DNA of 64,000 nucleotides from Candidatus Gastranaerophilales bacterium (lineage in GTDB: Bacteria > Cyanobacteriota > Vampirovibrionia > Gastranaerophilales > Gastranaerophilaceae): contig CAJOKJ010000020.1 in the NCBI GenBank assembly GCA_905235155.1, positions 1-64,000 on the forward strand. The letters run 5' to 3'. Below, one piece after another: positions 1-64,000 of this stretch. The translations under genes and the position numbers were made by a program. Below the pieces are notes generated by a model. That model did not search any database, was not told where the DNA came from, and worked only from the letters and a program-made list of their open reading frames with translations. Within the stretch, counting starts at the first letter, position 1; every line of letters begins with the position of its first letter.

Positions 1-35
1 GTTTTTGAAATTAAATCTTTGTTACTTGTTGTCAT
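1..35 (-). CDS. 5' end of an unidentified protein, cut by the window edge
   Basis: A minus-strand ATG at 35-33 is preceded by a full AAGGAG Shine-Dalgarno sequence (complement of 44-49) with an 8-nt spacer. The frame is open to the edge and gives about 11 codons, beginning MTTSNKDLISK. That is too short to identify. The start signal is as strong as those of clear genes in this window, so a real gene probably leaves the window to the left. Confidence 0.5.
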   Translation of the reverse strand, partial: MTTSNKDLISK

Positions 36-96
36 AATTAGTTCTCCTTGTTTGTTATTTAAAAACAAAACATGTAACTAATTACTTGACATGTAC

Positions 97-176
97 AATT
101 ACGAGGAGTGTAACGACGAAGTAATCCGGTCGAACTAATGGATTGCCACGCTCATTTCATTCGCTCACAATGACAT
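97..176. repeat. Dispersed palindromic repeat, copy A
   Basis: The left arm (ACGAGGAGTGTAACGACGAA, then GTAATCC) and right arm (GGATTGCCACG to CACAATGACA) are imperfect inverted complements, so the unit can fold into a long hairpin. Related units occur at 21541, 21660, 31318 and 60348. It is followed by a run of CACTACTCAC/CACTATTCAC-like words to about 210. The rest of 177-338 shows no gene. Confidence 0.8.
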
Positions 177-338
177 GGCACTACTCACCACTCACTATTC
201 ACTACTCACAACTTATGCGACACGGTGTGTGTTTAGCAACATTAACGCTATATTTGGATTTTGGTTGGCTGTTGACAACAATAATGATGTCGTTTGTTGC
301 AATATCTGATGTTTGATATAATTACTGTGTTACAATTT

Positions 339-371
339 AAAAAAGTGCAATTCTAAAATTGCACTTTTTTA
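339..371. terminator. Intrinsic terminator of the GH57 gene (bidirectional)
   Basis: Perfect stem AAAAAGTGCAATT / AATTGCACTTTTT around a CTAA loop, with T runs on both sides. It lies just beyond the stop codon of the minus-strand GH57 gene at 390. Confidence 0.8.
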
Positions 372-389
372 ATAATTATTATTTAAATG

Positions 390-2114
390 TTACTTATATA
401 AAGGTTGTAATTTTACTGCTTGTTGAGGAATTACACCTTCTTCTATCGGAAGATATACTCTGTAATCAATATCAGGGAAACAGTTATCTATATCTTCTAT
501 TGCGTATAATTTTGCTTCATCAATGCTATTTGCGTCAATCATATCTGCAATTGTTTCAAATCTTTCAACGTGTTCTCTAAATCTATCAGTAGCATAATCT
601 TTTGCTTGCCATGTTGTGATTAAGAACGGCCAATCTGAACTTTGTAATAATAAATTTTCTCTTGCTAACTGGCTTAATGCTCTTAATAATAACTTATCAT
701 TTGGCTTTTCTTCATATCTTGAAGCAATTTCTGTAATACGTTTTTCGCAAGAGTGAATAATTGGCCACATCCATTCAGTCAAGTGATTCATCCATACGTA
801 GAAGTGTCCGCCTGCACCCCAAGAACTTTCAGGAATTTGGATAGCTTCTTTTGGCGGATGTGCTTTCAAGTATTCACCTGCTGTCATCATTTGAACATCA
901 TCTTTCAAGTAAGTGTTTAATTTCTTAACAACCTGTTTAATAAATTCAACACCTTCAAACCACCAGTGTCCAAATAATTCTGTATCAAATGAAACCATTA
1001 CCAAGCCTTCTTTGCCGTTAGCTTTTTTGTAGTCATTCAATAAATGATACAACATTGTTGTATAGTGGTCTGAGTTTTCGTTTACTTTGTTAAATGCTAA
1101 TACAGGGTCATACAGCATTTTGTCGCCTAAATCAGTTGTAGAAGATGTTATTCTCCAATAGTGCATACCTGATTTATCATCTTTTTTATGGAATTCTCTG
1201 TAAACACCATCACCGGGATATCCGTCAGCCGCAGACCAAACTTGATAACCTGCTCTATCATTTCTGCCCATAACTGCAACTTGTGCATCAGGTAACCAGT
1301 ATGCAGAATATGTATCGTAACCTGTTGCTTCTCTTTCAGGTAGCGGAATATACTCAATATTACCGTAAGGTCCGATTACACGTCTGTTACCAATCGAATT
1401 ACCACCTTCAATTACGTGTGATTCAGTAAAGAAGTACTGGATATCATTGTTTTGAAGAGTAACTTCTATTGCAGGACGCCATTTCTTTTCCCCGTCAGCA
1501 CCTACATATTGATAACCTTGTCTGTATGCACATTCAGGTAACCAACAACCCATTGCTTTTTTACCGAATAAACGTTTTGTCGTATCTGAACCAACTTTAA
1601 ATTGTGCGTTCAAGTTATTATCAGTTGCTAACAATGGCGAAAATCCATGTGTTGCACCTGAGGTTGTGATTTCTATACATCCTAAATCTTGATATTTTTT
1701 AAACGCTGCAATCAAATTCTTGTTGTATCTGTTTACAAAATGATCTCTGATTTTTGTTAAATGATTAAAACAGAAGTTTGCCAAGTAACTTAAATGTTCT
1801 GAATGTTCAACTTCAGGATTAGGATATCTTTCAACATCTTCTGCTGCTGCTTTAATTCTTGTATCCATATACTCAACAAAACCGTCTTGTAAATGTTTGT
1901 CATTTAATTGTTCTGCTAAAATCGGTGTGATACCGACTGTTAATTTAGCCTTAATACCGTCTTCTTCATATAATTCTGAAATTGCATCAAGAAGTGGAAC
2001 ATAAGTTTCAGACATACATTCGTATAAATTTTCTTCACCAAACGGCCACATCCCTGCCTTACGATAGTACGGCAAATGGCTGTGTAACATAAAAACAAAT
2101 TGTCCTACTGACAT
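390..2114 (-). CDS. GH57 family 1,4-alpha-glucan branching enzyme (DUF1957-type)
   Basis: Glycoside hydrolase family 57 protein of 574 residues, the usual length for the branching-enzyme subgroup. It is expected to cut alpha-1,4 glucan chains and re-attach them as alpha-1,6 branches in glycogen-type storage polymer in the cytoplasm. The N-terminal HSHLPYYR motif is present, the likely nucleophile Glu lies in GCWLPECAYR (near residue 194) and the acid/base Asp in VSFDTELFGHWW (near 377). The C-terminal third is the helical domain of this subgroup. The upstream ATG at 2129 forms part of the sequence ATGGAGG, whose GGAGG is the ribosome site 8 nt before the ATG at 2114, so 2114 is taken as the start. 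Transcribed alone, with a strong terminator. The GH13-like gene at the other end of the window may act on the same polymer. Confidence 0.88.
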   Translation of the reverse strand: MSVGQFVFMLHSHLPYYRKAGMWPFGEENLYECMSETYVPLLDAISELYEEDGIKAKLTVGITPILAEQLNDKHLQDGFVEYMDTRIKAAAEDVERYPNPEVEHSEHLSYLANFCFNHLTKIRDHFVNRYNKNLIAAFKKYQDLGCIEITTSGATHGFSPLLATDNNLNAQFKVGSDTTKRLFGKKAMGCWLPECAYRQGYQYVGADGEKKWRPAIEVTLQNNDIQYFFTESHVIEGGNSIGNRRVIGPYGNIEYIPLPEREATGYDTYSAYWLPDAQVAVMGRNDRAGYQVWSAADGYPGDGVYREFHKKDDKSGMHYWRITSSTTDLGDKMLYDPVLAFNKVNENSDHYTTMLYHLLNDYKKANGKEGLVMVSFDTELFGHWWFEGVEFIKQVVKKLNTYLKDDVQMMTAGEYLKAHPPKEAIQIPESSWGAGGHFYVWMNHLTEWMWPIIHSCEKRITEIASRYEEKPNDKLLLRALSQLARENLLLQSSDWPFLITTWQAKDYATDRFREHVERFETIADMIDANSIDEAKLYAIEDIDNCFPDIDYRVYLPIEEGVIPQQAVKLQPLYK

Positions 2115-2291
2115 GGTAAATGCCTCCATATATTATATATCGTGTTTATTATCAAGGGTAAATTGTAACGAGAAACAATTATTTCCTTTATCAATTTATA
2201 ACATGAATATTTTTTTTATGTTACAAATTATCTGCTGTTTGTATCTGATTGTTACAATTTATTTGCAAAATTGCCCACCTCGACAAGAAAA

Positions 2292-2313
2292 TTATATACC
2301 GTTCGGTATATAA
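2292..2313. promoter_or_regulatory. 22-bp perfect palindrome, candidate operator upstream of ndk
   Basis: Arms TTATATACCG and CGGTATATAA flank a TT centre. The short spacing and CCG/CGG core fit a dimeric helix-turn-helix repressor site such as those of TetR-family proteins (inference). It lies between the divergent GH57 and ndk genes, about 100 bp before ndk. There is no T run, so it is not an obvious terminator. No TetR gene is in the window. Confidence 0.4.
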
Positions 2314-2409
2314 AGTCAAGTAATTGTTTTAAAAGTTTACATTTTATTTTAATAATTCTTTGTTTATGCTCTAATAAACTGGTTGAAAGTGAAAAAGAGA
2401 GGAAATAAT

Positions 2410-2880
2410 ATGAATATTGAAAGAACATTTGTAGCAATCAAACCTGATGCAGTACAAAGAGGTTTAATGGGAAAAATCATCACAAGATTTGAAGAAAAAG
2501 GATTTAAAATAATAGCTATGAAAATGCTTGAAGTAACAAAAGAACAAGCCGCAGCCCATTATGCAGAACACGAAGGAAAGCCTTTTTATGACGGTTTGGT
2601 AAAATTCATTATGTCAGCACCAATTATTGCAATGGTTGTTGAAGGCATTGATGCGGTTGCAGAAGTAAGACATATATTAGGAGCAACAAATCCGTCAAAT
2701 GCTGATGTTGGTTCAATAAGAGCAGATTTTAGTCCAGTTATGTGCTGCAATTGCACTCACGCATCTGATTCTGTTGCTTCAGCAGAAAGAGAAATGGCTA
2801 TATATTTTGACGTTGAAAAAGAACTTTGCACAAATTGGAAAACAAGAATGGAAATTATTTTAGATGACTTGTCAAAATAA
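2410..2880 (+). CDS. ndk: Nucleoside diphosphate kinase
   Basis: Transfers the gamma-phosphate of ATP to nucleoside diphosphates through a phosphohistidine intermediate. The N-terminus ERTFVAIKPDAVQRGLMG is diagnostic, and the active-site His is in NCTHASDSVASAERE (usual form N-x-x-H-G-S-D-S). At 156 residues it has family length. Start chosen at ATG 2410, 7 nt after the sequence AGAGAGG; the open frame extends nine codons upstream without a ribosome site. Its 3' end overlaps tgt by 17 nt, so the two are probably translationally coupled. Confidence 0.95.
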   Translation: MNIERTFVAIKPDAVQRGLMGKIITRFEEKGFKIIAMKMLEVTKEQAAAHYAEHEGKPFYDGLVKFIMSAPIIAMVVEGIDAVAEVRHILGATNPSNADVGSIRADFSPVMCCNCTHASDSVASAEREMAIYFDVEKELCTNWKTRMEIILDDLSK

Positions 2881-3988
2881 TTATTTTAGCTTTGAGCTTA
2901 TACATACAGACAAAAATACCGGTGCAAGAGCCGGTATTTTGCACACTCCGCACGGAGATATTGAAACTCCGATTTTTATGCCTGTTGGCACAAATTCATC
3001 CGTAAAAATGCTTACAAACTACGATATTGAGCAGACCGGAGCACAAATCATTCTTGCTAACTCTTATCATTTATATCTTAAAGCAGGAACAAAACTAATA
3101 AAACAATTTGGAGGAATTCACGGCTGGATGAATTGGAATAAACCTGTTTTAACAGATTCAGGAGGATTTCAAGTTTTTTCACTGGCAGATTTAAGAAAAA
3201 TAACAGAAGACGGAGTAGCATTTAGAAATCCAAAAGATGGCTCTAAACACTTTATATCTCCTGAAATTTCAATGGAAATACAAGAGGACATCGGAGCGGA
3301 TATAATTATGGCATTTGATGTTTGCTCACCTTTTCCTTGTTCTTATGAAGAAGCAAAAAAAGCAATGGAGCAAACACACCGCTGGCTTGAAAGATGTTTT
3401 AAAGCAAAGACCAATCCTAAACAAGCACTGTTTCCAATTGTTCAAGGTGCTTTTTTTGAAGATTTAAGACGTGAAAGTGCAAGTGTAATTTCATCTTATG
3501 ACGCAGTCGGTTATGCAATTGGAGGATTAAGCGTTGGGGAAACAAAAGATGTAATGAATCATTTTGTTGAATTAACAGCACCTCTTTTACCGGAAAATAA
3601 ACCAAGATATTTAATGGGTGTCGGCACACCTGAAGATTTATTAGATTGTATAAAACGTGGTATCGATATGTTTGATTGCGTTTTACCTACAAGAAATGCC
3701 AGACACGGTTCATTCTTTACTCACGAAGGTAAAAAAATAATTAAAAATAAAGAATTTGAGGCTGACGCTTCACCACTTGACGAATTATGCGATTGTTATG
3801 CTTGTAAAAATCACTCCAAAGCATATATAAGACATTTATTCAGATGTCAGGAAGGCACATCTGCGGCTTTAATGTCTATTCATAACATTAAATTCTTATT
3901 GGATTTTGCAAAATCTTGCAGGCAAGCCATTTTAAATAATGAATTTGAAGATTTTTATAATGCAAATTATAAAAAATTTACTAAATAG
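2864..3988 (+). CDS. tgt: Queuine/preQ1 tRNA-guanine transglycosylase
   Basis: Exchanges guanine 34 of GUN-anticodon tRNAs for the queuosine precursor preQ1. The protein has 374 residues, as expected. TDSGGFQVFSL carries the active-site Asp, AIGGLSVGE and GVGTPEDLL are the conserved barrel motifs, and FDCVLPTRNARHG contains the nucleophilic Asp. The structural zinc is bound by CDCYAC and a downstream His (KAYIRH). The only plausible ATG lies inside the end of ndk. The 3' end overlaps the convergent yraN gene by 8 nt. Confidence 0.95.
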   Translation: MTCQNNYFSFELIHTDKNTGARAGILHTPHGDIETPIFMPVGTNSSVKMLTNYDIEQTGAQIILANSYHLYLKAGTKLIKQFGGIHGWMNWNKPVLTDSGGFQVFSLADLRKITEDGVAFRNPKDGSKHFISPEISMEIQEDIGADIIMAFDVCSPFPCSYEEAKKAMEQTHRWLERCFKAKTNPKQALFPIVQGAFFEDLRRESASVISSYDAVGYAIGGLSVGETKDVMNHFVELTAPLLPENKPRYLMGVGTPEDLLDCIKRGIDMFDCVLPTRNARHGSFFTHEGKKIIKNKEFEADASPLDELCDCYACKNHSKAYIRHLFRCQEGTSAALMSIHNIKFLLDFAKSCRQAILNNEFEDFYNANYKKFTK

Positions 3989-4340
3989 ACACATTTTGTA
4001 AGTGATTAATTTCAAGCTCCGGCTCTAAAGTTATACCAATTACATCAATTCTGTAATTGTCATATTTAACTTTGCAATCTTGCAAATACATTTTTACACC
4101 TTGCAGAATGTGATTAAATTTAGTTTTTGTTATTGCTTCAAACGGTGTTCCAAAATTATTGTTCTTACGAGTTTTAACCTCAACGAAAACAAGAGTATTC
4201 TTAAATTGGGCAATAATATCAATTTCAGAAAATCGAGAAAAAGATTTATTTCTCTCGATAATTTTATATCCGTTTTTTTCTAAAAATTTACAGGCAATAT
4301 CCTCGCCTAAATTACCTTTTTGACGGTTAAATGACTTCAT
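3981..4340 (-). CDS. YraN/UPF0102 family nuclease-like protein
   Basis: Protein of 119 residues with the restriction-endonuclease-like core of the UPF0102 family: KGNLGEDIACKFLEKNGYKI, then SEIDIIA and VFVEVKTRK, which supply the E-x-D...E-x-K catalytic pattern. Family members are often encoded near rnhB or repair genes, but their role is poorly defined. It starts inside the end of the upstream symporter gene (14-nt overlap), so the two are co-transcribed, and it ends tail-to-tail in tgt. Confidence 0.8.
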   Translation of the reverse strand: MKSFNRQKGNLGEDIACKFLEKNGYKIIERNKSFSRFSEIDIIAQFKNTLVFVEVKTRKNNNFGTPFEAITKTKFNHILQGVKMYLQDCKVKYDNYRIDVIGITLEPELEINHLQNVSI

Positions 4341-5649
4341 TATAACTATCCGGATTATTTAACAAATCATAATTTATTTCATTTTCATTATCAGCAATAG
4401 CAGCAGCAACAACCGCATCAGAAGTAACGTTTAACATAGTGCGTAGCATATCCGTAATTCTGTCCATTGTATACAAAAGAGCAAAACCTGCGATTAACTG
4501 TTCAGGTGTCAACCCTAAACCATTTAATACAAGCACAATAGTAATCAAACCTGTTCCCGGAATACCTGCACATGTACTTGAAGCAACAATTGTAAGTACA
4601 CAAATTTGCAATATCATAAATGCGGTTAAATCAACACCATAAGCCTGTGCCAAGAAAAATACGGCAACTACTTGAACCAAAGCAGTACCGTCCATATTTA
4701 AAGTTGCCCCCAAAGGTAACACAAAACTTGCAATTTTATGAGAGATACCACGTTTTTCACAACAAGCAATTGTTAAAGGTAAAGTTGCAGAAGAACTTGC
4801 CGTACCAAATGCTACCATCATAGCCTCTGTCATTGCAGCATATAACATAAATACAGGAACTTTTGAAAATATCTTTAAGAATAGCGGATAAACCACAAAC
4901 AATTGTATTGCCAAACCAACGGTTACAACAAACAAATACTTTGAAATACTTGAAAATATGTCCAGACCAAAACTTGCAATAGAAGTTGCAGTTAAAGCAA
5001 ACACACCCGGAGCAGCAAAATACATTATCCAGTCTGTAACCTTCATTGTTGCGGCAAATACAGATTCAAAAAATGAAATAACAGGTCTGCCTATTTCACC
5101 AATTCTTGAAAGTGCAATAGCAAAAATCAGAGCAAATACAAGTATTTGAACCATATCACCCATTGCAATTGCAGAAAAAGGATTTTTTGGCAAAAATTCT
5201 AAAACTATATTCAAAATATTTTCACGTTGATTTTCTATTGTTGCCGCAACCTGCTGTTGAATTTCACCTGCTGCCTGAGCATCTATATATTGATCCGCAC
5301 CCTGTCCCGGTTGAACCAATAATGATAATGATAAACCGATTATTACAGCCATCGAAGTAATAATTCCATAGTAAATCACCATTTTTGTTCCAAATTTACT
5401 TAATTGTTTATTATCACCAATACTTGCGATACCAATAATTACAGAAGAAACAACCAATGGAATAACAACCATTTGAATTAATCTTATAAAAGCTTGCCCC
5501 ACAAAAGTCAAAGCATTAAATATTATAGTGTTTTGATGACCGTTTAATAATATACCTGCTATTATACCTGCTATTATACCAAAAAATATATGCCAGTTAC
5601 GTTTTAAACCTAAACCGACTGCAATCATGACTTGCATGTGTATTTTCAT
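4327..5649 (-). CDS. Dicarboxylate/amino acid:cation symporter (DAACS family)
   Basis: Inner-membrane secondary transporter of the GltP/DctA/GltT family, 440 residues. It probably takes up glutamate, aspartate or C4-dicarboxylates with Na+ or H+. Hydrophobic helices run from about residue 20. The serine-rich hairpin AFGTASSSATLPLTI and the NMDGTALVQ motif of the substrate and cation site are both present, as are the late GIPGTGL turn and the MDRITDMLRTMLNVTSDA segment. The start at 5649 has an AAAGGGAT ribosome site. The exact substrate cannot be read from the sequence. Confidence 0.88.
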   Translation of the reverse strand: MKIHMQVMIAVGLGLKRNWHIFFGIIAGIIAGILLNGHQNTIIFNALTFVGQAFIRLIQMVVIPLVVSSVIIGIASIGDNKQLSKFGTKMVIYYGIITSMAVIIGLSLSLLVQPGQGADQYIDAQAAGEIQQQVAATIENQRENILNIVLEFLPKNPFSAIAMGDMVQILVFALIFAIALSRIGEIGRPVISFFESVFAATMKVTDWIMYFAAPGVFALTATSIASFGLDIFSSISKYLFVVTVGLAIQLFVVYPLFLKIFSKVPVFMLYAAMTEAMMVAFGTASSSATLPLTIACCEKRGISHKIASFVLPLGATLNMDGTALVQVVAVFFLAQAYGVDLTAFMILQICVLTIVASSTCAGIPGTGLITIVLVLNGLGLTPEQLIAGFALLYTMDRITDMLRTMLNVTSDAVVAAAIADNENEINYDLLNNPDSYNEVI

Positions 5650-5739
5650 ATAATTTATCCCTTTACAATTTTTTTTTACTTGCTGTGAGATAATTGTAAT
5701 ACCATTTTAACAAAATATCAATTTTTTTTAACGAAATGT

Positions 5740-7140
5740 TTAGTAAATACCTTGCAGAACAGGTAATTTTATGTTTGAGCAAAAAGCATTCTCCGTGAGT
5801 CTTATACCCAAACAAGCCTGATTTCTCTTAAATTGTGCACGATAAATTAATTTTAAGGTTTTATCAACAATGTTTTTTTCATATTTAAAAATTAATTCAT
5901 CATAAGATAAACTATTTTCAACATAATCTACAATAATTTTGTCAAGTACATCATATTCAGGTAATGAATCTTTATCTTTTTGATTAGGACGCAATTCAGC
6001 AGATGGTGCTTTATCAATTATCTCTTGAGGTATAATTTCGCCCTTCCTGTTTATCCAATTAGACAATTTATAAACATTTGTTTTGGTTAAATCTGCAATT
6101 AAATTTAAACCGCCACACATATCACCGTACAAAGTTCCATAACCGCAAGCAATTTCTGACTTATTACCTGTTGATAAAAGCAAACAATTTTCACGATTTG
6201 AATAAAACATTAAAATCAAACTTCTTAATCTTGATTGCAAATTTTCTTCTGCCAAATCCATTTTGTACTCTTTTGCAATATTTTCCATAAAACTGTCAAA
6301 CAATGGCGAAATTGGTATAGTTAAAACATTTATACCGATATTATTTACCAGCTTTTCGGAATCTTTTATACTGCCCTCGCTTGAATATTTACTTGGAAGC
6401 ATAATTGAATAAACATTTTCTGCTCCTATGGCTTCCTTTGCTAAAACGGCCGTTAATGCAGAATCTATACCTCCCGATAAACCCAAAATTACTTTTTTAA
6501 ATCCAACATTTTCACAATATTCTCTTAATGCAAAAGTTGTCAAATTGAAAATTTCTTCTTCTTTTTCCATTGGTTTTAACTCTTGTTCACAAGCAGAAAA
6601 ATCAACAGCAAAAAGACCTTCTTGCAATAAAGGTGCATTATAAACCAAATTGTTATCTGAATTTTTTGCAAAAGATTGCCCGCAATAAACATTCTCCTCT
6701 CTAAGCATTATGGAGTTTACATAGACAAATCTATTTTTTACAACAATATTTTCAACAAATTTTTCGTAAGTATCCATTGCATAATATCTGTTTTTAGACA
6801 AAATATACAAATCACAATCTATATTATCTTTGTATTCATCAGAAACAAATATTTTCTCACCGTTTAAATCGAAATAACCATTTTTTAAATCATATAATTT
6901 TCCGTATTTAATCAATTTTGTCCCAATTAAAACTATATTATTTTTGAATTTTTGACATAAATTTTCATAAAAGTTATCAGTAGCTTTTTTATATTGACTA
7001 TCAAAACTCATTGAAAAAATCTCATCAACAGCAGGATATACTATTAAATCGTATTTATTATCAAAAAATTTTATAATATTTTCATAGTTAAAAACAAAAT
7101 CCGCAGATTTATATTTTATTTGAGCAATAGCAATATTCAT
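5740..7140 (-). CDS. nadE: NAD+ synthetase with a shortened, degenerate N-terminal nitrilase-like domain
   Basis: The C-terminal half is a clear NAD synthetase that amidates deamido-NAD. It has the PP-loop LGLSGGIDSAL near residue 220, LSTGNKSEIACGYGTLYGD, and KAPSAELRPNQKDKDSLP. The N-terminal ~200 residues resemble the nitrilase/glutaminase domain of glutamine-dependent NadE. They are shorter than usual (466 residues overall against roughly 540-600 or more), and the usual F-P-E-L and I-C-E-D motifs appear as YPAVDE and VSDEY. The catalytic Glu and Cys therefore seem lost (my alignment by eye). It follows ftsQ by 10 nt and may belong to the mur operon. Confidence 0.88.
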   Translation of the reverse strand: MNIAIAQIKYKSADFVFNYENIIKFFDNKYDLIVYPAVDEIFSMSFDSQYKKATDNFYENLCQKFKNNIVLIGTKLIKYGKLYDLKNGYFDLNGEKIFVSDEYKDNIDCDLYILSKNRYYAMDTYEKFVENIVVKNRFVYVNSIMLREENVYCGQSFAKNSDNNLVYNAPLLQEGLFAVDFSACEQELKPMEKEEEIFNLTTFALREYCENVGFKKVILGLSGGIDSALTAVLAKEAIGAENVYSIMLPSKYSSEGSIKDSEKLVNNIGINVLTIPISPLFDSFMENIAKEYKMDLAEENLQSRLRSLILMFYSNRENCLLLSTGNKSEIACGYGTLYGDMCGGLNLIADLTKTNVYKLSNWINRKGEIIPQEIIDKAPSAELRPNQKDKDSLPEYDVLDKIIVDYVENSLSYDELIFKYEKNIVDKTLKLIYRAQFKRNQACLGIRLTENAFCSNIKLPVLQGIY

Positions 7141-7150
7141 ATCAAAATCC

Positions 7151-8023
7151 TCATTCTTCTAGTTTTATATAACTGGCATCTTTCCATCTTAAATCAATAT
7201 ATTTAATTTTTTTGTCCAAAGTTTGAATTTGCGGCATTATGGATGGCAAACGAACTATTCTTTTAAAACACGTATCATCTAACTCACCAAGTCTTATCGA
7301 CAAATCTTTTATTTGAATATAAACATCTTTCGGATTTCTTAAATCAATATATTCCAAAGGCTCTTTTGAAACTGATTTAACTGTCTTTGCAACTTTTTCA
7401 ATAAATTCAACTCTTGATTTATCCCAATTTCTATAATCATCACCTTTAGTACCGTAAGTTAAAACCTTTATAGTTTTAAAAGACTTATCCAACGGCAAAA
7501 AATCACGTCCGATTAACTTTCCGCCTTTTGTAAAAAAAGCAATAGGTTCAACATTTTCATCAGGGGAAATCGTTAATACAGGTACCCTTTCCTGAACAAT
7601 AATTTGCAATCTTGCAGGGAACCAAAAACGTCTTATATAAACATTCTCAACAGGATCTAACTGCATGATTGTATTTTTTATTTCATCAGTATTAAACATA
7701 TATATAGGAACCTTTGGAACTTCATTTTTCCTCAACGCTGCAATAATATAGTAGTCAGGTACAATTTTATTGTTTAATATCTCTAAATACGGGCTGTCAG
7801 CAGAGTCAAAAGCATGTGGCGACATATACCACTGATGCATTCTTATAAGCTTATAACATAAAAACATCAAAGCAATTATGGTCAAAAAGCGTAATAACAT
7901 TTTCAAACGACGCATCCAAAGATTAGAACGTCTTACGCTTCGTTCTTGCTTATATTGTCGGATACGAGTTTTTACAACCTCCTCATTATATTCATCATTT
8001 TCCGGAATATTGTTTTCTGACAT
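7151..8023 (-). CDS. ftsQ: Cell division protein FtsQ
   Basis: Bitopic divisome protein of 290 residues. It has a charged cytoplasmic tail (about 1-40), one membrane segment (LLRFLTIIALMFLCYKLI) and a periplasmic POTRA-like domain. Within that domain, MQLDPVENVYIRRFWFPARL and IIVQERVPVL match the FtsQ/DivIB pattern of a 'P-V-a/e-x-a-x-V-x-R-x-w-P' strand followed by 'V-x-E-R-x-P'. Beta domain and FtsQBL-interaction regions follow. It begins 1 nt after the ddl stop codon, within the murC-murB-ddl-ftsQ cluster. Confidence 0.88.
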   Translation of the reverse strand: MSENNIPENDEYNEEVVKTRIRQYKQERSVRRSNLWMRRLKMLLRFLTIIALMFLCYKLIRMHQWYMSPHAFDSADSPYLEILNNKIVPDYYIIAALRKNEVPKVPIYMFNTDEIKNTIMQLDPVENVYIRRFWFPARLQIIVQERVPVLTISPDENVEPIAFFTKGGKLIGRDFLPLDKSFKTIKVLTYGTKGDDYRNWDKSRVEFIEKVAKTVKSVSKEPLEYIDLRNPKDVYIQIKDLSIRLGELDDTCFKRIVRLPSIMPQIQTLDKKIKYIDLRWKDASYIKLEE

Positions 8024-8024
8024 G

Positions 8025-8975
8025 TTATTTGTTTAACCCTGCACTATTCAAAATAATTAACACAAGATTGTCATAATCTATACCCATAACTTTTGATTGA
8101 GCCGGCAAATCACTGGTATCAGTCATACCGGGACTGGTATTAATTTCCAAAAAATACGGTTTGTTATCTTTAATCATAAAATCAACTCTTGAAACACCGC
8201 TACAACCTGCCGTAACATGAGATTTTACAGCTAAATCTTTTATGTAATCGGTTGTTTTTTCATCTAAATTTGCAGGTAAAATAAATTCAGATAGACCTTT
8301 AGTGTATTTAGCATCAAAATCATACCATTCTGTTTTTGTTCTGATTTCAAGAATTTCTGTTGCAAAAACTTTATTATCGTTTTCCAATACCCCAACAGTA
8401 ACGAAATATCCGTCAATAAATTCTTCAATTAACACATCATCATTATATTTAACTGCTTCGTTATATGCTTTTTCAAGCTCAGCTTCGCTATTAACTTTTG
8501 TCATACCAAAACTTGAGCCTTCGGATACAGGTTTTGTTATTATCGGATATGTTAAATTCTTTGTTTTTTCGTTTACATCTTCACCCTTTTTAACAAACAC
8601 AGACTTAATTAATGGAATTTCAGGACAAGTTGCAAGGATACGTTTTGTATATTCTTTATTCATACAAATTGCAGACGACATAACACCACAACCAGTATAT
8701 GGTATTTTTAAAATTTCCAGCAAACCTTGAATACAACCATCTTCACCATATTTACCGTGAAGTGCAATATATGCATATTCTATATTTTTTTCTTGTAAGG
8801 TTTGTGCAATGTTTTCATCAACTACTATCAATTCAGCATTTTCATATCCCAATCTTTTTAATGCAGCATAACAGTTATTTCCTGAACGCATTGAAACATC
8901 TTTTTCTGATGACATACCACCGCATAAAACTGCTATTTTTGCGGACTTATCTATTTTTGCTTTAATATTTTCCAT
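8025..8975 (-). CDS. ddl: D-alanine--D-alanine ligase
   Basis: ATP-grasp ligase that makes D-Ala-D-Ala for peptidoglycan. Its 316 residues match the family length. Present are LCGGMSSEKDVSMRSG at the N-terminus, ALHGKYGEDGCIQG, the ATP-grasp segment PIITKPVSEGSSFGM, SRVDFMI, and the metal-binding FLEINTSPGMTDTSDLP. It starts inside murB (25-nt overlap), so expression is coupled to the cluster. Confidence 0.95.
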   Translation of the reverse strand: MENIKAKIDKSAKIAVLCGGMSSEKDVSMRSGNNCYAALKRLGYENAELIVVDENIAQTLQEKNIEYAYIALHGKYGEDGCIQGLLEILKIPYTGCGVMSSAICMNKEYTKRILATCPEIPLIKSVFVKKGEDVNEKTKNLTYPIITKPVSEGSSFGMTKVNSEAELEKAYNEAVKYNDDVLIEEFIDGYFVTVGVLENDNKVFATEILEIRTKTEWYDFDAKYTKGLSEFILPANLDEKTTDYIKDLAVKSHVTAGCSGVSRVDFMIKDNKPYFLEINTSPGMTDTSDLPAQSKVMGIDYDNLVLIILNSAGLNK

Positions 8976-9856
8976 ATTTTTTCCTCATCTGTTGATTTAT
9001 CACCAATATATATTACTTCGGGTGAAAGTTTTATTCCAAAATTTTCGTCAACCTTATTGTACATCAATAACATCAAATTTAGAATATCATTTGATGTCGC
9101 ATTGTTATAATTAATTATAAAATTTGCATGATGCTCCCAAACTTTTGCACCACCGACAGATAATTTTTTTGCCCCGACTTTATCCAATAATCTTCCAGCC
9201 GAATCATTTTGCGGATTTTTAAATACACTGCCACAATTTGGTAAAGCCAATGATGGCTGATGTTTACGCCTAAATTCAAGATTGCATTTCATTTTATTTT
9301 GAATTTCAGTATTATCATATTTTGGTAAATCAAATTCAGCAGACAGTACAATATAGTTTTTATCTTGGCAAATTGATTTTCTATAATCAAATTTTAAATC
9401 ATCTTTTGATAATTTTAGAACTTCTTTAGTTTTTATATCAAAAACTTCTGCATAAAGAAGATAATCACTGATTGCTTGCCCTTGAGCCGATGCATTCATA
9501 AAAACAGCACCGCCAATTGAAGCAGGAAACCCTATCATAAATTCAAAACCACCTAAACCATTTTCGCAAGCAAGCTTAGATGCCATTTGAATTTTTAAAC
9601 CGCATTCCGCATAAACTTTTTCATTATCAAATTCAATTTTATTACAATTTTTGGTAAATATTACATTCTGCATTAAACCTTCAGAAGAAATTAAAACATT
9701 TGAGCAATTACCTAAAACCACTGAATTATCAAGTATTTTTAAAAGATATATCAATTCTTCTTTTGATTTTGGAAAATAAGCATTTTCTATTATACAGCTG
9801 ACTTTAAACGAAGTAAGATTTTTCGCATCAAAATTGTGTTTAACTTCAATATCCAT
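8951..9856 (-). CDS. murB: UDP-N-acetylenolpyruvoylglucosamine reductase
   Basis: FAD-dependent reductase forming UDP-MurNAc. At 301 residues it is the short type II form. LTSFKVSCIIENAYFPKS opens the FAD domain, VVLGNCSNVLIS corresponds to the G-x-G-S-N-x-L motif, GFPASIGGAVFMNASAQGQ is the pyrophosphate/substrate segment, and NCGSVFKNPQNDSAGRL carries the conserved catalytic Ser. Its ATG shares one base with the murC stop codon (TAATG). Confidence 0.95.
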   Translation of the reverse strand: MDIEVKHNFDAKNLTSFKVSCIIENAYFPKSKEELIYLLKILDNSVVLGNCSNVLISSEGLMQNVIFTKNCNKIEFDNEKVYAECGLKIQMASKLACENGLGGFEFMIGFPASIGGAVFMNASAQGQAISDYLLYAEVFDIKTKEVLKLSKDDLKFDYRKSICQDKNYIVLSAEFDLPKYDNTEIQNKMKCNLEFRRKHQPSLALPNCGSVFKNPQNDSAGRLLDKVGAKKLSVGGAKVWEHHANFIINYNNATSNDILNLMLLMYNKVDENFGIKLSPEVIYIGDKSTDEEKIWKILKQK

Positions 9857-11199
9857 TATTTACCCGATTTTAACAAATATTTTCCTAATTCTGTTATAGT
9901 TCCTGCCCCAAGTCCAACAACAATATCACCATTTTTTAATTGAGGATAAATTGCATTTGCAACATCTTTCATATTACCTGAAATATGTTGAGCATTTTTT
10001 AACTGGCTTGCAAATTTTTCACCACTTACACCTTCTATTTTATCTTCTGAAGCAGCAAAAACATCTGTTACAAATACTTTTGACACACCATCAAATGCTC
10101 TCAAAAAATCATTCCAAAGACTTTGTAACCTTGTATATCTGTGAGGTTGAAATACAGCAATAACATTTTTATCTTTAAATTCTGTTAAAGCAGATAGCGT
10201 TGCCTTAATTTCTGTTGGATGATGAGCATAATCATCATATATAACAGCACCATTCACTTCACCAATAAGCTGAAAACGTCTTCCCATGCCGGAAAAGGTT
10301 GAAAAATGTTCTTTTACTTTTTCAACATCCACTCCTGCTTCATTTAAACTGGCAAAAACAGCAAGAGCATTAACAACATTGTGCTTACCAAGAAGTTTAA
10401 TTTTTAAATCAGTTAAAATTTTATCTTTATAATAAATATCAAAAGAACTTCCTAACGGTGTTAATTCGATGTTTTTTGCGACATAATCTGCATTGTTAAG
10501 TCCATAAGTGATAAAGTTATGTCCATTTAATTTTAAATTACCTTCCGAATCATTGTTTATAAGAACTTTTTGCGTATCATCCATTTTAGACAAAAGATTT
10601 TCAAAAGTTTCAATTAAAGAGTCTAAACCGTTTTTATAAAAATCTAAGTGATCAGCCTCAAGATTATTTATAACTAAAACATGAGGATTATATTTTATAA
10701 CGGTTCCATCACTTTCATCTAATTCTGCAATAAAATATTTATCACTTTTATAGTTTGAATTTGTATTAATATCAGGGATAATACCGCCAACAACATAAGA
10801 AGGTTCTAAACCTGCTTTGTCGGTGACATAAGCAGCAAGTCCGCTTGTTGTAGTCTTACCGTGAGTACCTGCGTATCCTATAAAACACTTTGAACGTTCA
10901 GACAATTCTTTTAAAACATCCGAACGATGCAGAATTTTTAGTCCAAGTTTTTTTGCTTTTTGAATTTCAGGATTATTTTCTCTTATCGCAGAACTTGCTA
11001 CAACTACACAATTTTCAGGTACATTATTTTCATCGTGCCCAATATAAACCTTAGCACCTAAACGTTTTAATTCATTCATGTATTTGCTATCGTTAATATC
11101 GGAACCTGAAACCTTAAAACCTTCTTGAAGAAGATATTTTGCAAGTCCGCTCATACCGATTCCACCAATTGCAATAAAATGATATTTTTCTTTTTCCAC
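9856..11199 (-). CDS. murC: UDP-N-acetylmuramate--L-alanine ligase
   Basis: First amino-acid-adding Mur ligase, 447 residues. The N-terminal Rossmann motif is IGGIGMSGLAKYLL, the ATP P-loop is GYAGTHGKTTTSG, the carboxylated-Lys/metal region includes ELDESDGT and NNLEADHLDFY, and VIYDDYAHHPTEIKATL and FQPHRYTR follow. It is the first gene of the minus-strand cell wall/division cluster. The 176 bp upstream (11200-11375) contain no gene and presumably hold its promoter. Confidence 0.95.
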   Translation of the reverse strand: MEKEKYHFIAIGGIGMSGLAKYLLQEGFKVSGSDINDSKYMNELKRLGAKVYIGHDENNVPENCVVVASSAIRENNPEIQKAKKLGLKILHRSDVLKELSERSKCFIGYAGTHGKTTTSGLAAYVTDKAGLEPSYVVGGIIPDINTNSNYKSDKYFIAELDESDGTVIKYNPHVLVINNLEADHLDFYKNGLDSLIETFENLLSKMDDTQKVLINNDSEGNLKLNGHNFITYGLNNADYVAKNIELTPLGSSFDIYYKDKILTDLKIKLLGKHNVVNALAVFASLNEAGVDVEKVKEHFSTFSGMGRRFQLIGEVNGAVIYDDYAHHPTEIKATLSALTEFKDKNVIAVFQPHRYTRLQSLWNDFLRAFDGVSKVFVTDVFAASEDKIEGVSGEKFASQLKNAQHISGNMKDVANAIYPQLKNGDIVVGLGAGTITELGKYLLKSGK

Positions 11200-11375
11200 G
11201 TCAACTATCCCAATAACTGTATACGTTGTAATTATATTACAAATACAGTTGAAGTTAAAATGTTTAATATATTTTAATGATTATTTGCAAGTTGTGTTTA
11301 CTGTCCAACTTGATTATTGTTGATTTTCTAATTATTTGTTCTAACTGTATACTACTATTTTAGAAACAGCAAATA

Positions 11376-12881
11376 TTATTTTTTATTATCCGTATCTTTT
11401 TCAGATAAATCAACAACTTCTTCACCAAACATAAGATTTTTACCAATTGCCTTTTCAAGTTCTGCCTTTGCAGTATTATACTGATACAAAGAATTGTAAT
11501 ATGACAATTGCGAATTCATATAAGTAATTTGAGAATCTTTTAATTCAATCGGGTTTCCTTCACCAACTCTGTATCTTCCGTATGATATATCATAATTTTC
11601 TTTTGCCTGCTTCATACCCAAAAATGCAACCGGAATTTGATTTTTCTTTTCTATCAAATTATAAAAAGCAGTTTGAATTTCCAATTCAATATTCTGCTCA
11701 GCACGAGTAGAAGTTGCCATTTGCTTTGAATAATTTGCTCTTGCTTCTTTAATTTTGTTATTAATATTCATAACATTTACAACCGGAAAATCCAAATATC
11801 CGCCCCAAGCATAACCCCAATTTGATGTAGGATTTCTACCACCGATAGCGACATTACCTTGTGCTGTTATTTTTGGGAAATATGATTTTTTACTTAATTG
11901 TAATTTTTGACGTGAAGATTCTACATTCAACTTTGCAATTTTCAAATCAGGACGTGCTTCGGAAGCTATTTCAATTGCTTTATCCAGTGTTATATCACAA
12001 GGTGCATATTTTAAACGTTCTTGAAGGTTGTATTGAGTCATAAAATTTATACCCATAGAATTATTTAACTGTGCAGTAGAAATTTCTAAATTTTTCTTAG
12101 CCTGAATTAATTGTAATCTTGCATTGCTAAGGTTAACTTCAGCAATAGTAACATCAACCTTTGGATTCATACCGATATCATATAAAGCTTTCGCTTGATT
12201 ATAAAACAATACAAATCTTGCAACATTTTCTTCTTTTACATTCATATCTTCATAAGCATATAAAAGAGCATAATACTTATTTTTAGTTTCCTTTATAACA
12301 TCATTAACAACACTGATTAAATTTTCCTGTGCAGTTTTGTAACCTAACTTTTGAATAGTAACCTGATTTTGAGTAACACCGAAATCGTATATCAATTGAC
12401 TTACAGATATTTGTCCTAATACAAAGTAATTATATGTCGCATCGGAAGAACCGAAAGCATCAGCAAATAACAAATTTCTATTTCTTGAACCGTTTGTAGT
12501 CCAACTAAATTGAGGAAAATAATTTGACCATGCTTGTTTAATTCTAAAATCAGAAGCGGATAGTTCTTCAACTGCTTCTCTAACTCTCGGATTATTACCA
12601 AGTGCAATCTTTATACATTGGTCTAAAGTTACATCTATTGTCTTTTGAACAGAACCTTCAATAACTTTTGGTTCATCAAGAACCTTTAAATCGTCAATTT
12701 TTGGAGAATATTCGGAAGCATCCGGATAATCCGTATTACTGATAACGCTTCCAATTGGTATTTCAGCAGCAGTTTTTAAATTATTTGATTTTAAAGCAGC
12801 ATTGGTTTCTTCGGCAAAAGCCTTACCAATTTGCATAAATGCCAGAGTTAATACTATAAAAACAATCTTATTTTTCATCAT
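11376..12881 (-). CDS. TolC-family outer membrane efflux channel
   Basis: Protein of 501 residues with a signal peptide (IVFIVLTLAFMQIGKAFA, cleavage near 23). Two repeats follow with the long amphipathic helices of TolC/OprM proteins (the LDQCIKIALGNNPRVREA and LDKAIEIASEARPDLKIA starts are characteristic). It forms the outer membrane duct of the efflux pump encoded by the two genes upstream. The start codon overlaps the RND gene by 14 nt. Two adjacent ATGs (12881, 12878) are possible starts. Confidence 0.9.
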   Translation of the reverse strand: MMKNKIVFIVLTLAFMQIGKAFAEETNAALKSNNLKTAAEIPIGSVISNTDYPDASEYSPKIDDLKVLDEPKVIEGSVQKTIDVTLDQCIKIALGNNPRVREAVEELSASDFRIKQAWSNYFPQFSWTTNGSRNRNLLFADAFGSSDATYNYFVLGQISVSQLIYDFGVTQNQVTIQKLGYKTAQENLISVVNDVIKETKNKYYALLYAYEDMNVKEENVARFVLFYNQAKALYDIGMNPKVDVTIAEVNLSNARLQLIQAKKNLEISTAQLNNSMGINFMTQYNLQERLKYAPCDITLDKAIEIASEARPDLKIAKLNVESSRQKLQLSKKSYFPKITAQGNVAIGGRNPTSNWGYAWGGYLDFPVVNVMNINNKIKEARANYSKQMATSTRAEQNIELEIQTAFYNLIEKKNQIPVAFLGMKQAKENYDISYGRYRVGEGNPIELKDSQITYMNSQLSYYNSLYQYNTAKAELEKAIGKNLMFGEEVVDLSEKDTDNKK

Positions 12882-15800
12882 TTTGCCTATTTTTTTGAAA
12901 TTTTAATAATAATTCATGAAGTTTCTTTTTTAAATTATTTGCAAGTGACAACAATTTATTATTATCACGTAAAATTGCACCGGAAGATTTTTTCATTCTT
13001 TGAATACATACAAAGAATCCCGGAACAAGCATAGTACCCATCATAGCAACCATCATCATACCACCAAATACAGTCATTCCGACAGAATGTCGACTAACTG
13101 CACCTGCACCTGAAGCAAATACCAAAGGTAAAATACCCAAAATAAATGCAAAGTTTGTCATCATAACAGCTCTAAATCTTAATTTTGCAGCCTGCATTGC
13201 TGCTTCAACTTCATTACCACCGTTTTGAGCATACGCTTCTTTTGCAAATTCAATAATTAAAATCGCTTGTTTAGTACTTAAGCCAATAAGCATAATTAAA
13301 CCTACTTGACAATAAATGTCCAGAGAATATCCTGAAACATATTGAGCAAACAATGCCCCAACCATTGAAACAGGAGCAATCATCATTACTGCAATAGGCA
13401 ACGTCCAACTTTCATATAATGCAACCAAAAACAAGTATACAAATATTAAAGCCAAGCTTAAAATTATACCAATTTGACCCGTTGATTCTTGTTCTTGTAA
13501 GGAAGTTCCAGACCAAGAAAAGCCCATGTCAGCAGGTAATACTTTCTTTGACAGTTCTTCCATTTTTTTCATTGCTTGACCTGAAGATACATTTCCTGCA
13601 CCTTGACCGTTAATTGTTACCGCATTATACATATTAAATCTTGTCAAACTGTATGGACCAACTATTGAAGTGAATTTTACGATAGACGTAATTGGTACCA
13701 TTTTACCATTTTTATTTTTTACATATAAACGTTTTAAATCATTTTCTGAAGTTCTGTATAAAGCATCAGCCTGCACCATTACACGATAAACACGCCCAAA
13801 TTTATTAAAATCATTAACATAAGTCGCACCATAAATTGCTGCTAACGTTGTATATATATCTTCTATTCGAACTTTTTGCGAAAGTGCCTGCTCATTGTCA
13901 ATTTCCACAAGTAATTGAGGTAAATTTGCAGTATACGTAGTAAATACAGAAGTTAAATCTTTATCAGCATTTGCAGCACGAATTAATTTCATAGCCTCAT
14001 TAAACAATTCTTGAGGTGATCTGTCGCCTTTATCAAGTAACTGATATTCAAATCCTCCAAAAGAACCTAAACCCGGAATTGGCGAAGGTTCAAAGGCAAA
14101 AACCATTGCAGACGGATACGTTGCAAACATTTCTCTTACTTTTTTAACTATTTCGCTCGATGCTTGTTCTTTTTTCTTACGCTCACTCCACGGATTCAAT
14201 TGCATAATTATTAAAGATGTGTTTTCTCCGGAATAACCTACAATGTTAATAGTTTGTCTTACTCCGTCAATTTTCATCAATTTTTCTTCAACATAAGTTG
14301 CAACTTCTTTTGTTTTAACCGTAGATGAACCATCAGGCAACTGAATTTGAACAATAACAGCACCTCTATCTTCTGTTGGAATAAATGCTCTCGGTATAAT
14401 AATTGATAATACCAGTGAAAAAACGACTAATACACCAAGAGTTATAAGGCTTCGTTTTGGAGACTCAACAAAGTATTTTGTTGCTTCCATATATACATCT
14501 CTTGCTTTATTAAACCAATCATTAAATTTAACTATAAATTTTAATTCGTTTTTCTGACCGCTATCTTTTAACATCATAGCACATAATGCAGGAGTTAAAG
14601 TCAAAGCTACAAGCGTTGACAATCCAACAGAACAAGCAATACAAACAGCAAATTGTTGAAACATTTTACCATTTACACCCGGCATAAAACAAACCGGAAC
14701 AAATACCGCCATTAATACAAGAGATGTAGCAATAACAGCACTTGTTACTTCCCACATTGATACAATTGTTGCGTCAATCCTATTTTTACCATCTTGAATG
14801 TGTCTTTGGGCATTTTCCAACACAACAATAGCATCGTCAACAACCAATCCTACCGCAAGAACTAATCCGAATAACATTAATAAATTGATTGAAAAACCCA
14901 AAAGACCCAAAAATATAAATACACCTATCAGAGAAACCGGTATCGCACACAAAGGTATAAATGCGGCACGGGCTGAACCCAAAAAAACATAAGTAACGAT
15001 GGCAACAAGTATAATAGCCAATCCGATAGCTTGTTCAACCTCCGCAATAGATTCTCTGATAAAATCCGTTTCATCGTGCTCAACTTTATATTCCATACCT
15101 TTTGGAAAACTTTCACTTAATTTTGATAAACGGTCAAAACATTTATTTGCCAAATCAATAGAATTAGCTTCAGGCAACTGGCTTATAACAATAACCGCAT
15201 TTTTTTTACCGCCAATGAAAGAATCATAATCATAACTTTCAGCACCCAAATCAATTCTTGAAACATCTTTTAGTGTAACATGTGAACCATCAGGATTGGA
15301 ATAAACAATAATATCTTCAAATTGTTTTTGATTAGTTAATCTTCCCTTTGTCCTCAATGTAACTTTTATGTCCTGAGGTACAGCCAACGGTTCAGAACCC
15401 AAATTACCAACAGCAGCTTGAGTATTTTGTGCTTGAATAGCAGCAATTACTTCGCCTGCTGATAAATTATAATGAGCCAATTTTACAGGATCAAGCCAAA
15501 TTCTCATCGAATAAGCAGACGAACCATATACATTAACATCACTTGCACCCTTTATACGTGCTAATTCATCTTTAATATATATTGCAGCATAATTTGCAAT
15601 ATACAAAGAATCAAAAATATTATTTGGAGAAGTAACCGCAACCATTAAAAGTCCCGGACCACCACGTTTTTTCTTAACAGTTAAACCATAATTTCTAACT
15701 TCCGCAGGCAAACGAGGTAAAACAAGTTGTAATTTATTGTTTATATTAATTACCGCCATATCAGGATCGGTACCTACCTCAAAATAAACATCCAAAGAAT

Positions 15801-16107
15801 AAGAACCGTTTTTTGATGTAGAAACCATATAAACCATATCTTCTACACCATTTAATTGTGCTTCCAAAGGTGCAGCAACGGTATCTCTTATAACATCAGA
15901 ACTTGCACCTTGATAAGTTGCTGTAACGTTAACCTGAGGCGGAGTAATTGACGGGTAATCTTCTAATGGCAAACCAAACATAACGATTATACCGGCCAGA
16001 ACAATTGTTAATGATATAACAATTGCAAATTTTGGTCTGCTTACAAATGGATTAGCAGTCCTTTGCTCTGTTTTATTTTGGATATTTTCATTATGATTTT
16101 CGACCAT
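12868..16107 (-). CDS. RND multidrug efflux permease (HAE1/AcrB type)
   Basis: Inner-membrane proton-driven pump of 1079 residues with the two-fold RND repeat. Features are the N-terminal helix FAIVISLTIVLAGIIVMFGLP, PQVNVTATYQGASSDVI at the porter domain start, the proton-relay Asp pair in GLVLAVGLVVDDAIVVLENAQRH, and VMMIAPVSMVGALFAQYVSG plus LIGLSTKQAILIIEFAKE in the second half. The family handles hydrophobic drugs, dyes and bile salts; the substrate here is unknown. It is encoded between its adaptor and its TolC partner. Confidence 0.93.
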   Translation of the reverse strand: MVENHNENIQNKTEQRTANPFVSRPKFAIVISLTIVLAGIIVMFGLPLEDYPSITPPQVNVTATYQGASSDVIRDTVAAPLEAQLNGVEDMVYMVSTSKNGSYSLDVYFEVGTDPDMAVININNKLQLVLPRLPAEVRNYGLTVKKKRGGPGLLMVAVTSPNNIFDSLYIANYAAIYIKDELARIKGASDVNVYGSSAYSMRIWLDPVKLAHYNLSAGEVIAAIQAQNTQAAVGNLGSEPLAVPQDIKVTLRTKGRLTNQKQFEDIIVYSNPDGSHVTLKDVSRIDLGAESYDYDSFIGGKKNAVIVISQLPEANSIDLANKCFDRLSKLSESFPKGMEYKVEHDETDFIRESIAEVEQAIGLAIILVAIVTYVFLGSARAAFIPLCAIPVSLIGVFIFLGLLGFSINLLMLFGLVLAVGLVVDDAIVVLENAQRHIQDGKNRIDATIVSMWEVTSAVIATSLVLMAVFVPVCFMPGVNGKMFQQFAVCIACSVGLSTLVALTLTPALCAMMLKDSGQKNELKFIVKFNDWFNKARDVYMEATKYFVESPKRSLITLGVLVVFSLVLSIIIPRAFIPTEDRGAVIVQIQLPDGSSTVKTKEVATYVEEKLMKIDGVRQTINIVGYSGENTSLIIMQLNPWSERKKKEQASSEIVKKVREMFATYPSAMVFAFEPSPIPGLGSFGGFEYQLLDKGDRSPQELFNEAMKLIRAANADKDLTSVFTTYTANLPQLLVEIDNEQALSQKVRIEDIYTTLAAIYGATYVNDFNKFGRVYRVMVQADALYRTSENDLKRLYVKNKNGKMVPITSIVKFTSIVGPYSLTRFNMYNAVTINGQGAGNVSSGQAMKKMEELSKKVLPADMGFSWSGTSLQEQESTGQIGIILSLALIFVYLFLVALYESWTLPIAVMMIAPVSMVGALFAQYVSGYSLDIYCQVGLIMLIGLSTKQAILIIEFAKEAYAQNGGNEVEAAMQAAKLRFRAVMMTNFAFILGILPLVFASGAGAVSRHSVGMTVFGGMMMVAMMGTMLVPGFFVCIQRMKKSSGAILRDNNKLLSLANNLKKKLHELLLKFQKNRQNDEK

Positions 16108-16121
16108 AGTTTTTGTTTACC

Positions 16122-17318
16122 TTACTTATCATATTTATCGGTATTTTCAAGCTTTTGTGCTTCTTCATTAATCTTTTGCTGCATTTCTTTTGCTTCAGCA
16201 TCAGACATTATTCTGATTTTATTACCCGGAATAACAGTTTGTAAACCGCTTACAATAATTCTATCACCGGCACTTACACCAGATTTAATAATCCAATCCT
16301 GACCTTCCTGACCGAGTGTTTCAATTTTTTGAATTTGAGGTAAGCCTTTTGCATCAAGTTTATATACATATTTGTATTGAGGATTTTCCATTACGGCAAC
16401 CTGCGGAACAACCGGCAAATTTTCTTTTTCGTTTGAATATACATAAACAGTAGCATAATCACCATTTATTAAAACACCGTCAGGATTTTCAAATGTAGCA
16501 CGCATTAATATTGAACCTGTTGTTTCATCTACATTGTTGTCATGAAAATCTTGTATACCAACATATTTATATTTTTTACCTGAAGAAAAATATAAATCTA
16601 CTTTACGGTTTGTATTTTGCACTTTGTCAATTTTTACCAATTCATTATAATTTTTTATTTCCAGAGGAAATGTAACATATATAGGGTTAATACTGTTTAG
16701 AGTAGTTAACGGACCTGATTGAGCATTTACGTAATTACCGACTGTTATTTCAATCATTCCGACTTGACCGTCAACAGGAGCAGTAACTTTTGTATAAGAG
16801 AAATTTCTCAATGCATCTTGATAAGCACTTCTGTTTAATGCAACTTGGGCCTTGTATGAATCTCTTTGTGCTAAAGTTTGGTCATATTGAGCCTTTGCAA
16901 TGTAGTCATGTTTTACTAATTCTTGTGCCCTTTTTAATTGTTTTTCATAGTATATAAGCTGTGCTTCTGAATTTGCCAAATCTGCTTTTGCTTTATCAAC
17001 AGCAAGTTTATATTCTTGAGGTTCAATTTCAAATAAAACCTGACCTTTTTTTACAATATCACCTTCTTTAAAGTATGATTTAGTAAGATATCCGCTGATA
17101 CGGGCAACTACATAAATTCTTGACACAGAAACAATACGTGCAGGTGCTTCAAATTTTCTTATAACATTTTTTGTTTCAACTTCTTTAACAATAACAGTCG
17201 GAGCAGCAACATTTTTACGTTTTTGTGCTTCTTTCCAGCCGTTATAGTGATTTACTAAAAACCGTAATCCGACCGCACAAATCAATATACATAGTGTAAT
17301 AATTATAATTTTTTTCAT
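16122..17318 (-). CDS. RND efflux periplasmic adaptor (membrane fusion protein)
   Basis: Protein of 398 residues with an N-terminal membrane anchor (IIIITLCILICAVGLRFLV). It then shows the barrel-sandwich lipoyl halves (VVARISGYLTKSYFKEGDIV and APVDGQVGMIEITVGNYVN) around an alpha-helical hairpin (about 100-160), followed by beta-barrel and membrane-proximal domains. It links the permease to the TolC channel. First gene of a three-gene operon, 14 nt before the permease. No local regulator gene is present. Confidence 0.92.
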   Translation of the reverse strand: MKKIIIITLCILICAVGLRFLVNHYNGWKEAQKRKNVAAPTVIVKEVETKNVIRKFEAPARIVSVSRIYVVARISGYLTKSYFKEGDIVKKGQVLFEIEPQEYKLAVDKAKADLANSEAQLIYYEKQLKRAQELVKHDYIAKAQYDQTLAQRDSYKAQVALNRSAYQDALRNFSYTKVTAPVDGQVGMIEITVGNYVNAQSGPLTTLNSINPIYVTFPLEIKNYNELVKIDKVQNTNRKVDLYFSSGKKYKYVGIQDFHDNNVDETTGSILMRATFENPDGVLINGDYATVYVYSNEKENLPVVPQVAVMENPQYKYVYKLDAKGLPQIQKIETLGQEGQDWIIKSGVSAGDRIIVSGLQTVIPGNKIRIMSDAEAKEMQQKINEEAQKLENTDKYDK

Positions 17319-17419
17319 TTATAATCTCCCGAAAACACGATAAATAATGTATATATTACACTAAATATAGTATCAAAGTTAATTTTTTTTTGCAATAAAA
17401 GTTTTACTTTTGTTACGGA

Positions 17420-18249
17420 CTAATCAATATCAAGTGCTAAATCAAGCGTAATTGCTTTAGCAACAATGGCACTTGAAGATATAATATCTACTCCTGTTGA
17501 TGCTATTTGATTTACAGTGTCTATGTTTACATTGCCGCTTGCTTCTACTATGGCACGGTTATTAATAAAATCTACGGCTTTTTTCATTTTTTCAACAGAC
17601 ATATTATCCAGCATAAATCTGCACCACATTCAACAGCCTCTCTTACTTGCTCAATCGTATCGCATTCAACTTCTATTTTATGTGTATGTGAAATATTTTT
17701 TCTTATCATTTGTACAGCATTAGTTATCGAGCCGGCTAATTTTATATGGTTATCTTTAATCATTGAACAATCAGCAAGATTAAATCTGTGTACACAAGCA
17801 CCACCTATAAACACAGAGTATTTTTCAAAAATTCTAAAGTTTGGGGTAGTTTTTCTTGTATCAGAAATTTTGGCTTTATAATCACCTATTTTATCCTGAT
17901 ATTTTCTGGTTTCTGTTGCAATACCGCTCATACGCTGAATATAATTTAAAGCAGTTCTTTCACCTTTCAAAACAGCATCAGCAGGCCCCTCTATCAAGGC
18001 AACCGTATCTCCTGCATAAATTTTATCACCGTCTTTATTGTAAAAAGTAATATTCACTTTTTCGGATAAAAGCCTAAACACTCTTTCAAAAACCTTTGTA
18101 CCACACAAAATACCATCTGAACGTGTATTTAATTTTGCAATTAAAACATCACCATCTTTAACTAAATTATCAGTTGTGATATCGCCAAAACCGATATCTT
18201 CTTCTAATGCTGCAAGTACATGTTTATCTATTAAAAAATTATCTAACAA
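17420..18249 (-). pseudogene. nadC: Quinolinate phosphoribosyltransferase, interrupted by a 1-nt frameshift
   Basis: NadC converts quinolinate and PRPP to nicotinate mononucleotide. Frame 1 (18249 down to 17584) carries GDITTDNL, LNYIQRMSGIAT, ISDTRKTTPNFRIFEKY, IKDNHI and KIEVECDT, then runs out as GADLCWIICLLKK. The missing C-terminus continues in another frame (to 17420) as MLDNMSVEKM, IVEASGNVN and STGVDIIS. Family members read G-A-D-x-I-M-L-D-N-M across this point. One T missing from the plus strand near 17614 (CATAAATC where CATTAAATC is expected) restores a protein of about 276 residues. It overlaps nadB by 11 nt. All motifs are otherwise intact, so the lesion is recent or a sequencing error. 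Confidence 0.85.
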
Positions 18250-19840
18250 AACTTAACTCTCCTTGTTGTTTTACTATACAATTGTGTTCTGCAATATCTT
18301 TTGTATAAGGGTAATCTTCTCTATAATGAGCACCTCTTGATTCCATTCTGTTCATGGCAGAATTAACAATAAGTTGTGCAACAGTAAGCATATTCTTAAA
18401 TTCATATTCCGAAATACTTAAACACTTAGAACTTCTTATAAATTTTGACTTCAAATTTTGAAGTTCAATATTAGCGTTTTTTAGAGTTTCCTCGCTTCTT
18501 ATAATACCGACAAAATTCCACATCACATCTTGCAATTCGGATTTTAAAACAACAGTATCGTATTCTATAAAACCTAATTCTTGAGAATATTTTTTAACAA
18601 TTTTTTCAATATTATCATTAACAACAATTTCTACCTGCTGATAATCCTTCAAATATTCAGCCAAAGCATCTGCCATAACAACACATTCAAGTAAAGAATT
18701 ACTTGCTAATCTGTTCGCACCGTGCAAACCGGTTGAAGAAACTTCACCTATTGCATAAAGACCTTTTATAGATGTTCGACCGTCAACATTTGCCTTAATG
18801 CCGCCCATAAAATAATGTGCAGCAGGATGAACAGGTATGAAATCTTTTGAAATATCTATACCATTTCTCAAACAAACTTCGGAAATATGAGGAAATCTTT
18901 TTTGTACAACATCTGCATCAATTACTGTTGCATTCAAATAAACATAATCCATTTTAATTTTAGACATTTCCTCATAATTTGCACGAGTAACAACATCACG
19001 AGGTGCTAAATCTTTTAATTCGTGATATTTATCCATATACGTATTAGCATTTTTATCAACGAGAATCGCACCTTCACCCCTAAGTGCTTCACTTATCAAA
19101 AAATTTGCATCGGAAGAATTTACGGCAAGAGCTGTCGGATGAAATTGTACAAACTCCAGATCCTGCAAAATTGCCCCTGCATTATAAGCAATTGCTAAAC
19201 CGTCACCTGTTGCACATAAAGGATTTGTTGTATTTTTATAAAGTTGTCCGATACCACCTGTTGCAATAATTACATTTTCAGATAAAACAGATTTATAATT
19301 TTGACCATCAAAAATTATAACCCCCTTGCACATATCCTCATCAATTATTAATTCTATTGCAATTGTGTTTTGCATTACAGTAATATTCTCATTATCGGAT
19401 ACAAGTTTTGATAATTGTTTTTCAATTCCCCTACCTGTTGAATCTCCGTTACAGTGTAAAATGCGTCTTACACTGTGAGCACCTTCTAAGGTAAACAACA
19501 GATCTCCATTTTCGCTTCTATCAAAATTTACACCCAGATTTATCAAATCTTTTATAACTATATCAGATTTTTCTGAAATAAATTTTACGGTATTAAAATC
19601 GCTCAAACCTGCACCTGCCCCAAGTGTATCAGACATGTGAGAAGCAACGGAATCATCTTTATTTTCATCTAAAACCGCAACAATACCGCCTTGAGCATAT
19701 CTTGAATTACTTTCACCTAAATCGGACTTTGTTATCAACAAAATTTTACCATCGGATAAATTTTGTTCAAGTTTTAAGGAAGCATAAAGCCCCGATAAAC
19801 CGCTACCAATAATAACTGCCGAATAGTTTAAATATTCCAT
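18239..19840 (-). CDS. nadB: L-aspartate oxidase
   Basis: FAD enzyme oxidising aspartate to iminoaspartate, first step of de novo NAD synthesis. At 533 residues it has family length. The FAD-binding motif is VIIGSGLSGLYASL; SNSRYAQGGIVAVL, VIIATGGIGQLYKNTTNP, LEFVQFHPTAL, the catalytic SEALRGEGAIL and HYFMGGIKANVDGRTSIKGLYAIGE (cited in parts) are all standard. It is followed by the overlapping nadC. nadA is not in the window. Confidence 0.95.
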   Translation of the reverse strand: MEYLNYSAVIIGSGLSGLYASLKLEQNLSDGKILLITKSDLGESNSRYAQGGIVAVLDENKDDSVASHMSDTLGAGAGLSDFNTVKFISEKSDIVIKDLINLGVNFDRSENGDLLFTLEGAHSVRRILHCNGDSTGRGIEKQLSKLVSDNENITVMQNTIAIELIIDEDMCKGVIIFDGQNYKSVLSENVIIATGGIGQLYKNTTNPLCATGDGLAIAYNAGAILQDLEFVQFHPTALAVNSSDANFLISEALRGEGAILVDKNANTYMDKYHELKDLAPRDVVTRANYEEMSKIKMDYVYLNATVIDADVVQKRFPHISEVCLRNGIDISKDFIPVHPAAHYFMGGIKANVDGRTSIKGLYAIGEVSSTGLHGANRLASNSLLECVVMADALAEYLKDYQQVEIVVNDNIEKIVKKYSQELGFIEYDTVVLKSELQDVMWNFVGIIRSEETLKNANIELQNLKSKFIRSSKCLSISEYEFKNMLTVAQLIVNSAMNRMESRGAHYREDYPYTKDIAEHNCIVKQQGELSFVR

Positions 19841-19908
19841 AACAAGTTTCCCTAATACGTCATTTATACCGACATATTAAATCAAAACGCAAATTTGTCA
19901 AGTAAAAC

Positions 19909-19934
19909 AAAAGACGGTTTAAAAACCGTCTTTT
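19909..19934. terminator. Intrinsic terminator of glnA
   Basis: Perfect 12-bp arms AAAAGACGGTTT / AAACCGTCTTTT around an AA centre, immediately downstream of the minus-strand glnA stop codon, with a T-rich tail on that strand. Confidence 0.75.
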
Positions 19935-19936
19935 AT

Positions 19937-21304
19937 CTAATATCTTTCTAAATATTTATCAAGTTCCCATTGCGAAACATATATTCTGAAAGAATCCCAT
20001 TCTTTGTGTTTAGTTTCCGTAAATTCTTTAAATATATGTTCACCAAGTGCTTCTTTTGCCACTTTAGATTTTTCCAACAGCACTAAAGCTTCTGCAAGAC
20101 TACCAGGTAAAGAGTCAATCCTTTTTCTTTTTCTTTCCTCTTGAGTCAAAGCATAAATATTTGCACCAACTTGCTTTGGAGGTTTTATTTCATTTTTTAT
20201 GCCATCAACACAAGCACCCAATATTACCGCAAAAGCTAAATACGGATTACAAGAAGGATCCGGAGAGCGAAGTTCTACACGTGTAGCATTTCCACGCTTT
20301 GCAGGAACTCTCAATAACGCACTTCTGTTAGCCAAAGACCAAGCCAAATAAACAGGTGCTTCATATCCGGGTACCAAACGTTTAAAGCTGTTTACGGTTG
20401 GATTTGTAACAGCCGTAATCCCTTGAACATGCTTTAACATACCTCCTATTGAATGCATAGCAACATCTGATAACTTAGTTTCTGTTGTTTCGTCAAAAAA
20501 TGCATTTTTTCCGTCTTTAAACAATGAAACGTTACAGTGCATACCGGAACCGTTTATTCCATAAATTGGTTTTGCCATAAATGTTGCGTGCAAACCATAT
20601 TGAGCAGCAATTGCTTTTACGGCTATTTTAAAGGTAACTACATTATCTGCCGCAGTAAGGATATCTGCATATTTAAAATCAATTTCATGTTGACTGTCTG
20701 CAACTTCGTGATGTGAAGCTTCAATGTCAAAACCCATTTCTTGCAAAGTTAAAACAATTTCTGCACGAATATCTTCACCTAAATCATCCGGTCCAATATC
20801 ATAATATCCCGCACTGTCAACTTTATCTCTGGTAGGATGATTTTCTTCGTCACGTTTAAACAAGAAAAATTCTAATTCAGGCCCCATGTTCATTGAATAA
20901 CCTATTTTTTTTGCTTCCGACATCATTCTCTTTAAATTACATCTTGGACAACCTTCAAACGGTGTTCCGTCAGCATTATGAATATCACAAATCAAACGAG
21001 CTGTGTTTGTTCCGTCAAATTCTCTCCAAGGCAATATTGCAAAAGAATTTTTATCGGGATAAAAATACATATCCGAAGTTTCAATATTTCTAAAACCTTT
21101 AATAGAAGAACCATCTAACATCATTTCATTTTCCAAAGCTTTGTCTATATGCTCGGAAGGAATAGTTAAACTTTTAACTTGACCATTAATATCTACAAAT
21201 TGTAATTCAATAAATTTTACATTTTTTTCTTTAATGATTTTTTTTATTTGAGCATCAGTAACATCTTTACCATCTAATGGTACATGCTTGAAATCTGTTT
21301 TCAT
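19937..21304 (-). CDS. glnA: Glutamine synthetase, type I (alpha subtype)
   Basis: ATP-dependent condensation of glutamate and ammonia. The protein has 455 residues. It shows LQFVDINGQVKSLTIP, DGSSIKGFRNIETSDMY, the metal ligands in GPELEFFLF, EVADSQHEIDFKYAD, the active-site segment NGSGMHCNVSLF, and NSFKRLVPGYEAPVYLAWS (cited in parts). The adenylylation loop (N-L-Y-D-L-P-P-E) of the beta subtype is absent, so control by GlnE-type adenylylation is unlikely. The ATG at 21304 is taken as start because AAGGAG lies 7 nt before it; the open frame extends six codons further with only a TTG. Confidence 0.93.
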   Translation of the reverse strand: MKTDFKHVPLDGKDVTDAQIKKIIKEKNVKFIELQFVDINGQVKSLTIPSEHIDKALENEMMLDGSSIKGFRNIETSDMYFYPDKNSFAILPWREFDGTNTARLICDIHNADGTPFEGCPRCNLKRMMSEAKKIGYSMNMGPELEFFLFKRDEENHPTRDKVDSAGYYDIGPDDLGEDIRAEIVLTLQEMGFDIEASHHEVADSQHEIDFKYADILTAADNVVTFKIAVKAIAAQYGLHATFMAKPIYGINGSGMHCNVSLFKDGKNAFFDETTETKLSDVAMHSIGGMLKHVQGITAVTNPTVNSFKRLVPGYEAPVYLAWSLANRSALLRVPAKRGNATRVELRSPDPSCNPYLAFAVILGACVDGIKNEIKPPKQVGANIYALTQEERKRKRIDSLPGSLAEALVLLEKSKVAKEALGEHIFKEFTETKHKEWDSFRIYVSQWELDKYLERY

Positions 21305-21427
21305 TTCAAATCTCCTTTTCAATCTAATAAGAAAAGTTTAACATAATTTTAGCATGCCTTTATATAAACTTAATAAATCATAAATTTGTATGATTTTATT
21401 TTTTTTATCGCCTGCTAATATAACACT

Positions 21428-21498
21428 ATACTCCTTAGAGACGACGATACACATATCCCTAATCAATAGCCGTGACTTTTTGTTCATGGCTTTTTTTT
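21428..21498 (+). ncRNA. Candidate small RNA with its own terminator
   Basis: An extended -10 element (TGCTAATAT, 21413-21421) precedes about 70 nt without a convincing reading frame. The stretch ends in a strong intrinsic terminator (21468-21498). It includes an exposed ACTCCTTAG word complementary to Shine-Dalgarno sequences. No known RNA family was recognised. It runs divergently from glnA, in a 690-bp intergenic region. Confidence 0.3.
21468..21498 (+). terminator. Intrinsic terminator with no annotated gene upstream
   Basis: Stem AGCCGTGA / TCATGGCT (one G-T pair), 8-nt loop, followed by eight T. This is a plus-strand terminator in a region whose only plus-strand candidate is the small RNA above. 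Confidence 0.65.
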
Positions 21499-21540
21499 GT
21501 TGTGAATTATGAATTGTGAACAGACCTCTGTTCACCACAT

Positions 21541-21636
21541 GTCATTATGAGAAGTGTAACTACAAGTAATCTAGTCAAATTGGTTTCAAGTATTTCTAAT
21601 GGATTGCCACGCTCATTTCAATCGCTCGCAATGACA
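21541..21636. repeat. Dispersed palindromic repeat, copy B
   Basis: Starts GTCATTATGAGAAGTGTAAC and ends CGCTCGCAATGACAT, with the GGATTGCCACG arm at 21601. A diverged member of the family seen at 97, 21660, 31318 and 60348. Confidence 0.8.
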
Positions 21637-21659
21637 TGGCACCACTCACCAATCATTAC

Positions 21660-21753
21660 ATGTCATTACGAGGAGTGTAACGACAAAGTAATCCAGTCAA
21701 TAAATTGCTGCCGGTATTTCAAATGGATTGCTTCACTGACGTTCGCAATGACA
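21660..21753. repeat. Dispersed palindromic repeat, copy C
   Basis: Starts ATGTCATTACGAGGAGTG and ends GTTCGCAATGACAG, in tandem with copy B. Apart from these two copies and the hairpins, 21500-21993 contains no gene that I can support. Confidence 0.8.
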
Positions 21754-21775
21754 GAATAATACAACAAATCTTATT

Positions 21776-21796
21776 ATGCCGTATTTATTACGGCAT
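21776..21796. terminator. Terminator-like hairpin
   Basis: Perfect 8-bp stem ATGCCGTA / TACGGCAT around TTTAT, followed by CTTTATTTG. No clear gene precedes it on either strand. It may be a remnant or serve an unrecognised transcript. Confidence 0.4.
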
Positions 21797-21993
21797 CTTT
21801 ATTTGTTTCAGATACACACAAATCAAAATATATGCTCATTTCATTTCGCAGATTTTGTATTTTGAGGTATAACACAATTTCACTACTCACTATTCACTAT
21901 GTCTAACATGATTTTTTGACTTTGTTACAGAAGTGTTACATTTTAAAGACAAAAATTATATTAAAATTCAAAATATTCGTATATAATTAACTT

Positions 21994-23127
21994 ATGAAAA
22001 TTGTTACAACAGAAGAATTAATTAATTACAAAATTTTACCGTTTAACATTTATACGGAATTCGGCGAAAAAGTTTTTTCGTCAGGAGAAATTCTTACTCC
22101 CGGTAAATTATTACAACTAAAACAACTGTCAATAATATACAGAGATGACTATGACAATCCTCAAGCAAACCAAGACGATACTGACGATTACGACTCTGAG
22201 GGATACGTCGAAGAAAGTTACACAAAAACAGAACGTAATGATGAATCAACAGACATTGACGCAATTTTTGAAGAATATACAAAAATTGCAAAAGAAAAAA
22301 ATAAAATAATTGAAGTATTTGATATGAACCCTAATCAAGTGCTTAAAAGTAATACTGTTGTTGATGAAATAAGTATTTTAAACTACAAAGGACCTGTAAA
22401 CAAAAAATCAAAAATTGACCCACAAAATCAAATAAAATTAAAAGCCTTTTATCACGAAACAATTTCAGGTATAAATTCTCGTTCTTACGCAGAAACTGCA
22501 AATTTATTTTTAAACATTCGTGACAAAATATTACAAGATATAATATACAGAAGCAATAGTGTAGTATATTCATCTCAAGTAAAACTTATTGGTGAATATC
22601 AAAAATGTCATGCTCTTAATGTTGCTATTCTGGCAGGTATTATTACTCAAAAAATGGGCATGAATGAAACAATGATATCTGATGCGGTACTTGCAGGATT
22701 ATTACACGATATAGGAAAAGTAAAAATTGACCTGGATATTGTCAACAAGCAAAATCCGTCACCTTCAGAACAACAAACTCTCCAATATCACACATCTATC
22801 GGATATAAAATTTTAAAAGAAGATTTAGAAATGCCGGAAAATATCGCTCTGGTAGCATTAGAGCATCACGAAAATAACGATGGTTCCGGATATCCAATGA
22901 ACAAATCCGGTGATTTAATTTCTAAAGAAAGCCAAATTATACATATTTGTAATTATTTTGATAATTTATGCTTTAACAGAACTAAATTACTTGTAAAAAA
23001 TACAAAAGAAGCAGTACGACACTTACTAGAACTTGGAACAAAAAATTTCATGCCTGAGGCATTGTATACTTTTATCCACATGTTTAGTTACAATGACACA
23101 ACCAACTTTGAAGATATGATTTTATAA
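21994..23127 (+). CDS. HD-GYP-like phosphohydrolase domain protein
   Basis: Protein of 377 residues. An acidic low-complexity stretch lies around residues 50-90, and the C-terminal HD-GYP domain spans about 175-360. Core motifs are LLHDIGKVKI, QYHTSIGYKIL and EHHENNDGSGYP. HD-GYP proteins hydrolyse cyclic di-GMP. Here the usual A-D-x-F-D-A-L reads CNYFDNL, so one metal-ligand Asp appears to be Asn, and the R-P-Y-K segment is absent, leaving activity uncertain. No receiver domain or membrane segment is visible. A TATAAT box ends 6 nt before the ATG and there is no ribosome site, suggesting a leaderless transcript. The stop codon abuts that of pcrA. Confidence 0.82.
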   Translation: MKIVTTEELINYKILPFNIYTEFGEKVFSSGEILTPGKLLQLKQLSIIYRDDYDNPQANQDDTDDYDSEGYVEESYTKTERNDESTDIDAIFEEYTKIAKEKNKIIEVFDMNPNQVLKSNTVVDEISILNYKGPVNKKSKIDPQNQIKLKAFYHETISGINSRSYAETANLFLNIRDKILQDIIYRSNSVVYSSQVKLIGEYQKCHALNVAILAGIITQKMGMNETMISDAVLAGLLHDIGKVKIDLDIVNKQNPSPSEQQTLQYHTSIGYKILKEDLEMPENIALVALEHHENNDGSGYPMNKSGDLISKESQIIHICNYFDNLCFNRTKLLVKNTKEAVRHLLELGTKNFMPEALYTFIHMFSYNDTTNFEDMIL

Positions 23128-25596
23128 TTATACTTTTTGTAATCTTGCATAATTTGCATCCATTGCCTTTTTACCAAATTTTGCAAATTCTATTGTATAC
23201 ATTAAACTTTCACCGACTTCAATTACATCAAGAACTTCACCAAAACCAAGATGTTCGTGGAAAACTTTTTCTCCTTTTGAAAAGAAATATTGAATTTCAT
23301 CTTCTTGTTTTTTGCGTTCTTCTTCTTTAATTCGCTCTTGTTCTAATTCTTTTTGTCTTTGTGCCTCCATAAGGCGTTTTACTTTGTTATCTGCAAGAAA
23401 GGCTTTTATTTTTTCTTCCTCTTTTTGCTTATTGATTGCGGATTTTTTTACAAAAGTCTTATTTGGAGTTCTTTTCACTGTCGTTGCAGAATATTTTGGA
23501 CTTTCATATTTTTGTCTTGACGGTGCAACAAAATTTGCACCGAAGCTTGTTGTAGCTTTTACATACCCGTCAGAATCCGAAGTCGCACGAATTTTTTGAA
23601 CAGCACTTTTGAATGTTGATTTGCTTGTTATAGAACTTGAGGACGATAATGTATCCAGTAAATCTGATGGTATTTCTTCCAAAAATCTGCTTGGATTATA
23701 GTATTTATATTCACCCCAGCATTGTCTGCGTTTTGCAGATGAAAGATAAAGTTCTTCTTCTGCCCTTGTAACACCAACATACATTAGTCTGCGTTCTTCT
23801 TCCAATTCACTCGGTGAGTCAAAAGTTCTTATATGAGGAAATGTTCCTTCTTCAAGACCGGCAAGAAATACTATCGGAAATTCCAAACCTTTTGCAGAAT
23901 GTAATGTCATAAGAGTTACATTATTTGCTATGACATCCATTCCGTCAATATCTGAAACAAGTGCAACTTGCGATAAAAACTCACCTAAAATATTGTCCAA
24001 ATCTTCAGGCTCAAAATCTGCTGCAACATTAATTAATTCCTGCAAGTTTTCAATTCTTGCTTCATCTTCAGGCGTACCCTCTGATTGAAGCATTCTTATA
24101 TACCCTGTTTGTTCAAGAACTATTCCTAAATATTCAGGCAATTTATAATTATTGGAAACTTCTGCCAATTTTTCAATTAAAGATTTAAATTCCTTAAATT
24201 TTGTTTTTGTTTTTTCATTTAATTCAGATTCATCAATAATATCAATGGCTGACATTAAACTCATGTCGTGTTCATCAGCAAATTTTTGCAAATTGGTTAC
24301 AGATGTTTCACCTATTGCACGCTTTGGAACATTAACAATACGTTTAAAACTTTGCGAATCATCCATATTATATATAAGTTTCAAATATGCAACAGCATCT
24401 TTTACTTCTTGTCTGTCATAAAATTTCATACCGCCATATACACGGTAAGGAATACCATTTGCCATACAAGCTTCTTCTATCGAACGAGATTGAGCATTTG
24501 TGCGATATAAAATCGCATATTTGTTATAATCTCCACCACATTCGGACTTGATTGTTTCAGCTATAAAATTTGCTTCATCAGAATCATCTTGTGCCTCGTA
24601 ATAATGGATTTTTTCTCCGTCACCTTTTTCAGAAAAAAGCACTTTATCAACACGTTCTTCATTATTTTCAATGATAGCATTTGCAGCTTTTAAAATGTTT
24701 TCTGTTGAACGATAATTTTGCTCTAATTTAATAATTTTTGTATTAAGAAAATCTTTTTGAAAACCTAAAATAATTTTGTAATCAGCACCACGCCAACTGT
24801 AAATAGATTGGTCAACATCGCCAACAACACAAAGTGAACGTTCTGCCGGAATTTCATCAAGCAAATTTGTAAACAACATATTTACAAGTTTGTACTGTGC
24901 AACATTTGTATCTTGAAACTCATCTACCAAAATATGCGTAAATCTTGAGTAATACTTTTCTCTTACTTCTTTATTTTGTTCAAACAGTTTAACTGCAAGC
25001 ATAAGCATATCATCAAAGTCAATTGCATTGTTTTTGTTTAAGGTGTTTTCATATTCTTCAAAAACATCCGCAATTTTTTGTGCCTTAAAATCTCTTGCAA
25101 ATGTCGCAAATTGATTAGCATCTTCCATTTTGTTTTTAGCATTTGATATGACTGCTCTTACATATTTTGGTTGATAAATTTTATCATCTAAATTTAGTTT
25201 TTTAATTGCGTTTTTTACAACGGTCATGCAATCAGAATCATCATATATAGTAAAATTTTTATCAAGTTTTCTTCCTGACGGAAATATATAGTTTTCTATG
25301 TCTTGTCTTAAAATTCTTCCGCAAATACTGTGAAAAGTACCAACCCACATGTATTTAACAATTTCCTCGCCAAGAATAGAAGAAAGTCTTGCTTTCATCT
25401 CTTTTGCAGCCTTGTTTGTAAAAGTAACAGCAAGTATTTCTCTGGGTTTAACACCATTTTGAACAAGATAAGCAATACGGGAAGTTAAAACTTTTGTTTT
25501 ACCCGAACCTGCTCCTGCAAGCACAAGTAACGGCCCTTTAGTAGTTTTAACAGCCTCAACTTGCCTTTCGTTAAGATTATCTAATATATTTTCCAT
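23128..25596 (-). CDS. pcrA: ATP-dependent DNA helicase PcrA/UvrD
   Basis: Superfamily 1A 3'-5' helicase of 822 residues acting in repair and in clearing recombination intermediates. It has the Q-motif LNERQVEAV, Walker A AGAGSGKT, VGTFHSICGRIL, DEFQDTN, VGDVDQSIYSWRGA, LEQNYRST, TLHSAKGLEFP and YVGVTRAEEELYL in the normal order. The C-terminus holds a basic/coiled linker (about 690-765) and a Tudor-like end (KVFHEHLGFGEVLDV), typical of PcrA for RNA polymerase contact. It is convergent with the HD-GYP gene and divergent from the SLOG operon. Confidence 0.95.
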   Translation of the reverse strand: MENILDNLNERQVEAVKTTKGPLLVLAGAGSGKTKVLTSRIAYLVQNGVKPREILAVTFTNKAAKEMKARLSSILGEEIVKYMWVGTFHSICGRILRQDIENYIFPSGRKLDKNFTIYDDSDCMTVVKNAIKKLNLDDKIYQPKYVRAVISNAKNKMEDANQFATFARDFKAQKIADVFEEYENTLNKNNAIDFDDMLMLAVKLFEQNKEVREKYYSRFTHILVDEFQDTNVAQYKLVNMLFTNLLDEIPAERSLCVVGDVDQSIYSWRGADYKIILGFQKDFLNTKIIKLEQNYRSTENILKAANAIIENNEERVDKVLFSEKGDGEKIHYYEAQDDSDEANFIAETIKSECGGDYNKYAILYRTNAQSRSIEEACMANGIPYRVYGGMKFYDRQEVKDAVAYLKLIYNMDDSQSFKRIVNVPKRAIGETSVTNLQKFADEHDMSLMSAIDIIDESELNEKTKTKFKEFKSLIEKLAEVSNNYKLPEYLGIVLEQTGYIRMLQSEGTPEDEARIENLQELINVAADFEPEDLDNILGEFLSQVALVSDIDGMDVIANNVTLMTLHSAKGLEFPIVFLAGLEEGTFPHIRTFDSPSELEEERRLMYVGVTRAEEELYLSSAKRRQCWGEYKYYNPSRFLEEIPSDLLDTLSSSSSITSKSTFKSAVQKIRATSDSDGYVKATTSFGANFVAPSRQKYESPKYSATTVKRTPNKTFVKKSAINKQKEEEKIKAFLADNKVKRLMEAQRQKELEQERIKEEERKKQEDEIQYFFSKGEKVFHEHLGFGEVLDVIEVGESLMYTIEFAKFGKKAMDANYARLQKV

Positions 25597-25673
25597 ATCC
25601 CCTATTCACAAAATTATTTTTATGCTATCATAATTATAATAACAAACAAATAAATTTGCAAAAGGTAGGGAAA

Positions 25674-26264
25674 ATGGCAGAAATGGAAACAATTAAATTA
25701 CTAGGTGAAGGTGAAGGCGAAAGTCAAGGTTCAATAATGGTTCCTATTGATGATTTAGATTCTGTATCTGATGATTCACCAAACACAGTTGATGAACTTG
25801 CTATGGAATTGGCAACAATTCAACAATCTGCTAAAAGAATTGCAGTTATCGGCAGCAGAAACCTTGCAATTACCCACCAGCAAATTATTGAAACACTAGT
25901 TACAGCACTAGCACAACAAGGCAATACTATCATAACATCAGGTGGTTCTTCAGGTACTAACGCAGCAACTATTCGTGGTGCAATGAAGGCTAATCCCGAT
26001 AAATTAAAAGTTATTTTACCTCAAACAATAGGTCAACAACCTTCTGACGTTCAAGACCAATTAATCGGTGTTCCTAATATCGTTGAACACCCTGACAGAG
26101 CAATGATGACGCTGGCAGACGCTTCAAGAGTTTGTAACAGAGAAATTATTGATGATTGTAACCAATTAATCTGTTTCTTATCTCATACAAGTAAAACTTT
26201 ACACGGTGCTATTGAATACGCAGAAGAAGGTCACAAAGTTATTACTGCATTCTACCTTGATTAG
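25674..26264 (+). CDS. DprA-like SLOG/Rossmann-fold protein
   Basis: Protein of 197 residues. After an acidic N-terminal region (about 1-55) comes a Rossmann-type SLOG domain: IAVIGSRNLAI, then IITSGGSSGTNAATIRGA, and ADASRVCNREIIDDCNQLICF. This is the fold of DprA and lysine-decarboxylase-like nucleotide-binding proteins. Cyanobacterial genomes carry similar short proteins labelled recombination mediator A. It lacks the C-terminal DprA winged helix, so a role in transformation cannot be assumed. Start set at the ATG after AAAGGTAGGG; a TTG six codons upstream has no ribosome site. First gene of a seven-gene operon. Confidence 0.7.
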   Translation: MAEMETIKLLGEGEGESQGSIMVPIDDLDSVSDDSPNTVDELAMELATIQQSAKRIAVIGSRNLAITHQQIIETLVTALAQQGNTIITSGGSSGTNAATIRGAMKANPDKLKVILPQTIGQQPSDVQDQLIGVPNIVEHPDRAMMTLADASRVCNREIIDDCNQLICFLSHTSKTLHGAIEYAEEGHKVITAFYLD

Positions 26265-26266
26265 TC

Positions 26267-27436
26267 ATGGACTTTATCAAACAACTTACAGGTAAAAATA
26301 AGCAAGATTATGAGCATGCTGCTGCACATATCATAGATAATGCTGATGTAAAAACTTTTGAAGAACTTGTTTCAAAAGAAGATTTTTTGTTCGACTTTAT
26401 AAAACAAAATGCCGCAAAAAGATTACAACTCGCCTGTAATGAACATAATTACAAAAATTTACTATTTTTTTTAAATTTTTATTCTCCTTCTTATGACAGT
26501 TTTATTGCAGAAACTCTTGCAAAATTTGGAGATGAAACAATAAAAGATAAAATGAAAAATTTATTAAACGATGGCAGTGAAAGTGAAAAATCTTATGCTG
26601 CAAAGTATTTTTCGTTTATAAAAGATGAAAGTGTTATTAATCTATTAAAAGAATATTCTTATGCCGAAAATGAAGCATTAGCATTTAATTGTGCCGCAGC
26701 ACTTTCGACATTAAATGAAAGAACTTGTATTGATAGTGCTTACGAGAAATTAAATTCGGAAGACGATTTTGAAGTCCTTTCTGCTGTGAAATTTTTATCT
26801 GCTTACGGAGAAAAAAATGCTCTTGAAAAAATTTTTGAAACGATGAAAAAATCTTCCGTATCTGAGTATATCGCAAGTGAAATAGGTTATATGGAAAGTT
26901 TTTTAAATTTAATCAATACAAAACACTATGAAAATACTCTTCTTGCAATAAATAACATTTTGCAAGGGCTGGGAGAAATTATACCTTTGAGTAACGTATT
27001 TTCTTTCCAACTTTACGAAATATTTGAACAATTGATATTTTCAGAACCTAATGCAAAAAATGCGATAATTCTTCTTGCGGCTAAAAATAAATTTAATCAG
27101 CTAACAGAAAACGACGAATATCTGTTTGATGAAGATAAAAATACAAAAGACGAAATTTATGCCATAAAAGATTTGTTAAACAATAATATTGATGATGATT
27201 TAGACAATTTTATACAGTCTGAGATTAATGAAAACAGTGATTTTGTCTTTACAGCGATAGAATTGATTAAAAATCCTGAAATTATCAGACCGTTACTAAA
27301 TTCAAAAAATCAAACTTTGATTTTAAAATCAATAGAGGTTATAAAATCACTAAAAGACTTATCTAAAAATGACAAAGATATTGCATTATCAAATGTTTCT
27401 GATAAAAATATAAAACAAATTATACAAGCATTATAG
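26267..27436 (+). CDS. HEAT-repeat-like alpha-solenoid protein
   Basis: Protein of 389 residues made almost wholly of helix pairs with the HEAT pattern, for example AAKYFSFIKDESVINLLKEY, then EALAFNCAAALSTLNE and EVLSAVKFLSAYGEKNALEK. No signal peptide, membrane segment or catalytic motif. It starts 2 nt after the SLOG gene, so the two are translated together and may interact, a scaffold role being the simplest guess. Rich in Asn, Lys and Glu. No specific function recognised. Confidence 0.65.
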   Translation: MDFIKQLTGKNKQDYEHAAAHIIDNADVKTFEELVSKEDFLFDFIKQNAAKRLQLACNEHNYKNLLFFLNFYSPSYDSFIAETLAKFGDETIKDKMKNLLNDGSESEKSYAAKYFSFIKDESVINLLKEYSYAENEALAFNCAAALSTLNERTCIDSAYEKLNSEDDFEVLSAVKFLSAYGEKNALEKIFETMKKSSVSEYIASEIGYMESFLNLINTKHYENTLLAINNILQGLGEIIPLSNVFSFQLYEIFEQLIFSEPNAKNAIILLAAKNKFNQLTENDEYLFDEDKNTKDEIYAIKDLLNNNIDDDLDNFIQSEINENSDFVFTAIELIKNPEIIRPLLNSKNQTLILKSIEVIKSLKDLSKNDKDIALSNVSDKNIKQIIQAL

Positions 27437-27444
27437 AGGGAAGA

Positions 27445-27978
27445 ATGGAATTTACTGAAAAAACATTATCTACAAAAAGAGTTTATGACGGAAAAGTAGT
27501 CTTTGTTGATTATGATGACATAGAAACTTCAGACGGACACAAAAGTTTTAGAGAAGTCATACGTCATCCAGGCGGTGTTGTTATTGTGGCAGAAAAAGAT
27601 AAAAATACAATTCTAATGGTTAAACAATATAGATATCCGTTGAAATCAGTATCTCTTGAGTTGCCTGCGGGTAAACTTGAATATGGAGAAGACCCAAATG
27701 ATGCAGCACCAAGAGAATTGGAAGAAGAAACCGGGTATACAGCAAAAACATGGAAATCTTTAGGATATATTTACACAACTCCCGGAATTTGTGATGAAAA
27801 ATTATATTTATATTATGCAAAAGATTTAACATATACAAAACCTAACCCTGATGAGGGTGAAATAATACAAGCTTTGGAATACAATATAGATGATGTTTTT
27901 AATATGATTAAAAACGGTAATATAAACGATTCAAAGACTTTATGTGCACTACTTAGAGCATACAAAATTGAGGGATAA
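27445..27978 (+). CDS. nudF: ADP-ribose pyrophosphatase-like Nudix hydrolase
   Basis: Protein of 177 residues with a complete Nudix box, from GKLEYGEDPNDAAPREL to EEETGY, preceded by LELPAG. Together with MVKQYRYPLKSVSLELPAG (R-Y-P contact) this places it with NudF-type ADP-sugar pyrophosphatases, which clear ADP-ribose to AMP and ribose phosphate. It has a GAGGGA ribosome site and lies 8 nt after the HEAT gene. Confidence 0.85.
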   Translation: MEFTEKTLSTKRVYDGKVVFVDYDDIETSDGHKSFREVIRHPGGVVIVAEKDKNTILMVKQYRYPLKSVSLELPAGKLEYGEDPNDAAPRELEEETGYTAKTWKSLGYIYTTPGICDEKLYLYYAKDLTYTKPNPDEGEIIQALEYNIDDVFNMIKNGNINDSKTLCALLRAYKIEG

Positions 27979-27979
27979 A

Positions 27980-28783
27980 ATGACTATAAAACTGATTGCA
28001 ACAGATATTGACGGAACAATTTTAAAATATACAGGCGTATTTAACCAAGAAGTAATTGCTTGTATACAAAATTTAGACAAAAGCGGAATAAAGGTTGTTT
28101 TAGTTACGGGCAGAATGCATAAATCCGCACAAAAAATAGCAGATGAACTTGGATTAAAAACTCCTATTGTTTCGTATCAAGGTGCATTAGTACGGAATAA
28201 AGAACAAGTTTTATATGAAAAATATATTCCAAATGAAACAGCAAAGAAAATTTTAAATTGGGGTCTTAAACAAGATATACATATAAATTTGTACATGAAT
28301 GACGATTTATATGTAGAAAAAGAAAATGACTTTACTCGCAAATACGCAAGCCACCAACATATACCGTTTAATGTTCAGCCTTTTGACAGCATAACTCTTG
28401 ATAACGTTAATAAAATTCTTTTAATTGACTACGATGATGCGGAAAAAGTTTCAAGAGTAGCAAACCAACTTCAAAAAGATTTTCCTGAATTATACATAGT
28501 AAAATCAACGGACTTTTTCTGCGAAGTGTGCCATAAAGAAGCAACCAAAGGTGACGGCTTAAAATGTATTCAAGATTTTTATGGCATAACAAAAGATGAA
28601 ACACTTGCAATAGGCGACCATAATAACGATTTAGAATTATTACTTTCGGGCGGAGTTAAAGTTGCAATGGGCAATGCAACTGAACAGTTAAAGTCAATTG
28701 CAGACTTTGTAACAGATACAGTAGAAAATAACGGTTTTATTAAAGCGGTTGAAAAATTTGTAAAAGCAGGTGCAAATGTATAG
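27980..28783 (+). CDS. Cof-type HAD superfamily phosphatase
   Basis: Protein of 267 residues with motif I ATDIDGTIL (nucleophile and acid/base Asp), motif II VLVTGRMH, a C2B-type cap (about 80-185), Lys in KEATKGDGL and motif IV GDHNNDLELL. Such enzymes dephosphorylate sugar phosphates, FMN or other small metabolites; the substrate is not readable. ATG 27980 is preferred because it follows GAGGGAT at the nudF stop; the open frame runs 12 codons upstream inside nudF. Confidence 0.85.
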   Translation: MTIKLIATDIDGTILKYTGVFNQEVIACIQNLDKSGIKVVLVTGRMHKSAQKIADELGLKTPIVSYQGALVRNKEQVLYEKYIPNETAKKILNWGLKQDIHINLYMNDDLYVEKENDFTRKYASHQHIPFNVQPFDSITLDNVNKILLIDYDDAEKVSRVANQLQKDFPELYIVKSTDFFCEVCHKEATKGDGLKCIQDFYGITKDETLAIGDHNNDLELLLSGGVKVAMGNATEQLKSIADFVTDTVENNGFIKAVEKFVKAGANV

Positions 28784-29255
28784 AATTGGACTGGGTTACG
28801 ATATTCATAAACTTGAAGATAACAGAGATTTGATAATAGGCGGAATAAAAATACCTTACGAAAAAGGACTTTTAGGACATTCTGACGCAGATGTTTTAAT
28901 ACACGCAATAATAGACGGAATGTTTGGAGCGTTAACACTCGGAGATATCGGTACACATTTTCCGGATACGGACAACGAATACAAAGATGTATCAAGTATC
29001 TTATTATTAAAAAGAGCCGTTCAACTAATTCAAGATGAAGGCTATGCAATAAATAATATTGATTGTAATATTATTGCACAAGAACCAAAAATGAAACCTC
29101 ATATACAAAAAATGCGTGAAAAACTTGCAAAAGAACTTATGATTGATGTAAACTTAATTTCAATAAAAGCAAAAACAAACGAAAAAATGGATGCAGTCGG
29201 AGAAAAAAGAGCCATTGAAGCACATGCAATCGTAATGCTGAGAAAGGAAATATAA
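28776..29255 (+). CDS. ispF: 2-C-methyl-D-erythritol 2,4-cyclodiphosphate synthase
   Basis: MEP-pathway enzyme of 159 residues. The metal site is supplied by LGYDIHKL (Asp, His) and the His of GHSDADVLIHAI; DIGTHFPDTD and IKAKTNEKMDAVGE complete the active site. Start ATG 28776 overlaps the HAD stop by 8 nt and has GCAGG upstream; a GTG two codons earlier is possible. dxr of the same pathway is in the window but unlinked. Confidence 0.93.
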   Translation: MYRIGLGYDIHKLEDNRDLIIGGIKIPYEKGLLGHSDADVLIHAIIDGMFGALTLGDIGTHFPDTDNEYKDVSSILLLKRAVQLIQDEGYAINNIDCNIIAQEPKMKPHIQKMREKLAKELMIDVNLISIKAKTNEKMDAVGEKRAIEAHAIVMLRKEI

Positions 29256-29635
29256 TGAAATTTTTACACGCAATGATAAGAGTAAAAGATTTACAAAAAT
29301 CGTTAGATTTTTATGAAAAACTTTTAAATATGACTTTTGTAAAAAAGAAACGTCTTGAAGATTGCGAACTATACTATCTTGAAGATGAAGAACATACCGC
29401 ACAGATAGAATTAACTTATAATGATGAAACTCCAAAAAACGGTTACGAAAACGGTAATGCCTTCGGACATTTTGCTTTTTCAGTTACATCAATGAATGAG
29501 TTTACTGAAAAATTGCATTCTTTAGGTTATGAGTATTTATACGAACCTTATGTAATATTTAGCGGAACAAAAATTGCATTCGTAAAAGACCCTGACGGAA
29601 ACGAAATAGAACTTATTGAAAAAAATCATGATTAG
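29255..29635 (+). CDS. gloA: Lactoylglutathione lyase-like glyoxalase I
   Basis: VOC-fold protein of 126 residues with two beta-alpha-beta-beta-beta modules. Metal ligands of glyoxalase I are in place: His of LHAMIRV, Glu of AQIELTYN, His of FGHFAFSV and Glu of NEIELIEK. It would isomerise the hemithioacetal of methylglyoxal and a thiol. The ATG shares one base with the ispF stop. Confidence 0.88.
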   Translation: MKFLHAMIRVKDLQKSLDFYEKLLNMTFVKKKRLEDCELYYLEDEEHTAQIELTYNDETPKNGYENGNAFGHFAFSVTSMNEFTEKLHSLGYEYLYEPYVIFSGTKIAFVKDPDGNEIELIEKNHD

Positions 29636-30206
29636 TAAAATTAAAACATACATTCAAAACTCAATTTCTACTAAAGAAAAATTATTGCAAAATGAGCAAA
29701 TATTGCAAAAAATTCAACAAATTAGTGAAGAAATTACAAAATCACTAAAAAACGGCAATAAAATTCTTTTTGTCGGTAACGGAGGCTCAGCAAGCGACTG
29801 CGACCACCTCGCAACAGAATTTGTTTCTCGTTTCTATAAAGACAGACACGCTTTCAATGCAATATCATTAACATCAAACAATGCACTCATAACAGCATTG
29901 TCTAATGACTTTAGCTATGATAAAGCATTCTCAAGACAAATAGAAGCAATAGGCAAAAAAGGAGATATTCTTTTTGCACTTTCAACATCCGGAAACTCAA
30001 AAAATATTATTGATTCAATAAATATAGCAAACGAAATGGGACTTGTTACTATTGGACTTACAGGTCAAAAGCCTTGTGATATGGATAATATTTGCTCAAT
30101 ACTTATAAAAATACCGTCAACAGAAACACCAAACATTCAAGAAGCACAAATGACACTTGGACATCTTATTTGTTTACTTGTTGAAGAAGAATTATTAAAC
30201 CAGTAA
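29628..30206 (+). CDS. gmhA: Sedoheptulose-7-phosphate isomerase
   Basis: SIS-domain protein of 192 residues. FVGNGGSASDCDHLATEF and ALSTSGNSKNII bind the sugar phosphate, and ETPNIQEAQMTLGHLIC carries the zinc/catalytic Glu and His. It makes the heptose precursor for LPS core or other glycans, in keeping with lptB/lpxK in this genome. ATG 29628 overlaps the gloA stop by 8 nt; a TTG at 29616 is less likely. Last gene of the operon; a weak TACTAAAT/ATTTAGTA hairpin follows at 30212-30242. Confidence 0.9.
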   Translation: MISKIKTYIQNSISTKEKLLQNEQILQKIQQISEEITKSLKNGNKILFVGNGGSASDCDHLATEFVSRFYKDRHAFNAISLTSNNALITALSNDFSYDKAFSRQIEAIGKKGDILFALSTSGNSKNIIDSINIANEMGLVTIGLTGQKPCDMDNICSILIKIPSTETPNIQEAQMTLGHLICLLVEEELLNQ

Positions 30207-30360
30207 AACACTACTAAATACGGCTTTTTAAGAGATTTAGTATATACAATTACGTAACATTTCTTAATATTTCACTCCATGCCTGCAATTTTTAAATTCA
30301 AAAATACTTTATATAAGTGTAAGAGATATTTATTTAAAACACACACGGAGGATTATTAAA

Positions 30361-30519
30361 ATGTTTGGACAAATCGGAGCAGTTGACGCAGTTGGTAAAA
30401 TTGATGATAATAAAAAGTTGCAAAAACAACAAGAACAACCACAAGTTGCATTCGTAAATTCTATTTTCGACAACTTTGGCGGTAATTCATCAAGCACTGA
30501 AACAGCTTTCAACGCTTAA
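30361..30519 (+). CDS. Small protein of 52 residues, unknown
   Basis: ATG 30361 follows a near-perfect ribosome site (ACGGAGG) by 9 nt, and the frame closes at 30519, 21 nt before an intrinsic terminator. It is thus a free-standing transcription unit. The product begins MFGQIGAVDAVGKIDDNKK, has a Gln-rich middle (KKLQKQQEQPQ) and ends FDNFGGNSSSTETAFNA. No signal peptide or membrane segment. No family recognised. Confidence 0.6.
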   Translation: MFGQIGAVDAVGKIDDNKKLQKQQEQPQVAFVNSIFDNFGGNSSSTETAFNA

Positions 30520-30540
30520 TTAAAGCAGAAAGATTTAAAC

Positions 30541-30573
30541 GAAAAGAACTTCATCTAAGATGAAGTTCTTTTC
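30541..30573. terminator. Bidirectional intrinsic terminator
   Basis: Perfect 14-bp stem GAAAAGAACTTCAT / ATGAAGTTCTTTTC, loop CTAAG. It serves the 52-residue gene on the plus strand and the prepilin gene (ending at 30579) on the minus strand. Confidence 0.8.
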
Positions 30574-30578
30574 GTAGC

Positions 30579-31577
30579 TTATTTACAAGTTGAATTTGTT
30601 GTCCAATTGAGAATAATAGATGAATTATTACATTTGCCGTTAGAATCAACTTTAAGATAGTCCATATTTCCGTTTTCAATTGCCCATCCTGTGCAGTATT
30701 GGTGCTTCACGAAACAATTTTGTTTTAAAAGTTCATCTGTTGCTCCATTACTTTTATCGTTCATACCACCCGCAGGATAAACACCTTCAGAATTTGCACG
30801 AAACAAAAAAATATCCTTTCCGTATGAATTTGCACCTTTATTCGGACCATCTATATCTACAAATAGATTACCGAATATTTCATCACCACTACAAGTAGGT
30901 GAATTATAAATGTTATAAGCTAACGAAGAACCATCTGCAAGAATCATTTTATAAATAGTTGTTGATTGACCCAGCTTAAGATCTGGTGTATCGGTTGCAC
31001 AACCTTGTGAAAAACCGCAATTTTTTGAAATTTTTAAAAAATCTGACATTCTTTCGCCCATAATTTTATTTCTTGGTTTAGAATCACTGCCCGCTGGTAA
31101 CCAAGAGCAAGCGGGACCATAAATTGCTTCCATTCGTCCGTATGCATCATTCAAATTTGAATATATTTTTTTTAATTTAGCAATTTTTTCTTTATCACCT
31201 GTTGAACTGTTTAAGTTAGGTAACGTCAATGCCGCAACTACACCAATTACACCCATTACAATAAGGGTTTCCGCAAGAGTAAATGCAATTGCCTTAGCGA
31301 ACATTGAACAGTTTTTTGTCATTGCGAGAAAATCTCTGATTTTCGTGGCAATCCAATGTGGTTTTTGGATTACTTCGTCACTTCGTTCCTCGTAATGACA
31401 TGCTCTGTCATTGTGAGCGTTAGCACAGCAATTCACTTGATTTTCTTTAGATGCCTGTTCTCTGTTTACAGACAACAGTTCACTTAAAAAGCAGATTGGA
31501 GTAAACAAAAATACTTTTAAACACTCAAAACCCTTACTACAAGCGGATTTTACCCCCCCCCGAAATTCTAAATACAC
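30579..31577 (-). CDS. Type IV prepilin-like protein, 5' end disturbed by a poly-G tract and an inserted repeat
   Basis: Longest frame, 332 codons from a GTG. The prepilin signature AFTLAETLIVMGVIGVVAAL (cleavage before FTLAE, then the hydrophobic helix) starts only near residue 99. The mature part is a pseudopilin with conserved Cys and a DIDGPNKG-like segment, exported and assembled by a type II/IV system. The only good ribosome site (AAAGGAG) belongs to an ATG at 31584, whose frame is broken by nine G at 31553-31561; eight G would join it to this frame. Residues about 48-88 are encoded by a dispersed repeat. Internal Met codons at 31322 or 31304 would give a normal short leader but have no ribosome site. 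Confidence 0.7.
   Translation of the reverse strand: MYLEFRGGVKSACSKGFECLKVFLFTPICFLSELLSVNREQASKENQVNCCANAHNDRACHYEERSDEVIQKPHWIATKIRDFLAMTKNCSMFAKAIAFTLAETLIVMGVIGVVAALTLPNLNSSTGDKEKIAKLKKIYSNLNDAYGRMEAIYGPACSWLPAGSDSKPRNKIMGERMSDFLKISKNCGFSQGCATDTPDLKLGQSTTIYKMILADGSSLAYNIYNSPTCSGDEIFGNLFVDIDGPNKGANSYGKDIFLFRANSEGVYPAGGMNDKSNGATDELLKQNCFVKHQYCTGWAIENGNMDYLKVDSNGKCNNSSIILNWTTNSTCK
31318..31435. repeat. Dispersed palindromic repeat, copy D, inside the prepilin reading frame
   Basis: A full inverted unit (GTCATTGCGAG... to ...CTCGTAATGACATG, 31318-31402) plus a diverged half unit to 31435. Read on the minus strand it is open and adds peptides such as CHYEERSDEVIQK and WIATKIRDFLAMT to the prepilin frame. 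Confidence 0.8.
31553..31561. repeat. Homopolymer of nine C (G on the coding strand)
   Basis: The longest G/C homopolymer in an AT-rich window. It lies 20-30 nt after the ATG (31584) that carries the strong ribosome site of the prepilin gene. Length changes of one base switch the downstream frame. Confidence 0.9.
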
Positions 31578-31602
31578 TATTCATAATCAATCTCCTTTTT
31601 TA

Positions 31603-32875
31603 TTATCCAACCAATATACCTGCAATACAAGCAGAAACAAAGCAAGTGAATGTTCCGCAAATTAATGCACTCATACCCAATCTTGCAATATTTTTTCTTT
31701 GGTTTGGTGCAAGTTCACCGATAGCACCAATTTGAGTTGCAATAGAACCAAAGTTACCAAAAGAACAAATTGCAAAAGAACATATTACAAATGCTTTATG
31801 AGAAATAACATCTTTAACTGCGATTAAATCAGTATAACCGTAAACTTCATTTGAAACAATCTTTAAACCGATTACACCACCGACATCAAAAATATCTTTA
31901 ACAGGTGTACCCATAAGCCATGCAAATATTGCAAAGAATTTACCTAAAATCATTTTTAATGACAAATGAGGGAAATCAAATCCCAAAACAGGTCCTGTTA
32001 AGTGGAACACATTATAAATAAATCCGCCGCACGCAGCCAAAATATAATCAATCATAGCAATCAAAGCAACAATAGCCAATAACATGGCTATAACGTTTAA
32101 TGAAACCATCATACCTTCAGAAGCACCTGACGCAATAGCATCAAAAACGTTTGAATGTGTTTTTCTCTTGCTTAATTTAATATTCTCCATTGTTTCAGGA
32201 GTTGCTGTTTCCGGATAAACAAGCTTTGTCATAACGAATGCACCCGGAATAGCCATAACCGCAGAAGCCAAAACATATTCAATAGGAATACCCATCATCG
32301 CATACACAGGCATCATTGCACCTGAAGTACAGGCCATTGAACCAGCCATTGATGAAAGTAATTCTGAACGAGTTAATTTTGCTAAGTATGGTTTTATCAT
32401 AATCTGAGCCGTAACTTGACCTACAAAAGCACTTGCAACGTTAGATAATGCCTCTGCACCGCTTACTTTCATTAATTTGTTCATGGATTTACCTAAAATG
32501 GTAACAACTCTTTGCATAATTCCGTAATAGTACAAAATATTTACTATCATCATCATAAAAATTGTTGCACTTATTAATTGTACAGAGAACAGAACTGATG
32601 CATGAGGTCCAAAAACCGCCTGTAACTGCTCACCATCCAACAAATACAAATTTACCGCCTACATTTGCAAAATCCAATAATTTTTGAATACCTGCACCTA
32701 TTGTTAAAAATATTTTTTGCCCAATAGGCACTTTGAATATAAATATTGCAAATATAATTTGTAAAGCTAAACCAACTCCGACAGTTTTGTAATTAATCGC
32801 TTTTTTATTATTAGATAATGCAAAAGCCATTGCCAAAAGTACGACAATTCCAATAATACCAATCAATTTATCCAT
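31603..32875 (-). pseudogene. nupC: NupC-type concentrative nucleoside transporter, split by a frameshift
   Basis: CNT-family H+/Na+ nucleoside symporter. The first frame (32875 to 32630) gives helices 1-2, IGIIGIVVLLAMAFALSNN and VGVGLALQIIFAIF, then FANVGGKFVFVGW and a TGA. The rest continues in another frame from about 32649: LYYYGIMQRVV, GAEALSNVASAFVGQVTA, GSMACTSGAMMPVYAMMGIP, SNEVYGYTDLIA and CSFGNFGSIATQIG, all normal CNT motifs. Joined, it is about 420 residues, the family length. The shift (one extra or two missing bases) lies between 32630 and 32649. Ribosome site AAGGAG precedes 32875. Both halves are intact, so decay is recent or the lesion is a sequence error. Confidence 0.82.
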
Positions 32876-32995
32876 TAATTAAAACTCCTTATTTACTATA
32901 TATTTATTGTACTAAAAAATCATATTTTTTTAAGTTTATGCAATGAATATTTACAAATGGAAATTTTATAAAAAAAAGTATATTATTATGTGGTT

Positions 32996-34150
32996 ATGTA
33001 TAAATATAAAAAATTAATTGCAAATTTAATAATGCTAATAAGTCTTTTAAATGCTGGTGCTGTTTTAGCAGACACATATAAAGGACATGCCGAAAAATTT
33101 GATGCAACCCAACAAGACCAATCCGAACTTTTTACGGGACAAGTTGAAATACTTGACGAAAAAGATGTTATAAAAATGACAGTTTCTCAAGTTATTGACG
33201 GTTCATTTTCACTTGAAGGAGATGAGTTTTTTGCAGAAGTAGTAAGCGATGTTTCAGGCGATAGCGGAGTAATTTTACCGAAAGGTACTCTTGCACACGG
33301 TATAATAAAAGAACAGTCAGAAGCAAGAAGATTAGGCAGAAACGGCTATATATCTCTTAATTTTGACTATCTTGTAACACCTGACGGACGTGAAATACCA
33401 ATTGAAGGAAAAATGTCAACAAAAATGCACCCCGTTGTTGAAGCAGGAAAAATTGTTGCAACCGACGTAGGATACACTGCGGCAGGGGGTGCAATAGGCG
33501 GTTTGCTTGCATTAAACTTATTTGGAGTTGAAGCAGCGATTGCATCTCAAGGATATACCGTAATGGGTGGTGCTGCTGTTGGCGGCACAATAGGGCTTGG
33601 AATGTCCTTGTGGAGAAAAGGAAAAGATGTTTTAATTTCTCCGGGCGACGAAATTAGAGTTAAAATAAATACAAAAGTTCCGCTTCCGGTATATAAAGAT
33701 ACTGCCTTAAAACAACACGAAGTCAATTATCCCGGATTGACAATAAAAATTACAAATATAGTTCATGAAAAAGATCCTTTTGGTGAAGCAAATACTATTA
33801 CACTAAGTCTTTCTATTACAAATATGACCAATTTGACTTTATCAGGCATGGATTTGGCATTAGTAAACGATTATAACAATGTTTTCCACCCGTCAATTTT
33901 TGGTGACACAAATTTAATGTTCAAACAAATAAAGCCGGGTGACAGAATTGCAGGTAGAATATCATTTTCCGTCGACAATATTAACCGAAGCTTTTGGCTA
34001 ACATTCTGCGACCGAAGGACTAAGAAAACACTTTCTAAAATCTCAATTGATAACGCATACAAAAATGTTTCCGATAAAGTTAAAAAGAAAAATGACAAAT
34101 TAAGAAAGAAACCTAATTATTACAAAGAACGTGACCCGTTTGAAGTATAA
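32996..34150 (+). CDS. Exported protein of unknown function with a glycine-zipper segment
   Basis: Protein of 384 residues. The signal peptide (LIANLIMLISLLNAGAVLA) is cleaved near residue 25. Next is a beta-rich domain with VILPKGTLAHGII and REIPIEGKMSTK, resembling the 'soluble wrapper' of TrbI/LPS-assembly-type proteins only loosely. A Gly/Ala-rich hydrophobic stretch (about 162-205: AAGGAIGGLLALNLFG, MGGAAVGGTIGLGMSL) looks like a glycine zipper that may sit in a membrane. A second beta domain and a basic tail follow. A -10-like TATTAT lies just upstream and no ribosome site is visible, so it may be leaderless; GTG 32990 is an alternative start. Function unknown. Confidence 0.65.
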   Translation: MYKYKKLIANLIMLISLLNAGAVLADTYKGHAEKFDATQQDQSELFTGQVEILDEKDVIKMTVSQVIDGSFSLEGDEFFAEVVSDVSGDSGVILPKGTLAHGIIKEQSEARRLGRNGYISLNFDYLVTPDGREIPIEGKMSTKMHPVVEAGKIVATDVGYTAAGGAIGGLLALNLFGVEAAIASQGYTVMGGAAVGGTIGLGMSLWRKGKDVLISPGDEIRVKINTKVPLPVYKDTALKQHEVNYPGLTIKITNIVHEKDPFGEANTITLSLSITNMTNLTLSGMDLALVNDYNNVFHPSIFGDTNLMFKQIKPGDRIAGRISFSVDNINRSFWLTFCDRRTKKTLSKISIDNAYKNVSDKVKKKNDKLRKKPNYYKERDPFEV

Positions 34151-34152
34151 TT

Positions 34153-35286
34153 TTATTTAAATAGTTCTCTTGTTTTTGCTCTTATTTCGTTATCAATTTC
34201 AAATATTTCATCAATATTTGGATTTTTAACTACATTGTGCTGACGATAAATTTTTTCAACTGTTGTATAAATATCGTACAACGTAATTTTACCTTCAAGA
34301 AAAGCATACACGGCTTCTTCATTTGCTGCATTCATGCAAGTTGTAGCACTTCCACCTGTTCTTCCCGCTTCATAAGCCAAAGCAGGACAAGGAAATTTTT
34401 CAAAATCCGGTTTTAAAAATTCAAATTTTTGAGCATCAGCAAAACTAAAGCTTCTTGATTTAATACCCTGAGGTCTTTCCGGATAGCAAATAGCGTATTG
34501 AATAGGCAAGTGCATGCTTGGCACACCAATTTGAGCTAATATACTGCCATCTTTATATTCAATTGCAGAATGAACGTAACTTTGGGGATGAATTACAACA
34601 TTAATCCTATCATAATCCATATCAAACAAGTGATGTGCCTCAATTATCTCTAAACCTTTATTCATCAAAGTTGCACTGTCAACAGTAATTTTTCTCCCCA
34701 TGTTCCAACGAGGATGTGCAAGAGCCTGCTCAACAGTTGCATTTTTTATTTCTTCTATTGATTTATGTAAAAAAGGACCGCCTGATGCTGTTATTATAAG
34801 TCTGTCAACTTTTTCAGACTCGCCATGTATACATTGAAAAATAGCGGAATGCTCACTATCAACAGGCAAAATTTTAACACCTGCATTTTTTGCTCGTTTC
34901 ATAACAATATCACCTGCCATAACAAGAGTTTCTTTGTTAGCTAAGGCAATATCTATACCGTTTTCAATCGCTTTTAAGGTAGGTCTTAAACCTATTTTAC
35001 CCGACACTGCAACAACAATAATATCATTTTCTTTGTTAGAACAAATTTCCTCTAACCCTTCATCACCATATAAAACTTTTGCTCCGCAAGGATTTAAGTT
35101 TTCACTTTTTTCTGAAATGCATACTGATTTCGGCTTAAATTTTGCAATTTGTTTGTTTAACAAATCAACATTTTTTCCGCCTGCAAGTGAAATAATTTCA
35201 AAATCATCATGCAATTTTTCAATAACTTCTAAAGTTTGCGTTCCTATTGAACCCGTCGAACCAATAATACTAATTTTTCTTTTCAT
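34153..35286 (-). CDS. dxr: 1-deoxy-D-xylulose 5-phosphate reductoisomerase
   Basis: NADPH-dependent enzyme committing to the MEP isoprenoid pathway, 377 residues. ISIIGSTGSIGTQTLEVI is the NADPH motif, ALANKETLVMAG follows, the metal ligands are in PVDSEHSAIFQC and in MNKGLEIIEAHHLF, and ASGGPFLHKS and HPRWNMGRKITVDSATLMN are standard. ATG 35286 (MKRKISII) fits the family start; the longer open frame adds seven residues. A TATAAT box 9 nt before the ATG and the lack of a ribosome site suggest a very short or absent leader. Confidence 0.95.
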   Translation of the reverse strand: MKRKISIIGSTGSIGTQTLEVIEKLHDDFEIISLAGGKNVDLLNKQIAKFKPKSVCISEKSENLNPCGAKVLYGDEGLEEICSNKENDIIVVAVSGKIGLRPTLKAIENGIDIALANKETLVMAGDIVMKRAKNAGVKILPVDSEHSAIFQCIHGESEKVDRLIITASGGPFLHKSIEEIKNATVEQALAHPRWNMGRKITVDSATLMNKGLEIIEAHHLFDMDYDRINVVIHPQSYVHSAIEYKDGSILAQIGVPSMHLPIQYAICYPERPQGIKSRSFSFADAQKFEFLKPDFEKFPCPALAYEAGRTGGSATTCMNAANEEAVYAFLEGKITLYDIYTTVEKIYRQHNVVKNPNIDEIFEIDNEIRAKTRELFK

Positions 35287-35350
35287 AATGTAATTATTAT
35301 ATATCAAAAATATTTACAAAATAGTTTATTCATGATTAATTAAAGATATT

Positions 35351-36133
35351 ATGAAAAAATTTTATATTACTATATTATTACTAACTACAATAACACTTAT
35401 CACAGCCGGTTGCGGAAAAAAGCAACAGCCTATGGATTTATACGACAGTATACAACAAAGAGGTAAACTTGTTATAGGTGTTGAAAAAGACATAAAACCG
35501 TTTAGTTTCCAAGATGAAAACGGCAACCAACAAGGTTTTGAAATTGATTTGGCTAAACAAATTGCAAAAGCCATTATTAGAGATGAAAATGCTATTGAAT
35601 TTGTAATTGTTGAGCCTGCAAATCGAATATCTATGCTAAATTCAGGTCAAGCAGATATGCTTATTGCAACAATGACAATCACAAACAGCAGAAAAAATAT
35701 TGTTGATTTTTCAGAACCATACTATTTTGCAGGTCAAACAGTTCTTGTGAATAAAAACAGCAAAATAAAATCTTTTACAGATTTACAAGACAAAAGAATA
35801 GGTGTAACTTTTGGAACAACAGCATCTGAAGGAATAAAAGCAATAGCACCTGCATCATTAATACAAGGTTTTAAAACTTATAAAGAAGGATATGATGCAC
35901 TAAAAGCAGGAGAAATAGATGCGTTTGCCTCTGATGATACCATACTTTTAGGATACACAATACTTGATAAATCAGTAAAAATAATTCCTCAAAAATATAC
36001 TCAAGAACCTTATGGTATAGCATTTAGAAAAGGTACAGAAAGTACCAGAACGATAAATATTGCAAATAATGTTATAAAAATTTTAAACGCAAACGGAGAA
36101 ATGAACCAAATTAAAAATAAATGGTTTAAGTAA
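35351..36133 (+). CDS. Periplasmic solute-binding lipoprotein (amino-acid type, SBP_bac_3)
   Basis: Lipoprotein of 260 residues. The lipobox LITAGC places the modified Cys at residue 22. The mature domain has VIGVEKDIKPFSFQDENGNQQGFEID (cited in parts: GFEIDLAKQIA), IEFVIVEPANRISMLNSGQADML, IVDFSEPYYFAGQTVLV and RIGVTFGTTASEG, typical of polar amino acid receptors. No permease or ATPase of that family is adjacent; the next gene is lptB. It is either an orphan receptor or works with a transporter elsewhere. Confidence 0.85.
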   Translation: MKKFYITILLLTTITLITAGCGKKQQPMDLYDSIQQRGKLVIGVEKDIKPFSFQDENGNQQGFEIDLAKQIAKAIIRDENAIEFVIVEPANRISMLNSGQADMLIATMTITNSRKNIVDFSEPYYFAGQTVLVNKNSKIKSFTDLQDKRIGVTFGTTASEGIKAIAPASLIQGFKTYKEGYDALKAGEIDAFASDDTILLGYTILDKSVKIIPQKYTQEPYGIAFRKGTESTRTINIANNVIKILNANGEMNQIKNKWFK

Positions 36134-36147
36134 AATAGGACTAAATT

Positions 36148-36873
36148 ATGATAATTGAAACAAAAAATTTGATAAAAATATACGGTGACAGAAGCGTAGT
36201 AAATGATGTATCATTTGAAGTTAATAAAGGTGAAGTCGTTTGCCTTTTAGGTCCAAATGGAGCAGGCAAAACAACTACTTTTTATATGGTTGTAGGACTT
36301 GTAAAACCGAATAGCGGACAAGTACTATTAAACGGAGAAGATATTTCATCTTGGCCAATGAATTTACGCTCAAAAGCCGGAATTGGTTATTTACCTCAAG
36401 AAGCCTCCATTTTTAGAAAGCTTACTGTTGACGAAAATATAAAACTTGTTCTTGAAATGAATGATAAATTAACTGTTGACGAAAAAAAGAAAAAGTTGGA
36501 AGAACTTTTAGACGAATTCGGGGTAACAAAATTACGCAGTGCGGCGGCAATCTCCTTATCAGGCGGAGAAAGACGACGTGTAGAACTTGCCAGAGCTCTT
36601 GCGGCAAGCCCTGATTTTATTCTTCTTGATGAACCATTCACAGGTATTGACCCTATTGCAATAGGAGAAATTAAAGACAATATTAGAAAATTATCGGAAG
36701 ATAAAGGACTTGGTGTACTTATTACAGACCACAATCCAAAAGCAACATTGTCTATAACCGACAGAGCATACGTAATTTTTGACGGAAAAATAAAAATTAA
36801 AGGTAAAAGCGAAGATGTTGCGGTTGACCCTGTTGCAAAAGAATTTTATCTTGGAAAGGATTTCCAATTATAA
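36148..36873 (+). CDS. lptB: LPS export ABC transporter ATPase
   Basis: Cytoplasmic ATPase that powers LPS extraction from the inner membrane, 241 residues. Walker A GPNGAGKTTTFYMVVGLV, Q-loop region IGYLPQEASIFRKLTV (the phrase typical of LptB), signature LSGGERRRVELARAL, Walker B ILLDEPFTGIDPIA and the switch His in ITDHN. It overlaps the LptF/G-type permease gene by one base (TAATG). Confidence 0.93.
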   Translation: MIIETKNLIKIYGDRSVVNDVSFEVNKGEVVCLLGPNGAGKTTTFYMVVGLVKPNSGQVLLNGEDISSWPMNLRSKAGIGYLPQEASIFRKLTVDENIKLVLEMNDKLTVDEKKKKLEELLDEFGVTKLRSAAAISLSGGERRRVELARALAASPDFILLDEPFTGIDPIAIGEIKDNIRKLSEDKGLGVLITDHNPKATLSITDRAYVIFDGKIKIKGKSEDVAVDPVAKEFYLGKDFQL

Positions 36874-37991
36874 TGAATTTTTCATTTAAGCCGACAATAT
36901 ATGATAAATACATACTAAAACAAGTTCTATTTTCAACAATTGGTGCAATACTTTTATTTACTATTGTTTGGATAGCACCTGAAATGCTTTTGAATACAAT
37001 AAAAGAAACTATTGCAGGTGAACACACAGTTAAAGAAGCTATTTTTCTACTTATTCTTGAACTACCTAAAATTTTAGGAAAAGCATTTCCTGTCGGTCTT
37101 TTATTAGGTACGTTATTTACATTTGACAAACTTAGCAAGGATAGCGAACTGACTATTTTTAGAGCAATAGGTCTTTCTTTCACCAGAATTATAACTCCTG
37201 TTGTAATGTTAAGTCTGGTTTTTACTGCTTTGTGCTTTATAACATACGATAAACTAATACCTTATGCAGAAAATAAAAAACACGCAATTGAAGGTCGTGT
37301 ATATCCAAACATTCAATATATGTACACTCAAAAAAATGAAAAAAATCAACCAATACTTGCAGTTGTTGTGTCAAATTTTAGAAAAAACAGAATGAAAAAT
37401 ATAATTGTTTTAGATTTTTCAAGAAAGATTTATGATGATGTACATGGTTTAAATAAAATATATGTTGCAAAAAATGGAATAACTTATAAAAATCGCTGGG
37501 ACTTATACGACGTAACAACATATAAAATATCTCCTAACGGGATTTTTGTAAACATAGCTAACAAACACAAAATAAGTATTCTTAAAGGTAAAGTTGCATC
37601 TGATGTAAATATGCTTATGTCTTATTCTGTAAAAAGGGAACGGGATATAACAAATTCAGATTTAAAAAAATACATTAAATTGCTAAAAAAAGAATCACTC
37701 GATGAAGAATACCACTACATGTTAAACAAATATTTTCAAAGATTTTTCCATCCATTCGTTTGTGTTCTGCTTGCTATAATGGGTTGCTTATTAGGCTTTA
37801 GTAAACCGAGAGAACAACGCTTAATAGGCTTTACAATTGCAATAGGTACTATTTTTGTTTATTATATAACACTTCCGTTTTTCGACTTGCTGGCTGAAAA
37901 AGGAGTTCTTCATCCGTTTTTAACGGCAATAATACCACCATTGGCATTTTTGGGAGCTATTATAGCATTTTATAAAAGTAAGGATTTATAA
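36873..37991 (+). CDS. LptF/LptG family LPS export permease
   Basis: Protein of 372 residues of the YjgP/YjgQ family. N-terminal part: YILKQVLFSTIGAILLFTIVW, FPVGLLLGTLFTFDKLSKDSEL and TIFRAIGLSF. A periplasmic jellyroll spans about 140-270, and three C-terminal helices run from HPFVCVLLAIMGCLLGFS to the end. Only one permease is present here, whereas proteobacteria have separate LptF and LptG. It may act as a homodimer, as suggested for other single-permease lineages, or its partner lies elsewhere. Confidence 0.88.
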   Translation: MNFSFKPTIYDKYILKQVLFSTIGAILLFTIVWIAPEMLLNTIKETIAGEHTVKEAIFLLILELPKILGKAFPVGLLLGTLFTFDKLSKDSELTIFRAIGLSFTRIITPVVMLSLVFTALCFITYDKLIPYAENKKHAIEGRVYPNIQYMYTQKNEKNQPILAVVVSNFRKNRMKNIIVLDFSRKIYDDVHGLNKIYVAKNGITYKNRWDLYDVTTYKISPNGIFVNIANKHKISILKGKVASDVNMLMSYSVKRERDITNSDLKKYIKLLKKESLDEEYHYMLNKYFQRFFHPFVCVLLAIMGCLLGFSKPREQRLIGFTIAIGTIFVYYITLPFFDLLAEKGVLHPFLTAIIPPLAFLGAIIAFYKSKDL

Positions 37992-37994
37992 TAT

Positions 37995-38795
37995 ATGAAA
38001 AAATTATTACTGACAATATTTTTATTTATTTTTTGTATTGCACAATGTCAAGCCAAATCTATCAATGTAGAAGAAGAAAATGGTATTTACCATATTGTAC
38101 TAAGCGGAAATTCAATAAAAAAACATATACATTTCATTTCAACAGATACTCTGAAAACAAACAGAGAAGTACATAATGCAACAAAATCACTATTGACAAT
38201 CAATACAGGATTTTTTGACCCAAAAACAGGGAAAACACTTTCATACATAATAGATAATGGGGTAATAATTGAAGATCCGCTTACAAATGATGCACTATAT
38301 ACTAATCCTGCATTAAGACAAAATATGAAAAAAATTCTTAATCGTTCAGAATTTAGAATTACTGAATGCAATGGAAAATACAAGTATTCAATAGTTCCGC
38401 ATAATACACCTGTTGAATTTACCTGCAATGTTGTAACTTCTGCTCAAGGCGGGCCACAACTTTTGCCGGAACTTAAACTTGAGGAAGAATTTTTTATTCT
38501 TAAAGATGAAGAAGGAAATATTATAAGACAATCCGCATCCGTTTTGGATAGAACAGCAAGAACAATTATCGGCATAAAAGAAGATAAAATTCATATACTT
38601 ATTATCACAAACAAAAATCCCAAAAATATTATTGAAGCCAGAAACTTATGTATGACACTCGGTCTTGAATACGCAATGGCTTTTGATGGAGGAAGCTCAA
38701 CCTCGTTAGACTACAAAAAAATTCATGTTATCTCAAGACAAAAAATTGGCGAAGACACAGGAAGAAGATTAAAATCATTTATGATTATAAAATAG
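37995..38795 (+). CDS. Exported phosphodiester glycosidase (NAGPA-domain) protein
   Basis: Protein of 266 residues with a signal peptide (LLLTIFLFIFCIAQCQA). The NAGPA domain is recognised by LLTINTGFFDPKTGKTLSYI (cited in parts: NTGFFD), TSAQGGPQLLPE, DRTARTIIGI and the final AMAFDGGSSTSL. The family includes the phosphodiester alpha-GlcNAcase that uncovers mannose 6-phosphate and bacterial exopolysaccharide-linked homologues. Location behind the LPS export genes suggests an envelope glycan role (inference). It starts 3 nt after the permease stop. Confidence 0.82.
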   Translation: MKKLLLTIFLFIFCIAQCQAKSINVEEENGIYHIVLSGNSIKKHIHFISTDTLKTNREVHNATKSLLTINTGFFDPKTGKTLSYIIDNGVIIEDPLTNDALYTNPALRQNMKKILNRSEFRITECNGKYKYSIVPHNTPVEFTCNVVTSAQGGPQLLPELKLEEEFFILKDEEGNIIRQSASVLDRTARTIIGIKEDKIHILIITNKNPKNIIEARNLCMTLGLEYAMAFDGGSSTSLDYKKIHVISRQKIGEDTGRRLKSFMIIK

Positions 38796-38805
38796 TTCTT
38801 AAAAC

Positions 38806-38834
38806 TTGCTAACAGTTTGATTTTATTGTATAAT
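38806..38834 (+). promoter_or_regulatory. Promoter of the mla operon
   Basis: TTGCTA (38806-38811), 17 bp, TATAAT (38829-38834). The expected start site coincides with the mlaE ATG at 38842, and no ribosome site is present, so the mRNA is probably leaderless. Confidence 0.55.
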
Positions 38835-38841
38835 TGGCATA

Positions 38842-39651
38842 ATGGAACAGATTAGGGTATTTTTTAAAAAATCTGCGACATACCAGTTGTTACAAATACT
38901 CGCAGAGCAATTTGAAGATTTTATAACAACACTCGGAGAAATAGCACAAAGAGGGTTGAAAACTTTGATGTGCATTTTAACAGGACAAATAAACTGGAAA
39001 GAAGTAATAGAACAATCCTCAAGATTCGGAGTTAGCTCATTACCAATAACAATTTCAATAGTAAGCATGACCTCAATAATTGTAGCAATGCAAGTTGCGG
39101 GTGAAATGGTTAAACAAGGCGGAGGAAATTATGTAGGATTATTGGTAGCAATACTAACAGTTAGAGAAACAGGTATTATAATGTCAGGATTTGCCATAAT
39201 ATCAATGATAGGCTCATCTCTTGCCTCAGAAATAGCAACAATGAAAGTAACCGAACAAATTGATGCTATATCAGTACTTGGTGTAGACCCTGTCAGATAT
39301 CTTTTTGTCCCAAGAGTAATAGCAGGAACATTGATGATGCCTCCTGTTTTAATCATTGCATCTACATTTGGAATTATAGGTGGAGGAGTTGCTTCAACAG
39401 CAGTTAGCGAATTAAGTTACAAAGCTTATTTTACATCTGTTTGGTCAGGATTATTTATTTATGATATAAAAGTAGCATTGGCAAAAGCATTTGTTTACGG
39501 TTGCACAATAGCCCTAATCAGCTGCACCTGCGGATATATGGCAAAAGGCGGAGCAAAAGGTGTCGGTACAGCAACAACAAAAGCGGTAGTTTGGTCATTC
39601 GTTGCAATAGTAATTTTGGATTTAATATTTTCAGTAGCATTTTTCTTCTAG
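38842..39651 (+). CDS. mlaE: MlaE-type phospholipid transport permease
   Basis: ABC permease of 269 residues for lipid traffic between membranes. It shows the MlaE/YrbE fold: an N-terminal amphipathic helix, then FGVSSLPITISIVSMTSIIV, AILTVRETGIIMSGFAIISM, the cytoplasmic ASEIATMKVTEQIDAISVLG coupling motif (cited in parts: EQIDAISVLGVDPV) and VPRVIAGTLMMPPVL. It is followed by the ATPase and MCE genes. Cyanobacteria and chloroplasts (TGD1) have the same module. Confidence 0.93.
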   Translation: MEQIRVFFKKSATYQLLQILAEQFEDFITTLGEIAQRGLKTLMCILTGQINWKEVIEQSSRFGVSSLPITISIVSMTSIIVAMQVAGEMVKQGGGNYVGLLVAILTVRETGIIMSGFAIISMIGSSLASEIATMKVTEQIDAISVLGVDPVRYLFVPRVIAGTLMMPPVLIIASTFGIIGGGVASTAVSELSYKAYFTSVWSGLFIYDIKVALAKAFVYGCTIALISCTCGYMAKGGAKGVGTATTKAVVWSFVAIVILDLIFSVAFFF

Positions 39652-39661
39652 GATAATAAAT

Positions 39662-40381
39662 ATGATAAAAGTAGAACATTTAATTAAAAAATTTGATGAA
39701 AAAATCGTTTTAAATGATATCTCCTTTGAGGTAAAGGATGGAGAAACTCTAGCAATTGTAGGTTTTTCAGGTTCAGGTAAAAGTACTATTCTAAAAATAA
39801 TATGCGGATTATTGGATAAAGATTCAGGTAAAATAACTACATCTGAAGGTGATGTCGCAATGGTATTTCAATATTCAGCATTATTTGATTCTTTAAATGT
39901 ACATGACAACATAATATTTGCACTACAAGAAAGAAAAGAATTACGCAAAAAATATACAACAGAAGATTTAGACAACATAGTTAAAGAAAAGCTTAAACTT
40001 GTCGGACTTGAAGGTATAGAAAATAAATTTCCGTCAGAATTATCAGGTGGCATGCAAAAGCGTGTAAGCTTTGCCAGAGCAATAGTTACAAATCCTAAAA
40101 CAATTTTGTATGACGAACCGACGGCAGGACTTGACCCAATATCATCAACTCTAATTGAAGATTATATTGTAAGACTGAAAGAAGAAACTCATGCTTCATC
40201 AATAGTGGTAACACACCAAATGTCAACTATTGAACGCACGGCAGATAAAGTTCTTATGCTTTATAACGGAAAATGTGTATTCAAAGGTACACCAAAAGAA
40301 ATGTGTGAGGCAGGCAATGAATATACAAAACAATTTGTAACGGCTTCATTAACAGGACCAATGAAAATGTTAACAGAATAA
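39662..40381 (+). CDS. mlaF: MlaF-type lipid transport ATPase
   Basis: ATPase of 239 residues: Walker A GFSGSGKST, MVFQYSALFDSLNV (typical of MlaF), signature LSGGMQKRVSFARAI, Walker B ILYDEPTAGLDPISS, and VVTHQM with the switch His. It sits 10 nt after mlaE. Confidence 0.93.
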   Translation: MIKVEHLIKKFDEKIVLNDISFEVKDGETLAIVGFSGSGKSTILKIICGLLDKDSGKITTSEGDVAMVFQYSALFDSLNVHDNIIFALQERKELRKKYTTEDLDNIVKEKLKLVGLEGIENKFPSELSGGMQKRVSFARAIVTNPKTILYDEPTAGLDPISSTLIEDYIVRLKEETHASSIVVTHQMSTIERTADKVLMLYNGKCVFKGTPKEMCEAGNEYTKQFVTASLTGPMKMLTE

Positions 40382-40420
40382 TTTTTTTGATATAATTAAT
40401 ATATAAAATAGGGATAATAT

Positions 40421-40972
40421 ATGAAATTAAAATCATCATCTTTTAAGGTTGGAATATTAACACTCATAGCACTAACCATACTCATTTTCACAATATTATG
40501 GGTAAAGGGCAGAGCCTTTTCTTCAGCAGAAAGAATTGAAGTACATTTTAGGGATGTAAACGGTATGCGTGCAGGTTCCGGTGTACAAATGATGGGGCTA
40601 CGAGTTGGACAAGTAGAAGAAATTATACCTGTTATAGACGGAGATAAAAGTTATGTAAAACTAAAATTTGTTATTACCGAACCAAACATAAAAATTCCAA
40701 CAGCCTCAACAATATCTATTCAGCAATCAGGTTTGATAGGTGAACAATTCTTGGAAATTACACCTCCAAAAACAAGAACTCTGTATATTCCTGCTATTGG
40801 AAACCAACTGGCATACAAAAACGACCCCGTTCAAATTAAGTTAGATGATAAATATTATGATGTCGGATACATAAAAAATACAAATATAGTTGTAACACAA
40901 GCAATACCTTTGGAATTACAAAAAAGTATACAAACAACACACGCATACAAAATTGACTATGTAGTAAATTGA
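40421..40972 (+). CDS. mlaD: MlaD-like MCE-domain protein, N-terminal part ending at an in-frame TGA
   Basis: Protein of 183 residues. One membrane helix (VGILTLIALTILIFTILWVKG) is followed by a single MCE domain with VHFRDVNGMRAGSGVQMMGLRVGQVEEI (cited in parts) and STISIQQSGLIGEQFLEI. MCE proteins form hexameric rings carrying lipids between membranes. The frame stops at a TGA (40970-40972), but the same frame is open again for 261 codons from 40991. Relatives usually carry a C-terminal helical tail, so this is probably the front half of a gene of about 450 codons broken by a nonsense change. A free MCE-domain protein could still be functional. Confidence 0.82.
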   Translation: MKLKSSSFKVGILTLIALTILIFTILWVKGRAFSSAERIEVHFRDVNGMRAGSGVQMMGLRVGQVEEIIPVIDGDKSYVKLKFVITEPNIKIPTASTISIQQSGLIGEQFLEITPPKTRTLYIPAIGNQLAYKNDPVQIKLDDKYYDVGYIKNTNIVVTQAIPLELQKSIQTTHAYKIDYVVN

Positions 40973-40990
40973 TTAATTTTACCTGAATTT

Positions 40991-41776
40991 ATGAAAGGTA
41001 AATTAATTAAAGATAATGGTGTAAATAAAATGAGAATAGCACCTCTTGACGATGCAGCAATAAGCTATCCTCATCAAACATCACCATATACAATACTTGA
41101 ACCAATGCGAATTTCAGACTTTATGGATTTGCAATATAAAGCAGCAGCATCACTTACAGAAACTAACCTTAAAGTCAACGAATTATTGTCAGATAAACTT
41201 ATTGCAGATTTAAAACAATCTGTTGTAAATATAAATGAATTAACGGCTAAGGCTGCAACTACTATGGAAAAAGCAGAAAAGCTTATCGAAACATCTAATA
41301 AAGATTTAGATAAAATGATGAAAATGGCAGATAGCTTTACAAATGATTTTAATAAAATTACAAAACTTGCAACAGATATCGGTGGTGATCCTAAATTTAA
41401 ACCTACTTTATTTGAAGCAACAGAAGCCTTAACTAAATTGACAAACAATTTAAATAAAGTTCTTGATAACACTGACGCAAAGCAATTAGGTGCTGATTTG
41501 AATGCAATAGTTACAAATATCAATGAAATAAGCACTTCTGTCAATATGATGACAAAAGATGAAAAATTAAAATATAAAGTATTTGAAACTGTCGACCACG
41601 TAAATAAAGCAATGGTTGATATATCTAAAGCTTTGGAAGTTGTAAATTCGCTTGATGAGTGCAAAAAAGCAGATTTGACAAAAACATTAACGGATGTTGC
41701 CGAAACAGCAAGCAATCTACGTAAATTTACAGAAAAATTAAATAAGAGATTCCTATTATTCAGATTAATGTTTTAA
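40991..41776 (+). CDS. C-terminal coiled-coil part of the MlaD-like protein
   Basis: In exactly the same frame as the preceding MCE segment (570 nt between the two ATGs), separated by one TGA. The 261 residues are mostly long helices with heptad-like repeats (NELLSDKLIADLKQSVVN, ATTMEKAEKLIETSNKDLDK, DVAETASNLRKFTEKLNK), like the tube-forming tails of MCE proteins. No ribosome site precedes 40991 or the ATG at 41030. Without the MCE part and signal anchor it is unlikely to act alone. Confidence 0.65.
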   Translation: MKGKLIKDNGVNKMRIAPLDDAAISYPHQTSPYTILEPMRISDFMDLQYKAAASLTETNLKVNELLSDKLIADLKQSVVNINELTAKAATTMEKAEKLIETSNKDLDKMMKMADSFTNDFNKITKLATDIGGDPKFKPTLFEATEALTKLTNNLNKVLDNTDAKQLGADLNAIVTNINEISTSVNMMTKDEKLKYKVFETVDHVNKAMVDISKALEVVNSLDECKKADLTKTLTDVAETASNLRKFTEKLNKRFLLFRLMF

Positions 41777-41778
41777 AA

Positions 41779-42810
41779 ATGAATTTAAAAAGTAAAATAA
41801 CAGAAATACATTACAAAAAAAATTCTAAAAGTTTATTATTACCACTTTTAGAGTTTTTTTCATTTTTTTATTCAAAAATAACAGCATTTAGAAATTATTT
41901 GTATGACAAAGGATTATTAAAAGAAATAAAAGTAAATGCTTTTGTTATATCAGTCGGAAATCTCACAACAGGCGGTGTAGGAAAAACTCCATTAGTTGCA
42001 GAGCTTGCAAAATTTTATTTGGCACAAGATAAAAATGTTGCAATAATATCAAGAGGGTATGGTGGAAAATTATCGGCTAAAAAAGTAAATGTAATTTCTA
42101 ACGGACAAGAAATCTTTTATACCGCAAAAGAAGCAGGAGATGAACCGTATTGGTTTGCTGAAAATTTAAAGGGAATAAATGTTCTAACCTGTGCAAACCG
42201 TGTAAAAGCGGCAAATTACGCTATACAAAATTTAGGGGTTAATGTAATAATACTTGATGATGCTTTTCAACACAGAAAAATACAACGAGATTTAAATTTA
42301 GTACTAATTGATAGCGAAAAACTTTTAGGAAATCAAAAGCACCTTCCGGCAGGCCCGTTAAGAGAAAATATAAGCGGACTAAAAAGAGCAGATAAACTTG
42401 TTATCATGAACAAATCAGCAAAAAAAACAGACAAAAATGTTTTATCTAATATATTTGAAAAATACGATGAAGAAAATACCGTTATATGCAACGTAGTACC
42501 GGGCTATACATACAACATAAAAACAAATGAAGTTATGCCTTTAAAAACAGATGTTATAGCCATAAGTGCGATAGGGCAGCCTGAACAATTTTACTCTTTT
42601 GTTAAACAAAAATTTAATTTAACAATGGAAGTAACATTTGATGATCATCATCAATACAAAATAGAAGACATTAATAAATATAAAGGTAACATTGTTACAA
42701 CAGAAAAGGATGCAGTTAAACTTAAAAGTTTTAACTTAAACAATATTTATGCAATGAAATTAAAACTTGATATTGATATTAAAGGATTAATAAATGGCAA
42801 AAATAGATGA
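41779..42810 (+). CDS. lpxK: Tetraacyldisaccharide 4'-kinase
   Basis: Phosphorylates the lipid A disaccharide at the 4' position, on the inner face of the inner membrane; 343 residues. Walker A is unusually placed after the N-terminal anchor, VGNLTTGGVGKTPL, followed by IISRGYGGK, GDEPYWFAENL, ILDDAFQHRKIQRDLNLVLID (cited in parts: DDAFQHR) and the C-terminal VTTEKDAVKL. Direct evidence that the organism makes lipid A. Starts 3 nt after the mlaD tail and overlaps nth by 17 nt. Confidence 0.93.
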   Translation: MNLKSKITEIHYKKNSKSLLLPLLEFFSFFYSKITAFRNYLYDKGLLKEIKVNAFVISVGNLTTGGVGKTPLVAELAKFYLAQDKNVAIISRGYGGKLSAKKVNVISNGQEIFYTAKEAGDEPYWFAENLKGINVLTCANRVKAANYAIQNLGVNVIILDDAFQHRKIQRDLNLVLIDSEKLLGNQKHLPAGPLRENISGLKRADKLVIMNKSAKKTDKNVLSNIFEKYDEENTVICNVVPGYTYNIKTNEVMPLKTDVIAISAIGQPEQFYSFVKQKFNLTMEVTFDDHHQYKIEDINKYKGNIVTTEKDAVKLKSFNLNNIYAMKLKLDIDIKGLINGKNR

Positions 42811-43423
42811 TATTGTAAAAGCACTACACGAAGCAAATCAGCAAAAAAGTGATTTTGTAGGCTTAATGGACAGTTTTAATGACCCGTATTTAGTGCTTAT
42901 TTCATGCATACTAAGTCTTAGAACCAATGATAAAACAACATATCCTGCAACATTAAGAATGCTAAAACTTGCAAAAACACCGAAGGAAATGTCAAAAGTA
43001 AATGAAAATGATTTAGCAAAAGCCATTTATCCTGTAGGGTTTTATGCAAATAAAGCCAAACAAATTATTCAATTATCAAAAGAACTTATTGAAAAATATA
43101 ATGGTAACGTTCCTTGTGAAATAGATGAGTTATGCAAATTTAACGGTGTTGGAAGAAAAACGGCAAATCTTGTTGTTGCAAGAGGATTTAATAAACCTGC
43201 AATATGCGTGGATGTCCATGTTCATAGGATTTTTAACAGATTAGGCTATGTAAAAACTAAAACCCCTGAAGAAACCGAATTTTCATTAAGAGAAAAGTTA
43301 CCTAAAAAATATTGGATAGAAATTAATACTCTTATTGTTACACATGGTCAAAATTGCTGTAAACCGCAAAAACCTGATTGCAAAAACTGTCCGATATCAG
43401 AATACTGTGAAAAACTAATTTAA
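42794..43423 (+). CDS. nth: Endonuclease III
   Basis: Bifunctional DNA glycosylase/AP lyase for oxidised pyrimidines, 209 residues. The helix-hairpin-helix is LCKFNGVGRKTANLVV (catalytic Lys in G-V-G-R-K-T-A), the catalytic Asp is in CVDVHVHRI, and the 4Fe-4S loop has C-x6-C-x2-C-x5-C spacing near the C-terminus (CKPQKPDCKNCPISEYC). It overlaps the end of the convergent prepilin gene by 9 nt. Confidence 0.93.
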   Translation: MAKIDDIVKALHEANQQKSDFVGLMDSFNDPYLVLISCILSLRTNDKTTYPATLRMLKLAKTPKEMSKVNENDLAKAIYPVGFYANKAKQIIQLSKELIEKYNGNVPCEIDELCKFNGVGRKTANLVVARGFNKPAICVDVHVHRIFNRLGYVKTKTPEETEFSLREKLPKKYWIEINTLIVTHGQNCCKPQKPDCKNCPISEYCEKLI

Positions 43424-44062
43424 TTGACCGCCATAAATATAGTAATAATAGGAACAAGATATACCTTTACCTTTTTTAGAGCAATCAGATTTCAAAAGAT
43501 AATCATCATAAGTTTTACCTAACGGTTCAATTTTATCTGTATAAATATTTATACCAAAGATATCATAACCCCATTTATTAGGTTTTTTCAACCCGTTTAA
43601 ATCAACGGATATAATTGCAACAGGAAATTTGTCAGAATAACTAACAGGGGTGTTTAGCCATTTTAATCCAACAATTTTACCAGAATTAGTTTTATGCAAA
43701 TTAGTTATATAATATATATCATCTGTATTTACTTTTGAATTATTCAAATAATAAGTTTTATATTTATTTACTGAAATTTCATCTTCCATTCTCAAATAAG
43801 ATTTTAAAAGATTATACAAAACTTGTTCTTTACTTGAATTATCAACTGAATTTTCAAATGCATTATTGTCTGATTTACTCGACTGAACCTTTAGAGCTGA
43901 AAAAATATATTCCAAATTATGATAGGTATCTTTCCACTGAGCAATAACATTTAACTTCTTATTATCTTCAATTAAGTGCGGCAAAACAAGCATAATCGTA
44001 ATCACGATTAAAAATAAAATTATTGCCAGTTCAATTAAAGTAAATGCTCTTAATTTTTTCAT
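43415..44062 (-). CDS. Type IV prepilin-like/pseudopilin protein
   Basis: Protein of 215 residues. A short basic leader MKKLRA is followed by FTLIELAIILFLIVITIMLVLP, the class III prepilin signature with the conserved Glu5. The rest is low-complexity Asn/Lys/Ser-rich with two Cys near the end (DCSKKGKGISCSYYYY). It probably needs a prepilin peptidase encoded elsewhere. Last gene of the rny-ymdB-PHP unit, 13 nt after the PHP gene, which may be chance co-transcription. Confidence 0.8.
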   Translation of the reverse strand: MKKLRAFTLIELAIILFLIVITIMLVLPHLIEDNKKLNVIAQWKDTYHNLEYIFSALKVQSSKSDNNAFENSVDNSSKEQVLYNLLKSYLRMEDEISVNKYKTYYLNNSKVNTDDIYYITNLHKTNSGKIVGLKWLNTPVSYSDKFPVAIISVDLNGLKKPNKWGYDIFGINIYTDKIEPLGKTYDDYLLKSDCSKKGKGISCSYYYYIYGGQLN

Positions 44063-44075
44063 ATATTAATACCTG

Positions 44076-44933
44076 CTATGCCATATCAAGACGTTTTTTT
44101 TCTTGAATCAATTTATCATAAATCCATTCGGGAATAAAATGTTTACCTAAAAGAATTTGTCCGTTTACCATACTTGGAGCATGAAAATCTGAACCACCCG
44201 TAACTATTAATCCGAATTTTTCCGCCATCGACGAAAAATATTCAACGACGGCAGGCGAATGCTTACGATGATATGCTTCAATACCTCTTAAACCGTAAGC
44301 CATAAGGTCTTTAATTAAAGTTTCTGCAATGTCAATATCATGAGGATGTGCTATAACAGGAACACCGCCTGCATCATAAATAATTTCAACTGCATCTTGA
44401 GGAGAAACTGTTTTTCTTTGAACATAAACAGGTGAATTATCATTTATATATTTATTGTAGGCTTCAATTACACTTGCAGTACCTCCGGCTGAAGTTATCG
44501 CCTTTGCTATATGAGGACGCCCGATACTTCCACCTTCTGCAACTTGTGCCAAAATTGAATCGAAAGAAATTTTTATACCTTCTTTTTTATCCAATAAATC
44601 AATAATTTCAAGAGTTTGATTTACTCTGGCATCTTGTTGATTTTTAATCAACGCTTTGAAATCATCGTCATTTGTATTCATAAAATATCCTAAAATATGA
44701 ACCTCATAATTTTTATATAAAGTATTAACTTCAATACCTTGAATAATCTCAAGTTGGTCTAGTTTTCCAATAGATTGCAAATATTTTTGAGCAACATCAT
44801 ACGACAAGATATTATCATGGTCAGTCAAAGCAATCGCTTCAAGTCCTGCATCAAGAGCCGTATCTACAATTTTTTCAGGTGAAAAAACACCGTCAGAGTA
44901 ATTGGTGTGAACGTGAAAATCTGCTTTTTTCAT
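44076..44933 (-). CDS. PHP-domain phosphoesterase (RNase AM/YciV type)
   Basis: Protein of 285 residues. The metal-site motifs of the PHP fold are DFHVHTNYSDG, ALTDHDNI, GIEVNT, RPHIAKAI, VIAHPHDI and GSDFHAP. The closest well-known relatives are the 3',5'-nucleoside bisphosphate phosphatase/RNase AM group, which trims 5' RNA ends. The start was moved to ATG 44933 because AGGAG lies 9 nt before it; the ATG at 44942 directly abuts AGGAG. Together with rny and ymdB the operon looks like an RNA-turnover unit. Confidence 0.82.
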   Translation of the reverse strand: MKKADFHVHTNYSDGVFSPEKIVDTALDAGLEAIALTDHDNILSYDVAQKYLQSIGKLDQLEIIQGIEVNTLYKNYEVHILGYFMNTNDDDFKALIKNQQDARVNQTLEIIDLLDKKEGIKISFDSILAQVAEGGSIGRPHIAKAITSAGGTASVIEAYNKYINDNSPVYVQRKTVSPQDAVEIIYDAGGVPVIAHPHDIDIAETLIKDLMAYGLRGIEAYHRKHSPAVVEYFSSMAEKFGLIVTGGSDFHAPSMVNGQILLGKHFIPEWIYDKLIQEKKRLDMA

Positions 44934-44951
44934 ACAACACATCTCCTAAAA

Positions 44952-45785
44952 TCAGGTTTGTACTTTTGCAAGATTAACCTCCTTGTTATTTTCATATTTT
45001 ATTTTCTCATAAATTCTTTTTATATCGGTTGCATTACCTTCTGCCGCACCAATAGTAATTTCAACCGCATTCAATATTGCCAAATCATCATGAGCAACTT
45101 CAAATCTTTCAGGAAGGCAAGTTGTCATCCTGGCAAGAGATGTAGTATAGTCCATGCCAATCACACTGTCATTTGCTCCACAGAACCCTGCATCAGTAAT
45201 ATAAGCCATATTATTAATAATTTGTTCATCAGCTGTCTGAACGTGAGTATGCGTACCAACAAAAGCACTAACACCAAAAGAAGAACAAAACTTTGCAAAA
45301 CAAATTTTTTCAGCGGTTGCTTCAGCGTGAAAGTCAATAATTACATTCGGAGTAATTTCTTTTATCCCTTTAATATTATCCTCTAAAAGTTTCCACTGGG
45401 AATCTAAAGGCTGCATAAATACTCTGCCTAAAAAATTCATAACACAGATTTTATACTCACCAACATTAAAAATTCTGTATCCTACACCTTTTGTACCTTC
45501 CGGATAATTCATTGGTCTTATCAATTTATCTGCATCATCAATATAATTAAAAATTTCTTTTTTATCCCAAATATGATTACCTGATGTAAAACAATCAACA
45601 CCTGCCGAAACTAACTGATTATAATTTTTTTGAGTTAAACCGAAACCGTGAGAAGCATTTTCTGCATTTAAAATAACAAAATCATATTTACTTTTATTTT
45701 CAGCCAAATAGTCGATAATGGCATTCCTGCCAATTTTACCGACTACATCGCCAAAAAATAAAATTTTTATGTTGTTATTTTCCAT
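44952..45785 (-). CDS. ymdB: YmdB-type metallophosphoesterase
   Basis: Protein of 277 residues of the calcineurin-like TIGR00282 family: ILFFGDVVGKIGRNAI, LNAENASHGFGL, FTSGNHIWDKKEI, VIIDFHAEATAEK and VGTHTHVQTADE supply the dimetal ligands. The Bacillus and Deinococcus proteins hydrolyse 2',3'- or 3',5'-cyclic nucleotides. Pairing directly behind rny is conserved in many bacteria. Gap to rny is 9 nt. Confidence 0.9.
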   Translation of the reverse strand: MENNNIKILFFGDVVGKIGRNAIIDYLAENKSKYDFVILNAENASHGFGLTQKNYNQLVSAGVDCFTSGNHIWDKKEIFNYIDDADKLIRPMNYPEGTKGVGYRIFNVGEYKICVMNFLGRVFMQPLDSQWKLLEDNIKGIKEITPNVIIDFHAEATAEKICFAKFCSSFGVSAFVGTHTHVQTADEQIINNMAYITDAGFCGANDSVIGMDYTTSLARMTTCLPERFEVAHDDLAILNAVEITIGAAEGNATDIKRIYEKIKYENNKEVNLAKVQT

Positions 45786-45794
45786 ATTTAGTTA

Positions 45795-47327
45795 TTATTT
45801 TGCAATTTCTGTTGTTCTAAATTCTCTAACAACCGTAACACGAATTTGACCAGGATAATCAAGTTCATCTTCAATACGTTTTGCAATATCTCGTGCAAGT
45901 TTTTGAGATGCTAAATCGTCAAAATGCTCAGCCTCAACAATAACTCTTACTTCTCTGCCTGCTTGAACAGCAAATGATTGCTTAATACCTTTAAAACTGT
46001 TTACTATTTCTTCAATTTTTTGTAAACGTTTAATATAAATTTCTAAAGTATCACGTCTGGCACCGGGACGTCCTGCGGAGATAGCATCAGCAAGTTTTAC
46101 AAGCACTGCTTCAATAGTATTTGCAGTAACGTCGTTATGATGAGCCTCAATCGCATGTATAATTTCCATTTTTTCACCAAAACGATTTGCAATTTCAACA
46201 CCCAATTGAATATGAGTACCTTCTTGAGTTTGATCAACTGCTTTACCAATATCGTGTAATAAGCCTGCACGTTTTGCAACATTTACGTTAGCACCCAATT
46301 CCGCAGCAAGCATGCCTGCAATATGACCAACCTCTAATGAATGTTTTAAAACATTTTGACCGTAACTTGTTCTATAATACAAACGACCAAGAATTTTAAG
46401 CAATTCTTTATTTAATCCCATAATACCCATATCTAATGCAGCATTTTCACCCTCTGTAAGAATTTTCTTTTCAACTTCTTCTTGAGCCTTATTTACCATT
46501 TCTTCAATACGAACAGGGTGAATACGACCGTCAGAAATAAGCTTTTCTAAAGCAAGTTTTGCAACTTCACGTCTTACAGGGTCAAAACTTGATAATACAA
46601 CCGCTTCAGGGGTATCATCAATAATTAAATCAACACCTGTAAGAGTTTCTAAAGTTCTAATGTTACGACCTTCACGACCAATAATACGACCTTTCATTTC
46701 GTCACTTGGCAATGATACAACCGAAACGGTACTCTCTACAACTTGGTCCATAACACATCTTTGCATAGTTGTTGATAGTATTTCTTGAGATTGCTCTAAT
46801 GCTTTCTCTTTAATTTTAGCTTCATTTTCACGAATTAATTGTAATTCTTCTTGAGCCAAATCATTTTTTAATTGTTCTAAAAGCATTTTTTTAGCATCTT
46901 CGGCAGACATACCCGAAATTCTTTCAAGCTCTGAAGTTTGTTTTTGTACTAACTCTGCAAGATAATCTTCTTTTTCAAGAAGTTCATCCATTTTCTTTTG
47001 TGCTGCTGCTTCTTTTTCTGTGGCATCTTGGATTTTATCTTCCAAAACATCTTCTCTTTGTGCTAATTTTGCTTCTTGACGTGATAACTCTTGTCTTCTT
47101 GTTCTTTCTTCTTCATTTAACTGTTCTCGCTCTGTTTGTAAAGCATCTTTTGCTTTTATCATTGCTTCTTTTACCAAAAGTTTTTCTTTTTCTTCTAAAT
47201 CATTTTGTTTTTTCAGAGCCTCATCTTTTAAAGCATTGTATTTTGCACGCTGGTTCACAAGAACAGCAGTAAATACAACGGCTAAAACTACGACTATAAT
47301 AATCGCAACCATTGAAACTAAATCCAT
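45795..47327 (-). CDS. rny: Ribonuclease Y
   Basis: Membrane-anchored endoribonuclease initiating mRNA decay, 510 residues. It has an N-terminal helix ([18 protein letters not shown]), a long coiled coil (about 30-190, rich in Glu/Lys/Gln), a KH domain ([17 protein letters not shown]), and an HD domain ([31 protein letters not shown]). First gene of its operon, divergent from pepA. The 230-bp gap 47328-47557 holds no gene. Confidence 0.95.
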
Positions 47328-47557
47328 AATTTTTAATACCCTTACTTTCTATTTTTACAAATACACACAATTTCGGCACATATAGCCTACCGAATAACTC
47401 CTTTTAAGTTGTATATATAAAAAAGTAATTTTATTGCATATATTTTAAAAAATTTAACTACTACTAATTAAATTTTATCATGACAAATATATTTTGTATA
47501 GGTTTATTAAAAAAAATTTATATGTTATTATTAATCTGCAAAAAGAAAGGATAAAAT

Positions 47558-48958
47558 ATGGAAATTAAATTTATTTCTGACGTAAAAAAACAAGAATGCG
47601 ACATTCTTTTGGTAAACATGTTTGAAGGTGAAGAAACATCAAACGACATCGCAAATGAATACGCATTAAAACAAGACAAATTTGAGGGAAAATTCGGTAC
47701 AACATATCTTCTTCCAACTTATGACAAACAACCTGCAAAAAAAGTTCTTGTTGTAGGCTTTGGTAAAAAAGAAGATTTAAACAAAAATAAAGTTAGAGAA
47801 GCGTTATCAAAAGCGGTTAAAAAAGCACTTCAAATGAAAGCTAAATCACTAACTGTTGATTTTGAAGGTATAAATTTTGACTATGCGGACATAATTTCTG
47901 AAGGTGCAATGATAGCTGATTACGCTTTTGATAAGTACAAAACAGAAAAAAAAGACCATCTTGAAACACTATATGTTAATACAGATGAAGCACTAACAAA
48001 AAAAGGTCAAAAAAGAGCAGAAGCAATGGAATTAACAAGAAATATTGCAAATGAACCCGCTCAATATGCAACTCCCGAAAAATTAGCAGAAATTGCATTA
48101 AGTTTAGGTCTTGAAACAAAAGTTTATAACAGAAAAGAATGTGAAGAAATGGGTATGAATGCATATCTTGCAGTCGCAAGAGGAAGTGCAAAAGAACCTA
48201 AATTTATTCACATGAAATACATTCCTCAAAATCCTAAAAAAAGAATTGCAATAATAGGCAAAGGTCTTTGCTTTGACAGTGGCGGTATGGACTTAAAACC
48301 TGCATCATCAATGCTTACAATGCGTGATGATATGTCAGGTGCAGCATGTATTTTGGGGGTTATGAGCAAAATTAAAGAATTTGCACCAAATGTAGAAGTT
48401 CACGGTATAATAGCCGCATGCGAAAATATGATTGGACCTGATGCATACAAACCGGGTGATATTCTAACAGCAAAGAACGGCAAAACAATTGAAATAGATA
48501 ATACAGACGCAGAAGGCAGAGTAACACTTGCCGATGCACTTTGTTATGCATGTGATTTAAAAGTTGATGAAATTATTGATATAGCAACACTTACAGGTGC
48601 TTGCATGGTAGCACTGGGAACACACGCATCAGGCATAATGGGCAACAATGACCAACTTGTTAAGAAGTTAATTGAAATAGGAGAAAAATCAGGCGAAAGA
48701 TACTGGGAAATGCCTATGTTCAAAGAATATTTTGACAGTCTGAAAAGTGAAATAGCAGATATGAAAAACACCGGTTCACGCTGGGGTGGTGCATCAGCAG
48801 CAGGCTTATTCTTAAAAGAATTTGTAACAGATGACGTTAAATGGGCACATCTTGACGTTGCAGGTACTGCATTTTTGGAAAAACCTCAAAAAGAATTTAT
48901 TGCAGGTGCAACAGGCGTAGGAGTAAGAACAATATTAAACTACATCCTCGAAGCGTAA
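47558..48958 (+). CDS. pepA: Leucyl aminopeptidase (M17)
   Basis: Dizinc/dimanganese exopeptidase of 466 residues. The N-terminal macro-like domain is followed by the catalytic domain with KGLCFDSGGMDLKP, DDMSGAACILG, NTDAEGRVTLADAL and HLDVAGTAF, which give the metal ligands and the catalytic Lys/Arg. A good ribosome site (AAAGAAAGGAT) precedes ATG 47558. The end overlaps a small minus-strand gene by 24 nt. Confidence 0.95.
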   Translation: MEIKFISDVKKQECDILLVNMFEGEETSNDIANEYALKQDKFEGKFGTTYLLPTYDKQPAKKVLVVGFGKKEDLNKNKVREALSKAVKKALQMKAKSLTVDFEGINFDYADIISEGAMIADYAFDKYKTEKKDHLETLYVNTDEALTKKGQKRAEAMELTRNIANEPAQYATPEKLAEIALSLGLETKVYNRKECEEMGMNAYLAVARGSAKEPKFIHMKYIPQNPKKRIAIIGKGLCFDSGGMDLKPASSMLTMRDDMSGAACILGVMSKIKEFAPNVEVHGIIAACENMIGPDAYKPGDILTAKNGKTIEIDNTDAEGRVTLADALCYACDLKVDEIIDIATLTGACMVALGTHASGIMGNNDQLVKKLIEIGEKSGERYWEMPMFKEYFDSLKSEIADMKNTGSRWGGASAAGLFLKEFVTDDVKWAHLDVAGTAFLEKPQKEFIAGATGVGVRTILNYILEA

Positions 48959-49147
48959 ATCCTCGAGCAATAAACCTATTTCATATTGCAAAAGCCCGTT
49001 GATATAAACAATATCTTCGGGCTTTAAAATTAACTCATCTTCGGCAACACAAATATCTATAATATTAGATAATATCATAAGATGATTACATCTGTAATCT
49101 AAAATATCTTTTATTTCTACGTGCTCATTAAATTCACATTTAAACAT
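48935..49147 (-). CDS. Small acidic protein of 70 residues, unknown
   Basis: ATG 49147 has an AAAGGAT ribosome site 6-7 nt upstream. The product (MFKCEFNEHVEIKDILDYRC at the start; LKPEDIVYINGLLQYEIG further on) is acidic and Leu/Ile-rich, without membrane segment. It is divergent from a small XRE regulator across a promoter region with a 10-bp inverted repeat, so the two may form one regulatory unit. A hairpin (48992-49026) lies inside the coding region. No family recognised. Confidence 0.5.
   Translation of the reverse strand: MFKCEFNEHVEIKDILDYRCNHLMILSNIIDICVAEDELILKPEDIVYINGLLQYEIGLLLEDLRFEDVV
48992..49026. terminator. Long hairpin downstream of pepA
   Basis: AAAGCCCG / CGGGCTTT arms enclose TT mismatches and an inner GATAT / ATATC stem. 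It lies 34 nt after the pepA stop and could terminate pepA, although it is inside the antisense small gene and the T tract is only three long. Confidence 0.45.
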
Positions 49148-49149
49148 AT

Positions 49150-49191
49150 AAATATCCTTTATAAGTATTATAATTCCTAAGAAGGATATTT
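49150..49191. promoter_or_regulatory. Inverted repeat around divergent promoters, candidate XRE operator
   Basis: AAATATCCTT (49150-49159) and AAGGATATTT (49182-49191) are perfect inverted arms. Between them lies TATTATAAT, which reads as a -10 box on either strand. The left arm contains the ribosome site of the 70-residue gene. Site recognition by the neighbouring XRE protein is inferred. Confidence 0.4.
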
Positions 49192-49231
49192 TATACCTTG
49201 AACTATAAAAGTCAACCCGTAAAATTAAAAT

Positions 49232-49459
49232 ATGAAAACTAATAAAAAAGAATTTTTATTCAATATTGGACAAAAAATAAGAATTGAACGAACAAAAAAA
49301 GGACTCTCTCAAGAAAAACTTGCTGAATTAACAGAAATGTCAATTAAGACACTTGGAAAAATAGAGCGAGGACAAACAGATTTTGTAATATCTAATCTTA
49401 TATCGATAGCCGACGCACTAAATGTCGATATAAGCGAATTGTTTATTTTCACGTTTTAA
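49232..49459 (+). CDS. XRE-family helix-turn-helix regulator
   Basis: Protein of 75 residues that is almost entirely a Cro/C1-type HTH domain: IGQKIRIERTKKGLSQEKLA, EMSIKTLGKIERGQ and NLISIADALNVDISELF. Likely a DNA-binding dimer without ligand or toxin domain. No ribosome site is obvious. Divergent from the 70-residue gene. Confidence 0.85.
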   Translation: MKTNKKEFLFNIGQKIRIERTKKGLSQEKLAELTEMSIKTLGKIERGQTDFVISNLISIADALNVDISELFIFTF

Positions 49460-49531
49460 GTAAAGATTTTGTAACAAAAGTACATAGTTCTTGAAATAGT
49501 GATAAGATTGAATAATAATTTTGTAGGAAGG

Positions 49532-49559
49532 TTTGTATATAATTTTTTTGTGTTATAAT
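49532..49559 (+). promoter_or_regulatory. Promoter of ftsZ
   Basis: Extended -10 TGTTATAAT with TATAAT at 49554-49559 and a weak -35 (TTTGTA, 49532-49537; 16-bp spacer). The word TTTTTGTGTTATAATA recurs at the right end of the invertible segment (62549-62564). Confidence 0.5.
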
Positions 49560-49591
49560 ACAACCAAGTAAACAACCAAAGAGGAATAAAA

Positions 49592-50746
49592 GTGGATAAT
49601 TTTAACAGAGCAGCAGATTTTTTAAACGCAGGAAATTACACTCCTGACGCAGTTAGCCCTGCAAAAATTAAGGTAATCGGTGTAGGCGGCGGCGGTGGAA
49701 ACGCTGTAAACCGAATGATTAAAGCAGGTCTTTCAGGTGTAGAATTTTATTTAATGAATACAGACGCACAAGTTTTACAATTTGGTGCAGCACCAAATAA
49801 GATTAGACTTGGTACAAAACTAACAAACGGCTTAGGTGCAGGCGGAGATCCAAAAATTGGTGAAGACGCAGCAGAAGAAGCAAGACAAGAAATTACGGCA
49901 GCCATAGAAGGTGCTGATATGGTGTTTGTTACCGCAGGTATGGGTGGCGGAACAGGTACGGGTGCTGCTCCTATTGTTGCAAGAGTAGCAAAAGAATTAG
50001 GTATTTTGACTATTGCTGTTGTTACAAAACCTTTCAGTTTTGAAGGTAAAAGACGTGCAAATCAAGCAATGCAAGGTATTGATAAACTAAAAGAAGCAGT
50101 TGATGCTATTATTGTAATACCTAACGACAACTTATTAAGTGTTGTTGATAGAAAAGTCGGCTTAATGGAATCATTCGCTGTTGTCGATGAGGTATTGTTA
50201 AGAGGTGTACAAGGCATTACTGACATTATCACAATACCAGGCTTGATTAACGTAGACTTTGCAGATGTTCGCTCTGTAATGAGAGCATCAGGTTCAGCAT
50301 TAATGGGTATCGGTATCGGTCAAGGTGAAGGCAGAGCGGAAGAAGCTGCAAGAAATGCTATTGACTCTAAGTTACTTGAAACAACTATTGATGGTGCTAA
50401 AGGTGTTATTGTAAATATTACAGGCGGACCTGATTTAGGATTGACAGATGTAACAAAAGCAATGAATATTATTAATGACGCTGTACAAGATGACGCTATT
50501 GTTATTTTTGGTGCAGTTACGGATGAAAATATGCAAGGCGAAGTAAAAATTACTGTTATAGCAACAGGTTTTGAAATGAAATCTCACAGTGCTGTTCAAG
50601 CAAATAAATTACAAGCAAAACAACCGTTAAGTGCTGCTGAGTTCTTCGGAAACGCATTTACAAACACAACTAAGAAAACAGAAACTTCAAGTTCTGCTTT
50701 ACCTGGATTTACAAATATAGAAATTCCTGATTTCTTGAAAAAATAA
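49592..50746 (+). CDS. ftsZ: Cell division GTPase FtsZ
   Basis: Tubulin homologue forming the Z ring, 384 residues. GTP-binding motifs: [14 protein letters not shown], the tubulin signature [10 protein letters not shown], and [11 protein letters not shown]. The C-terminal linker is short and the conserved end peptide is IEIPDFLKK, the FtsA/ZipA-type docking sequence. The start is GTG 49592 after GAGGAAT. Not in the murC-ftsQ cluster, unlike many bacteria. Followed by a strong terminator. Confidence 0.95.
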
Positions 50747-50764
50747 AACATCCGATAAAAGTAT

Positions 50765-50798
50765 AAAAAACTCCTTATCCAAAAGGAGTTTTTTTTTG
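50765..50798 (+). terminator. Intrinsic terminator of ftsZ
   Basis: Stem AAAACTCCTT / AAGGAGTTTT, loop ATCCAA, followed by a long T run, 20 nt after the ftsZ stop. Confidence 0.85.
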
Positions 50799-50805
50799 CA
50801 GAAAT

Positions 50806-50817
50806 TTGTGTTAAAAT
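50806..50817 (+). promoter_or_regulatory. Extended -10 promoter of the NTF2-like gene
   Basis: TTGTGTTAAAAT matches the ftsZ-type extended -10 (TTTGTGTTATAATA) with one change. It lies just after the ftsZ terminator and 29 nt before the next ATG. Confidence 0.4.
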
Positions 50818-50845
50818 AAAAAAGGTACAAATTAGGGAATGTTTT

Positions 50846-51316
50846 ATGAAAAAGTTATTAATTACATTTATATCCATTGTTACAACTATAACCATTGCAT
50901 TTGCAGACGACTTGCAAACGGCAAAGAATAATTTTTCAAAATATGTATATGCAGCAAATAATTACAGCCCGCAATTATTGGAATATTATTCTCCAAATGC
51001 CAAAATAATACGTCAAGTTGTTAAACCTGACGGTTCAACTGCCAATGCAACAACGGATATGGCTACTTATGCAACACAAATGAAAATCAGTCAGGGAACT
51101 GCCAAATTAAGAAATTATAAAAATAAATATAAAAACGTAACAGCGACAAGAGTTGCAAACGGTATAAAAGTTGAAGCATTAAGACAACCAATGAATGACA
51201 AATATTGGTTAAAAACATATCAAATATGGCAAAAACAACAAGATGGTAATTGGATTATTATTGAAGAAATGATGCAAACAAAGCAGCAAATTTTCTTAAG
51301 ATATGCTGATAAATAA
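50846..51316 (+). CDS. Exported NTF2-like (SnoaL-type) small protein
   Basis: Protein of 156 residues with a signal peptide (LLITFISIVTTITIAFA, cleavage before DD). The mature part has the pattern of a cone-shaped NTF2 fold: FSKYVYAANNYSPQLLEYYSPNAKII at the start, and a final strand pair DKYWLKTYQIWQKQQDGNWIII (cited in parts) in which the W-x-I-x-x-E type end is typical. No catalytic residues assignable. Periplasmic by inference. It stands between ftsZ and the aro operon. Confidence 0.6.
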   Translation: MKKLLITFISIVTTITIAFADDLQTAKNNFSKYVYAANNYSPQLLEYYSPNAKIIRQVVKPDGSTANATTDMATYATQMKISQGTAKLRNYKNKYKNVTATRVANGIKVEALRQPMNDKYWLKTYQIWQKQQDGNWIIIEEMMQTKQQIFLRYADK

Positions 51317-51318
51317 AA

Positions 51319-51340
51319 TTATACGTTTAAAATCGTATAA
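51319..51340. promoter_or_regulatory. Inverted repeat before aroC
   Basis: TTATACG and CGTATAA arms around 8 nt, 13 nt before the aroC ATG and overlapping a TATAAAAT box. Could be an operator or a small RNA fold controlling the aro genes. Confidence 0.3.
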
Positions 51341-51352
51341 AATAGGGGAAAT

Positions 51353-52516
51353 ATGAGCAAATTTAGATTTTTGACTTCCGGTGAAAGTCACGGGAAATGT
51401 TTAGACGCAATTATTGAGGGAGTACCTTCAGGTTTTAAAATTGATGAAGATTATATTAATGCAGAGTTAAAACGCAGACAAGTCGGATATGGCAGGGGTA
51501 AGAGAATGCAAATTGAATCCGATAAGTGCGAAATCAAATCAGGAGTAAGGCTTGGTTATACAACCGGTGCACCTATCTGTATTGAAATAAAAAATAAAGA
51601 TTTTGAAAATTGGCAAATACCAATGAGTACAAAAGAACTTGATTTAAAAAACAGAGAAATTTTAAAACTTGTTGCAGATAAATCATTTACTAAAGTTCGT
51701 CCGGGACATGCTGATTACGCAGGGGCTTTAAAATATAAGCTTGAAGACCTTAGAGATGTTTTGGAACGTTCAAGTGCTCGTTCAACAGCGATTGAGGTTG
51801 CGGTTGGTGCAATTGCAAAACAAATGTTAAAAGAATTTTCAATAATAGGCTTTTCGCACGTAACACAAATAGGAAATGTAAGAGCAGATGTACTACCACA
51901 AAGTTATACTCTGTTAAAAGAATCTGCCGAACATTCAGAATTAAGATGTGCCGACGATATAGCAACAGACATTATGAAAGAAGCAATTGATGATGCAAAA
52001 AGAGACGGGGACACTTTAGGCGGAAAGTTTGAAGTAATTTTTGGGAATTTACCTGTCGGTTTGGGCTCTCATGTTCATTGGGACAGAAAATTAGACGGAA
52101 GAATAGCACAAGCCGTTATGAGTATTCCTGCCGTCAAATCAGTAGAAATAGGAGCAGGAATTGATGCTGCAACACTAACCGGAAGTAAAATGCATGACGA
52201 ACTATTTATCTCAGATGGGAAAATATACAGAAAAACAAACAATGCAGGAGGTATTGAGGGCGGAATGTCAAATGGTGAACCCATTGTTGTAAAGGGTGTA
52301 ATGAAAGCAATTCCGACAATGAGAACACCTTTAAAAACAGTTGATTTGTACAAAAAAGAACAAACTGAAGCACATTTTGAACGTTCGGATACTTGTGCTG
52401 TTCCTGCCTGTGCAGTAGTTGCAGAAGCACGAATTGCCTGCATATTAATAGATGCTTTTTTAGAAAAATTTGGTGGAGATTCATTAAAAGAAATTAAGAA
52501 AAATTATGAAAAATAA
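51353..52516 (+). CDS. aroC: Chorismate synthase
   Basis: FMN-dependent last step of the shikimate pathway, 387 residues. FLTSGESHGKCLDAIIEGVP (cited in parts: TSGESHG), RRQVGYGRGKRM, RPGHADYAGALKY, RSSARSTA, and the C-terminal NAGGIEGGMSNGEPI and MRTPLKTV are all diagnostic. First gene of aroC-aroK-aroB; overlaps aroK by 11 nt. Confidence 0.95.
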   Translation: MSKFRFLTSGESHGKCLDAIIEGVPSGFKIDEDYINAELKRRQVGYGRGKRMQIESDKCEIKSGVRLGYTTGAPICIEIKNKDFENWQIPMSTKELDLKNREILKLVADKSFTKVRPGHADYAGALKYKLEDLRDVLERSSARSTAIEVAVGAIAKQMLKEFSIIGFSHVTQIGNVRADVLPQSYTLLKESAEHSELRCADDIATDIMKEAIDDAKRDGDTLGGKFEVIFGNLPVGLGSHVHWDRKLDGRIAQAVMSIPAVKSVEIGAGIDAATLTGSKMHDELFISDGKIYRKTNNAGGIEGGMSNGEPIVVKGVMKAIPTMRTPLKTVDLYKKEQTEAHFERSDTCAVPACAVVAEARIACILIDAFLEKFGGDSLKEIKKNYEK

Positions 52517-53024
52517 TATCATTCTTGTCGGTATGATGGGAGCAGGTAAAACTTATATCGGAAAAGCTTTAAAACAAGCAAAACCCGAAATGAACTTTAT
52601 TGATGTTGATGAATATATTGAAAAAAATCAGTGCAAAAAAATTTCTGAAATTTTTTCAATATACGGAGAAAAATATTTTAGAGAAATAGAAACAAAATCA
52701 ATAACAGAAATTATACAAAATGAAAATCAAATTATTTCACTTGGCGGAGGTGCTTTTGAAAACAAAGCAAATCGTGAAATTTTAAATAAAAACGGATATA
52801 CTATATACTTGAAAGCAACTTCTGAGATAATTTTTGACAGAATTAAATATGAAACTCACAGACCTCTTTTGCAACAAGGTTTTGGAGTTGAAAAAATAGA
52901 ACAAATATTGTCAATAAGAGAAAAAAACTACGAAAAAGCACTCATTACGGTTGACACTTGCGGAAAATCTCAATATAATATCATTGGAGAAATTATGAAA
53001 AGGATAGATGAATATGCCAAATAA
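52506..53024 (+). CDS. aroK: Shikimate kinase
   Basis: P-loop kinase of 172 residues. Walker A LVGMMGAGKTYIGKAL, shikimate-binding FIDVDEYIE and FREIETKSI, LGGGAFENKANR, and the lid Arg in THRPLLQ. The order of aroC, aroK and aroB with overlapping ends indicates one operon. Confidence 0.94.
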   Translation: MKNNIILVGMMGAGKTYIGKALKQAKPEMNFIDVDEYIEKNQCKKISEIFSIYGEKYFREIETKSITEIIQNENQIISLGGGAFENKANREILNKNGYTIYLKATSEIIFDRIKYETHRPLLQQGFGVEKIEQILSIREKNYEKALITVDTCGKSQYNIIGEIMKRIDEYAK

Positions 53025-54099
53025 AATTGAGGTAGAAATTAAAGAAAAAAATAAATTTTACCCGATTTATATGGATATGGAGCATATTGAACATTTAAGA
53101 GAGAGAATTTTTAAAGATTTTAATTTTAAATGCTCTAAATTTCTTGTTGTTATAAGCGAACGAGTATATAAAATTTATGGAAAAATTCTTGGATTTAAGT
53201 CAGACGAACTTTTCATATTAAAAGATGGAGAAATAGAAAAAAACTTTAAAAACTATCAAAAAATACTTCAATGCTGCGAGAAAAAAGGGTTAGACAGAAA
53301 AAGTGCTCTTATAGCAGTTGGCGGAGGAGTGGTTGGTGATATAACAGGATTCGCTGCCGCAACATATATGCGAGGCATTCATTTTATACAAGTTCCAACA
53401 ACTCTTTTGGCTTGCGTTGATTCCTCAGTCGGAGGAAAAGTTGCAATAGACACAGATTACGGAAAAAATCTAGTGGGTGCTTTTTATCAGCCTGATGCAG
53501 TATATATTAATCTTAATTTTTTAAATACACTTGATGATAGACAATATAAAAGCGGACTTGCTGAAATTTTAAAATATGCATTTATTGAAAAAAGCTGCGA
53601 AGCAAGATTTGATTACGGTCTATATGATTTTCTTTCAGTACACTGTTCTAAAATTTTAGACAAAGATTTAAGATTTATAGAAAAACTTATAAAAGTATGT
53701 ATTGAATTAAAAATTGCAGTTGTAACAAAAGACGAAAAAGAAGCAGGATTGAGAAAAATTCTTAATTTTGGTCATACATACGCACACGCATTAGAAAAAA
53801 TAACAAATTACAAAACATTTACGCATGGAGAAGCAATTGCTTACGGTATGCATTTTGTTTTTAACTACGCTCATAAGCTTAAATTAATTGATGCAAACTA
53901 TAAAGAAATGGCTATGGTATTACTCCATAAATTTGGATTTTATGATAAAACATTTAAATTTCCAACTGATAAATTAATAAAAATAATGCTTAATGACAAA
54001 AAAACAGAAAATAATAACATCAAAGTTATCTTGCCAACAATGAAAGGATATGTAAAAGAGGACAATCTGGATATCCAAACTGCCATAAATATTTTTTGA
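53014..54099 (+). CDS. aroB: 3-dehydroquinate synthase
   Basis: NAD- and zinc-dependent cyclase of 361 residues. VGGGVVGDITGFAAATYMRG (cited in parts), QVPTTLLACVDSSVGGKVAI, KNLVGAFYQPDAV, LAEILKYAFI and the zinc ligands in LNFGHTYAHALE and FTHGEAIAYGM. Start at ATG 53014 gives a 9-nt spacer from AGGA; ATG 53008 is also possible. Ends with TGA, which shows that TGA is a stop codon in this organism. Confidence 0.94.
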   Translation: MPNKIEVEIKEKNKFYPIYMDMEHIEHLRERIFKDFNFKCSKFLVVISERVYKIYGKILGFKSDELFILKDGEIEKNFKNYQKILQCCEKKGLDRKSALIAVGGGVVGDITGFAAATYMRGIHFIQVPTTLLACVDSSVGGKVAIDTDYGKNLVGAFYQPDAVYINLNFLNTLDDRQYKSGLAEILKYAFIEKSCEARFDYGLYDFLSVHCSKILDKDLRFIEKLIKVCIELKIAVVTKDEKEAGLRKILNFGHTYAHALEKITNYKTFTHGEAIAYGMHFVFNYAHKLKLIDANYKEMAMVLLHKFGFYDKTFKFPTDKLIKIMLNDKKTENNNIKVILPTMKGYVKEDNLDIQTAINIF

Positions 54100-54108
54100 T
54101 ATAAACCA

Positions 54109-55863
54109 TTATATTGATAACTGGCTATAAGACTGTTGTATTGATGCTATAATTTGTTCCATATTATTGAATTGCTTTTGTAGCCTTGTTTTATATGAAT
54201 CAACCTTTCTTTGAGCCGCATCAATAGATGTCTTAATTGAATTAACTTGAGAATCATAGGATTTTGATTTCATTGCAAAATATCCGTCCGAAGCAGAAAG
54301 AGCATCTTCTGTAATTTTTTCTAACTTATTCAATACACCACCGGATTCTGCTAAACCTTTATTGTCACCCAATAACAATTGTTTAACCGCATCCGGATTT
54401 TCTGCTAACGCTTTTTTAAATTTTTCCTCATTAATTTGAAGTTTATTTACACCTGAAGTATCAGTAGAATTAGTTGCTTCTCCTGTTGAAATACCTATAT
54501 TTGCAAGAACTTTCAAGTCAGTATTTTCAACAGCAGCAGTTGCACTTCGTCTTAAATTATTTCTTAATGAAGTTAAAGAGGTTTCTCCATATAGAGTTTC
54601 TCCGCTTGCAGTATTTTTATCAATTGTTTCAATTGCATTATTGTAAGATGAAATAAAAGATTTTACCGCACTCAACAATGTATCTGAATCCTGAGAAACA
54701 GAAACAGTAGCAGGCTCTTTATAACCTTCATCATTTTCTTTAGTAACAGAATGCAATGTCAAAGTTAAACCTTCAATCCCTGAAATATCACTTGTTACAG
54801 TGTTTGAAGAAGATATAATATCAGTTCCGTTGATGTTTAATCTTGCATAATCACCTAATATCTGAGTCCCGGAAACTAAAGATGAAGTTTTTTGACCTTC
54901 ACCGTCTACTTCGCTTGCAGTAAAACCTAACGCATCAGTTAAATTACTTGTGCCTGCTTCAATGTTAATGTTAAATGCTCCTTCTGCCTTTGACTTAAGA
55001 ACTAATTGACCGGCTGAAGCATCCCAATAAGCATTTACACCTGCATCTGTTTTACTGTTAATATTTCCGATTAGTGATTTTAGAGTAGTATTTTCATCAA
55101 CGATAAATTCTTGATTACCAATAGTGAATGTACCTTTTACATCATCACCAAAGATATCAGCTAATTTATCCGATGTACTAATTGCTGAAATAGAAGAAAA
55201 ACTTGAATAATTACCACTTTCCTCATCTTTTATAAGACCCAACACAGAAGCAAAATTTGCTTCGTCAGAAGATGAGCCGATAACAATATCTTTGCCTTCT
55301 TCAGCATTTATAACAAATTTACCATTTTCAACAGAAGCATTTACCCCTTCAATTTGATTTAATTTTTCTAAAATATTACCTAAATTATCACCTTCATCAA
55401 TTTTAACCGTATTCTTTTTTCCATCAACAAATACGCTAAAATTTCCTTCTTTAGCGTTACCGGAAGATAATTTATTAAATACGGTATCTTCATTTATCTT
55501 TGAATTAAAACTTGATGTTGCTGTCGTAGATGTTGCAAGCTTATTTACAACAATATCCAAAGATTGCCTTGCTGCATCTGAAGTAACGGATGCTGTTACA
55601 ACATTTTTATTGGAAGTTGTTACTGTATTTTTTGCAAATAAATCAAAACTTCCGCCAAACTTAGCATCAGTTAATTTTTCAACAGATGTTCTTAAAGAAG
55701 ATACCGAAGATTTAACAGTATCTAAAACAGATTTTGACACCTGCACCTTAGTTTGCTTTGTTTGCAAATTAGTTACAGACTGTTGTTTTATAGAAACTAA
55801 GGCTTCAATCCACGAACTCGTGTCCATTCCTGAGGCTAAGCCTGAAAAAGATATTTGACCCAT
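54109..55863 (-). CDS. fliD: Flagellar hook-associated protein 2 (filament cap)
   Basis: Filament cap that folds incoming flagellin, 584 residues, exported by the flagellar type III apparatus (no Sec signal). The FliD N-domain is recognised by ISFSGLASGMDTSSWIEALV and the following coiled region; the middle is Ser/Thr/Asn-rich with repeated Ig-like modules; the C-domain has SLTSLRNNLRRSA, LLGDNKGLAESGGVLNKL and a final coiled coil RLQKQFNNMEQIIASIQQS. Start at ATG 55863 because ATGGAGG upstream provides GGAGG with an 8-nt spacer. No other flagellar gene is in the window. Confidence 0.9.
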   Translation of the reverse strand: MGQISFSGLASGMDTSSWIEALVSIKQQSVTNLQTKQTKVQVSKSVLDTVKSSVSSLRTSVEKLTDAKFGGSFDLFAKNTVTTSNKNVVTASVTSDAARQSLDIVVNKLATSTTATSSFNSKINEDTVFNKLSSGNAKEGNFSVFVDGKKNTVKIDEGDNLGNILEKLNQIEGVNASVENGKFVINAEEGKDIVIGSSSDEANFASVLGLIKDEESGNYSSFSSISAISTSDKLADIFGDDVKGTFTIGNQEFIVDENTTLKSLIGNINSKTDAGVNAYWDASAGQLVLKSKAEGAFNINIEAGTSNLTDALGFTASEVDGEGQKTSSLVSGTQILGDYARLNINGTDIISSSNTVTSDISGIEGLTLTLHSVTKENDEGYKEPATVSVSQDSDTLLSAVKSFISSYNNAIETIDKNTASGETLYGETSLTSLRNNLRRSATAAVENTDLKVLANIGISTGEATNSTDTSGVNKLQINEEKFKKALAENPDAVKQLLLGDNKGLAESGGVLNKLEKITEDALSASDGYFAMKSKSYDSQVNSIKTSIDAAQRKVDSYKTRLQKQFNNMEQIIASIQQSYSQLSI

Positions 55864-56020
55864 ATTAAAAACCTCCATATTTTTAATATTACCGCATTTT
55901 AAATGTATACATCCATATATACATTTATATTATGCCCATAATACCAAATTTTGAAACACAAAACAACCCCCAAAATTTACAAAATAAAAAATATTGTAAC
56001 AAATCAAATAAAAATATAAC

Positions 56021-56046
56021 AAACGAGATGATTTCTCATCCCGCTT
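56021..56046 (-). terminator. Probable terminator of the GH13-like gene
   Basis: Hairpin CGGGATGA / TCATCTCG (minus strand, one G-T pair) with a GAAA loop, 26 nt past the stop codon and followed by a T-rich tail. Confidence 0.5.
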
Positions 56047-56068
56047 GTAATGTTTTTATTTTTTATAT

Positions 56069-58543
56069 TTATTTTGCCATTAATGCCAATTTTGATCCGG
56101 TTTCAACTTTCGGTGCAGATTGATAAGGGTTTGATACAAAATTGTATTGAGGGTTATACATCACTCTTGATTTTTTAACTTCTTTTTGTTCAGGAACTGA
56201 GTATAAAATCAATGTGCTGTTGTACATATCAATTTTGTTATCATCTCTGTATCTGCCTGTTGCATGTTTGTAGTCTTCTTCGCTGTTGAAACGTTTAATG
56301 AAGTAGTTACCGCCATCTTCACAAACTTTGTAAACAGATTTATCTCTGTCATCAGCGTTTTTGAATGTTGTACCAACTTGTAAACCACCTCTTAAACCTA
56401 CTTTATCGTTATCAGTTGTATGTAATGAAATGCTGTCTAATTTAACATGAGTTGGAACATATTCGGCTTCTTTATCCAAGTTTACGTTATTTGCATTGAA
56501 TAAAGTTATAGCCATTGCACCGTCAGCAGATTGTCTTAAAATTGCTGAAACAGGTTTACCTGATTGTGTATCGTGATGCAAATCCAATGTAAATGGCGCT
56601 CCGTCATTCAAAGACTTCAATTCAGGACGTTCTCTTAATGCCATTGTAGCATTCATTTCGTTATAGAAGTCTTTAATAAATTGTTTATTGTTATCATTTA
56701 ACCATTCCCAGTGTAATGAACCACGATTTTGTAAGTATACGTTTTTAGCTTTTTCTTCGTAACCTGTAATACCTAATTCATCACCTGCGTACATTGTAGG
56801 ATTACCCGGTAAGCTTACCAAGAAGCCCATCATTGCTTTAAATTTACTCATACCAGGTTTTAATATAGTTTCAAATGTAGCATTGAACAATTTAGATTTT
56901 TCATCGTTGTTAAGTTTCAAACCGTGTTTCTTTTCTGCTTGAGTCATAACGGCTTTAATTGTAACATCGAAAGGTTTTGTTCCGAATGCATCAGCAGAAA
57001 ATTCTTTTTCACCGAATTTACCTGAAGCTAAATCTGCAACTGATTTGCTTATTGCTGAGAATACTTCGTCTTTTCTTTGACCTTGAAATACTTTGCCCAA
57101 TGCTTTTCCGAAACCGCCCTTAATTGCATCGCCCATAGCAATTGCTTTGTTGCTTACTTTGTTAAAGTCAATGCTGTTGATATCACTATCAGTAACTTGG
57201 TCATACATTTTATCTTTCAAAACTGCTGCTGCAATTTTCTTGTGATTGTAGTTGTTTGCAAAATTAGTGTGGAATAATTCCATATCTAATGACAAGCAGT
57301 GTAACATACGAGGTTTATCGTGGTTACCTACAAATGTGTAAGAATAAAGAATTGAATCCAATGGTGCAGAATTTAAGTAGTTATCTCCACCAACCATTTT
57401 GTCAAATATTTTTCTTTCTCTGCCGTTTTGATCAACAGTCGCACCTGTTGTAATGTCTTTATTAAAGATGTTAGCAACATCAGTGAAGAAATATGAATAG
57501 TTAGCAATACTTGTCATACCTGCTTCTTGATGTAATTTCATAACAGCATCTTTTGCAGTTGAGAATTTACCTGAATTATCATGTAACGCAAATTCATCTG
57601 TAACTTCTGCTACCATATATGCGTTTTTATTTTCACCTATAACACCTTTAGAGAAGTTTCTCCAGAAATCAACAACGCTTGACCATTCGTCTTTAAAGTT
57701 AGCATTGCCGTTTCTTAAAGCATCCATATCAGCGATATCTTTTGCTGCGTCAATTCTCCAGTCAAGACCTGCATTGTTTCTGTCAACAATCATTTCAGCT
57801 AATGCAAAACTGTTTTCATTTAAACCTTCCAAACGTTTTGTTATTGCTTTTGTAATTTGGTCTTTATCTTGAGATGATATTCTTCTTACACCGTTTTTCA
57901 AATGTTTTACAAGTAAGTTTGCTTCATCTTCCGGAGAATCTGCTAAGATACCCATTGATGCTAACGTAGTTTCTTCTTTCATTTTGTTGTAATCATAAGA
58001 AACAGCACCTTCTTCATTAACTTTTACTTGTGCTTTTGGATCAACTGCTTTAACTAAAGCATATTTTGCGATATCTTGATTTACTAACGGTAATACATAT
58101 TTACCAAGTTTTGTAACTTTATTTCCTTCAAATAATTTTCCGCCTAAGTTTTTATTAACTTGTTGCATTACATCATTTGTGAATGTAAATAATTCGTTTG
58201 TAAATAATGAATCTGCTTTTGCGTATGTGTCTTTGTTTTCAGCAGTTACTTGAGGATTACCTGCTTTAAACATTTCGTAACGAGACATACCGATTTGATT
58301 TGCCTTTGTTGCACGATTTGTAACTAAAGATGAACCAAGAACTGCAACTGTATCATCAGCAAATTCAATTGAATCTAAAGGTAATGACATTATTGATTGA
58401 AGTGTTAATTCTTTATAATCACTTGTAACTTTAGAAGTTTTTGTTTCGTAATCACCATTTATAACATTTGCTACAATATTTTCGTTAATGTCGTTGTTTG
58501 ATGGAAGTTCACCTTTTTTAGTTAAATCAGCAATTTGTGCCAT
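56069..58543 (-). CDS. GH13-like alpha-glucan enzyme, C-terminal part (catalytic core)
   Basis: From its first Met this frame gives 824 residues, but it is open about 28 codons further upstream and continues the preceding gene after a frameshift. Alpha-amylase family motifs are present: region II GLDWRIDAAKDI (nucleophile Asp near 265), region III MVAEVTDEF (acid/base Glu near 313), region IV FVGNHDKPRM (Asp near 409), then YAGDELGITGYE and a C-terminal beta domain. The 40-residue spacing and large inserts are unusual. No signal peptide, so intracellular glycogen or maltodextrin is the likely substrate. No ribosome site precedes the first Met, which supports one broken gene. Confidence 0.75.
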   Translation of the reverse strand: MAQIADLTKKGELPSNNDINENIVANVINGDYETKTSKVTSDYKELTLQSIMSLPLDSIEFADDTVAVLGSSLVTNRATKANQIGMSRYEMFKAGNPQVTAENKDTYAKADSLFTNELFTFTNDVMQQVNKNLGGKLFEGNKVTKLGKYVLPLVNQDIAKYALVKAVDPKAQVKVNEEGAVSYDYNKMKEETTLASMGILADSPEDEANLLVKHLKNGVRRISSQDKDQITKAITKRLEGLNENSFALAEMIVDRNNAGLDWRIDAAKDIADMDALRNGNANFKDEWSSVVDFWRNFSKGVIGENKNAYMVAEVTDEFALHDNSGKFSTAKDAVMKLHQEAGMTSIANYSYFFTDVANIFNKDITTGATVDQNGRERKIFDKMVGGDNYLNSAPLDSILYSYTFVGNHDKPRMLHCLSLDMELFHTNFANNYNHKKIAAAVLKDKMYDQVTDSDINSIDFNKVSNKAIAMGDAIKGGFGKALGKVFQGQRKDEVFSAISKSVADLASGKFGEKEFSADAFGTKPFDVTIKAVMTQAEKKHGLKLNNDEKSKLFNATFETILKPGMSKFKAMMGFLVSLPGNPTMYAGDELGITGYEEKAKNVYLQNRGSLHWEWLNDNNKQFIKDFYNEMNATMALRERPELKSLNDGAPFTLDLHHDTQSGKPVSAILRQSADGAMAITLFNANNVNLDKEAEYVPTHVKLDSISLHTTDNDKVGLRGGLQVGTTFKNADDRDKSVYKVCEDGGNYFIKRFNSEEDYKHATGRYRDDNKIDMYNSTLILYSVPEQKEVKKSRVMYNPQYNFVSNPYQSAPKVETGSKLALMAK

Positions 58544-58604
58544 TGCTTTTTTAGGGTCTGAACTTACATTCTTTAACGAATTAGCAACATATTCATTTAA
58601 AATA

Positions 58605-60137
58605 TCATTTGTTTCTTGTCCAGTATTTACCTGAATTTACAACATAATCTTGTGCTTCAAAGTTTTTAGCTTTAATTTTGTTTGTTTGGAATTCTTTTTC
58701 GTGCGGATCAAGATTTTCCAAACGTTTTGTATCAGCGTGAGAGAATACAAAGTTTAATTTTGCAATATCTGTATTAGCATCCCAAGTTTCAAAACCGTTT
58801 TCGTATTTATCTTCCAAAACATAAGATTCTGATTGAGTTAAGAATTTTGCTGCAAGAGGTTGATTTAACATAATTTTCTTATCAGCATTTTTGTTATAAG
58901 CGTTTAAGTTTTTAACGTTTTTGTTGTATGTTTCAGGGTTAATTTCAAATGAATATGGAACAACCGTATCGTTGTGATTGTTTATATCATAAGCATTACC
59001 TGTATCTAACTTATCGTAAGATTTGATTAAGTGTTTTGTATCTTTTTTATCTTCTTCAGAAACTAATCTGCTATCATAAATTTGAACGAATGTCGGTTTT
59101 TTAGCGTCATAATCAGGGTTCTTAGAAGATTTAATTTGACCGTCTTCACCTTGCTCATATTTGTATGGAGAGTTTACAATTTTGTGTTCAACATAATCTT
59201 TGTTCTTAGCAAAGATACCCATTGATAAAGGACCTGATTGTAAACCGCTTGCTCTGAACCAGTTATAGTATGGAGATTGTTCACCCCATTTTAACATATG
59301 TTTAAAGTGAACACCTTCCAAACCTTCGTTTACAAACGCACCGTCTGAAACAAAGTTCATACCGTTTTTAAATAATTTCTTTTGTAAAGATGCATAATTA
59401 TCAATATTACCTATTGAATTTGACATTTGCATACAGTTTTTATTCCAGTAACTGTGAGATGATAAACTGTCATCAGTAAAGATAGGAGTTGAAACTATTC
59501 TTGAATAACCGGCCTTTTTAAGTCTGTCAACGTTAGCTTCAATACCTGCTAAGTTACCGCCCATTTTATTTGAGAAAGTTTTTGTTGCATATTTAGATTT
59601 TTCTTCAACATTTTTGTTTAAAATTGGTTTTCCGTTATCATCATAAACCCAGCCAACCGCATAAGAATCAGGTAAAGCAAGTGTCATAGAACCGCCTTTA
59701 GCAACTTGAGTTCCGTTTTGCATTACAAGGTTAAATTTATCAAAGTTACCATTCTTTGAATAGTCAATTACAGAACCTGCATCAACTTGGTAGAATGATT
59801 TTGAATTGTCATGTTTGTCAACTAATTTGTAGCGATATGCAAATGGTGCTTTTGACTCTAATTCATCATAAGCATAACCCATATCAATTTTAACACCGCC
59901 ATTTGGAATTTTTACTGAATTTACGTTTAAATCAGTATTTTTAAGCATTTTATCGACATTATAATTATCATTTCTGTCTTTTTTAACGCTAAAAACTTCC
60001 AAATAACAGTCATACTTTTTGCTGTCGTAGGGGAAGTTAAATTCAAACTCTTGAGTACCATTTTCTGATTTTTTGTGGTTAAAACCTGTAAAATTAACTG
60101 CTTTTACGGGTTTAAATATGTTTAAATTAACTTTCAT
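58605..60137 (-). CDS. GH13-like alpha-glucan enzyme, N-terminal part
   Basis: Protein of 510 residues ending abnormally as SGKYWTRNK. It contains an N-terminal beta-sandwich (about 20-150, carbohydrate-binding or branching-enzyme-like) and the start of the catalytic barrel: GNLAGIEANVDRLKKAGYSRIV and FVSDGAFVNEGLEGVHF (region I position, usually D-x-x-x-N-H). The catalytic Asp and Glu lie only in the downstream frame. Joined across about 58627 the product is near 1360 residues. ATG 60137 is preferred (AAGGA, 6-nt spacer) over 60143, which abuts AAGGA. Confidence 0.72.
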   Translation of the reverse strand: MKVNLNIFKPVKAVNFTGFNHKKSENGTQEFEFNFPYDSKKYDCYLEVFSVKKDRNDNYNVDKMLKNTDLNVNSVKIPNGGVKIDMGYAYDELESKAPFAYRYKLVDKHDNSKSFYQVDAGSVIDYSKNGNFDKFNLVMQNGTQVAKGGSMTLALPDSYAVGWVYDDNGKPILNKNVEEKSKYATKTFSNKMGGNLAGIEANVDRLKKAGYSRIVSTPIFTDDSLSSHSYWNKNCMQMSNSIGNIDNYASLQKKLFKNGMNFVSDGAFVNEGLEGVHFKHMLKWGEQSPYYNWFRASGLQSGPLSMGIFAKNKDYVEHKIVNSPYKYEQGEDGQIKSSKNPDYDAKKPTFVQIYDSRLVSEEDKKDTKHLIKSYDKLDTGNAYDINNHNDTVVPYSFEINPETYNKNVKNLNAYNKNADKKIMLNQPLAAKFLTQSESYVLEDKYENGFETWDANTDIAKLNFVFSHADTKRLENLDPHEKEFQTNKIKAKNFEAQDYVVNSGKYWTRNK

Positions 60138-60347
60138 TCCCATTCCTTATACACACACTTTTATATTATAAAGAAGGTCTGTAAATATTTTTTTTTGCAT
60201 GCTTTTACCCTATTTGTTACAAAAAATTTACAAAAGAATTTAATAAAAAAATACCTATAAAAATTATACAAAAAACACGACAATCAGACAGCAGATTATG
60301 TGAAACCAACAGAAACTTGCAACAACAGTCAACCGTTCACCATTTTG

Positions 60348-60532
60348 TTATTACGAGGAACGAAGTGATGAAGTAATCAGTAAAATTGTCATTGCAAGGA
60401 GCGTAACAACGAAGTAATCCGGTAATCTTGTCATTGCGAGGAGTGTAACGACGAAGCAATCCAATAAGTAAATTGGTTTGCCAGTATTTCAACTGGATTG
60501 CCACGAAAATCAAGGATTTTCTCGCAATGACA
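60348..60532. repeat. Dispersed palindromic repeat, copy F (three left arms, one right arm)
   Basis: Successive left-arm units start near 60348 (TTATTACGAGGAACGAAG), 60389 (TTGTCATTGCAAGGAGCG) and 60431 (TTGTCATTGCGAGGAGTG), followed by one right arm ending TCTCGCAATGACAG. The 450-bp gap 60138-60589 holds this cluster and no gene. Confidence 0.8.
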
Positions 60533-60589
60533 GACCACTATTCACAAGTAATTAGTCTTCTTTTCTGAACTTACGACTTTCAAGTGCTT

Positions 60590-61936
60590 TTAATGCCTTT
60601 TGAACATTAGCAGTTGACCGTATACGCTTATTGTACCGCCTGCGTCAACACGGAAGTCAAATTGATCAACATTTCCGGTAGTTTTCGAGTTTGGTCCTTT
60701 ATTACCGTTTATGTCAACTGTTATAATAGCGTCTTTAGAACTGGTTGCAAATCTATCAACAACACTCCAGGACATACCGTCTTTTGTTACAAATGAACAA
60801 GATGTACCATTACAAGAGCTTGACTTTGTATCAAATAAACTTGCAAAACTGTATGCGAATTTGTTTGTCGTTTTCATGTCGCTAGGGTGATTTGCAGGTA
60901 ATGTCGTATTAGTAAATACGTTACCTCTAGAACCTGCTTCAAAATTAGGTATTATATAATCGGTTGTCCCGTTTTTGTTGTCCCCGTTAGTAGTTCCCGT
61001 ACCTATATTTACGGCATTATCTGTCGGTATATCAGGATTGAACACTTGACAAGAAGACGGGTCAATAGTGCAAGGATCATCGTTTCCGTTGGAACCTGCA
61101 CTGCAAGCAGGATTGCTTGGATTTGCCGAACAGTCAAATGTGCTGCCGCTTGATGATGAACTGCTTGAACTGCTTGAACTAGATATTGAGCGACACCTTG
61201 TCGGACAGCCATCAGATCCGACAAGATATCCATTCGGACAGTCAAGGTTAAGGTCAGGACATTTTTTACATTCACAAGAACCTCCTTCTTTAAATACGTA
61301 GCCGTCAGGACATTTTTCACACTTTATACAATCACAAGTTTTACCTGGATTTTTATATCCTCCATAGCCTAAGCCGTTGCAATCAGTAGTTTTACATTTA
61401 TTACATTCACACCTATCATCTTGAGAAGACCCTTCTTCACAAGGTTTACAAACACATTTACACGTAGTAGAATTTACTTCAATTGTATTTTTGGGGTAGC
61501 AATATCTTCTATTCGAAGCCTTATTACTCATACACATTTCTGAACAATTACAATTAGCACCAATATAGTTTAAACCATTCATCTCAGCACAACAGCCAAC
61601 ACATTTTATGGTATAATTAGTAAAAAAACTATCCAAATCATATTGACAAGAATATTCTGCCACTGCCAGTTGCCTATTTATTAATGCGGTGAGATATTTG
61701 TTTAGTTTATTTGTTTTATATGCTGTTTTTTGTACAGGATATAAATCATCGTCATTTGCCAGTGTTGCTACGGCTTTGGCTGTTTCGGAATAGGCTTTTC
61801 GAATCATTGAGTAGTCTTTGTCCGGTCGCATGTTACGCAAACTGACAATTGTTATTATTGCAATAATCCCAATTACTCCGACCATAATTAGTGTTTCAAC
61901 TAAAGTAAATGCTTTTTCAGACTTAAATTTTTTCAT
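60590..61936 (-). CDS. Modular cysteine-rich type IV pseudopilin
   Basis: Protein of 448 residues. The leader MKKFKSEKA is followed by FTLVETLIMVGVIGIIAIIT, a class III prepilin signal with Glu5. After an N-terminal helix (to about 95) comes a block with 26 Cys in about 155 residues, in C-x-C and C-x2-C spacings (CKCVCKPC, CECNKC, CDCIKCEKC, CECKKC) resembling EGF- or laminin-like modules. A poly-Ser linker (12 or more Ser) and a C-terminal pilin-like domain (VDINGNKGPNSKTTGNVDQF, RVDAGGTISVYG) follow. ATG 61936 has GAAGGAG 7-8 nt upstream; the open frame runs 17 codons further. The tail probably belongs in another frame (SRKFRKED, stop at 60552). The gene starts 15 nt from a recombination-type site. 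Confidence 0.8.
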   Translation of the reverse strand: MKKFKSEKAFTLVETLIMVGVIGIIAIITIVSLRNMRPDKDYSMIRKAYSETAKAVATLANDDDLYPVQKTAYKTNKLNKYLTALINRQLAVAEYSCQYDLDSFFTNYTIKCVGCCAEMNGLNYIGANCNCSEMCMSNKASNRRYCYPKNTIEVNSTTCKCVCKPCEEGSSQDDRCECNKCKTTDCNGLGYGGYKNPGKTCDCIKCEKCPDGYVFKEGGSCECKKCPDLNLDCPNGYLVGSDGCPTRCRSISSSSSSSSSSSSGSTFDCSANPSNPACSAGSNGNDDPCTIDPSSCQVFNPDIPTDNAVNIGTGTTNGDNKNGTTDYIIPNFEAGSRGNVFTNTTLPANHPSDMKTTNKFAYSFASLFDTKSSSCNGTSCSFVTKDGMSWSVVDRFATSSKDAIITVDINGNKGPNSKTTGNVDQFDFRVDAGGTISVYGQLLMFKRH

Positions 61937-61951
61937 ATTAACTTCTCCTTC

Positions 61952-61981
61952 AATGCAACATTTTTTATAAAATGTTGTATT
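61952..61981. repeat. Left crossover-type site, 30 bp
   Basis: 11-bp arms AATGCAACATT and AATGTTGTATT around the spacer TTTTATAA. It is the inverted copy of the site at 62565-62594 with one mismatch (G for A at position 4). Its left edge touches the Shine-Dalgarno sequence of the pseudopilin gene. Confidence 0.85.
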
Positions 61982-62005
61982 GAACAAAGTACAGAAAGGA
62001 TTAAT

Positions 62006-62548
62006 ATGACAGCAGTTGAACCGATTAGAAACTTACAAAAAATTAAAAAAGTAGAACAATTTTTAGCCAAGCAAAGCTATAGAAATTTATTGCTTTTTAC
62101 GTTTGGTATAAATTCCGGTTTAAGAATATCTGATATTTTAAAGCTTGATGTGAAAGATGTAAAAAACAAGGCTTATATTGAGATAAAAGAACAAAAAACG
62201 AATAAATTTAAGAAGTTTCCTCTAAATTCAAAACTTAAAAATATGATTGAAATTTACACAAAGAATAAACCTGTTAATAGTCCGCTATTCAAAACGATAT
62301 TTAACAATAGAATGGATAGAGTAACCGCTTATAGGATAATAAGATATGCCTGTAAAAGAGCAGGCGTAAGGGAAAATATAGGCACACACAGTCTAAGAAA
62401 AACTTTTGGATATCATTTTTATAAAAAATATAATGATATTGCAATGTTACAAAAAATATTAAATCACTCCTCACCTGCTGTAACAATGCGATATATTGGA
62501 ATTGAACAAGAAGAAATTTATAAAAATTACAAAATGTTTATTTTATAA
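62006..62548 (+). CDS. Small tyrosine recombinase (FimB/FimE-sized, catalytic domain only)
   Basis: Protein of 180 residues. Catalytic residues of the tyrosine recombinase family are all present: Arg40 in SGLRISD, Lys64 in EQKTNKF, His128 and Arg131 in THSLRKTFGYH, His154 in LNHSS and Tyr163 in MRYIGI. The N-terminal core-binding domain of XerC/D is absent, as in FimB and FimE (about 200 residues). Similar short integrases are common in Firmicutes, so transfer is possible. Ribosome site AAAGGA lies 6 nt before the ATG. It is flanked on both sides by the inverted 30-bp sites. Confidence 0.88.
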   Translation: MTAVEPIRNLQKIKKVEQFLAKQSYRNLLLFTFGINSGLRISDILKLDVKDVKNKAYIEIKEQKTNKFKKFPLNSKLKNMIEIYTKNKPVNSPLFKTIFNNRMDRVTAYRIIRYACKRAGVRENIGTHSLRKTFGYHFYKKYNDIAMLQKILNHSSPAVTMRYIGIEQEEIYKNYKMFIL

Positions 62549-62563
62549 TTTTTGTGTTATAAT
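62535..62563 (+). promoter_or_regulatory. Outward promoter at the right end of the invertible segment
   Basis: Extended -10 TGTTATAAT (TATAAT 62558-62563), with a weak -35 TGTTTA at 62535-62540 (17-bp spacer). The 16-bp word TTTTTGTGTTATAATA is identical to the ftsZ promoter region. Initiation would fall inside the right-hand crossover site. Confidence 0.5.
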
Positions 62564-62564
62564 A

Positions 62565-62594
62565 AATACAACATTTTATAAAAAATGTTGTATT
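62565..62594. repeat. Right crossover-type site, 30 bp
   Basis: 11-bp arms AATACAACATT and AATGTTGTATT around the spacer TTATAAAA, the reverse complement of the left spacer. Perfectly symmetrical arms; inverted with respect to 61952-61981. Confidence 0.85.
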
Positions 62595-62790
62595 TATAAA
62601 AAGTTTGTATAAACGGCACTATATGCTGCTACACAGTATACATTTTTAAAGTCGTTTTTTGTACTACTTAAGCGGTTATTATTCATTTGATTTTTACATG
62701 TGTTTGTTTTAGTATTTTGTTGATTAAGGAGTGCCGGGTTGGAAATAAAAAACTTACCGGCGAGTACATATAAATTAAGGAGAATGCGAA
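62595..62790 (+). other. metK leader region with a GC-rich hairpin
   Basis: About 196 bp without a supported gene. It contains a GCCGG / CCGGC stem (62733-62737 with 62757-62761) and two TTAAGGAG words, at 62724-62731 and just before metK. It does not show the conserved core of the SAM-I or SAM-II riboswitches by eye. In the present orientation it is transcribed from the outward promoter of the invertible segment if that promoter is active. Confidence 0.35.
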
Positions 62791-64000
62791 ATGGCATCAA
62801 AAAACTTTTTATTTACGTCTGAATCCGTAACTGAAGGTCATCCTGACAAAGTTTGCGATCAAATTTCAGATGCAATTTTAGACGAATTTTTAACAAAAGA
62901 CAACAAATCACGTGTTGCCGCAGAAACAACCGTAACAACAGGTATGGCACTTGTTTGCGGTGAAATCACATCCGATTGTTATGTAGATATTCCTCAAGTT
63001 GTTAGAAATACAATTAAAAATATCGGTTACATTGGTGAAAACGGTGGAGGGTTCGACTACAAAACTTGTGCCGTTTTAACAAGTATTGATGAACAATCAA
63101 CAGATATCGCCGGCGGTGTAAACAAAGCACTTGAATCAAGAAATAATAATGCTGATACCTCAAACAGCGAAACAGAAGACATCGGTGCAGGCGATCAAGG
63201 TATTATGTTTGGTTATGCTTGTAACGAAACTCCTGAGTTAATGCCTTTACCTATCAGCCTTGCTCACAAATTATCTTACAGATTATCAAGAGTAAGAAAA
63301 AAAGGTATTGTTGATTACTTAAGACCTGACGGTAAATCACAAGTTACAGTTGAATATGTTGACGGAAAACCTGCAAGAATTCATACAATTCTTATTTCAA
63401 CTCAACACGATCCCGTTATCGGTACAGAAAGCGACAATCAAAAAGTTCAATCAATAATTGAAAAAGACCTAAAAGAACACGTTATTAACTACGTATTCAA
63501 AAATGAAACCATAAAACCTGATGAAAATACAATTATTTTAATCAATCCGTCAGGACGTTTCGTAATCGGCGGCCCTCAAGGTGATGCAGGATTAACGGGA
63601 AGAAAAATTATTGTAGATACATACGGCGGTTATTCTCGTCACGGTGGCGGTGCTTTTTCAGGTAAAGATCCAACGAAGGTTGACCGTTCTGCCGCTTATG
63701 CTGCAAGATATGTTGCTAAAAATATAGTAAAGGCAGGTTTGGCTGAAAAATGTGAAATAGAGTTGGCTTATGCTATTGGTGTTGCAGAACCTATTTCAGT
63801 TTTGGTTGATACTTTTGGTACAGGTACAATTTCTGATGAAAATTTATCTGAATTAGTAAGCAAAAATTTTGACTTAAGACCTGTTGGAATTATTAATAAA
63901 TTTGATTTAAGAAATTTACCTTCTAAAAATGGTGGTAAATTCTATCAAAAACTTGCTGCTTATGGTCACATGGGCAGAACAGATTTAGAAGTTCCTTGGG
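62791..64000 (+). CDS. metK: S-adenosylmethionine synthetase (3' end cut by the window edge)
   Basis: Makes SAM from methionine and ATP. 403 codons are visible, so only the last few residues are missing. [24 protein letters not shown] (cited in parts: EGHPDK), [35 protein letters not shown] (cited in parts: [13 protein letters not shown]), [23 protein letters not shown] (cited in parts: GGGAFSGKD) and VAYA-type [11 protein letters not shown] supply the ATP, methionine, Mg2+ and K+ sites. AAGGAG lies 8 nt before ATG 62791. Confidence 0.96.

Follow-up and report, generated by a model that had tools for sequence, protein, structure and literature searches.

A modular prepilin with a cysteine-rich insert beside a predicted self-inverting recombinase cassette in a Gastranaerophilales bacterium

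In the H-segment of Salmonella, an outward promoter serves a neighbouring surface-filament gene, and the recombinase, Hin, belongs to the serine family. In the E. coli fim switch, the genes for FimB and FimE are located outside the invertible element. For Moraxella bovis, Marrs et al. are said to have described in 1988 that DNA inversion controls pilin expression, the pilin genes themselves being inverted. According to passages of PMC5903667, the hin gene lies inside the segment that it inverts. Passages of PMC8179133 describe modular type IV pilins, namely PilB and PilC of Streptococcus sanguinis and GspK, in which a pilin core carries a bulky module and which are thought to be positioned at the filament tip; the module of PilB is grafted after the pilin module, and GspK possesses an inserted domain. 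A literature search that covered only a minor part of the subscription papers yielded no account of inversion-based phase variation in Gastranaerophilales.

Here, a prepilin gene and an adjacent recombinase cassette were analysed in the window, the whole stretch of 64,000 nucleotides from a Candidatus Gastranaerophilales bacterium, the features of which are listed in Table 1. Two short inverted sites around a predicted promoter and a linked site-specific recombinase are present at the locus, as in invertons, and the recombinase gene lies inside the site-bounded segment, as in Hin-type systems, with inversion predicted. The likeness to the H-segment extends to an outward promoter that would be directed toward a neighbouring surface-filament gene. 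However, the enzyme is a tyrosine recombinase and not a serine recombinase of the Hin type, the sites are palindromic and dif/loxP-like, the cassette measures ~0.64 kb and the target is a pilin; the enzyme would work like Hin without being a Hin-type member. With the fim switch and gut invertons the locus shares a small tyrosine recombinase, short inverted repeats, a predicted invertible promoter and a surface-structure target, and a fim-like layout with the recombinase outside is found in 24 of the 30 relatives with a detected site pair. In contrast to fim, the window recombinase gene is inside and would be inverted by its own product, which would allow one promoter to act on either neighbour. 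Whereas the pilin genes are inverted in Moraxella bovis, an upstream cassette of recombinase and promoter would invert here. Similar to PilB, PilC and GspK, the window protein appears to consist of a pilin core with a bulky extra module; unlike that of PilB, the module is internal, with the N-terminal helix before it and the C-terminal beta domain after it, is rich in Cys, contains no known domain and differs between sister species. We consider it likely that this gene encodes a modular pilin, probably exposed at the filament tip, whose phase variation is brought about by a self-inverting cassette. This reading builds on the directly observed anatomy of the cassette, its catalytic residues, its recurrence in relatives, the inversion seen in a sister element and the finding that a fixed-promoter operon lacks the pilin.

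Table 1. Coordinates of the features at the pilin and cassette locus (window positions).
Feature	Position	Strand	Remarks
Predicted modular prepilin gene, 448 aa	60590..61936	-	open reading frame, alignment with homologues
Conserved pilin-type C-terminal domain, about residues 341-440	60617..60916	-	alignment, model
Poly-Ser linker, residues 252-263	61148..61183	-	
Cys block, residues 95-248, 26 Cys	61193..61654	-	CxCxxC-type units at residues 176, 201, 221
Pilin ribosome-binding site AGGAG	61945..61949	-	adjoins left recombination site
Left recombination site, palindromic	61952..61981	.	inverted copy of right site
Tyrosine recombinase, 180 aa	62006..62548	+	R40 H128 R131 H154 Y163
Predicted outward extended -10 promoter TGTTATAAT	62555..62563	+	
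Right recombination site	62565..62594	.	

The recombinase gene is divergent from the pilin gene across a 69-bp spacer, and its product matches Phage_integrase (E 6.5e-27). Two exact 30-bp palindromes enclose it as inverted copies, with 24 bp between the left site and the recombinase start codon. Past the recombinase stop codon, and 1 bp inward of the right site, TGTTATAAT faces outward; we infer that it works as a promoter. A generic sigma-70 scan of 61800-62830 returned 8 promoter-like sites against 6.6 expected, TGTTATAAT not being listed. No promoter was identified for the recombinase itself, and an Rfam search of 60000-63000 at E<=1 gave no credible RNA match. According to the proposed mechanism, the recombinase would recombine the two inverted sites and thereby flip the segment carrying its own gene. 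In the assembled orientation TGTTATAAT faces metK, 196 bp away and equipped with its own conserved leader, and the pilin is left without a good promoter (OFF). Inversion on paper places it beside the left site, about 46 bp 5' of the pilin start codon, where it would switch the pilin ON. The same order of pilin, site, recombinase and site is found with the orthologue of the sister species (G001), where the recombinase is 63% identical and the cassette's TGGTATATT faces the 3' end of mnmA. For the pilin, ON/OFF is therefore the simplest outcome, since the other side is metK with its own leader in the window and the end of a gene in the sister species.

The pilin reading frame is uninterrupted from ATG to stop, with AGGAG 8 bp 5' of the ATG. 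The earlier note had described a prepilin with a class III N-terminus, a poly-Ser linker and a pilin-type C-terminal domain, and all three are present in this intact frame. The leader reads KSEKA/FTLVETL, which places Glu at +5 after cleavage, and F10, T11 and E14 are invariant in 8 aligned homologues. The Pfam N_methyl score is 12, below the cut-off of 21.2, so the assignment as a pilin rests on motif and homology. Alignment with seven homologues displayed conservation of residues 1-67 and of about 355-440, the middle varying in length, Cys count and sequence. The sister-species orthologue is 55% identical overall, 88% over residues 4-91 and 66% over 248-441; the rest of its middle is unmatched and contains its own, different Cys. 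Furthermore, a homologue of 203 aa (L063, from G005) is free of the insert and has matches in 80 of the 146 family genomes at E<=1e-10. Conserved ends, unrelated middles and insert-free relatives together suggest a modular protein, a pilin core with an extra, replaceable non-pilin module between its conserved ends. An out-of-frame origin of the Cys block, which the earlier note had raised as an objection to its own reading, is ruled out, because the N- and C-terminal parts align in a single frame to the seven homologues and the sister orthologue, with 16 Cys in the whole protein, is one open frame through its differing middle. The last residues of the window pilin, LLMFKRH (60590-60650), look shifted relative to this orthologue, since the DNA past the stop codon, read by eye in another frame, encodes a tail matching the orthologue's end; this may be a true shift or an assembly error.

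Two observations were made in the adjoining DNA. Short interspersed repeats gtcattgcgaggag..gaagcaatcc follow the pilin gene (60310-60540) and also a truncated pilin stub at another locus of the same genome (C35), and they may have helped the rearrangements described below. The adjacent reading frames at 56069-58543 and 58605-60143 correspond to the C-terminal and N-terminal parts of the alpha-amylase/cyclomaltodextrinase families and appear to be a split or broken gene.

The Cys count given by the earlier note is borne out: residues 97-248 hold 26 of the 32 Cys of the pilin. Among the window genome's pilin-like frames (scanned at those 30 of 35 N-terminal matches for which a locus was fetched, and in four larger stretches), the other 29 of 30 distinct frames contain 0-10 Cys, and the block is the densest Cys stretch among 1356 open frames of at least 150 aa in the fetched loci, so its richness is not due to chance. 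The kinship proposed for the block, to EGF, laminin or TNFR-type domains, was rejected: at E<=10, residues 95-265 matched no Pfam family and the block no PDB sequence, and in the search of 146 family genomes the only match was the window genome itself, with none in the 145 others. The sister species lies outside this draw, and the whole-pilin search aligned only the N- and C-terminal parts of its protein. Conservation of the Cys spacing, the lack of which the earlier note had counted against its own view, is likewise absent, given one matching genome of 146 and an unrelated middle in the sister orthologue. The structure prediction proposed for the region was run as AF2 of the full pilin with 8 sequences and gave a pLDDT below 50 over most of the block, whereas the insert-free homologue was modelled at pLDDT 79 with helices at 8-31 and 36-56 followed by a beta sheet. 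Structure searches with both models returned no significant match, with none from Foldseek at E<=0.001; a second structural look lists the pilins 3sok (Z 5.0), 1oqw (4.6), 9a1f (4.6) and 8tum (4.2), below unrelated rows and below the trust level. Silent Cys-block cassettes, as in antigenic variation by gene conversion, were rejected on the present data, as the block is single-copy in a genome ~95% complete. The block is an orphan insert. Its restriction to the window genome and the unrelated middle of the sister orthologue suggest a display module that changes fast rather than a conserved EGF-like domain.

The Cys block could form disulfides. The window genome encodes one Peptidase_A24, four T2SSE (all over cut-off) and one VKOR protein, and this set of prepilin peptidase, T2SSE-type ATPases and VKOR makes processing, assembly and disulfide formation of the pilin plausible. 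The protein would serve surface display and probably sits at the filament tip, where the module may bind or shield something; of the display module envisaged by the earlier note, the disulfide-capable block and the putative display role stand, and the EGF-like domain does not. It is possible, though we lean against it, that the module is no adhesin at all and acts as a stiff spacer, as a metal- or redox-active segment, or as a decoy for phages or the immune system. Searches recognised no lectin or adhesin domain in it, CxCxxC-type units also suit metal binding, and the turnover of its sequence between sister species suits escape from recognition. Against this, the VKOR gene makes extracellular disulfides plausible, and the known modular pilins display binding domains, as described in passages of PMC8179133.

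In three relatives (G003, G004 and G006) the pilin homologue heads a row of three pilin genes, which has an oppositely oriented SLT-type gene on one side and a gene of the phosphorylase family on the other, family names obtained from searches with the copies of the window genome and the sister species. The promoter upstream of this operon is TGGTATAAT in G004 and G006 and TGCTATAAT in G003. In the window genome and the sister species the arrangement and the promoter are kept, with the first pilin missing. In the sister species this pilin is found at mnmA behind a cassette. The corresponding locus of the window genome, C35, is syntenic at 93.6% over 4858 bp and carries one site, a ribosome-binding site and about 38 pilin codons, and the recombinase and inter-site segment are absent; the full pilin with its cassette is at metK. 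The gene upstream of metK is a different one in the three other genus members for which it was resolved (G001, G002 and G006). In G002, the ribosomal protein genes for L5 and S8 flank the homologous pilin (L101 5079-6083), a position that may reflect misassembly. The gene thus moves, in one lineage to behind a switch; the distribution points to movement from the fixed-promoter operon to the switch as the direction. The state of C35 suggests that deletion or insertion of the inter-site segment takes place as well.

Close homologues of the recombinase (E<=1e-25) occur in 102 of the 146 family genomes. The sample comprised 89 loci from the family and the genus, part of the places found, and yielded 96 recombinase genes whose identity is 45% or higher; Arg40, His128, His154 and Tyr163 are kept in all 96 and Arg131 in 95. 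With enough downstream sequence for evaluation at 85 genes, an inverted site pair with a score of at least 20 was detected at 30, flanking the gene in 6 cases and just downstream in 24. No pair at that score was obtained at the remaining 55, and none in 95 other segments of the same loci or in 85 shuffles. An outward extended -10 element stands right after the gene in 5 of the 6 flanking types compared with 6 of 88 others (p=4.8e-5), a pattern first noticed in the window element, which is itself among the six; on the opposite strand of the same stretch the frequency is 7 of 94. In the tree, five flanking types fall within one clade of seven rows (support 85/91), the other members being L156, with a pair score of 19, just under the threshold, and L055_4854, with no pair at that level. 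The sixth, L128, is outside the clade. The flanking-type cassettes L128 and L110 each lie within a divergent gene pair whose products, judged by eye, resemble enzymes of carbohydrates or sugar nucleotides. In the outer arms of L128, AGGAA is located 2-3 nt 5' of each start codon, and since this spacing is tight, the sharing of ribosome-binding sites is only suggestive. L055 5290-10390, in the genome's polysaccharide gene cluster, harbours two more recombinase genes (75% and 61% identity) close to palindromes. By sequence pattern, recombinases of the family also lie beside genes resembling restriction-modification systems at L170, L182, L184, L186 and L191.

Inversion itself was observed in a sister element. 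Loci L140 (G144) and L142 (G058) are colinear over 6375 bp (97.8%) and 745 bp (100%), and the 319 bp between their sites are inverted at 98.7%. Their recombinases are identical to each other and 62% identical to that of the window, and the element is of the downstream type. The near-identical 7.4-kb stretches also contain tandem recombinases and, by eye, a phage virion morphogenesis-like gene, and the inverted segment precedes a large, secreted-looking protein; the stretch is probably a mobile element with its own switch. In a more distant pair, L115 and L138, the segment is inverted at 72%. Locus pairs that match over 80 bp or more within the 450 bp 3' of the gene do so on opposite strands in 10 cases and on the same strand in 37, several of them sharing a locus. 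Moreover, a contig end is found no more than 100 bp downstream of the gene for 8 of the 96 recombinases and upstream for 1 of 96 (p=0.035), a modest excess that would be expected if both orientations disturb assembly. No flip was seen in any recombinase-inside cassette examined, the window locus being represented by one genome; the clear case of both orientations in nature is the pair L140 and L142. We infer that the window cassette flips. The earlier proposal of the pilin as a target of phase variation beside a tyrosine recombinase is supported by the recombinase, the inverted sites, the predicted outward promoter and the sister element caught in inverted form.

It is improbable that the cassette is a minimal mobile element which excises from and inserts at single palindromic sites, with the pilin a mere neighbour and inversion not its function. 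The single site at C35, with no recombinase, is like an empty or excised site, and cassettes are found at different loci in one genome. However, inverted recombination sites usually give inversion and not excision, the two sites here are inverted, the sister element was inverted in place, and the outward promoter of 5 of the 6 flanking-type cassettes is not needed for self-mobilisation. About as improbable is the view that the palindromes are operators or terminators of a divergent pair, the recombinase being fixed or a decayed remnant and the pilin not switched: a palindrome in the short spacer of divergent genes is common in ordinary regulation, no site pair could be detected at 55 of 85 related recombinases and the pilin-linked cassettes of the window genome and the sister species share one orientation, but the inverted copy behind the recombinase, the intact catalytic residues, the inverted segment between such sites in the same family and the 0 of 95 control segments with such a pair speak against it.

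Phase variation of the pilin by the self-inverting cassette is the preferred reading, with the pilin a predicted subunit of a type IV filament whose conserved core would carry an inserted, fast-changing, Cys-rich display module with a Ser linker, and with an upstream cassette in which the left and right sites enclose the tyrosine recombinase and, after it, the outward promoter. A wider reading is offered tentatively, with somewhat less than even confidence: minimal self-flipping selector cassettes of Gastranaerophilales may settle beside or between surface genes, each orientation expressing one neighbour and silencing the other. The first pilin of the three-pilin operon would have moved behind such a cassette and had its exposed module replaced by a fast-evolving Cys-rich sequence, giving a phase-variable, module-swapping filament tip. 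If so, these uncultured gut bacteria would vary their surface by means of the large family of small tyrosine recombinases described above, one branch of which is fully self-contained, and both orientations are predicted in metagenome reads. The cassette would also be a compact candidate for reversible promoters, and the locus a clear case in which a pilin subunit exchanges fixed for switchable expression as its display module is altered.

A further observation concerns the leader of metK (62715-62790), in which a conserved motif, GCCGGGTTGGAAWTAAAAAACTTACCGGC, is followed by AATTAAGGAG. The motif was matched in 50 of 97 family genomes and, at the genus level, in 25 of 41, and metK follows in all 17 loci checked. 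The window copy alone folds no better than shuffles (z -0.86), and the leader matched nothing in Rfam. Across 16 of these loci, pairing of its stem reaches 98.8%, and at 2 of the 5 pairs both partners vary; the ribosome-binding site would be masked by an invariant CUUA/UAAG pairing. Possibly, this is an undescribed SAM-responsive leader.

Follow-up and report, generated by a model that had tools for sequence, protein, structure and literature searches.

A putative promoter-inversion switch enclosing its own tyrosine recombinase beside a type IV pilin-like gene in Gastranaerophilales

In the fim switch of Escherichia coli (FimB/FimE, fimS), a short, catalytic-domain tyrosine recombinase and inverted repeats serve to invert the promoter of a pilus gene, and the recombinase lies beside the invertible segment. 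In the H segment of Salmonella, the gene for Hin, a serine recombinase that works with a recombinational enhancer, lies together with a promoter inside the invertible segment that controls a surface-structure gene. Gastranaerophilales are gut relatives of Cyanobacteria, and a search of the open-access literature, a scope that leaves out preprints and most subscription journals, returned no report of phase variation by DNA inversion in this order. According to a passage of PMC5903667, recombinases are occasionally located inside the invertible segment, for example Hin, and a putative 844-bp segment enclosing a recombinase, of a type that the passage does not name, lies near fimbriae in Providencia stuartii. 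Invertons of gut bacteria include the Mpi-controlled loci of Bacteroides and the RecV switches of C. difficile (PMC5903667, PMC11892184).

Here, we describe a locus in the window, the 64,000-nt stretch of DNA that was analyzed, which represents contig C20 of a 2.05-Mb, 64-contig Gastranaerophilales genome. Like the fim switch, it combines a short tyrosine recombinase, inverted repeats, and a putative promoter inversion for a pilus gene, but its recombinase gene lies inside the segment and its sites are 30-bp near-palindromes. With Hin it shares a recombinase gene positioned between the inverted sites, an enclosed promoter, and a surface-structure gene as the proposed target, whereas its protein is, by Pfam, a tyrosine rather than a serine recombinase, for whose gene no promoter was recognized. 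The Providencia stuartii segment, as it appears in the passage cited, also encloses a recombinase near pilus genes, but has 14-bp imperfect repeats and belongs to an unrelated lineage. Given Hin and this putative case (PMC5903667), the statement in a preliminary description of the locus that it matches no nameable system was too strong.

The segment spans 643 bp between a left recombination site at 61952..61981, AATGCAACATTT-TTTATA-AAATGTTGTATT, and a right site at 62565..62594, AATACAACATTT-TATAAA-AAATGTTGTATT, neither of which was assigned a strand. As initially described, the two are inverted 30-bp copies, identical at 29 of 30 positions with one base different, and the sole gene between them encodes a complete 180-residue tyrosine recombinase (intact open reading frame, 62006-62548). 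The near-palindromic arms, initially given as 11 bp around an asymmetric spacer, allow readings of 11, 12, or 13 bp. Because each site is almost its own reverse complement, nothing but the central 4-6 bp gives it an orientation, and in these positions the right center, TATAAA, is the exact inverse of the left, TTTATA. The centers of the window sites are therefore inverted, in contrast to the directly oriented attachment sites that surround a mobile integrase element. The frequency of such sites in the genome is far above chance, with 18 occurrences of the core AACATTTN(4-7)AAATGTT in a pattern search, compared to 2 for a control pattern. An Rfam search around the segment yielded nothing useful.

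The recombinase gene (62006..62548, + strand; assigned by open reading frame, Pfam, and family alignment) is preceded by a predicted ribosome-binding site at 61994..62000 (+ strand), and only 24 nt separate the left site from its ATG. The protein matches Phage_integrase (PF00589) with 94.8 bits against a cut-off of 27.1, and because this match spans residues 15-166 of 180, it consists of the catalytic domain only. We propose R40, K64, H128, R131, H154, and Y163 as active-site residues, an assignment that includes the conserved R, H-x-x-R, H, and Y of tyrosine recombinases. Across the family, R131 and Y163 are invariant (66/66 each), and R40 and H154 are conserved in 63/66 and 65/66 members, respectively; H128 is present in the window recombinase and family-wide falls below the 95% threshold for listing. 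Relatives with solved structures are of the XerA/XerH/XerD type. The best NCBIfam model is XerA-type (90 bits, cut-off 220), while the FimB/FimE-type invertase models score 47.7 and 32.2 bits (cut-offs 222 and 221), so that the protein scores higher with the XerA/XerC/XerD models than with FimB/FimE and reaches no curated cut-off. Of the 288 genomes of the family, 197 contain relatives at E <= 1e-30, and dN/dS values of about 0.13-0.19 between the window recombinase and its relatives, with synonymous sites close to saturation, indicate that it is under purifying selection. A generic promoter scan, which needs a -35 box, recognized no recombinase promoter within the segment, including the 24-nt interval that precedes the ATG; its 8 matches in the segment, compared to 6.8 expected, were no richer than those in shuffled sequences.

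Adjoining the left site is a ribosome-binding site, AAGGAGAAGTT (61940-61950), of a minus-strand gene (60590..61936) whose predicted N-terminus, KAFTLVETLIMVGVIGIIAI, carries a type IV pilin-like motif recognized by eye. The pilin-like assignment is a provisional one made from this N-terminal motif only, and a Pfam and NCBIfam search of the protein gave no match. The same pilin-like gene adjoins the cassette in a related species (G001), and we propose that it is the target of the switch. Downstream of it, a 42-nt repeat occurs three times in tandem (60339-60463), and similar repeats follow a truncated pilin in G000:C35.

At the other end of the segment, just inside the right site, an extended -10 element, TGTTATAAT (62555..62563, + strand), matches the consensus for an outward-facing promoter, which faces metK as assembled and would face the pilin gene after inversion. 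The locus thus has the arrangement of a promoter-inversion switch, that is, inverted sites around an outward promoter at one end, the promoter here being predicted by consensus match. It escaped the generic scan, which requires a -35 box. Of 8 segments, 7 have an extended -10 (TGNTANNNT) within the final 60 bp next to the right site, whereas shuffled sequences predict 1.3, and none of the 8 has one at the other end; these eight segments are not independent, as three derive from one pilin-switch family. We infer that the element acts as a promoter and that the pilin-like gene is its target.

Segments of 222-260 bp that contain no recombinase gene precede other pilin genes in the genome, in both orientations, and the set is found genus-wide. 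A second family of sites, ATGTAACATTTTNNNNAAAATGTTACAT, precedes genes in this genome whose N-terminus is of the pilin type (e.g., FTLAETLIVMGVIGVVAALTLPNLN). On C17 and C3, a pair of such sites, spaced 260 and 222 bp, respectively, encloses a segment in which a promoter close to one end is directed away from the pilin; on C6 only one site was found and the promoter is directed toward the pilin. These orientations are suggestive, but because the loci are different, they do not represent the flip of a single locus. The preliminary description had read the locus as an inversion system and assigned it no function; the outward promoter, the pilin ribosome-binding site at the left site, and these recombinase-free versions extend that reading.

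The clearest sign of inversion was observed at an orthologous locus in two species, G139 and G214, which have in common, and in the same order, the recombinase and downstream sugar-enzyme and glycosyltransferase genes, while the ~200-bp segment between is reversed (78% identity in reversed alignment compared to 49% forward). Comparisons of G020 with G266 and of G266 with G260 displayed weaker signs, in the form of minus-strand matches between or beside plus-strand ones. Fourteen site pairs were hand-picked among the listed matches, using a search pattern that included the arms and not the centers; the centers are exactly inverted in 12, inverted with a 1-base indel in one, and direct in one, and they differ from locus to locus. 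Moreover, an inverted-repeat pair was present near the recombinase gene at 24 of 58 loci of the family, compared to 1 of 18 and 0 of 24 control chunks. In G184, the ends of two contigs coincide with the inner edge of a site, which indirectly matches the behavior of an assembler when both orientations are present in the sample. Based on these sequence comparisons, inversion by the recombinase family is well supported. The initial claim that the recombinase flips its own segment is thus supported in part, with the G139/G214 flip, the inverted centers, and the repeat-pair enrichment speaking for inversion by the family; no flipped copy of the window segment was found, its own contig shows one orientation only, and the G001 cassette has the same orientation relative to the pilin. 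We infer that the window recombinase would likewise invert the window segment. A 99-nt overlap between the ends of contigs C1 and C29, starting from a site center, was considered as an inversion junction and rejected because it runs into a repeat shared by multiple contig ends and because the centers are wrongly oriented. The repeat AAGGAAACTAATAATTTTCTATAAAAAACATCGAATATTTCTTA is present at the start and end of G000:C1, the ends of C29 and C12, the start of C18, and at 67000 on C7.

Recombinases inside the sites were found in five cassettes: the window copy, G000:C9:17344-17993, G001:C23, and G006:C61 from the same genus (75%, 63%, and 61% amino acid identity to the window recombinase, respectively), and G260:C25 from another genus. 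The G260 recombinase is distant in the tree, and a single clade for all site-flanked recombinases was rejected. In most relatives, the recombinase instead adjoins the switch, outside the sites. Most inverted-repeat pairs begin within about 260 bp past the recombinase stop (1 to 257 bp), and the repeats are 118-375 bp apart in most of the pairs listed beside recombinases. The genes beyond several of these pairs resemble glycan or surface-sugar genes, as judged by eye from the open reading frames, and at one such locus Pfam detected FdtA-like and glycosyltransferase family 2 domains. Family recombinases also occur downstream of genes that by eye resemble phage-structural genes, at L032 (G003:C39) and L029/L030 (G004, G005), and in G003 the phage-gene-associated recombinases form a tandem pair.

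We consider it probable that the cassette is a promoter-inversion (phase-variation) switch for the pilin that encloses its own recombinase. The 30-bp near-palindromes would be the binding sites of the 180-aa protein, which would pair them by their asymmetric centers and invert the 643-bp segment. As assembled, the promoter would fire in the direction opposite to the pilin-like gene, for which no other promoter is evident (OFF); in the inverted orientation, it would fire into that gene (ON). It is highly improbable that the palindromes are instead terminators, operators, or ordinary repeats flanking the recombinase by coincidence: the sites are near-palindromes in AT-rich intergenic DNA, and solo copies exist, but they lie upstream of pilin genes and beside ribosome-binding sites, form inverted pairs with matched centers that vary by locus, and have a core pattern that outnumbers its control by 18 to 2. 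The preliminary description had raised such a role together with the occurrence of the 30-bp sites elsewhere without the recombinase; the latter was found, but in most cases the sites form an inverted pair that flanks a promoter ahead of a pilin gene, unlike ordinary terminators or operators. The single orientation seen, the unrecognized recombinase promoter, and a second copy in the genome whose flanking sites are degenerate (C9:21607-22146) might also indicate that the switch is a decayed or inactive remnant. An intact recombinase gene under purifying selection, sites that remain 29/30 identical with matched centers, and the conservation of the R/H/Y positions across the family make this improbable.

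Gain or loss of the cassette also occurs. In G001:C23, the order is mnmA, site, recombinase, site, and pilin, whereas the same mnmA-pilin locus in G000:C35 has mnmA, exactly one site, and only the 5' part of the pilin gene, with no recombinase. Similarly, two sites, the segment, and a pilin on G001:C102 correspond to a single site on G000:C2. Gain or loss would not be expected from inversion alone, and the single-site locus in G000:C35 counts against a pure inversion system. Both comparisons would suit a mobile one-gene cassette, in which the recombinase, along with one site, excises from and inserts at palindromic sites, inversion being a side reaction or not occurring at all, and with near-palindromic sites direct-style pairing would cost few mismatches. 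However, insertion of a circle should leave direct centers, while 12 of the 14 pairs are exactly inverted; a related recombinase adjoins the flipped G139/G214 segment; and the pilin is absent at C2 as well, making site-specific excision alone insufficient. We therefore regard the mobile cassette as an unlikely explanation.

On the right flank, metK, encoding S-adenosylmethionine synthetase (62791..63999, + strand, by Pfam; continuing past the window end), is probably not the ancestral neighbor of the cassette. Pilin and cassette seem to have moved as a unit, since the complete pilin and cassette adjoin metK and the synteny with G001 around metK does not extend beyond 62665, a position within the spacer. 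The metK leader (62720-62790) contains a short hairpin (GCCGG...CCGGC) that is conserved across five sequences from the genus, with two-sided changes at 2 of 7 predicted pairs in one sequence and no Rfam match; these are faint signs that it could be a metK-linked regulatory RNA.

The promoter-inversion switch favored here resembles the Mpi and RecV invertons in the inversion of promoters before surface-polysaccharide or surface-structure genes. Mpi and RecV serve several loci at a distance, whereas here the loci tend to have their own recombinase, nearby or inside. A tentative possibility is a modular system that extends across the lineage: pilin and glycan genes would be switched by small tyrosine recombinases, each bound to its locus, through near-palindromic sites that are interchangeable, and cassettes could also jump or be lost at the sites and perhaps act on those of other cassettes. 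If inversion operates as proposed, pilins would vary within Gastranaerophilales populations, as would, probably, surface glycans. The enclosed-recombinase cassette also provides a compact unit for studying the choice between inversion and deletion by a tyrosine recombinase at near-palindromic sites.
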